From a virus, in IMG/VR virus record IMGVR_UViG_3300002835_010096, positions 1 to 23,871 of that record: a DNA stretch of 23,871 nt; one strand, given 5' to 3'. The position numbers and the translations under genes are program-made. Below the pieces are notes generated by a model. The model searched no databases and was not told the DNA's origin. It worked only from the letters and a program-made list of their open reading frames with translations. Positions 1 through 23,871 of the stretch are shown here, piece by piece (position 1 is the first letter of the stretch; each line of letters opens with the position of its first letter).

Positions 1-851
1 CCCATTTCAAAGATAGCCTTACGCTTACCATCGCTACTTAGAATAGCGTTTTCAGCCATAACCTTATCTTCACTTCTTAGGCGGTCATCTGCCAATATGG
101 AAATCAATTCGTTTCTGTTCTGTTGCATATCCGTACTAACTTGCTTACCATATCCGATAAGGCGTTCAATTACGCTGTCATTACGCAATACATCAACTTC
201 ATTGGCTGCATCTGCCAAGGCTCTTCCACGAATCGTATCTTTCGTAGTTATCTCACTTTTTGCACGGAAGAACTCAATACCCAATTTTGGGTGGTTCAAA
301 AGGTAGTCTAATTCCTTTTGATTCCGGCAATAGTAAGTACAAAACGGAATATCGTTGAACTCCCCAAGTTTGTAGTTCGCTACCTTTTCAGCATAGGCAA
401 ACTTAAAATGGATTGGTTTTACAGGATATTCTCCGTTTTCATTCTTAGGTTTACTTTCATCACGGAAAGGAGGAATGTGGTAACGACCTGTTTTGTGGTC
501 AAAACTACCAAAGTCCAAGAACTCTCTACGCAAAGAAAAGAATACAACAGGCTCATCTAAATAGTCCTCAACCCGATATTGTAATTCAGGGTTAATGGCT
601 CTATCAGCAACTTCTTTTGCCTTGCTGTGCTGTTCTGCAATTTGTACTACACGAGGACCAATGCTATCTTGGATAGCCCTTAATTGGTCAAGTGAAATTA
701 CGACTGGCTTACCATCTTTATCCTGAATAGTAATTTGCCCAGTCAAAGAATTATCGTGAACTTCCTTTTCAGTCAAAGGCAATTCACCTTGCTTATTACC
801 TCCGTTGCTTACGGGGTTTTTGCCTTCATTCGGCTTCTGATTCTGTGACAT
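1..851 (-). CDS. Hypothetical phage protein, C-terminus beyond window edge
   Basis: The frame is open from an ATG at 851 to the window edge without a stop (about 283 codons visible), so the gene is partial. The protein begins MSQNQKPNEGKNPVSNGG, a polar, probably disordered N-terminus. It continues with a mixed charged section and Asp/Arg/Glu-rich helices near the visible end. I do not recognise a family. It lies directly downstream of the capsid-like gene, on the same strand, separated by a 9-bp stem-loop, so a role in the virion or its assembly is likely by position only. Two visible Cys (CTYYC) sit around residues 180-185. No signal peptide or membrane segment is seen. Confidence 0.8.
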   Translation of the reverse strand, partial: MSQNQKPNEGKNPVSNGGNKQGELPLTEKEVHDNSLTGQITIQDKDGKPVVISLDQLRAIQDSIGPRVVQIAEQHSKAKEVADRAINPELQYRVEDYLDEPVVFFSLRREFLDFGSFDHKTGRYHIPPFRDESKPKNENGEYPVKPIHFKFAYAEKVANYKLGEFNDIPFCTYYCRNQKELDYLLNHPKLGIEFFRAKSEITTKDTIRGRALADAANEVDVLRNDSVIERLIGYGKQVSTDMQQNRNELISILADDRLRSEDKVMAENAILSSDGKRKAIFEM

Positions 852-889
852 ATCTGTTTTTATTGAAAGTTAATAGTTGTATTGGTATT

Positions 890-917
890 CCGGGGAGGAT
901 TTTAATGCCCTCCCCGG
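890..917 (-). terminator. Stem-loop after the capsid-like gene
   Basis: A perfect 9-bp inverted repeat (CCGGGGAGG / CCTCCCCGG) with a 10-base loop lies 23 bases after the stop codon of the capsid-like gene. On the minus strand it is not followed by a T-run, so it is not a classical intrinsic terminator. It may be an attenuator, or an mRNA 3'-end stabiliser or processing site that raises capsid mRNA relative to the downstream gene. Confidence 0.5.
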
Positions 918-939
918 GTGTTCACCAATTAAACACGAA

Positions 940-2181
940 TTACTGGATTGTAATCAATGCAGAGTACTGTGGTGCTTCGAACTGCAAGCCCAAAGAAGAA
1001 CTCATTCCAAATTCATAGAAGTTGTTCAAAGTAGGACCGCCATTGTTACGAGGCTCCAAAGTCCAAGCAGAATCATACCCTAACAGTTTTACTGTTTTGA
1101 TATTTTCTTTTTGGAGTACGAAAGCGTAGTTTTCCCAAGCAGCAGGGTAAGAAGAACGGTCTTGGAAACGCAAGTTTGGTACAAGTACCGCAGAAGCAGA
1201 ACCAAGGTCAATCTTATTCAGGTTCAATTTAGCAACCATATCGTTAGGAGTGTAACGAGTAAGGGCAGATTTGAACTGCTTAGAAAGTTGAAGGATACGA
1301 GTAGGTGTAGCGAACAAGAATTTCTCCTGACCTAATGGACCACCCATAGTGTTCAATAATGAAGCCTCAACAGCATCACCGAAAGAACTTACAGGAGTAG
1401 AAATAGTAGGAGAACCTGCGGCCAACATTTCGTTGAGGATACCACCCATCATCTTAACACGGCTACCATCAGCCAAGAACATCATGCCTTTCTTACCCAT
1501 CCACAACTGGTTGGACATAGAAACACGGAAGTTCTGCAACATACGGTCACGCTCTTTTGCAAGGAATTGGGGCAGGTAGTTGTTGGATTTGTACTTCAAC
1601 ATCTCAACAAAACCATAACGCATACCGATAGACAACAGGTAAATGTAGTTGTATTTACGCTGTAAGTTCAAACGATAGTAGTTAGTAATGTTGGTAGAAG
1701 AATCACCTTCAACCTGAGAAGCGAAAGTCAAAACATCACCAGCACCGATAGCAGGAAGGCTATCATTCTGCATTGGAGTAACGGTAATTACATTACCAAC
1801 AATGGCTGTAACTGTACCCTGCTTGTTGTTAGGGTAAGTCAATACCATGTTCAAGGTAACATTATCACCTGAAACCAAGGTAACATTCTGAGTGGTTGGC
1901 CAAGTAACGGCAACGCTTGATGCATTTACTGGTAAACCATAACGGTCATAAGGAGCCTCGAACCACTCATGTTCATCGGAAGTTTTTTGTTCCGGAGTTT
2001 TGTCCATAAGAAGTTTCAAATCATAGAACTGCTGTGGGGCAGAATCAACGATTTTGTTGTAAACAATTCTTTCAAGAATCGCTTGCTCACGACCTGTGAG
2101 TTGGCCCCAAAAGGAACCAAGGGGGTTAGCGGAGTTATTATTATACGCCGCATTGGGTGGGGTGTACTGTGTACTTGCCAT
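940..2181 (-). CDS. Major capsid protein-like (HK97-fold candidate)
   Basis: This 413-residue protein probably forms the head shell. The assignment rests mainly on position: it follows portal and scaffold-like genes on one strand and shares a promoter-driven unit with the scaffold-like gene. The sequence fits a capsid protein. It has an N-terminal Asn/Gln/Tyr-rich arm (residues 1-25), a helical segment around 28-65, and a beta-rich Thr/Val/Gly insertion at about 85-160 that could be a surface domain. It ends in a C-terminal beta-rich part with aromatic residues (FYEFGMSSSLGLQFEAP). There are no Cys residues and no signal peptide. The start ATG lies 23 bases after the stop of the scaffold-like gene, with CAATTTAACTTTTAGC just upstream. 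I cannot confirm the HK97 fold without structure prediction. A different abundant virion protein is the main alternative. Confidence 0.75.
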   Translation of the reverse strand: MASTQYTPPNAAYNNNSANPLGSFWGQLTGREQAILERIVYNKIVDSAPQQFYDLKLLMDKTPEQKTSDEHEWFEAPYDRYGLPVNASSVAVTWPTTQNVTLVSGDNVTLNMVLTYPNNKQGTVTAIVGNVITVTPMQNDSLPAIGAGDVLTFASQVEGDSSTNITNYYRLNLQRKYNYIYLLSIGMRYGFVEMLKYKSNNYLPQFLAKERDRMLQNFRVSMSNQLWMGKKGMMFLADGSRVKMMGGILNEMLAAGSPTISTPVSSFGDAVEASLLNTMGGPLGQEKFLFATPTRILQLSKQFKSALTRYTPNDMVAKLNLNKIDLGSASAVLVPNLRFQDRSSYPAAWENYAFVLQKENIKTVKLLGYDSAWTLEPRNNGGPTLNNFYEFGMSSSLGLQFEAPQYSALITIQ

Positions 2182-2204
2182 TTTCTGTGCTAAAAGTTAA
2201 ATTG

Positions 2205-3365
2205 TTAATCTCGAAGCCATGCTGGAATGTTTGCCATTTTCGGGTCTTGCAGTTCGTTTCTGCCACCTTTCTCATCGTTAATGGTATCTCTCCCACGGCT
2301 TACCACTCCGGCAAGTTGGTCACTAAGCTCCTTGTTCTTCTGTTGCAACTTAGAAAGTTTCTTAGCGAGCCTGTCAATCTCCGTAGGAGCATACTGAATT
2401 AACGCAAGTTTCTTAGCAGCGTCTGCCCGATATGTGCCATCCTTATTGAAAAACTCAGAACCTAAACCGCCACCTGTCAATGTTTTTTCGAGTTTTTTTA
2501 ACTCTTTTTCATCCATGCCAGGGAAGTCGGCTTTGACCTGTTCAAGCGAACTGAGTGCGGAATCCCTAAAGGTTTTCACCTTTTGTTCTTGGACACGCTT
2601 TGCCTCAGCAACCTGTCGGTCATTCTGTTGTTTGTCAAGTCGGAAAGCCTTCTCGGCAACCCTCAACAAGCGTTGGACTTCTCGGGAATCGGGGTCATCC
2701 TCGTATTCCTCACGGGTCAATTCATCTGGTGCGTAGGCTTCGATTAACGCCCATTTGTCTTGACTTTCCAAGTCCTTATTAAAATCAAGTCTTAAAGCAG
2801 GAGCAGTCTTTATTGCGTCTTTCCAATCCTGTCCGTTGTTGTAGGCTTCAATAGCCTTAACAATTTCAGGAGGCATTTCAGCAAAGGCTGTTTCTATTTC
2901 TTCCTTGAATTTTTCTAACTCTGTGGCTTTTTGTGCATTTGACCTCTGTTTGTTGTACGCCTCAACGAGTTTAGCGTAACCTGCAGGAGTGCTCACATCA
3001 AAGCCAAGTTTTTCTTTTACATACTTCTTTGCATCGGATTCATCCTTGAAGTTTACCTTAGAACCTTTCTTTGACTGAAAGATACTTGGTTCATCATCAT
3101 CTTCCTCTTCCTCTGTTCCTACCTCTGTTTCAGGTTCATCTTTTGCAGGTGGTGTTTCAGGTTCATCCTGATAGTCCTGATTGTCATTGTCAGGAGTGGA
3201 AGGTGGTTCGTCTGTTATTGGAGGCTGTGTTTCTGTTGTTGTACCATCTCCAAATATCAAGGCAAATTCCTCGGGGGTCAGGTCATCCGCAAAGGGATTA
3301 TCCTGCATAGCAGCCCTTACTTGTGCTTCTTGTTCAGGGCTAAAAGTTACTTGTTGTTCTGACAT
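2205..3365 (-). CDS. Scaffold-like capsid assembly protein
   Basis: A 386-residue, highly charged protein. Residues about 40-95 are Pro/Glu/Asp-rich and strongly acidic (GTEEEEDDDEP). Residues 105-385 are almost entirely predicted helix or coiled coil with many Lys/Glu/Gln, including a C-terminal heptad-like stretch (IDRLAKKLSKLQQKNKEL). Coiled-coil, acidic proteins encoded just before the major capsid gene are typically internal scaffolds, so this is the likely role. It has its own promoter (3386-3417) right behind a terminator (3434-3468), so scaffold and capsid can be transcribed separately from the upstream morphogenesis genes. No protease catalytic motif is visible. The start is the ATG 20 bases downstream of the -7 box. 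Confidence 0.65.
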   Translation of the reverse strand: MSEQQVTFSPEQEAQVRAAMQDNPFADDLTPEEFALIFGDGTTTETQPPITDEPPSTPDNDNQDYQDEPETPPAKDEPETEVGTEEEEDDDEPSIFQSKKGSKVNFKDESDAKKYVKEKLGFDVSTPAGYAKLVEAYNKQRSNAQKATELEKFKEEIETAFAEMPPEIVKAIEAYNNGQDWKDAIKTAPALRLDFNKDLESQDKWALIEAYAPDELTREEYEDDPDSREVQRLLRVAEKAFRLDKQQNDRQVAEAKRVQEQKVKTFRDSALSSLEQVKADFPGMDEKELKKLEKTLTGGGLGSEFFNKDGTYRADAAKKLALIQYAPTEIDRLAKKLSKLQQKNKELSDQLAGVVSRGRDTINDEKGGRNELQDPKMANIPAWLRD

Positions 3366-3385
3366 ACTTTGTCCATTATTTTAGA

Positions 3386-3417
3386 CAAAGTTATATATAA
3401 TTTTTTGTTCGTACAAA
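3386..3417 (-). promoter_or_regulatory. Bacteroidota-type promoter for scaffold/capsid unit
   Basis: On the minus strand, TTTG (complement of 3414-3417) is followed after exactly 20 bases by TAACTTTG (complement of 3386-3393). This matches the TTTG / TAnnTTTG primary sigma pattern of Bacteroidota. Transcription should begin a few bases downstream, leaving a short leader before the ATG at 3365. Confidence 0.8.
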
Positions 3418-3433
3418 AAAGTGGACAGGCTAT

Positions 3434-3468
3434 AAAAAACAAATGCCCGGGTTGCTGAAGCCCGGGCA
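3434..3468 (-). terminator. Intrinsic terminator after the 51-aa basic protein
   Basis: An 8-bp GC-rich stem (TGCCCGGG / CCCGGGCA, 3444-3451 with 3461-3468) with a 9-base loop is followed on the minus strand by TTTGTTTTTT. It ends the transcript coming from the portal gene, and the next promoter starts within 20 bases. Confidence 0.85.
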
Positions 3469-3487
3469 CTCTTTCGTTTTGGTAGTC

Positions 3488-3643
3488 TTAGTACATTCCA
3501 CCAGACATTTTACCGCCTTTCATGGCTTTTTTTGCCATGCCTACTACTTTTTTCATAGCAGATTTTTTGGCAGGAGCACTTTTCTTAGCAGTCTTTTTAC
3601 CGCCACCAGTACTCATTTTCATTTTTGAAACGGACATTTTCAT
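3488..3643 (-). CDS. 51-aa Lys/Met/Gly/Ala-rich basic virion-associated protein
   Basis: A short frame from ATG 3643 to TAA 3488. The 51-residue product has about 15 lysines and no Asp or Glu, with KKxA/AKK repeats (KKTAKKSAPAKK) and Gly/Met-rich ends (GGKMSGGMY). The composition resembles the tails of histone H1-like proteins or small DNA-compacting and core peptides. The position between portal and scaffold-like genes, followed directly by a terminator, argues for a real late gene whose product may be packaged or act in the procapsid. Function is an inference. An alternative is a nucleic-acid-binding assembly factor. The start ATG lies 18 bases downstream of the portal stop, in an A/T-rich leader (AATTTCTATTTAT). 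A second in-frame Met two codons on would change little. Confidence 0.75.
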   Translation of the reverse strand: MKMSVSKMKMSTGGGKKTAKKSAPAKKSAMKKVVGMAKKAMKGGKMSGGMY

Positions 3644-3661
3644 ATAAATAGAAATTAAAAG

Positions 3662-5932
3662 TTACATTACTTGGTTTGGAGCACCGCCACCACCACGAGG
3701 TTGTTGCCTACTTGCTATTTGTGCCTCGGATTTCATCATTGTTTCCATCAACTTAGCATCCCTGTTGTCTGCCATATTCTGATTGGCATTCTCCATTTGT
3801 GCTAACTGCATCAACTGATTATCAACCTGCTGTTGCTGTGCCTGTGCTTCCATTTGCATTCCCTGTGCTGCCATTGCCTCTTCCTGCTGTCTTGCAATTT
3901 CTTGCTTCATTTTCAGGTATCTGCGACTTGCACTATATACCTCTGAAGGAGTACAAAGGTTGAGAATCTTACTAACCGTATTTTCGTCAAGCAACTGCAT
4001 TTGAAGTAACTGCATCGCAATAACATTACCTTGGTTAATCAACTCTTTTTCAGGTTCGCTACGCTGTAAACTAATACGGAAGTCAGCCAACAAATCTTCA
4101 CTTGTGAAGCTAACTCTTTCAGCACCCTCATCCCCTACTGCATTAATCAAAGTGTGTGGACTATCGGCATATATCTTTCTTCCTCTGTTGGCAATACTTT
4201 GGTAAATCTGCTTGATACAATCCGCTAAACTGAAATAGAAGTCCTCCTGAATAAGAGTACCCCTGTTAATCATAGCCTGATTATTCCGTACAAGTTCTAA
4301 ACTACCTGTACCCAACATCTGCTCATTTACACCTGTAATAGCCAATGCAGCAGTCTTAACCTGACCGATTGCAGCACTTAGGTATTGGAATCCACTTAAA
4401 CTTGAACCAGGTAAATTAGCAACGGCATTGTTCAAACTGAACTTGCCATTTACAAGTACAGGGTCTCCATTACGGATATTCCTACGAAGTCCTTCTTCCC
4501 CTTCTTCCTCGTCAATTACGCCTCTGTCAATCAAAGTAATTGGAGGAGTAGCACGATTGATTTGGTGTTCCTGTGCTGACCAATAGCGGTTAATCATACG
4601 CTGTGGGTCAATCATAGAATCCAAAGGACTTACAACTAATCCATTCCAATACTCAAAGGTTTGAACCGCATAAGGGAACTTGGCACTACTTGGGTCTAAA
4701 CTCGTTGTTTCCTGATAAGGCATTATGCCACTTTCAAGTACAATCGGAGACATATCTTCCGTATCACCCATAGGTCCACCTGCAACATCATAAACGAAAA
4801 CACAATACCTGATTACATCGGCATTGAACTTTCTTTTCTTCTTATTGCCTCTACGCTTTCCTGTACCTTGGCTTAGAATCTTTTTGTACTTCTCGTCTGT
4901 GGCTTCAATTAGGTCTTTATCGGTGTATTTTCCACCTTCAAAATTTATTCTGACAAATAATTCATTACCCATTTCATCGGCAACAACACCATATTCATGT
5001 TCTTCAATATCACGCCAAAAAGCGTAATAAGTAGTAACTCGTCCAGTCTTGTCACCATTCCAAATGCCATTGTCAAATTGATCACCATTGTTTTGATAGT
5101 TGGCAATCTTCTCAATAGTTTCACACTCTTCTATCGTTAGGTCAGGATATTTCTCATAAATATAAGTAGGGTCAAGATATGCCTTATGCCCCATATACAT
5201 AGAATCGGATAAATCATCCCTTTGAGCACTTATATCCCAAAAGAAGTATCTACTATCCAATCCCTCAAATACTTGGTGCCCGAAGTGTTCTTTGTTGAAA
5301 ACAACACACATTCCTGAAGCACACAACTGCTTGGTCATCCACTTCTTTAACTTCCCGTTTACATCGTTTCTGTCAGCAACAACTTTGATAAGGTTGTTTA
5401 CATCACGGGTAAGGGAATCAAAGTAATAACCATCAAATAGCCTTTCTGCGTCCTCGGGACCTTCTCCAATAGGGAATTGGTCTTGAAGCATATCCTTGAA
5501 TATACCGCCCATTTCTTGGGCAATCTGTGAAATAACCATCATTTTGGTCATTTCTTGGTCACGCTTTTGCTGTACGCTTTCGCTTAAAGGTTCTGCCCTG
5601 TACTCAAAACTTGTACGAATAGCATTACCCACATATTGACGAAGTACGGGAGCCATGATATTATCCTGCCACCGAATACGCCCATTAGGTTGTCCACTTT
5701 CATCATTCAGGAATGTATCAATATCTTCATCCAACATCCACTGCCATTTCATTTGGTAGTTAGCCAAAAGAAACATCCAATTAGTGTCGGTTTTAACCCT
5801 GAAAAAATCCAGCCTCCAATCAAATACTCTGCTTATGATATAGTTCGCCCACGCTAAGTCGTACTCTTCGTTTTTCTTACCATCAATTCCGGTAATCCTG
5901 TTTGGTCTTACGCCTATTGTAGAGTAGTTCAT
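3662..5932 (-). CDS. Portal protein
   Basis: This 756-residue protein probably forms the dodecameric DNA-entry ring. It is the large gene between terminase and capsid genes on the same strand, as expected for a portal. Residues 1-75 are aromatic-rich (WRLDFFRV, WQWMLDEDID). The central part has alternating beta and helical segments with conserved-looking features such as MDSMIDPQRMINRYWSAQEHQ-like helix residues around 470-490. It ends in a Gln/Met/Ala-rich helical tail (residues about 665-735) typical of the C-terminal barrel of P22-type portals, then a Gly-rich tip. Size is in the P22/crAss-like range (700-850). The start ATG overlaps the upstream stop as ATGA (5929-5932), which indicates translational coupling. 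Confidence 0.8.
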   Translation of the reverse strand: MNYSTIGVRPNRITGIDGKKNEEYDLAWANYIISRVFDWRLDFFRVKTDTNWMFLLANYQMKWQWMLDEDIDTFLNDESGQPNGRIRWQDNIMAPVLRQYVGNAIRTSFEYRAEPLSESVQQKRDQEMTKMMVISQIAQEMGGIFKDMLQDQFPIGEGPEDAERLFDGYYFDSLTRDVNNLIKVVADRNDVNGKLKKWMTKQLCASGMCVVFNKEHFGHQVFEGLDSRYFFWDISAQRDDLSDSMYMGHKAYLDPTYIYEKYPDLTIEECETIEKIANYQNNGDQFDNGIWNGDKTGRVTTYYAFWRDIEEHEYGVVADEMGNELFVRINFEGGKYTDKDLIEATDEKYKKILSQGTGKRRGNKKKRKFNADVIRYCVFVYDVAGGPMGDTEDMSPIVLESGIMPYQETTSLDPSSAKFPYAVQTFEYWNGLVVSPLDSMIDPQRMINRYWSAQEHQINRATPPITLIDRGVIDEEEGEEGLRRNIRNGDPVLVNGKFSLNNAVANLPGSSLSGFQYLSAAIGQVKTAALAITGVNEQMLGTGSLELVRNNQAMINRGTLIQEDFYFSLADCIKQIYQSIANRGRKIYADSPHTLINAVGDEGAERVSFTSEDLLADFRISLQRSEPEKELINQGNVIAMQLLQMQLLDENTVSKILNLCTPSEVYSASRRYLKMKQEIARQQEEAMAAQGMQMEAQAQQQQVDNQLMQLAQMENANQNMADNRDAKLMETMMKSEAQIASRQQPRGGGGAPNQVM

Positions 5933-6663
5933 CGTTCTTGTTTTTCTCTTTCGTGAGCCATATCCATTAAAGTTCGCCCTTTCATACCCTCAATTTCCAC
6001 CTTTTTAGTAACTGTACGAACCCCATATCCTTCTTCAACATTTTTAATAATCGTTGGCAGTTCATCGTGTATTTTCACACACATTTCTACATACTTCTTG
6101 CGTTCTTCTGTGTCCGTAATTTCGTGCGGACTTCTATCTAAAAACACCATAAAGTCATCAAGAATCTTTTCTGCTGCCAACCTCGCCTTAAACCTCGCAT
6201 TAGGATTAAACATTTCCATTCTGCGGATAGCGGAATTTACTTCTTCAGGGAACACACCACGCTTGTAGTTAGCATATTCCTCATCAGATACCCCAAGTCT
6301 TAGTCTATTGTTTACGCCATCGTATAACGCCCTTTCAGTAGCATTCTTACGCCTTACGCCCTCAGGTATTTCTGTTTTACTATAAGGACTGCAAGGACTT
6401 GCGTATAGCCACACAAAATACATTTGCCATGTTTTGAGTGACTTAAACTCATCAATGCGATTAAGTTCAGGATATTCTTTCCGTAAATCGGTAAGGATAT
6501 ACCTTTTGTCCTTATTTATGTTCGGGACAAAAAGTACATCCTCACCAAAGTTTACATCAGGTTTTTTGGTCGTAGCCCCCAAACCCCTTTCTTGCGAAGG
6601 ATTCTCCACTTGTAGAGATTCGGGATGCTTTCCCATTTCTTCCTGTGGAGGCAGTTCAACCAT
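5929..6663 (-). CDS. Hypothetical phage morphogenesis protein, coupled to portal
   Basis: A 244-residue, charged, mostly helical protein of unknown family. Residues 1-40 are Pro/Glu/Gln-rich and probably disordered. Residues 50-110 contain an aromatic-rich segment (WQMYFVWLYASPCSPY). The C-terminal 110 residues are long Lys/Glu helices. It overlaps the portal start by four bases (ATGA), so the two proteins are likely made in proportion and may act together, for instance as a portal chaperone or minor head protein. That is inferred from position alone. There is no membrane segment or recognisable catalytic motif. Confidence 0.7.
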   Translation of the reverse strand: MVELPPQEEMGKHPESLQVENPSQERGLGATTKKPDVNFGEDVLFVPNINKDKRYILTDLRKEYPELNRIDEFKSLKTWQMYFVWLYASPCSPYSKTEIPEGVRRKNATERALYDGVNNRLRLGVSDEEYANYKRGVFPEEVNSAIRRMEMFNPNARFKARLAAEKILDDFMVFLDRSPHEITDTEERKKYVEMCVKIHDELPTIIKNVEEGYGVRTVTKKVEIEGMKGRTLMDMAHEREKQER

Positions 6664-6682
6664 TTTTTATATACCCGATTAA

Positions 6683-7450
6683 TTACGGACGAGCCAAGTA
6701 GTCAGCAGTTGTACCAGCACCAGAGAATGTGTTACCCCATGCACCAGCAAACAGAACATCTGCGGTAGAATCAACATATACAACAGCGGTCTTATTGACA
6801 ACCTCGAAAGTACCTGCGGCATTCTCTACTTTCTCAGTGTATAACACTTCGTAAGTATTGTAAGAAGCGGCAGTCAGGTTAGACAAAGAAATACCTGTGT
6901 TGGCATTGATGATAGAAGGACTACCTTCTGGCTGAATAAGAGCCTGTGATACAGTCTGAGTAACAGCCAAGTTGATAGTAGCATTGAAGCCATAAACTTG
7001 AGTACCTAAGTTACCGAGGTTACCCTGAATAACCAAGTCATTTGCAACATTTGATGCAGTGTAAGTACCCTGAGAATCGGAAGTGATTTGGGCTGCAATA
7101 GCAGTTACCAAAGTAGCGATTGAAGGAGCAACTGCACCAGTGTTGTAAATAAAGGTACTTGGGTTAAGTCCACTTACAGGATCAGGATAAACTCTGACAA
7201 TGTACTGAGTAGAAACAGTTGGGGTTACAGCACTCGTGTCAAGACGAATTGCTTGGAATTGACCAGAAGATGGAGCGACAACAGCGTTATCTACTACATC
7301 AACCCATTTGATACTTCCACCCCAAGCAAGAGAACCTGCGGTTACGGTAGAATCCACAACAGTTAATTCACCATTTGCCAGAACTAAGTCTGCGGCAACG
7401 GATGGGTTGGTGTTCAAAACACCTACGAGAGAATAATTTTTTAAAGCCAT
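6683..7450 (-). CDS. Beta-rich abundant virion protein (decoration, fibre or tail candidate)
   Basis: A 255-residue protein starting MALKNYSLVGVL. It is rich in Val, Thr, Ser, Ala and Asn, poor in charge and without Cys, so a beta-sandwich or fibrous structural protein is likely. A longer frame reaches 7510, but the promoter at 7480-7511 lies inside that extension, so the ATG at 7450 is the start that can be transcribed. The gene has its own near-consensus promoter in the middle of the structural block, a sign of high expression. Candidate roles are head decoration, head fibre or tail subunit. The sequence alone does not decide. It is followed 19 bases later by the 244-aa gene. Confidence 0.75.
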   Translation of the reverse strand: MALKNYSLVGVLNTNPSVAADLVLANGELTVVDSTVTAGSLAWGGSIKWVDVVDNAVVAPSSGQFQAIRLDTSAVTPTVSTQYIVRVYPDPVSGLNPSTFIYNTGAVAPSIATLVTAIAAQITSDSQGTYTASNVANDLVIQGNLGNLGTQVYGFNATINLAVTQTVSQALIQPEGSPSIINANTGISLSNLTAASYNTYEVLYTEKVENAAGTFEVVNKTAVVYVDSTADVLFAGAWGNTFSGAGTTADYLARP

Positions 7451-7479
7451 TTTTTGAAAATAAATAGTTGAACTTATGA

Positions 7480-7511
7480 CAAAGATACAACTGTCTAAAT
7501 TACTATACAAA
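7480..7511 (-). promoter_or_regulatory. Bacteroidota-type promoter for the 255-aa virion protein
   Basis: Minus-strand TTTG (complement of 7508-7511), then 20 bases, then TATCTTTG (complement of 7480-7487). The A/T-rich leader to ATG 7450 is about 25 bases. It has the same spacing as the promoters at 3386, 11674, 14318 and 15813. Confidence 0.8.
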
Positions 7512-7526
7512 AAAATCTTATAGCAC

Positions 7527-7862
7527 CTACTCCTCCAAGTTTCTGTCCCTAACCGCCTTAGACTGACTTAATACCCCAAATTTCTCCTCATCCCTCGGTT
7601 TCATATCTTGTAGCCATATTTCCCGAACGCCAAGTCTGTACTCCTTTATCATCCCCTCCAATGCCCTCAACTCCCGTAACAGATGCCTCGCCTCCTTGGG
7701 ACACCTCGCCTTGGTTTCCACCGCCGTCACCTCCGGAGTCAATCTCGCCAATACCCCCACTAATTCCAAATGAACTGACATCAACTCCCGTAACTTTACT
7801 GAGGTGCTGTCCAACTTCCGAATTATTTTGTTCTGTAACTTTCTCTGACCTATCTCTGTCAT
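7527..7862 (-). CDS. Hypothetical helical protein overlapping the 191-aa frame
   Basis: A 111-residue, Leu/Arg/Glu-rich, probably all-helical protein (KLRELMSVHLELVGVLAR, ARHLLRELRALEGMIKEY). It begins with ATG at 7862. The first 92 codons lie in the +1 frame of the 191-aa gene (7588-8163), an unusually long same-strand overlap. Its third codon positions are G-rich, unlike neighbouring genes whose third positions are mostly A/T. That fits a sequence constrained in two frames. It could be a separate protein, or the C-terminal half of a frameshifted product of the upstream gene. By position it might be part of the packaging machinery, but no family is recognised. Confidence 0.6.
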   Translation of the reverse strand: MTEIGQRKLQNKIIRKLDSTSVKLRELMSVHLELVGVLARLTPEVTAVETKARCPKEARHLLRELRALEGMIKEYRLGVREIWLQDMKPRDEEKFGVLSQSKAVRDRNLEE

Positions 7863-8163
7863 ACCTATATTTCGATTTTATTGCATTATCTGCCTCGGCT
7901 TCCTCAACAATTAACTGAACCCGAAGCCTGATTTTCAACATATTACATACCTTCAATATCTCGTAATGACTTAAAGGCTTGGAGTTTACACTCTCCGTTA
8001 CTAACCACAACCGCAAATCATCATACCTTACCTGTGTCGAAGCCATCAAGCGTAGAGGATTCACTTTGAACTCCTGCATACGCTTGATTATCAACTTCTT
8101 TAACTGCGTATTGTGCAGTATTAAATCAATCTTATTGGGGTCGGTCTTACTGTCCTTTAGCAA
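7588..8163 (-). CDS. Possible small terminase-like or DNA-binding protein
   Basis: A 191-residue frame with a TTG start at 8163; a stop lies five codons upstream and no ATG is available until residue 29. Residues 1-85 are helical with a helix-turn-helix-like arrangement (NPLRLMASTQVRYDDLRLWL, then LSHYEILKVCNMLKIRLRVQL). This suits a DNA-binding subunit, and the gene lies next to the large terminase. Residues about 125-180 are Gly-rich low complexity (GGDGGGNQGEVSQGGE) and are encoded in the region shared with the 111-aa frame, so the tail may be a by-product of the overlap. The small-terminase call is weak and rests on position and the helical N-terminus. Confidence 0.55.
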   Translation of the reverse strand: MLKDSKTDPNKIDLILHNTQLKKLIIKRMQEFKVNPLRLMASTQVRYDDLRLWLVTESVNSKPLSHYEILKVCNMLKIRLRVQLIVEEAEADNAIKSKYRYDRDRSEKVTEQNNSEVGQHLSKVTGVDVSSFGISGGIGEIDSGGDGGGNQGEVSQGGEASVTGVEGIGGDDKGVQTWRSGNMATRYETEG

Positions 8164-8383
8164 AACGGTGTTGCATTACATTGAATTTCGCTGTTTCCAA
8201 TGCACCAATTACCTCAAAAGCACTAATCGTGTTCGGATAATTTGGGTCGGAGCTATCAATTCTTAACTGCATTCCAATACTGCCATCTTTGTTAATCGTT
8301 CTTTCAAACACAAAGAAGTCCACTCTTTCCACGCCCTCGGGCAACTTTAGTTCCTCTGGGAACTGATTTACTGAATTTTCCAT
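8147..8383 (-). CDS. Hypothetical 78-aa phage protein
   Basis: A small protein of mixed alpha/beta character (VDFFVFERT, GMQLRIDSSD) with no recognised family. It starts four bases after the large terminase stop and overlaps the start of the 191-aa frame by 17 bases, so it belongs to the same translationally coupled packaging block. Its C-terminal half has a helix (AFEVIGALETAKFNVMQHRF). Proteins with a similar 'x-x-A-L-E-x-A-K' end occur in Bacteroidota phages, but I cannot assign a role. Confidence 0.7.
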   Translation of the reverse strand: MENSVNQFPEELKLPEGVERVDFFVFERTINKDGSIGMQLRIDSSDPNYPNTISAFEVIGALETAKFNVMQHRFAKGQ

Positions 8384-8387
8384 ATAC

Positions 8388-10754
8388 TTAACTTAAACTT
8401 GTTACACGCCTTAAATTACCATAAGCATCTCTGCTAAAAGTAGTCTTTACACTCCTTGGTGCATTCTCATCCGTAAATTGTGGATACCTACTGCTACTCG
8501 CATACAACTGAGAAGCCATATAAGCATAAGTCTGACTAAACAAAATATCATCATAGTGCTTTTTTAGATTCTCCGCTTGCCACTTTACTCCGCCATTTGG
8601 TGTCGGTTTCTCAACAAAAGTTTTTAACTGCTCAAAGGTTTCCTCAATAAATATGTTATCCGCATAGTTGTTATACAACTCGGTCATCTTATTGATAATC
8701 TTACCCTTGGTTGCTGATTTATTGCTAATACCTACTCTTGCCCCATCTATGTGCATCATAGGATTCAACTCCTTGTTGAAAATAACATTCTTGTCAAATC
8801 CCTTTCTCTCCCTAAATCCTATATAATCCGCACCAATGTTGTACTCAATCAACTCGGGAACACCCCTCCAATCCTTCTTGTCATAGTACAACCCCATCAA
8901 TAAACTCTGCTGATAGCATTCCACAAAGTTTGTTACCCTCCAAAACAACTGACAACTAACCGTATTCCATTCAGCATCCCATATAGCACTCGCAAACTTA
9001 CTATGCCCACTTTCTGTGTTAATAGGGTCAGTCCCCTGAAAATACCTGTACTTCCAATTCTTTTCAGGCTCATGGAACATAATTATTGGCGGATCTTCCT
9101 CCTTACTCATAGGCACGAATATCACCCCAACTACTTTGTATGGCCAATCATTAATATCCGTTGTAGGACTATTGGTATCAAAAACAGGCTCAAACCTACC
9201 ATAAATCGGTCTTGCACTTTCCTCCAAACTCCATATACGCTTCAGGTGTGCATTACAAGTAGCAATAGGAACTAATGTATTCACACTCCTGATGAACATA
9301 TCGTCAATATGAACAGGATATGCCGCATGAAATTGTGCTATTGTAGCCTCTCGGTCTGCCCCTTGTTTGCTATACGCATTCCTTTTCTCGGTTTCATAGA
9401 AATCACCCTGTATTCCTGGCTTACAAAACGCATCCAAAAACACAGGAATAATACCATACTTAAAGTTTCTGTCCCTCCAATTCGTTAGTGCTGCCTTAAA
9501 CTCGGTTTCAAAACTATCCGTTTTCATTTCACCCCCTGTTCCCCACATAAACAACTGCCTTCTATACTCAATCCTCTTGGTTTCAGGATTAAAAATAAAC
9601 ATCGTGGGTCGGGATTCATTCACCATTTTGGTAAGTACGGGAATGTTTCCAATCTCATCTATAAGTACCAACTGCGGACTACCTGAGTTTACAGCAGTAG
9701 CACTTGGGGGAACTACCTCTATCTTACTATTTGCCCCTGCTACCCTACCCTTAACTTCTTTTAAGCCAAACTTCAACTGCCTTTCAGCATCACTAAAACT
9801 GCTTGGAACAAGATAGTGTGGAGTTTCACTTATGGGATACTTAATCTTATCCTCAAATACACTTCGGGTTTTACTATCATCCTCACAAATGTACTTGGTA
9901 AACCACTCCCTGCGGTACATAGTCTTGGAAGCAGCACCCATTCCCAAAATACTCGTAATACCCAACTGCCTCATCTTGCCAATAACAACTGACAATCCGC
10001 AATCAAGTAGGTACAAAAGTAGTTTCTGTGCCTTGTAGGGTTCTATTCTTCTCCTGCCTCCATCAAAACTACCATCCTTTAACCTGCCATTCTTGTAAAC
10101 ATAGTACAGGCTATTCTCCTCATACCTACGCTTTTCTGACAAACAGAAATCTACCTGCTCGTCAATGGTAAGGGCATTGTTAATGTCATACCCTGCCATG
10201 TACCAATCCTCTGCCTGTTGGCAATAGATATTGAATTTAGAATACTCTGTGGCATAACTAAACCCCCTTGGAAACCAACTATCAACCCAACGAATAAATT
10301 GTGGGTCAAAGTCAAATTTATCATCATTCCTGTACGGAATCCAATCCTCTTTCTTAATTACACCCCCTCGGTAAATAACCTCTACGCTTTCCTGCTCCTG
10401 CTTTTTCCTTTCCTCGGTTACAATTACCGTTGGCTCATTCTTGAACTTACCCTTGACAACCTCAACATGGTTATCACTAATCTGTTCAAATAACTGCTTG
10501 GTGTGGGTTTTGCCAAACTTCTTTTCTAACTGCTTGGCAATATACTTCTGTCTTTTTTGCCGTTCTTTCTGCTTGCGGTTGTAAAGTATTTCCCCTGGCA
10601 TATAGTCAGAATTACTAACTACGCCCTGCCTTTCAAGTTCAACAACGAATGCAGTAGGCAATACACTTTCAGCCCCGTGTTCACTTAAAAGTGAATACAA
10701 GTCCCCTAAGTTCTCTAATAAAACTTTACCGTATTTGTCGTTCCCTGAAGCCAT
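8388..10754 (-). CDS. terL: Terminase large subunit
   Basis: This 788-residue protein is the packaging motor ATPase and nuclease. The Walker A-like segment is IGKMRQLGITS at about residues 255-268, the variant R-Q-x-G-x-(T/S) form common in terminases. Walker B with the catalytic Glu is PQLVLIDEIGN near residue 365. The second half carries nuclease-type acidic positions, including DGARVG near 680 and the late DD in KHYDDILFSQTYAYM near 750. The N-terminal 150 residues are basic and charged, an extension beyond classical 450-600 residue terminases. The gene lies at the head of the minus-strand structural block, with six small or structural genes between it and the portal. The start ATG is five bases after the preceding stop. 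Confidence 0.9.
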   Translation of the reverse strand: MASGNDKYGKVLLENLGDLYSLLSEHGAESVLPTAFVVELERQGVVSNSDYMPGEILYNRKQKERQKRQKYIAKQLEKKFGKTHTKQLFEQISDNHVEVVKGKFKNEPTVIVTEERKKQEQESVEVIYRGGVIKKEDWIPYRNDDKFDFDPQFIRWVDSWFPRGFSYATEYSKFNIYCQQAEDWYMAGYDINNALTIDEQVDFCLSEKRRYEENSLYYVYKNGRLKDGSFDGGRRRIEPYKAQKLLLYLLDCGLSVVIGKMRQLGITSILGMGAASKTMYRREWFTKYICEDDSKTRSVFEDKIKYPISETPHYLVPSSFSDAERQLKFGLKEVKGRVAGANSKIEVVPPSATAVNSGSPQLVLIDEIGNIPVLTKMVNESRPTMFIFNPETKRIEYRRQLFMWGTGGEMKTDSFETEFKAALTNWRDRNFKYGIIPVFLDAFCKPGIQGDFYETEKRNAYSKQGADREATIAQFHAAYPVHIDDMFIRSVNTLVPIATCNAHLKRIWSLEESARPIYGRFEPVFDTNSPTTDINDWPYKVVGVIFVPMSKEEDPPIIMFHEPEKNWKYRYFQGTDPINTESGHSKFASAIWDAEWNTVSCQLFWRVTNFVECYQQSLLMGLYYDKKDWRGVPELIEYNIGADYIGFRERKGFDKNVIFNKELNPMMHIDGARVGISNKSATKGKIINKMTELYNNYADNIFIEETFEQLKTFVEKPTPNGGVKWQAENLKKHYDDILFSQTYAYMASQLYASSSRYPQFTDENAPRSVKTTFSRDAYGNLRRVTSLS

Positions 10755-10759
10755 TTGGA

Positions 10760-11041
10760 CTATTCTGTTTCAAGCCTACCGGAATTCCGGGCTGAATACA
10801 GAAGAGCCATAGTGTGCTTAAAGAGTTCATCAGTTGCCCGAATGTCACTATCAATAGTGTTCTTGCTGTATTTGAAGTTCTCAAGTTCCTTCATCAAAGC
10901 AGAAACACCATGGACTATGAAATCAAGGTTCTCCACATCTACGCTGACTTTTAGTTTCCTTCCCGTATTTTCATCTATGCTCACCTCAAAATTTGAAGTG
11001 CGGTGCTTTACTTTCACACCTTGGGGTTTTACCTCTGTCAT
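10760..11041 (-). CDS. Hypothetical 93-aa protein upstream of terminase
   Basis: A charged protein with a beta-rich first half (GVKVKHRTSNFEVSIDENTG) and a helical second half (FIVHGVSALMKELENF). No family is recognised. It ends five bases before the terminase start and begins twelve bases after the 88-aa gene, so all are on one transcript. By position it could be a packaging accessory factor. No catalytic or metal-binding motif is seen. Confidence 0.65.
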   Translation of the reverse strand: MTEVKPQGVKVKHRTSNFEVSIDENTGRKLKVSVDVENLDFIVHGVSALMKELENFKYSKNTIDSDIRATDELFKHTMALLYSARNSGRLETE

Positions 11042-11053
11042 AAAGTTATATTA

Positions 11054-11320
11054 TTACTTCTTGTTCAATACTTTCTCAATCCGCTTGAAAATTACATCTT
11101 CAGCAGACTGTCCATTGAGGAGAACACGAACCAAAATACCACCAAAGAACTTAATGTTTCTGGTAATCTTACGGACTTTCTCGTCAATTTCCTTGTCAGA
11201 CTTAACGGTAATGGTACGAGCAACAATGCGACCATTCACATTAATATGAATTGTAACTGTAATAGGAGTGCTTTCCTTTTCAGTTTCAACAACGGTTTCG
11301 ATATTTTTAGCCTTTGCCAT
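11054..11320 (-). CDS. Hypothetical 88-aa basic protein
   Basis: A small Lys/Val/Ile-rich protein. Residues 18-40 form probable beta strands (PITVTIHINVNGRIVARTI), and the C-terminal half is helical (KEIDEKVRKITRNIKF). There are no cysteines and no recognised family. It lies in the leftward late operon between two other small basic proteins, six bases after the upstream gene. A nucleic-acid-binding or virion role is possible but not shown. Confidence 0.65.
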   Translation of the reverse strand: MAKAKNIETVVETEKESTPITVTIHINVNGRIVARTITVKSDKEIDEKVRKITRNIKFFGGILVRVLLNGQSAEDVIFKRIEKVLNKK

Positions 11321-11326
11321 AACAAA

Positions 11327-11611
11327 CTATTTTTTCTTGTAAGGGTATTTTACTTCGACTTTTGTTAATTGAGACTTGGTTTTATTACCATATTGTGCAG
11401 GGTATTTTGTTCTTGTTGTATCCCCTGACTTCGTTACGGTAGTTGTGTTTTTTATCAACCTTGCTGATGTCTTAAGTTTTGGAGTAGAACCTGTTACACC
11501 TTTAGGGGCTACACTTTTGGTAGGTTTGGGACCATAAGGAACAAATGAAGTGGTCTTTTTCAAAGTTCCTGCTACTCTGGTTTTTGATTTTGGATCATCA
11601 AGTTTTTTCAT
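11327..11611 (-). CDS. Thr/Lys-rich basic protein, first gene of the late block
   Basis: A 94-residue protein starting MKKLDDPKSKTRVAGTL, with about 22 lysines, many Thr/Pro/Ser and no clear hydrophobic core, so it is probably disordered. A longer frame reaches 11659, but the -7 box TACCTTTG (complement of 11633-11640) lies inside that extension, which favours ATG 11611. It is the first gene of the minus-strand structural transcript, with a plus-strand promoter diverging about 60 bases away. The composition resembles virion-associated or DNA-binding tails. No function is assigned. Confidence 0.6.
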   Translation of the reverse strand: MKKLDDPKSKTRVAGTLKKTTSFVPYGPKPTKSVAPKGVTGSTPKLKTSARLIKNTTTVTKSGDTTRTKYPAQYGNKTKSQLTKVEVKYPYKKK

Positions 11612-11632
11612 GTGTCTAAGATAAATTTTTAC

Positions 11633-11660
11633 CAAAGGTAAGAAAAAATATTTTAGCAAA
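11633..11660 (-). promoter_or_regulatory. Weaker promoter candidate for the leftward late block
   Basis: Minus-strand TACCTTTG (11633-11640) matches the TAnnTTTG -7 box, but the nearest TTTG (11657-11660) is only 16 bases upstream instead of 20. The position, about 20 bases before ATG 11611, fits a start of the late transcript. Confidence 0.45.
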
Positions 11661-11673
11661 AATGTAACCTTTG

Positions 11674-11705
11674 TTTGGAAAACTCGTAGTGTAGATATAA
11701 CTTTG
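11674..11705 (+). promoter_or_regulatory. Bacteroidota-type promoter for the GIY-YIG/methyltransferase unit
   Basis: TTTG at 11674-11677, 20-base spacer, TAACTTTG at 11698-11705. It drives the plus-strand accessory genes and leaves about a 100-base leader before ATG 11811. The spacer contains ACTCGTAGTGTAGATAT, which recurs almost exactly at 12349-12366. Confidence 0.8.
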
Positions 11706-11810
11706 TTCCGTTGTTACGGTGGTGCGTAAACAATGTGTAGCAAAAGGAATTGTCATTTATGACTTTTGAATACCCTTGAGGATGCACCACCCCTTGAGGG
11801 TTTTTCATTT

Positions 11811-12269
11811 ATGGTAGTTTACAAAATCACAAACACAGTCACCGGAACGGTTTATTTTGGTTCAACACATAGTTTTGGATACAGAATTTTGATTCATAAA
11901 GAGGATTTGCATAATAAAAAGCACCACAACTATAAACTTCAAAAGGACTATAATAAGTATGGCAAAGATGCTTTTAAGTATGAAATCATAAAACATTTCT
12001 CAACTAAAGATGATGCAGAAAAGTATGAGTATAAACTCATAAACAAGCACGAAAACATTTACAATATTCAAAAAGAATCTTATGCTTTCCCTGACCTTGA
12101 AGGTAAAACCAGAATGACAACATCCAAAAATGGATGCACAATAGTTTCAAAAAAGTTCACGCCTTACAAAAAAATTAAGAAGAAAAAGAAGAAGTCGAAT
12201 GGTAAATCAATTGCTGAAAAGCAAAAAGAACGAGGACTGAAATTCAAAAGAAATGGAAATGAAATATAA
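11811..12269 (+). CDS. GIY-YIG endonuclease (free-standing homing type)
   Basis: A 152-residue nuclease of the GIY-YIG family, which cuts DNA and often spreads its own gene between phages. The domain starts at residue 1: VVYKITNTVTGTVYFGSTHS contains the paired motif (YKIT ... VYFGST), followed by Arg at about 27, the Lys/His/Asn-rich helix (KHHNYKLQKDYNKYGKDAF) and the conserved Glu region (DAEKYEYKLINKHENIYNI). The C-terminal 60 residues are strongly basic, including a K-rich run, and probably bind DNA. The frame can be extended to a TTG at 11766, but ATG 11811 fits the family start exactly. It interrupts the phage gene order between oppositely oriented blocks, as expected of a mobile nuclease. 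Confidence 0.85.
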   Translation: MVVYKITNTVTGTVYFGSTHSFGYRILIHKEDLHNKKHHNYKLQKDYNKYGKDAFKYEIIKHFSTKDDAEKYEYKLINKHENIYNIQKESYAFPDLEGKTRMTTSKNGCTIVSKKFTPYKKIKKKKKKSNGKSIAEKQKERGLKFKRNGNEI

Positions 12270-12310
12270 TTCAGTGTAACTTTAATATCAATATCACTAA
12301 TAGCAATAAA

Positions 12311-12622
12311 ATGAAAACACCCCAAAAACCTGTAACTTTCACCGCAAAAACTCGTAGTACAGATATGAATATCTTTGCACAGGCATTTAAGAATTGGGAT
12401 GAAAACAATAAACTCATGAAGCCAAACAACGAATTTAAACTAATTGGTTTCGTATCAAGGGAGTGGTGTGAAAACATTGGAACCTGTCAACCTCAATATG
12501 TATTCACCAAAGAAGAACTTGATAATGCAGAAAAGCATTCACATGGATTTATTAAAGAACTTTACGGAACCATGTACTACCTGAATCCACCACTATTCAA
12601 AACAGAAAATGAAAACACCTAA
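12311..12622 (+). CDS. Hypothetical 103-aa protein
   Basis: An unrecognised protein with a Lys/Thr-rich N-terminus, an aromatic central segment (EFKLIGFVSREWCENIG) and a helical Glu/Lys part. It lies between the endonuclease and a second small protein, with an A-rich leader (ATAGCAATAAA). The codons for residues 11-19 contain a near copy of the spacer sequence of the 11674 promoter, which also creates TATCTTTG inside the gene. The first 18 codons may therefore carry regulatory sequence, and an internal start at MNIFAQAFKNW (12365) is possible. Confidence 0.6.
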   Translation: MKTPQKPVTFTAKTRSTDMNIFAQAFKNWDENNKLMKPNNEFKLIGFVSREWCENIGTCQPQYVFTKEELDNAEKHSHGFIKELYGTMYYLNPPLFKTENENT

Positions 12623-12878
12623 TAAACAACCACACAAACACACCTACGACTTAAAAATCTACAATGGTAGAATCAAAGTATATGTGGACGGATTTGTAAT
12701 GTTCAGTTTCAACCAAATTGACTTCGTTGGGTATTACGCATACAAGGATGACACAAAATTGTATGGCTTGGATATCTATCTTAACCGGGAAAAAGCGGGT
12801 TCACAGGTTATGGAGATTTACTTCAAGACCAAGGAAAATTGGCTTGCTATCCTTGAATTGCTTGATAAGAACTTGTAA
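12609..12878 (+). CDS. Hypothetical 89-aa protein
   Basis: A small protein with alternating beta strands (HTYDLKIYNGRIKVYVDGFV, QVMEIYFKTKENW) and a terminal helix (LAILELLDKNL). It overlaps the end of the 103-aa gene by 14 bases, so the two are probably co-translated. No family is recognised. It has an early aromatic-rich core and no Cys. It lies 11 bases before the methyltransferase start, in the same plus-strand unit. Confidence 0.6.
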   Translation: MKTPNKQPHKHTYDLKIYNGRIKVYVDGFVMFSFNQIDFVGYYAYKDDTKLYGLDIYLNREKAGSQVMEIYFKTKENWLAILELLDKNL

Positions 12879-12889
12879 ATTTAATCCCT

Positions 12890-13696
12890 ATGAAAAACGA
12901 AACGGCAATTTTGCCAAACTCGTGTTATGTGCAGTGCGGTGATAATTTGGAACTACTAAAATCACAGCCGAATGAAAGCGTAAATATGATTTATTGCGAT
13001 ATACTTTATGGCACAGGTAGAAACTTTGGCGATTATCAAGATTTAAAGCCAATACGAAGCGAAATAGAAAGCCACTACCTACCAAGACTTATTGAAATGA
13101 AACGAGTGCTAAAACAAAACGGTTCAATTTATTTACAAATGGATTGCAAAATTAGCCATTGGTTACGCTGTTTAATGGATGATGTTTTTGGGTATAATAA
13201 TTTTCGCAATGAGATTATTTGGTATTATATGAATAAAATACCCGATACAAGAAAAAAGATGTTTACGCAAAGCAATGACGTTATTTTATTCTATGCACTT
13301 GGGAATTATACATTTAATACCATAGAAGATGCAAGGGCAAAGCCAATAGTTGTTAGTAAAATAAAAAAGGTAAACGGTAAAAAAATATATGTAAAAGATG
13401 ATGAAGGGAAGGGTATTTATGAGGTTAGGGATAGCAGAGTTGCAGATACCATTGTAAATATACCTATGCTTCATTGTCAGCCTGAAAGGACAGGATATGC
13501 AACTCAAAAACCAAAGGAACTAATAAGTCGTTTTGTTTTGGCTTCTACAGATGAAGGTGATGTAGTGGCTGATTACTATTTAGGTAGTGGCACGACAGCA
13601 GTAGTTTGTAAAGAACTTAACCGAAATTTTATAGGTTGCGACATTAATCCAAAGGCTATTGAAATAACAAATGCTCGTTTAGATGCACTTTCGTAG
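12890..13696 (+). CDS. Site-specific DNA methyltransferase with DILY motif
   Basis: A 268-residue amino-methyltransferase that transfers a methyl group from S-adenosylmethionine to DNA adenine or cytosine N4. The order is the beta-type one: motif IV comes first (IYCDILYGTGRNFGDYQDL, residues about 34-53), then GSIYLQMD (about 80-87), NFRNEIIWYY (about 102-112), motif X (TQKPKELISRFV, about 205-216) and the AdoMet-binding motif I at the C-terminus (VADYYLGSGTTA, about 224-236, followed by RNFIGCDINP). The usual catalytic DPP(Y/F) is DILY here and FxGxG is YLGSG. I believe this variant recurs in Bacteroidota phage enzymes. No cognate restriction enzyme is nearby, so self-protection of phage DNA or regulation is likely. 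It begins 11 bases after the upstream gene, and base composition is AT-rich. Confidence 0.85.
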   Translation: MKNETAILPNSCYVQCGDNLELLKSQPNESVNMIYCDILYGTGRNFGDYQDLKPIRSEIESHYLPRLIEMKRVLKQNGSIYLQMDCKISHWLRCLMDDVFGYNNFRNEIIWYYMNKIPDTRKKMFTQSNDVILFYALGNYTFNTIEDARAKPIVVSKIKKVNGKKIYVKDDEGKGIYEVRDSRVADTIVNIPMLHCQPERTGYATQKPKELISRFVLASTDEGDVVADYYLGSGTTAVVCKELNRNFIGCDINPKAIEITNARLDALS

Positions 13697-13729
13697 CCTT
13701 GCACATACCAATAAACATACGCAACCCCA

Positions 13730-13939
13730 ATGACCTCAATTCAAATTATACCACGGAATGACACTGAACCCCACGAACAAAATCAGTGGTGCAAGTGTAA
13801 TCCAATGCTTGAAACAGTAAATAACATCCTAATAGTTACTCATAACGCCTACGACCTACGGGAGGTAATTGAGGTTACAAATGAAATACTCAATAACGAA
13901 AACGCAAAAGATAAATGGGAAGTAATATTTCAGGACTAA
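13730..13939 (+). CDS. Hypothetical 69-aa protein
   Basis: A small acidic protein (MTSIQIIPRNDTEPHEQNQW) with two Cys in WCKCNP and a helical C-terminus (DLREVIEVTNEILNNENA). No family is recognised. Its stop codon overlaps by four bases the stop of the convergent Cys-rich gene at 13936, so no terminator separates the two transcription units and their transcripts must overlap. That leaves room for antisense effects. Confidence 0.6.
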   Translation: MTSIQIIPRNDTEPHEQNQWCKCNPMLETVNNILIVTHNAYDLREVIEVTNEILNNENAKDKWEVIFQD

Positions 13940-14313
13940 ACCTTCCACTTCCCCAAAGGGCACTCCTGATTAACCAACCAACACTTGCCCCTAAGCTTAC
14001 CTACTTGTGCAATAAGAAAGCAATCACAAGCCATACACTTGTCCGCCTTACTTACCCTATCAGGATTGTGCTTATTCGTCAATACATTAAGCCTGTGAGG
14101 ACACTGCCTACATATTTCCTTCCTACGCATATACTCCTCATTACTTACATAGTTCTCCTTCAACATATCCCCTATACCACTAATGAGGTTCTTTGCCTTG
14201 TCCCTGACACTATAATTAATCTGTCCGGCAACTAAGTTCCCCTCTATAATCTTACTCTTTTCTGAACAAGGTCGGCACACAGGCTCTTCTTGGATGTTAT
14301 TGGTTTCTTCCAT
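13936..14313 (-). CDS. Cys-rich zinc-ribbon-like phage protein
   Basis: A 125-residue protein with a Cys pair near the N-terminus (CRPC) and a C-terminal cluster of CRQCPHR, CMACDC, KCWLVNQECPLGKW, spaced like a double zinc-binding ribbon. A C-terminal CP-x-(G/x)-K-W signature is common in small proteins of Bacteroidota and Firmicutes phages whose role is unknown. It has its own promoter match (14318-14349) inside the end of the upstream gene. The -7 box ends only five bases before the ATG, so the mRNA may be leaderless. A regulatory or replication-associated role is possible but not shown. Confidence 0.75.
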   Translation of the reverse strand: MEETNNIQEEPVCRPCSEKSKIIEGNLVAGQINYSVRDKAKNLISGIGDMLKENYVSNEEYMRRKEICRQCPHRLNVLTNKHNPDRVSKADKCMACDCFLIAQVGKLRGKCWLVNQECPLGKWKV

Positions 14314-14317
14314 AAGG

Positions 14318-14349
14318 CAAATTTAATACTCATCATTAACTTCATCAAA
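14318..14349 (-). promoter_or_regulatory. Promoter match just before the Cys-rich gene
   Basis: Minus-strand TTTG (complement of 14346-14349), exactly 20 bases, then TAAATTTG (complement of 14318-14325). The start codon at 14313 lies where transcription should begin, which predicts a leaderless or nearly leaderless mRNA. The site overlaps the stop of the 121-aa gene. Confidence 0.55.
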
Positions 14350-14688
14350 CCCATCTACCTCAATACTCATAATGTCCCCGTACTTTTCAGCCACCCCCGG
14401 TAACTCGTAAATCTCCCCAGTCTTAATCATATGCTCTAACATCTGCTCCGTTTTCTTCGTAACAATGTTCTCCGCAACACTCTCCGTTTCCATAAACCGC
14501 AAACTCAAATACTGCGTCCGCCTATCAGGCATTAACTTAACAAACACCCCTACCTTACACAGCCTACCCCCGAACTCAATAGGAAGCCTCAACAACCCTA
14601 TAAAGTCCACATCATACTTCCCGTGCTTCTTACTATTCCTGTTCGCAAACCCCATCCCAGGGTTAATATGAGAGTAATACTGATCCAA
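14323..14688 (-). CDS. Hypothetical 121-aa protein with non-ATG start
   Basis: An unrecognised protein that begins at a TTG (14688) if started where the minimal frame allows. The frame stays open upstream and reads plausible protein (RRRFYDENTGSDLDQYY), overlapping the end of the SSB-like gene, yet holds no ATG. The true N-terminus is therefore unclear. The body has a beta-rich centre (RLCKVGVFVKLMPDRRTQYL) and an acidic C-terminus. It is in one operon with the SSB-like gene 36 bases upstream, so a role in DNA replication or recombination is possible by context. Confidence 0.6.
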   Translation of the reverse strand: MDQYYSHINPGMGFANRNSKKHGKYDVDFIGLLRLPIEFGGRLCKVGVFVKLMPDRRTQYLSLRFMETESVAENIVTKKTEQMLEHMIKTGEIYELPGVAEKYGDIMSIEVDGFDEVNDEY

Positions 14689-14723
14689 ATCTGAACCAGT
14701 ATTCTCATCATAAAATCTACGCC

Positions 14724-15137
14724 TTAAAACGGAAGGTCGCCTCCCGTAGTCGGTGCTGAAGTTCCATGGCCCGTATTGTTCGTTGGGACCGATGCTCCAG
14801 TTCCTATACCTGAACTTGTCCCCGATGAAGTACTCGTGCCCGTACTGCCATTGCTTGTTGAAGAACCACCACGATAGAATTTCTCCCCCACCGCAGACAC
14901 ACCTCCACTATGCCATACTCTGCCACTCTTAGCCACACGAGCCCAAAAGCTCAACTTCATCATAGTCCCTGCCTCGTAAACCTCTCCCTCCTCCGTTACA
15001 ATCTTAAACGGAAAACGACACACAACCTCTACCGAAGGCTTCCTTTCCTCAGGATTACTGTGGTTAATGTTAATGGTAGCCTGCCCTGGCTTAAGTCCCA
15101 AGTGGAACTCCGAGTACAATGTTTTCTCTGGTCTCAT
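14724..15137 (-). CDS. SSB-like single-stranded DNA-binding protein
   Basis: A 137-residue protein. Residues 1-85 form a beta-rich domain (ATININHSN, KPSVEVVCRFPFKIVTEEG, MMKLSFWARVAKSGRVWHSG) compatible with an OB fold. Residues about 90-130 are a Ser/Thr/Gly low-complexity linker. The last residues GGDLPF reproduce the acidic-hydrophobic tip (DDDIPF type) through which bacterial SSBs bind partner proteins. This three-part layout is the main evidence. Start ATG 15137 is chosen because it leaves an eight-base gap after the preceding gene and has an AAGTTTAAAGTAAG leader. The longer frame to 15188 would overlap that gene. It should coat ssDNA in phage replication, alongside the sliding clamp encoded at 19777. 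Confidence 0.7.
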   Translation of the reverse strand: MRPEKTLYSEFHLGLKPGQATININHSNPEERKPSVEVVCRFPFKIVTEEGEVYEAGTMMKLSFWARVAKSGRVWHSGGVSAVGEKFYRGGSSTSNGSTGTSTSSGTSSGIGTGASVPTNNTGHGTSAPTTGGDLPF

Positions 15138-15145
15138 AATATTAC

Positions 15146-15376
15146 TTACTTTAAACTTGTTACAACCTTTGGTAAGAACATCCAACAACAGTCTGTCCTT
15201 AATACATCCAACATACTTAACTTACATACACCTTTCTCCGCATCAACCCTATCATACAAATTGCAATTCACACACCTGTCCCCTAAGTCATTATCCGACT
15301 TCCCGTTAAACTCATTGAACGCAACATCCGTAACCCACTCCATATCCTTATCACTTAATTCAAGTATTTCTGTCAT
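15146..15376 (-). CDS. Hypothetical Cys-containing 76-aa protein
   Basis: A small acidic protein with five Cys (CVNC near residue 35, then C, and CC near 63), which might bind a metal. The start overlaps the upstream stop as ATGA (15373-15376), showing translational coupling with the winged-helix-like gene, and it ends eight bases before the SSB-like start. No family is recognised. Function is inferred only as part of the replication-associated early operon. Confidence 0.65.
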   Translation of the reverse strand: MTEILELSDKDMEWVTDVAFNEFNGKSDNDLGDRCVNCNLYDRVDAEKGVCKLSMLDVLRTDCCWMFLPKVVTSLK

Positions 15377-15807
15377 ATCTCCAAATTCTTATTAAAATCA
15401 ACCTTCCACTTCTCAATCAAATTCTTCCGATTCCTATAATCCGCCATATACACCACAATAGGATTCACAAACAAACACCAACCAAAACCTCCCATTGCCT
15501 TCCTTAACAACCCCTCATCCGCTAACTCCTTACACGCCCTATAATACCGCTTGTCAATGTTGTAATCCGTATCATCTACCCTCATAAACGCTAACCCCTT
15601 TACCTTAATCTTAATTGGCTTTATATACACATGAACCAACCCATCCTCAACATCACTACACAAAACCAAAGCACGAAGCAACCTCCAAGCATTATCACTT
15701 AACCCAAACAACGAAACATGTGCTTCCCCGTACAACCTCATATAACTAAAGTGGTCAATGCACATATTATTCAACCTCTTCTCGTAATTAGCATCCTTCG
15801 CATTCAC
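15373..15807 (-). CDS. Winged-helix replication or regulatory protein candidate
   Basis: A 144-residue protein, first of a minus-strand operon. Its centre (AWRLLRALVLCSD, then RYYRACKELADEGLLRKAMGG, then WCLFVNPIVVYMADYRNR) shows helix, recognition-helix and wing, followed by the 'NP' strand seen in RepL-type plasmid initiators. RepL-like homology is an impression from pattern only. The start at 15807 is GTG, five bases after the -7 box, so it would be nearly leaderless. The first ATG is codon 15 (15765). Two identical operator-like dyads sit directly upstream of its promoter, so autoregulation is plausible. Confidence 0.6.
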   Translation of the reverse strand: MNAKDANYEKRLNNMCIDHFSYMRLYGEAHVSLFGLSDNAWRLLRALVLCSDVEDGLVHVYIKPIKIKVKGLAFMRVDDTDYNIDKRYYRACKELADEGLLRKAMGGFGWCLFVNPIVVYMADYRNRKNLIEKWKVDFNKNLEI

Positions 15808-15812
15808 AAAAA

Positions 15813-15847
15813 CAAAAGTACAAACTAATATACAAAGTTACAAAAAA
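15813..15847 (-). promoter_or_regulatory. Bacteroidota-type promoter for the SSB operon
   Basis: Minus-strand TTTTTTG (15841-15847), with its TTTG followed by exactly 20 bases and TACTTTTG (15813-15820). The first dyad operator (15851-15863) begins four bases upstream of the -33 box, a position suited to an activator or repressor. Confidence 0.75.
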
Positions 15848-15850
15848 CAG

Positions 15851-15897
15851 GACAGAAAGTGTCAGAGTAACCCCCTTTTTCGGACAGAAAGTGTCCG
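15851..15897. promoter_or_regulatory. Tandem operator-like dyads GACA-GAAAG-TGTC
   Basis: The 13-base sequence GACAGAAAGTGTC occurs at 15851-15863 and again at 15883-15895. Each is a dyad, GACA-N5-TGTC, and the second extends to CGGACA-N5-TGTCCG (15881-15897). The repeats are 32 bases apart, three helical turns, so two dimers could bind on the same face. They abut the -33 box of the leftward SSB operon promoter. Confidence 0.7.
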
Positions 15898-15982
15898 ATT
15901 TTCGCAAGTTATGAAATTAAACACAAACATAAACAACTGAAAACCACCAATTTAATTTTTCAAAATTCCAGCCTATATTAGT

Positions 15983-16189
15983 CTAGGGAAACACCAAACA
16001 AACAATTCCGCTGATCCTTTCTTTTACACCAACCCTACCCTCCCGCAAACCAGTCGCACCAACCTGTATTTCCAACCAACTAACACGCCCAAACGCTACA
16101 TTCACGAATATCACGACATCCCCTACTACACATTCGCTCATTCCGCTTTTTGGGCTGTAAACCACATAAACCAACAATACCCCAACCAC
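15983..16189 (-). CDS. Doubtful small frame, possibly part of a frameshifted gene
   Basis: A 68-codon minus-strand frame with a GTG start, reading a hydrophobic N-terminus (VGVLLVYVVYSPKSG) and a beta-like remainder. A second frame starting with ATG at 16229 reads MKFKAAGCGLMLSCGWGIVG and ends at 16077 in a Cys-rich tail that looks out of frame. Joining the two near 16175 would give a continuous signal- or membrane-anchored protein. The plus strand here is G-poor, as over the genuine minus-strand genes to the left. It may be a small gene, a frameshifted one or chance. No family is recognised. Confidence 0.25.
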   Translation of the reverse strand: MVGVLLVYVVYSPKSGMSECVVGDVVIFVNVAFGRVSWLEIQVGATGLREGRVGVKERISGIVCLVFP

Positions 16190-16507
16190 AACTCAACATC
16201 AGCCCACAACCAGCCGCTTTAAATTTCATTCCCCCATGAATTTCGGGCAGTTCGCATTACCGACCCACCCTACTACAAATACAAAACAATCCACAACCCT
16301 CCAATGCTCCTACCCTCAATTGCAGGGGGAGATATATCAGGTTTTCTTTCTTAGGGCAATGTTTGATTGAAGTTTAACTACCATGCACTTACAACACAAC
16401 CTTAATTGAAACGCAAACCAGAAATCCAATCCAAACCGATTTACATATTCTGTTGTGTGTGAAAAGTAAATTCAGCATAAATATCGAAACACTGAAAATT
16501 GATTAGC

Positions 16508-16581
16508 ATGAAAAGTTGGGGATAGCACACATTAAGACTAATTACTAAATATCAAATTTTACCTCGAATGAAAAGTTGGGG
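16508..16581 (+). repeat. 14-base direct repeat spaced exactly 60 bp
   Basis: ATGAAAAGTTGGGG occurs at 16508-16521 and 16568-16581, both followed by purine/T (ATAG, TATG). The exact 60-bp offset and identity in an otherwise unique AT-rich spacer suggest binding sites for a protein, or iteron-like origin repeats. Confidence 0.6.
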
Positions 16582-16598
16582 TATGATTATATGCGAGC

Positions 16599-16656
16599 AC
16601 CCCCGCCGGCCTGCGGTCCGAAAATCCGAAATGCGCAATTCCGATGAAGGGGGGGT
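16599..16656. other. Isolated GC-rich structured block
   Basis: A short block much richer in GC than its surroundings. ACCCCC (16599-16604) can pair with GGGGGT (16651-16656), enclosing a CCGC/GCGG hairpin (603-606 with 613-616) and repeated TCCGAAA words. It could be a structured RNA element or an origin hairpin. No ORF runs through it convincingly. Confidence 0.4.
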
Positions 16657-16837
16657 CTCAATCCGTACGTATGCCTTCACCCTGCACCCCTGAGATTATC
16701 ACTACTTATAATGTGGTTAATACCTTTATACATTCCCTTTGTGCCTGTTCCGGCTTATCCATTTGTTATTCAGTTAGTTACAATATGAATATAAATTTAC
16801 TTAACATAATAATAGTTATATGTAACGGAAAAAGATA

Positions 16838-17254
16838 AATGTAATTAATCCCTTTGCCTTTTGTCCGGAGTGCATTCACTGAATGATCCCTTTATTTTTG
16901 GTTGCATCATTCCGGAATGTGAGTCCCTTTGTTGGAATTCCATAAAGGGAAATTACCCCCAATCCTCTCTCCCCTTCCTTCCCTTCGCTTTATTCCTTTA
17001 TTCAAACCTTCACCAGATAAATTTTTCTAAGTTTAGTTTAGTGTAGGAATCATTCCTTTAATTGTGTTTTTTCCTTGTGTCCTTGCTTTATATTGTGTCT
17101 TATTTTGTTTCCTTAATTATTCTTTTTTTTTCTTATAGGTAAATTTTTTTGTGTTGGTTTTCAGGTAGTTATAATTTATTCGTAAAATTAAATTAAATAT
17201 TGCTTGTAAAATCAAATTACTCGTTGTTGATTTGTGCATTCAATGTAATTAATC
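16838..17254 (+). repeat. 13-base direct repeat AATGTAATTAATC
   Basis: AATGTAATTAATC occurs at 16838-16850 and 17242-17254, the second just 22 bases before the first gene of the rightward operon. It may be a control site flanking the AT-rich segment. No further copy was seen in the window. Confidence 0.4.
16873..17056. repeat. Cluster of GGAAT/ATTCC dyads
   Basis: Four inverted repeats: CATTCACTGAATG (16873-16885), CATTCCGGAATG (16908-16919, a perfect palindrome), TGGAATTCCA (16933-16942, a perfect palindrome inside a CCCTTT/AAAGGG hairpin) and GGAATCATTCC (17046-17056). The shared half-site suggests a dimeric DNA-binding protein or an origin element. Confidence 0.45.
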
Positions 17255-17275
17255 ATTCACTTAAACATTTCAGTC

Positions 17276-17473
17276 ATGCAAGATTTATTTTTATTTCCTA
17301 AGCTTCAACCTCAAAGAATTAAGGATATTATTCTTGAGGTTATCGGAAAGTATAACGGGTATTATGCTATGAATTTAGATGATACTTTATTGCTCATTGC
17401 TTATTTAGAAGAGGTTGGTTTTACCTGTTCAATCGATAAGGATGACAAGCCGTATAACCTAAGAAAAATTTAA
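17276..17473 (+). CDS. Hypothetical 65-aa protein, first gene of the rightward operon
   Basis: A small protein (MQDLFLFPKLQPQRIKDIIL) with a helix, a central Asn/Tyr-rich turn and a terminal beta/charged part (VGFTCSIDKDDKPYNLRKI). No family is recognised. The ATG follows AAACATTTCAGTC, and the upstream region is AT-rich. It opens a series of six small genes that precede ParB and the sliding clamp. Early phage genes of this size often act on the host, but nothing in the sequence shows that here. Confidence 0.65.
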   Translation: MQDLFLFPKLQPQRIKDIILEVIGKYNGYYAMNLDDTLLLIAYLEEVGFTCSIDKDDKPYNLRKI

Positions 17474-17499
17474 TATTCACCCTTCAATCCTTTCGCACC

Positions 17500-17607
17500 A
17501 TGAAAAAAGTTAAAAATTACACAAAGCATATATATATAGCTTTGTTACTCTCAGTGTCCTATTTCGCCGTTCACATAATTACGGCCCTTATTCGTTCACT
17601 AATTTAA
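17500..17607 (+). CDS. 35-aa single-span membrane peptide
   Basis: A short frame MKKVKNYTKHIYIALLLSVS... ending RSLI, with a positively charged N-terminus followed by about 20 hydrophobic residues (IYIALLLSVSYFAVHIITAL). It should be an inner-membrane peptide with its N-terminus in the cytoplasm. It sits neatly between two genes in the same direction, 26 bases after the first. No family is recognised. Confidence 0.55.
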   Translation: MKKVKNYTKHIYIALLLSVSYFAVHIITALIRSLI

Positions 17608-17631
17608 TTTTCACTTTTAACACTTAAAACC

Positions 17632-17835
17632 ATGTACAAAACACAAAAACAAGTTCGCACGGCCTTTTGGCAATTCCTGAAGGAATCAAATCCTGAGTTA
17701 TTCAAGTTCGCAAAAGTAAGCAAGGGACAGAATGAACAAGTAACGGATATTCGTGTATCATTCACGGATTGGACGGACCACCTATTTAAGTCAGGACAAA
17801 TCACCGAAAAACAGGTAAATAATTACACACTGTAA
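17632..17835 (+). CDS. Hypothetical 67-aa protein
   Basis: A small basic protein (MYKTQKQVRTAFWQFLKESN). It is helical with conserved-looking aromatic positions (FWQFLKE, VSFTDWTDHLFKSGQI). The pattern resembles small proteins common in Bacteroidota phages and mobile elements, but I cannot name a family. The leader is ACACTTAAAACC before the ATG, the repeated A-rich start context of this operon, with no Shine-Dalgarno site. It is followed by the 136-aa gene after 14 bases. Confidence 0.7.
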   Translation: MYKTQKQVRTAFWQFLKESNPELFKFAKVSKGQNEQVTDIRVSFTDWTDHLFKSGQITEKQVNNYTL

Positions 17836-17849
17836 AACCAAAAATCAAA

Positions 17850-18260
17850 ATGAGAACCATTCACGAAATCAAAAAAGAAGAGCAGGAAAAGTACAATCAA
17901 CTCTTCAAAGAATGCCTTGTCTTTTGGGCTTTCTCTAATGAGCAATTCGTTGAGAACAAAACACCACTTCAAGACGGTGAAAAATATGTATCAATCGGTG
18001 CCGGTGGATATTTGCCGAAATCCAATGTAGGCAAATTAACCGAGGGAATGAAGTCAATTAGAGCATGGCACAAAGCAGAAATAAAGAAGAGTAAAGATTT
18101 AAGACGGGAATTTATTCTTTATGCCTTGAATAATCACGAATGTTTTTATACAGGGGATTATACAGATGCCTTCTATACTTTAGGCAAAGGATACACCAAA
18201 AAAGAAGTTTATCAGGTTTATCAGGCAGAAGTAGAGAAAAACAGGGAATTAGTTCACTGA
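17850..18260 (+). CDS. Hypothetical 136-aa protein whose stop lies in a ribozyme core
   Basis: A helical, charged protein (MRTIHEIKKEEQEKYNQLF) with a Gly-rich middle (YVSIGAGGYLPKSN) and an aromatic stretch (HECFYTGDYTDAFYTLG). Similar proteins of unknown function seem widespread in Bacteroidota phages. Its last sense codons GTT CAC form one side of hammerhead stem I, and the TGA stop (18258-18260), with a second TGA directly after it, lies inside the CTGATGA catalytic box. A ribosome ending translation here would cover the ribozyme core, which could link translation of this gene to RNA cleavage. Confidence 0.75.
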   Translation: MRTIHEIKKEEQEKYNQLFKECLVFWAFSNEQFVENKTPLQDGEKYVSIGAGGYLPKSNVGKLTEGMKSIRAWHKAEIKKSKDLRREFILYALNNHECFYTGDYTDAFYTLGKGYTKKEVYQVYQAEVEKNRELVH

Positions 18261-18306
18261 TGAGGCCTGAAGGCCGAAACACGGGAAATATTTCCCGTGT
18301 CTGAAT
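18252..18306 (+). ncRNA. Type I hammerhead ribozyme
   Basis: All core elements are present in order. Stem I is GTTCA (18252-18256) paired with TGAAT (18302-18306). CTGATGA is at 18257-18263. Stem II is GGCC-TGAA-GGCC (18264-18275), followed by GAA. Stem III is a perfect inverted repeat ACACGGGAAA...TTTCCCGTGT, and the cleavage triplet is GTC, ending at 18301. Stems II and III are closed and stem I is open, so this is type I. Cleavage between 18301 and 18302 would split the mRNA between the 136-aa and 103-aa genes. It would leave a hairpin 3' end upstream and a 23-base leader before ATG 18325. Confidence 0.92.
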
Positions 18307-18324
18307 CTTAAAACTTAAAAACCA

Positions 18325-18636
18325 ATGAAAAAAATTTTATTAAATCCATTTTCTCATGCACTCGGCAAAAATCCACTCATGGAAACATCCGGTAAAATTG
18401 TATTCACAGACGGTGAATATAAAATTTACAGGCATTTTGACCGTCACTTTGTCCATACCTTCAAAAATATTGTAATAACCGAAAGGACAGGACCTAATAA
18501 GGACCTTATTAACGGATTGAAAAACAATATCAAACCAACAGGTGAAGCGTCAATTTATCATGACTTTGAGCGTCCCCAATGGGCCATAAATGAAGGCTTA
18601 AAAATCGCTAAGGAAATAAATTTTACCATTCAATAA
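18325..18636 (+). CDS. Hypothetical 103-aa protein after the ribozyme
   Basis: A basic protein (MKKILLNPFSHALGKNPLME) with beta strands and His/Arg-rich turns (YKIYRHFDRHFVHTFKNIVI). No family is recognised. It starts 23 bases after the ribozyme cleavage site, with the leader TCTTAAAACTTAAAAACCA. After cleavage its mRNA would begin with a 5'-hydroxyl at 18302, which affects decay and possibly translation. Confidence 0.7.
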   Translation: MKKILLNPFSHALGKNPLMETSGKIVFTDGEYKIYRHFDRHFVHTFKNIVITERTGPNKDLINGLKNNIKPTGEASIYHDFERPQWAINEGLKIAKEINFTIQ

Positions 18637-18661
18637 TTCAAACCATCAAAACTTAAAAACC

Positions 18662-18874
18662 ATGCAAACCAAAAAACACATCAGCATTACCCAAACGGGA
18701 CACGGACATTACCGTATAACTATGGACATTTACGGGAAACCGTTTAGTACAATTACCACGGATTCTTTTTCCGTGGACGAATACAGGGACCACGAAAACC
18801 AAAGAAGGTTAAACAGGGGATATAAAGCCCTATATAATTACCTTATGAAAGCCTACCGGAATAAATCTAAATAA
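18662..18874 (+). CDS. Hypothetical 70-aa protein
   Basis: A small basic protein (MQTKKHISITQTGHGHYRIT) with an N-terminal beta meander and a helical, Arg/Lys/Tyr-rich second half (RRLNRGYKALYNYLMKAYRN). Proteins of this look are frequent in Bacteroidota phages next to replication genes, but no function is known to me. The leader is AAAACTTAAAAACC. It ends eight bases before the first tRNA-like element. Confidence 0.7.
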   Translation: MQTKKHISITQTGHGHYRITMDIYGKPFSTITTDSFSVDEYRDHENQRRLNRGYKALYNYLMKAYRNKSK

Positions 18875-18882
18875 TTCCTTTG

Positions 18883-18936
18883 TCCTGCTCCCGTGGTTGG
18901 GATATTATTCGGGTTCGATCCCTGAAGCAGGAGCTA
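18883..18936 (+). ncRNA. tRNA-like element A (acceptor + T arm, no anticodon arm)
   Basis: A 7-bp stem TCCTGCT (18883-18889) with AGCAGGA (18926-18932), a 5-bp stem TCGGG (18909-18913) with CCTGA (18921-18925), and a 7-base T-loop TTCGATC. A one-base discriminator G then precedes CTA. Only 19 bases (18890-18908, containing GTGGTTGGGA, D-loop-like) replace the D and anticodon arms. It lies in the spacer before the ParB-like gene, ending 18 bases before its ATG. Element B at 20983 shows the same design with compensatory changes. Confidence 0.8.
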
Positions 18937-18954
18937 ACCTTAAAACAAAAATTT

Positions 18955-19749
18955 ATGCAAGTAAAACAATTCAATTTTTCGGAGCTTATCTCCGACGAAA
19001 AAATTAATTCCCGTACGGATTACGGGGATATTTCTAACCTTGCGGATAATATCCGTATAAACGGGTTAATAAAGCCATTAGAAGGCTTTGAAGGTCCTGA
19101 AGGCACATTCCACATTCGTGACGGATTCCGACGATTCCGTGCCTTGCAGGAACTAAGTTTACAAGGCTTTGAATTTCCGGTCCCTTGTTTAGTCAAACCT
19201 GAAACGGAATTTTCAGAAGCGGATTCCCTTTACCTTCAGATTAACGGAAATTCGGGAAAAAGTCTTACCTCTTTGGAACTATCGGAAGTTTTTCAGTCCC
19301 TCGAACTTGCAGGGGAAACTATCCCCGAAATTTGTAAGCGTTGTACCTATTCGGAACAGTATGTAAGGGATATTTTGTCCCTGAGTTATGCTCCTGGCGA
19401 AATAAAAACCGAAATAGAAACGGGGAAAGTAAGTGCATCTGTTGTTATTCAGGCCATGAAGGGGACAGACAATCCGGACGAACTTAGACAAATTATCGAA
19501 AGTTCAAAAGATTCAGAAACGGGGAAAGTAATTCCGGCAAAAGTAAAAACACAGATTCAGGACAAACGGGAAAGTAATTCAGGAAACCCGACAAAATCAC
19601 CAGCAAAGGGATTAGAACAAGCGGAAAAAGTTTTGATAGAACTACACGCTCAAACCGGAATTGATTCCATATTGCTTATATGGGAAGCCATTCAGGGGAA
19701 TATTCCTGTAAGTTCCATAGTCCTTAATGTTAAACAAGAAATTCAGTAA
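18955..19749 (+). CDS. ParB/Spo0J-like nuclease or CTPase-fold protein
   Basis: A 264-residue protein. Residues 15-85 match the ParB N-terminal domain: SRTDYGDISNLADNIRINGL, then the nucleotide-binding Arg motif FHIRDGFRRFRALQEL. Residues about 110-165 are the KorB/ParB helix-turn-helix region (ETIPEICKRCTYSEQYVRDILSLS and the following helix). The C-terminal third is Ser/Lys-rich, then helical. It may regulate or nick DNA, or act in phage genome segregation. No ParA is seen in the window. The longer frame to 18880 would read through the tRNA-like element, so ATG 18955 with leader CCTTAAAACAAAAATTT is chosen. Confidence 0.85.
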   Translation: MQVKQFNFSELISDEKINSRTDYGDISNLADNIRINGLIKPLEGFEGPEGTFHIRDGFRRFRALQELSLQGFEFPVPCLVKPETEFSEADSLYLQINGNSGKSLTSLELSEVFQSLELAGETIPEICKRCTYSEQYVRDILSLSYAPGEIKTEIETGKVSASVVIQAMKGTDNPDELRQIIESSKDSETGKVIPAKVKTQIQDKRESNSGNPTKSPAKGLEQAEKVLIELHAQTGIDSILLIWEAIQGNIPVSSIVLNVKQEIQ

Positions 19750-19776
19750 TAAATTAACCTTAAAACCTTTGTAAAA

Positions 19777-20970
19777 ATGAAAGTAAATCCTTCCTTCCTT
19801 ATCAAAATTCTTGCACCAATGCAGGCGGTAATTCCGAAACGGCATACTTTACCTATTTGCGAATGCCTGAAAATGGATTCCACAGGATTCACGGGTACAA
19901 ACCTTGAACAATGGATTCACATTCCATACAAGAACCTTCCTGAAGTATGTATAAATTTTCAGGAATTTATGGAAACCTTAAAAACCTTAGGGAATCAAAT
20001 TGTAGAAATGCAGGTGGAAAAAATTCCCGTTGCTGGCGAAGTAAATTCAGATTCAGAAGGTAATTTATCAACCTGCTATACCTACAAAATTACATTCATA
20101 GCAGGGGAAATGACCATGACCTCATTCGGGGAAAACAATTCTGAATTCCCTTCGATTCCCGAATTCATTCCTGAATTCAAAACTACAATTCCGGACCTTA
20201 CAAGCTTTGTCCCCTTTGCAAGTACTGATGATAACAAACCTTCTATGAATGGGATATTTGTAGGCAAAGATATTTGTAGTACCGATGCACACAGGCTAAA
20301 GGTAGAACTAAACCAATACCATAAAGAAGGGAATTTAGATTTTCTTATTCCGGCAAAGGTTGTTCCTAAAATTCTGAATGCAACCAGGACCATAGAAGTA
20401 AATTCAGACTGTTCACGGGCAAAAGTTCATTTAGATTTTGGATTCTTTTATACTCGTTTAATGTGCGACAAGTTCCCTGATTATCGGAATGTGCTCCCTG
20501 AAAAAACAAACACTTTTGTAATTATTAACAGAAACGGCCTTATTAAAGCTTTAGAGGCCTGTTTGAAGTACACCAACAAAACTGTTCCAATGGTTAAATT
20601 TATGCTTACAGATGACAAATTAAGCCTATTTGCTGAGGATATGGATTACTCAAAGGAATTCAGTACCACAGTTCCTTGCGAATGGACAGGAGAAAATGGG
20701 TTTTTGATAGGATTCAATGCAAAGTATTTGATTCAGGTATTAAAGGACAGCAAAAGTCCTGAAGTTACTTTGAACCTATCAACACCCAACAGGGCTGCAT
20801 GGGTTGATGATAACTTTATAGTTATGCCTGTTATGATTGAAAAACCTGTTTATGTAAACGAGGAACCTGAAACAGAGGAAGTAGAGGAAACAGAAACAGA
20901 AGTAGAGGAAACAGATATTCCTGAAGTCAAAAGCTCAAAAATCATTATTGCTTCAGTTCAAAAATTCTAA
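19777..20970 (+). CDS. DNA polymerase sliding clamp (beta-clamp-like) with acidic tail
   Basis: A 397-residue protein of the DnaN type, forming a ring that tethers the replicative polymerase. The three-domain layout is visible: an N-terminal domain starting MKVNPSFLIKILAPMQAV, the middle domain with SMNGIFVGKDICSTDAHRLK near residue 160-180, and the third ending in WVDDNFIVMPVMIE, the equivalent of the bacterial C-terminus MPMRL (about residue 355). A tail of about 40 residues follows, rich in Glu and Thr, and its coding sequence repeats GAAGTAGAGGAAACAGA twice, then ends KIIIASVQKF. Phages usually encode shorter T4-type clamps, so a bacterial-type clamp is notable. It follows the ParB-like gene by 27 bases. 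Confidence 0.85.
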   Translation: MKVNPSFLIKILAPMQAVIPKRHTLPICECLKMDSTGFTGTNLEQWIHIPYKNLPEVCINFQEFMETLKTLGNQIVEMQVEKIPVAGEVNSDSEGNLSTCYTYKITFIAGEMTMTSFGENNSEFPSIPEFIPEFKTTIPDLTSFVPFASTDDNKPSMNGIFVGKDICSTDAHRLKVELNQYHKEGNLDFLIPAKVVPKILNATRTIEVNSDCSRAKVHLDFGFFYTRLMCDKFPDYRNVLPEKTNTFVIINRNGLIKALEACLKYTNKTVPMVKFMLTDDKLSLFAEDMDYSKEFSTTVPCEWTGENGFLIGFNAKYLIQVLKDSKSPEVTLNLSTPNRAAWVDDNFIVMPVMIEKPVYVNEEPETEEVEETETEVEETDIPEVKSSKIIIASVQKF

Positions 20971-20982
20971 TTCACATTTGAT

Positions 20983-21035
20983 TCCGGAATTACATTTGGG
21001 TATTCAGGTAGGTTCGATTCCTGCTTCCGGAACTA
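20983..21035 (+). ncRNA. tRNA-like element B (acceptor + T arm, no anticodon arm)
   Basis: A 7-bp stem TCCGGAA (20983-20989) with TTCCGGA (21025-21031), a 5-bp T stem GTAGG (21008-21012) with CCTGC (21020-21024), T-loop TTCGATT, discriminator A, then CTA. The replacement for the D and anticodon arms is 18 bases (20990-21007, containing TTTGGGTATT). The clamp stop is 12 bases upstream and the next ATG is 18 bases after the CTA, the same distance as in element A. Confidence 0.8.
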
Positions 21036-21053
21036 ACTTAATTTACAAACCTT

Positions 21054-21170
21054 ATGAGAAAGTTCAAACCAAGGCCACCAAAACCACTAACAAGGGACGA
21101 GGTAATTACTGTTGTCCTTATCCTGCTCACAGGATTATTTGTCATCCGTCACACTTTATTCAATTTCTAA
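21054..21170 (+). CDS. 38-aa single-span membrane protein
   Basis: A short frame MRKFKPRPPKPLTRDEV... with a basic, Pro-rich N-terminus and one hydrophobic segment (VITVVLILLTGLFVI, residues about 17-32), ending in RHTLFNF. Its TAA at 21168-21170 is directly followed by the ATG of a lipoprotein, so the two are translated together. A tiny membrane protein adjacent to a small lipoprotein suggests an inner/outer membrane pair such as a spanin-like lysis pair or superinfection-exclusion proteins. This is inferred from context. Confidence 0.7.
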   Translation: MRKFKPRPPKPLTRDEVITVVLILLTGLFVIRHTLFNF

Positions 21171-21431
21171 ATGAAAGTACTATTTGCATTCCTAACAGCA
21201 GGGATTCTTTATTCCTGCTCAGTATCAAAACACAATGAACCTTCGAGGCTTCATTATCCTGAGAAATGGATCTACCACCAAGCAAGTATCCACAAACAAG
21301 GGTATGGGTTCTTTTTGTCCCATGATTCCACAGAAGTTTTGTTTGTCCCCAGAAACAGAAAGAAATTTCCAATGGTGAAGTTTTACCGTATTGACAATGA
21401 TTTTTTTTACATTCCAAGTTCAAACCAATGA
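21171..21431 (+). CDS. Small lipoprotein
   Basis: An 86-residue protein with a signal peptide MKVLFAFLTAGILYSC, where LYSC is a usable lipobox and Cys 16 is the acylation site. The mature part is short, aromatic and basic (WIYHQASIHKQGYGFFLS, KFYRIDNDFFYIP). It should be anchored in a membrane on the periplasmic side or at the cell surface. It could act with the preceding 38-aa membrane protein in lysis or in blocking superinfection. No family is recognised. It overlaps the next start as ATGA (21428-21431). Confidence 0.75.
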   Translation: MKVLFAFLTAGILYSCSVSKHNEPSRLHYPEKWIYHQASIHKQGYGFFLSHDSTEVLFVPRNRKKFPMVKFYRIDNDFFYIPSSNQ

Positions 21432-21706
21432 AGAAAAAAGAACAGTTCACAAACAGGGTTGAAAGCCTACATCGGAGATTCTTAGAGAATCTTTTGATTA
21501 AAACATCCATAGCCAAAAGAATGGAAGAAAAAAGTAATACTACCATAGGGCAGGAAACGGGTATGTGTAGGGTATCTGTTTACAATGTATGCCAGGGCAG
21601 GAACCTATCTTTGAAGTCCTTGTTGGCAGTATTAGATGCCTTAGAAATGGATTTAGTTATCCGTGTAAGGGAAACGAGCAAACGGGAAAGGGGGGACAAA
21701 GAATGA
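21428..21706 (+). CDS. XRE-family helix-turn-helix regulator
   Basis: A 92-residue protein with a Lys/Arg-rich N-terminus and an XRE-type five-helix domain in the middle (IAKRMEEKSNTTIGQETG, MCRVSVYNVCQGRNLSLKSL, AVLDALEMDLVIRVRE). The pattern GQETGMCRVSVYNVCQGRN fits the recognition helix-turn-helix with the typical SLKSLLAVLDALEMDL ending. It is coupled to both neighbours by four-base overlaps. It may repress early genes or be the antitoxin-like half of a pair, but no toxin is recognised next to it. Confidence 0.75.
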   Translation: MKKKEQFTNRVESLHRRFLENLLIKTSIAKRMEEKSNTTIGQETGMCRVSVYNVCQGRNLSLKSLLAVLDALEMDLVIRVRETSKRERGDKE

Positions 21707-21909
21707 AAGCATTAATCATTTGGCAGCTCATTTATTGGGCACCGTTCCTTACTTACTTAGTCTTTGCTATATTCCTGAAGCGGATTCGGGGATACAATTA
21801 CTACTCCGATATTCTGATTCATTCGTTTCTATCCTGCTTCATGATTACTTGGTTTATGGCATGGATTAATCTTTATGAAGTAGTGATGAACAAAAGACCG
21901 GACTATTAA
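21703..21909 (+). CDS. Small membrane protein, last gene of the rightward operon
   Basis: A 68-residue protein starting MKALIIWQLIYWAP, with two hydrophobic segments (residues 3-26 and 40-58: LIHSFLSCFMITWFMAWINL) separated by a basic loop (KRIRGYNYY). It should span the membrane twice. The frame could be extended to 21589, but ATG 21703 overlaps the regulator's stop as ATGA. A lysis-related holin-like role is possible from size and two spans, not proved. Confidence 0.7.
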   Translation: MKALIIWQLIYWAPFLTYLVFAIFLKRIRGYNYYSDILIHSFLSCFMITWFMAWINLYEVVMNKRPDY

Positions 21910-21934
21910 GGATTCAGGTTGGCAGTAAAAAAAG

Positions 21935-21966
21935 AAACCCGGGCTTTAATTAGCTTGGGTTTTTTT
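21935..21966 (+). terminator. Intrinsic terminator of the rightward operon
   Basis: An 11-bp stem with two G-T pairs (AAACCCGGGCT at 21935-21945 with AGCTTGGGTTT at 21952-21962), loop TTAATT, followed by a T-run. It lies 26 bases after the last stop codon. Confidence 0.85.
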
Positions 21967-22045
21967 GTGCCTTGCTTGGTCCTGAATTTCGGGTTGGATT
22001 AAACCTGAGAAAACGGGGCAAAACGGTTTTTAAAAATCACCGGGT

Positions 22046-22078
22046 AATAAAAAACCCCCACTTGTTAGGTAGGGGGTG
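22046..22078 (-). terminator. Intrinsic terminator of the leftward right-end operon
   Basis: On the minus strand, the stem ACCCCC/GGGGGT (22054-22059 with 22072-22077) is followed by TTTTTTATT. It closes the small-gene operon ending at 22107. With the terminator at 21935 it separates the two converging units (21910-22106 holds no gene). Confidence 0.8.
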
Positions 22079-22106
22079 AATGATTTTACTCCGGTTTGGG
22101 TTGCGG

Positions 22107-22298
22107 TTAATCTTTATCCTCTCCAAGTAGATAAAAAACAAAAGCAAATAACATAGCAACAATCGTTTCGGGAATAAGTAAAGAAGAATCAGAAATACTC
22201 CATTTTAATTCTGCCATCCATAACCCGTAATTGTGTATTAACTGGAAAACAAGGAATGCCAAAAAGAACGCAAATATACTTTTAAATAATTTTTTCAT
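22107..22298 (-). CDS. Small membrane protein
   Basis: A 63-residue protein with two hydrophobic segments: FKSIFAFFLAFLVFQLI at 5-22 and SLLIPETIVAMLFAFVFYLLG at 38-59, joined by a Trp/Lys-containing loop. It is predicted to span the membrane twice. It is the last gene of the right-end operon and overlaps the 59-aa gene by four bases (ATGA). A holin-like or exclusion function is conceivable; nothing specific is seen. Confidence 0.7.
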   Translation of the reverse strand: MKKLFKSIFAFFLAFLVFQLIHNYGLWMAELKWSISDSSLLIPETIVAMLFAFVFYLLGEDKD

Positions 22299-22474
22299 AA
22301 CTTACTTACTCCGGTTGTTCGTCCGGCAACGATAGTTCTTTGCAAATTATTATAGTGCATCAACACATTCCTCGCTGTATTAATCTCCGCCTCGGTGCAG
22401 GTCGGCTTGTCCGCTTTGCCAAGTTTATGGCGGTGCAGGTGCATCAGGATGTCAACGGCTTTTTGGAGTTCCAT
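22295..22474 (-). CDS. Hypothetical 59-aa protein, start nested in paralogue tail
   Basis: A small helical protein starting MELQKAVDILMHLHRHKLGK, with Cys at about 23 and two helices. The extended frame to 22498 would read the tail sequence of the upstream gene in another frame, so the ATG at 22474, embedded in the YYEQTYG-coding repeat, is chosen. No family is recognised. It is coupled to both neighbours. Confidence 0.6.
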   Translation of the reverse strand: MELQKAVDILMHLHRHKLGKADKPTCTEAEINTARNVLMHYNNLQRTIVAGRTTGVSKL

Positions 22475-22688
22475 AGGTTTGTTCGTAATATTCTGCACAT
22501 CTATTTTCGTTTATCGGTACATCTTGACCACCATCCCAATAAGCGTTCTCTATCTGCTCCCGTTCCATTTGGAGTGCATCTTGTTTGAGCCAAAAAAATT
22601 TATCAATATCAAGATATCCATCTTCTTCTTCAAGTTTATCTATCTGTTCAATCAGAAATGTGATTGCGGTTTGCTGTTTATTTTCCAT
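22452..22688 (-). CDS. Paralogous small phage protein, copy 2 (MENKQQTA...YYEQTYG)
   Basis: A 78-residue, Glu/Lys-rich helical protein. It starts MENKQQTAITFLIEQI and ends EYYEQTYGTPKSR. The core ALQMEREQIENAYWDG is shared with the adjacent upstream gene, so the two arose by duplication. This family (a KxxTAxxW/F-helix, MEREQI, YYEQTYG end) is, to my knowledge, widespread in Bacteroidota phages and prophages with no known role. Its ATG lies inside the end of copy 1. Confidence 0.75.
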   Translation of the reverse strand: MENKQQTAITFLIEQIDKLEEEDGYLDIDKFFWLKQDALQMEREQIENAYWDGGQDVPINENRCAEYYEQTYGTPKSR

Positions 22689-22914
22689 AGGTTTGTTCGT
22701 AATATTGTTCAGATTCAATATATGGCACACCATTTATTTTCCATTTAGGAACAAATTCATTCCCTTTTATAAAGGCTTGCTCAATATGCTCCCGTTCCAT
22801 TTGTAGGGCTTGGTTGAGTAAATCGTTCTTGCCTGAATCGGATAAATGCTTCCAATCAATATTGGATATTTGCTCGAATGCCCATTCGACTGCTGTTTGT
22901 TGTTTACTTCCCAT
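22678..22914 (-). CDS. Paralogous small phage protein, copy 1 (MGSKQQTA...YYEQTYG)
   Basis: A 78-residue relative of the next gene: MGSKQQTAVEWAFEQI, core ALQMEREHIEQAFIKG, end SEQYYEQTYGK. It overlaps the 39-aa helix-turn-helix gene by 11 bases and copy 2 by 11 bases, each time with the start ATG of the downstream gene inside TATGGnAAnTAA. Function is unknown. The conserved overlap indicates tight co-translation. Confidence 0.75.
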   Translation of the reverse strand: MGSKQQTAVEWAFEQISNIDWKHLSDSGKNDLLNQALQMEREHIEQAFIKGNEFVPKWKINGVPYIESEQYYEQTYGK

Positions 22915-23023
22915 ACTTTACAATTCTTTCAACATAATATTCAGGCAAGTTGTACGCCTGAGCCAGTGCCGGTATCGTTATACCGAGCGAGTAAAATGCT
23001 TTGATGTATTCGTTCCGTTTCAT
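22904..23023 (-). CDS. 39-aa helix-turn-helix-like peptide
   Basis: A small frame MKRNEYIKAFYSLGITIPAL... reading two helices and a turn (YIKAFYSLGITIPALAQAYN then LPEYYVERIVKYGK), the pattern of resolvase/MerR-like minimal helix-turn-helix units. It begins at the stop of the 62-aa gene (ATGA, 23020-23023) and its tail overlaps copy 1 by 11 bases. It is probably a DNA-binding peptide, unproved. Confidence 0.65.
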   Translation of the reverse strand: MKRNEYIKAFYSLGITIPALAQAYNLPEYYVERIVKYGK

Positions 23024-23208
23024 AGCACAATCATCTCAGAAAAACTATCATCTGCCCCACTGATTCGGTTCTGCCAAAACTGGACAAATGCTTGCAGGTC
23101 TTGGTTGGGTCGGTTCTTACTGAACCACCTCGCCAATCGTTTCAAGTCGTAGCCGGGGAATAGGTCGGAACTGACAAAATATTCGGTGTTGTTAATCCAG
23201 ATGGTCAT
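23020..23208 (-). CDS. Hypothetical 62-aa protein
   Basis: A small protein starting MTIWINNTEYFVSSDLFPGY, with a beta hairpin and then two amphipathic helices (LKRLARWFSKNRPNQDL, AFVQFWQNRIS). No family is recognised. Its start ATG overlaps the stop of a 13-codon frame by ATGA, and it overlaps the 39-aa gene by four bases. It may be a small DNA- or membrane-associated protein; nothing decides. Confidence 0.65.
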   Translation of the reverse strand: MTIWINNTEYFVSSDLFPGYDLKRLARWFSKNRPNQDLQAFVQFWQNRISGADDSFSEMIVL

Positions 23209-23246
23209 GGTCGTGTTGTTTTGCCGTGTAGTTCGATTGTTTGCAT
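23205..23246 (-). CDS. 13-codon bridging frame between HNH and the 62-aa gene
   Basis: ATG at 23246 opens MQTIELHGKTTRP and its TGA overlaps the next start as ATGA. The HNH stop lies two bases before its ATG. Such short frames can couple translation across a spacer. Chance is a real alternative at this length. Confidence 0.3.
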   Translation of the reverse strand: MQTIELHGKTTRP

Positions 23247-23248
23247 AT

Positions 23249-23674
23249 TCAGAATAACGAGGTTTGGTCTGAATTGGTTACATTATTTTTACGATTCTTA
23301 ACCCTGTTAGGCACATCGTATCGGTTGTGGCATCTTTGGCACATGGCTTTTAGATTCGAGTAATCGTTGTTGCTGATGTCGTGATCAAGGTGAGCAATGG
23401 TTAGGACGATAATAATTAACTTATAATCATCATCACTATACTCGTTGCAATGTTTAATAAGTTGAATTGCATCCATGTATTTTAACTCGCCAAACCCTGC
23501 TTTGTCGTGCATTTCATTTCCAGCGGTACGCTGAAATATTCCATTTAAATCACGATAACCAACCGCATAATTCTCCACTCCACAGCACTCACATTTATTA
23601 TCAGCCCGTTTAAGAATATCCGGTCTGATTCGTGATTTCCATTCCGGGTGATATAGTTTATAATCAATTGGCAT
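23249..23674 (-). CDS. HNH endonuclease
   Basis: A 141-residue HNH nuclease. MPIDYKLYHPEWKSRIRPDI leads into the first zinc pair CECCG (residues about 28-32). The catalytic His region is IAHLDHD, followed by Asn in NDYSNLKAMCQRCHNRYD, which supplies the second zinc pair (C..C) and the terminal His. A longer frame reaches 23779, but the start at 23674 overlaps the upstream stop as TAATG, which settles it. In phage genomes this type is either a homing or a packaging-linked nuclease. With no terminase beside it, a homing or replication-associated role is likelier. Confidence 0.85.
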   Translation of the reverse strand: MPIDYKLYHPEWKSRIRPDILKRADNKCECCGVENYAVGYRDLNGIFQRTAGNEMHDKAGFGELKYMDAIQLIKHCNEYSDDDYKLIIIVLTIAHLDHDISNNDYSNLKAMCQRCHNRYDVPNRVKNRKNNVTNSDQTSLF

Positions 23675-23871
23675 TATTTCGGTCGTGTTGTTTTTGATAA
23701 TTTCCAATCTAATCCGGTGGGGAGGGTGAAGCCGGATGGTGCGAAACAGCCGTTCCAAAAACAACCTCTCGTAACCCACCCTTTAAAATAGCCGCTTTTA
23801 GTCTCATCGTACATATGAAATTCCGCCCACTCAGGAGCATTTGACCAATCAACGCTGTATGGGTTCGGTTC
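23674..23871 (-). CDS. Hypothetical phage protein, N-terminus beyond window edge
   Basis: The last 65 codons of a gene that enters from the right edge. The visible part, with Asp/Trp-rich residues (DWSNAPEWAEFHMYDETKSG, then WVTRGCFWNGCFAPSGF), resembles the 'DWSxAPEWAxxHxxD' segments common in small proteins of Bacteroidota and other phages of unknown role. It ends in TAATG with the HNH gene start. Confidence 0.7.
   Translation of the reverse strand, partial: EPNPYSVDWSNAPEWAEFHMYDETKSGYFKGWVTRGCFWNGCFAPSGFTLPTGLDWKLSKTTRPK

Follow-up and report, generated by a model that had tools for sequence, protein, structure and literature searches.

Hammerhead ribozymes of type I have been described between the genes of phages and prophages (Perreault et al. 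2011, PMC3088659). In prophages they flank single genes or blocks of genes, a role in the processing of long phage RNAs has been proposed, and those prophage arrays that were tested cleave in vitro, with a set from A. tumefaciens also cleaving in E. coli (PMC3088659). The biological role of prokaryotic and phage hammerheads is stated as an open question in PMC10085705 and PMC6155905.

Here we describe such an element in a viral DNA of 23,871 nucleotides (IMG/VR record IMGVR_UViG_3300002835_010096, positions 1 to 23,871), the whole of which is referred to as the window. It shares its core, type I topology and co-directional intergenic position with the hammerheads of PMC3088659, and can be likened to the arrays reported there that flank single genes and for which long-RNA processing was suggested; it differs in that CUGAUGA contains the upstream gene's stop codon, stop codons being unmentioned in PMC3088659. 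The HHphage ribozyme of haloviruses HF1 and HF2 (PMC3088659) likewise precedes the start codon of an early gene, by only 13 nt, but it is a structural variant of the core in an archaeal virus, and its relation to the upstream stop is unstated. The core, stem II and stem III of the RAGATH-1 hammerhead (RF03152) align across 18238-18306, but the score is 32.3 bits against a gathering score of 56.3 bits and the upstream hairpin of that family is unformed in the window. The discontinuous hammerhead of rodent Clec2 3' UTRs (PMC6155905) is also 3' of a coding region, but belongs to type III, has a very large helix I and resides in mammalian 3' UTRs, and the accessible part of that paper reports no core-nested stop.

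We consider it probable that the window element, a type I hammerhead, serves intercistronic RNA processing at the edge of a swappable cassette, that it does so within an early operon of compact layout, and that the upstream stop codon is kept ahead of the cut. Behind this reading stand the anatomy, homology, covariation, cassette exchange and stop codon distribution described below.

Anatomy of the hammerhead and its neighboring genes

The element spans 18252-18306 on the plus strand, and the sequence contains all core positions and three stems of a complete type I hammerhead, as the original prediction held. The 5' strand of stem I, GUUCA (18252-18256; sequence reading, and the fold of 18249-18308), is followed by the catalytic core box CUGAUGA (18257-18263; sequence reading, and the covariance model R2 introduced below), stem-loop II with GGCC-UGAA-GGCC (18264-18275, strands 18264-18267 and 18272-18275 around the loop UGAA; folding and R2), the core GAA that provides G12 A13 A14 (18276-18278; sequence reading and R2), stem-loop III with its A15.1-U16.1 closing pair (18279-18300, strands 18279-18288 and 18291-18300; folding and sequence), H17 = C18301, and the 3' strand of stem I, UGAAU (18302-18306; sequence reading and folding), all on the plus strand. 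Cleavage is predicted at 18301/18302 from the hammerhead consensus. The core is that of a type I ribozyme, with CUGAUGA, GAAA, A15.1-U16.1 (U18300) and an H17 that is C18301, i.e. not G, and of the three helices helix I is the open one. Stem III is formed by CACGGGAAA...UUUCCCGUG, then U16.1 and C17 (18301); within stem-loop III is a perfect 20-nt palindrome, CACGGGAAATATTTCCCGTG, the innermost stem III pairs being replaced by a 4-nt loop in the RNAfold structure.

Folded in isolation, 18249-18308 adopts exactly the hammerhead, and the fold of 18243-18314 has z = -3.43. In longer transcripts the minimum free energy fold pairs UUAG (18249-18252) with CUGA (18301-18304), not hammerhead stem I, and so engages the cleavage site. 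Stem I is only 5 bp long, its outermost pair being a G.U, and is without the AG...CA edges frequent in other phage hammerheads (48-member alignment); given these features and the competing fold, activity could be slow or modest. Most of the 48 aligned phage type I hammerheads carry a 6-bp stem I edged by AG...CA together with a similar AU-rich loop II, and this combination possibly represents a conserved tertiary contact.

The upstream gene encodes 136 aa (17850-18260, plus strand) and, by its match to Pfam DUF7659 (PF24692, E 7.7e-25; also phrog_37583, E 7.1e-6), is a real gene; peptide patterns recovered no relative of its product in viral contigs, and one match of 28.7% was found in a Vibrio phage. 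Its UGA stop (18258-18260) forms bases 2-4 of CUGAUGA, a second in-frame UGA follows directly (18261-18263), and its final codons, GTT CAC, supply the 5' strand of stem I, each of these having been correctly predicted. The core location of the stop follows from the frame of the gene, the only one of the three in which CUGAUGA is read as stops. On the other side a 103-aa gene (18325-18636, plus strand) starts 23 nt past the predicted cut, and the hammerhead lies, again as foreseen, between co-directional early genes. We note that open reading frames elsewhere in the window resemble by eye a GIY-YIG endonuclease (11766-12269, plus strand) and an HNH-type endonuclease (23249-23779, minus strand).

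Statistical and comparative support

Among 300 dinucleotide shuffles of the window there were two matches to the strict descriptor, one of them equal in quality to the window element, such that an equal match is expected by chance in about 1 in 300 windows with homology left uncounted. Phage hammerheads were gathered from viral contigs by patterns that fix only portions of the core and stems, and R2 was built from 48 of them with the window and its sister phages excluded; it detects the window element with 46.9 bits (E ~1e-10) as the sole match within the record. In the 48-hammerhead alignment 98.7% of cells are paired and covariation is 0.85 versus 0.17 when shuffled, figures that lean towards structure because the members were picked by a descriptor requiring pairing. 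A check free of such circularity uses a pattern that is silent on stem I: 110 of the 122 distinct matches listed have at least 4 bp of stem I in register, and when one strand is shifted by 1, 2 or 3 bases the number drops to 1, 0 and 7, respectively.

In the proposed check against the Rfam hammerhead models, no family reached its gathering score, which is a curator's cut-off and not a defining feature of hammerheads, and RF00163 matched no control genome either; the top two sub-threshold matches are both hammerhead families, RAGATH-1-hammerhead (32.3 of the 56.3 bits for gathering, E 7e-4) and Hammerhead_3 (19.9 bits), and the independent R2 model identifies the element at the E value given above. 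Scanning viral contigs for the exact sequence turned up no copy, annotated phages contain nothing that matches the DNA of this region (or that of the hammerhead array at locus L360), and a pattern scan of bacterial genomes gave almost no descriptor matches, those few looking like chance.

Gene exchange around the hammerhead in related phages

Sister contigs 3300031951_000604 (L001/L043), 3300047094_001400 (L044) and 3300044621_002214 (L045) share long stretches with the window at ~87-99% identity. The downstream 103-aa gene of L001 is 100% identical to that of the window but is preceded by an unrelated gene without a hammerhead, and homology picks up again at 18306, the 3' edge of the ribozyme; the DUF7659 gene plus hammerhead of the window thus stand where L001 has neither. 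L001, L044 and L045 contain a homologous hammerhead farther downstream, ahead of a 64-aa gene. With the C of CUGAUGA taken as 0, the gene upstream of it is RadC-like in L001, with its stop (UAG) at -7, and a 193-aa gene in L044 and L045, with its stop (UAA) at -12; homology between L001 and L044/L045 here begins 13 nt 5' of CUGAUGA, the hammerhead and 64-aa gene being kept while the upstream gene is exchanged. L045 has a further hammerhead with an unrelated stem III, the core kept, and an upstream UGA stop at -15. These swaps across the window, L001 and L044/L045 place the hammerhead at the edges of exchangeable gene cassettes. More distant relatives (L046-L048, ~67-85% identical) have no hammerhead in the stretches examined, and L046 has none in its whole record, indicating that the element is dispensable.

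The sister phages read the same TTAGTTCACTGATGA in other frames and terminate at a UAG or UAA located within stem I or ahead of it, and the CTAATTTAGTTCACTGATGA of L001 and L044 has stops in all three frames (TAA at -12, TAG at -7 and TGA at +1). Since the sister copies are entered in different frames, ending at -7 (UAG), -12 (UAA) and -15 (UGA), the nested stop is not conserved in the lineage of the window hammerhead. We also observe that the hammerhead at L001 6112-6170, shared with L044 and L045, has U.U at its first stem II pair, which is G-C in 45 of 46 distinct homologues listed, and A at H17; though kept identical in three phages, this copy may be weakened or inactive.

Stop codons across phage hammerheads

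The descriptor census of viral contigs yielded at least 205 strict hammerheads on at least 125 loci, at least 42 of which have two or more; arrays of up to six occur among the matches listed, intercistronic and on the same strand. The positional analysis uses the matches listed only, a sample skewed towards a GC-rich stem II and C at H17, with mechanical open reading frame calls, among which a clear upstream gene (at least 60 aa) could be named for 152 hammerheads, representing 133 protein families. The stops of these 152 peak at -9 to -7 and at -3, corresponding to the 5' strand of stem I, and 146 of them lie between -16 and +14 relative to the core. The core UGA at +1 is the stop in 31, the window included (20%; 29 families, 28 loci), with no competing open reading frame in 24 of the 31, and in 13 of those listed the stop comes later, at +8 to +14.

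The suggestion that a nested stop is special to the window is therefore not borne out. Within the openly accessible literature, to which the search extended, we found no description of a stop codon in a hammerhead core, so that the arrangement does appear unpublished there, yet about a fifth of the listed phage hammerheads with a clear upstream gene share it. Judged from its bases and their homologues, the window ribozyme is real and of a known kind, and the core-nested stop is real yet common among phage hammerheads; a regulatory meaning for it is unproven.

A hammerhead grafted in random frame would be expected to produce 32.7 core stops among the 152 listed, compared to the 31 observed; the nested arrangement as such is therefore not enriched, and over-enrichment of core stops among all listed hammerheads is rejected. 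A different picture emerges for the 43 listed genes that reach the core, for which 29 end at the core UGA (14.3 expected), 12 end later in the ribozyme (16.0 expected) and 2 run beyond the cut (12.7 expected); this conditional test, with p 6e-6 uncorrected for kinship, is the only significant one. Genes passing the cut would lose their stop on cleavage, which accounts for their near absence with no need for regulation, and the preference of core-reaching genes for the core UGA could reflect harm from ribosomes within the ribozyme, or could reflect compactness. The distance from predicted cut to next ATG has a median of 27 nt (quartiles 23-33, n = 170 listed), the window value being 23 nt.

Two arrays are informative in their own right. 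In L053 (IMGVR_UViG_3300031366_000001, a GC-rich, unrelated 49-kb phage contig), five type I hammerheads lie between consecutive genes at 548-2935 on the minus strand, two of them with a core stop and one whose core is translated, its stop lying in the loop of stem II. All four hammerheads on the minus strand of L334 have a candidate upstream open reading frame that terminates at the core UGA, which makes core stops look like the norm for that lineage.

The stop distribution bears directly on the possibility, raised with the original prediction and regarded by us as unlikely, that cleavage is gated by translation. In this view a ribosome that terminates at the core UGA would keep the core open, cutting would be limited to RNAs whose upstream gene is poorly translated, and cleavage would report on translation. 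A ribosome terminating at any of the 146 listed stops from -16 to +14 would overlap stem I or the core, and the excess of core UGA stops among core-reaching genes points the same way, but the stop position is unconserved, the sister copies being entered in other frames and ending within stem I or ahead of it, overall core UGA use equals that of a random-frame graft, and compact genomes together with the need for a stop upstream of the cut account for most of the pattern. Masking by ribosomes would also not be specific to nested stops, as the same 146 stops would extend it to nearly all phage hammerheads. We are equally doubtful of the broader proposal that phage hammerheads conduct translation-coupled mRNA processing, with CUGAUGA doubling as a termination signal that excludes elongating ribosomes and with cutting timed by, or sensing, termination; the core-UGA bias (29 of 43 listed) and the near absence of genes beyond the cut fit this proposal but are not proof of it.

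Discussion

Under intercistronic processing, the reading we favor, cleavage, when it happens and what it does to expression are inferred as follows. The polycistronic early RNA would most likely be cut behind C18301. The DUF7659 mRNA would then retain its stop codon and carry two 3' hairpins, and the next gene would receive a short 23-nt leader bearing a 5'-OH. The ribozyme sits at a cassette boundary with no room to spare behind the upstream gene, and selection appears to hold the stop of that gene ahead of the cut and, for the most part, no later than the core.

That the window copy is a formerly active ribozyme, now just a 3' hairpin, is suggested by its short stem I, missing AG...CA edges and competing fold, as well as by the U.U of the L001 sister at a stem II pair that is otherwise nearly always G-C; with all core nucleotides intact in the window and stems II and III strong, degeneration seems improbable to us. 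We hold it more improbable still that the hammerhead is primarily a selfish or recombination-boundary sequence, in which a conserved ribozyme lets phages swap cargo at its edges and cleavage is minor. Both types of exchange, of the upstream gene with the hammerhead retained (L001 versus L044/L045) and of gene and hammerhead jointly (window versus L001), are as such a role would have them, but recombination has no need of compensatory changes in three stems and an invariant catalytic core. The weakest proposal, that the motif arose by chance or that the palindrome in stem III acts as an intrinsic terminator or a DNA-binding site with an incidental hammerhead match, has the perfect 20-nt palindrome in its favor but is very improbable, being largely refuted by the R2 result and by the rarity of an equal chance match (homology uncounted), and we reject the terminator and DNA-palindrome versions since no T run lies behind stem III and stem III is unconserved, that of the further L045 hammerhead being unrelated with the core kept.

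The census thus presents a picture of phage hammerheads that overlap the stop codon of the gene upstream, 1 in 5 of those listed using the catalytic UGA itself as the stop, and, among the matches listed, of genes that hardly ever pass the cut and of cuts positioned ~27 nt before the next start. This provides a testable view in which hammerheads would separate cistrons in phage transcripts, and in which the ribosomes and the ribozyme must share the same bases.
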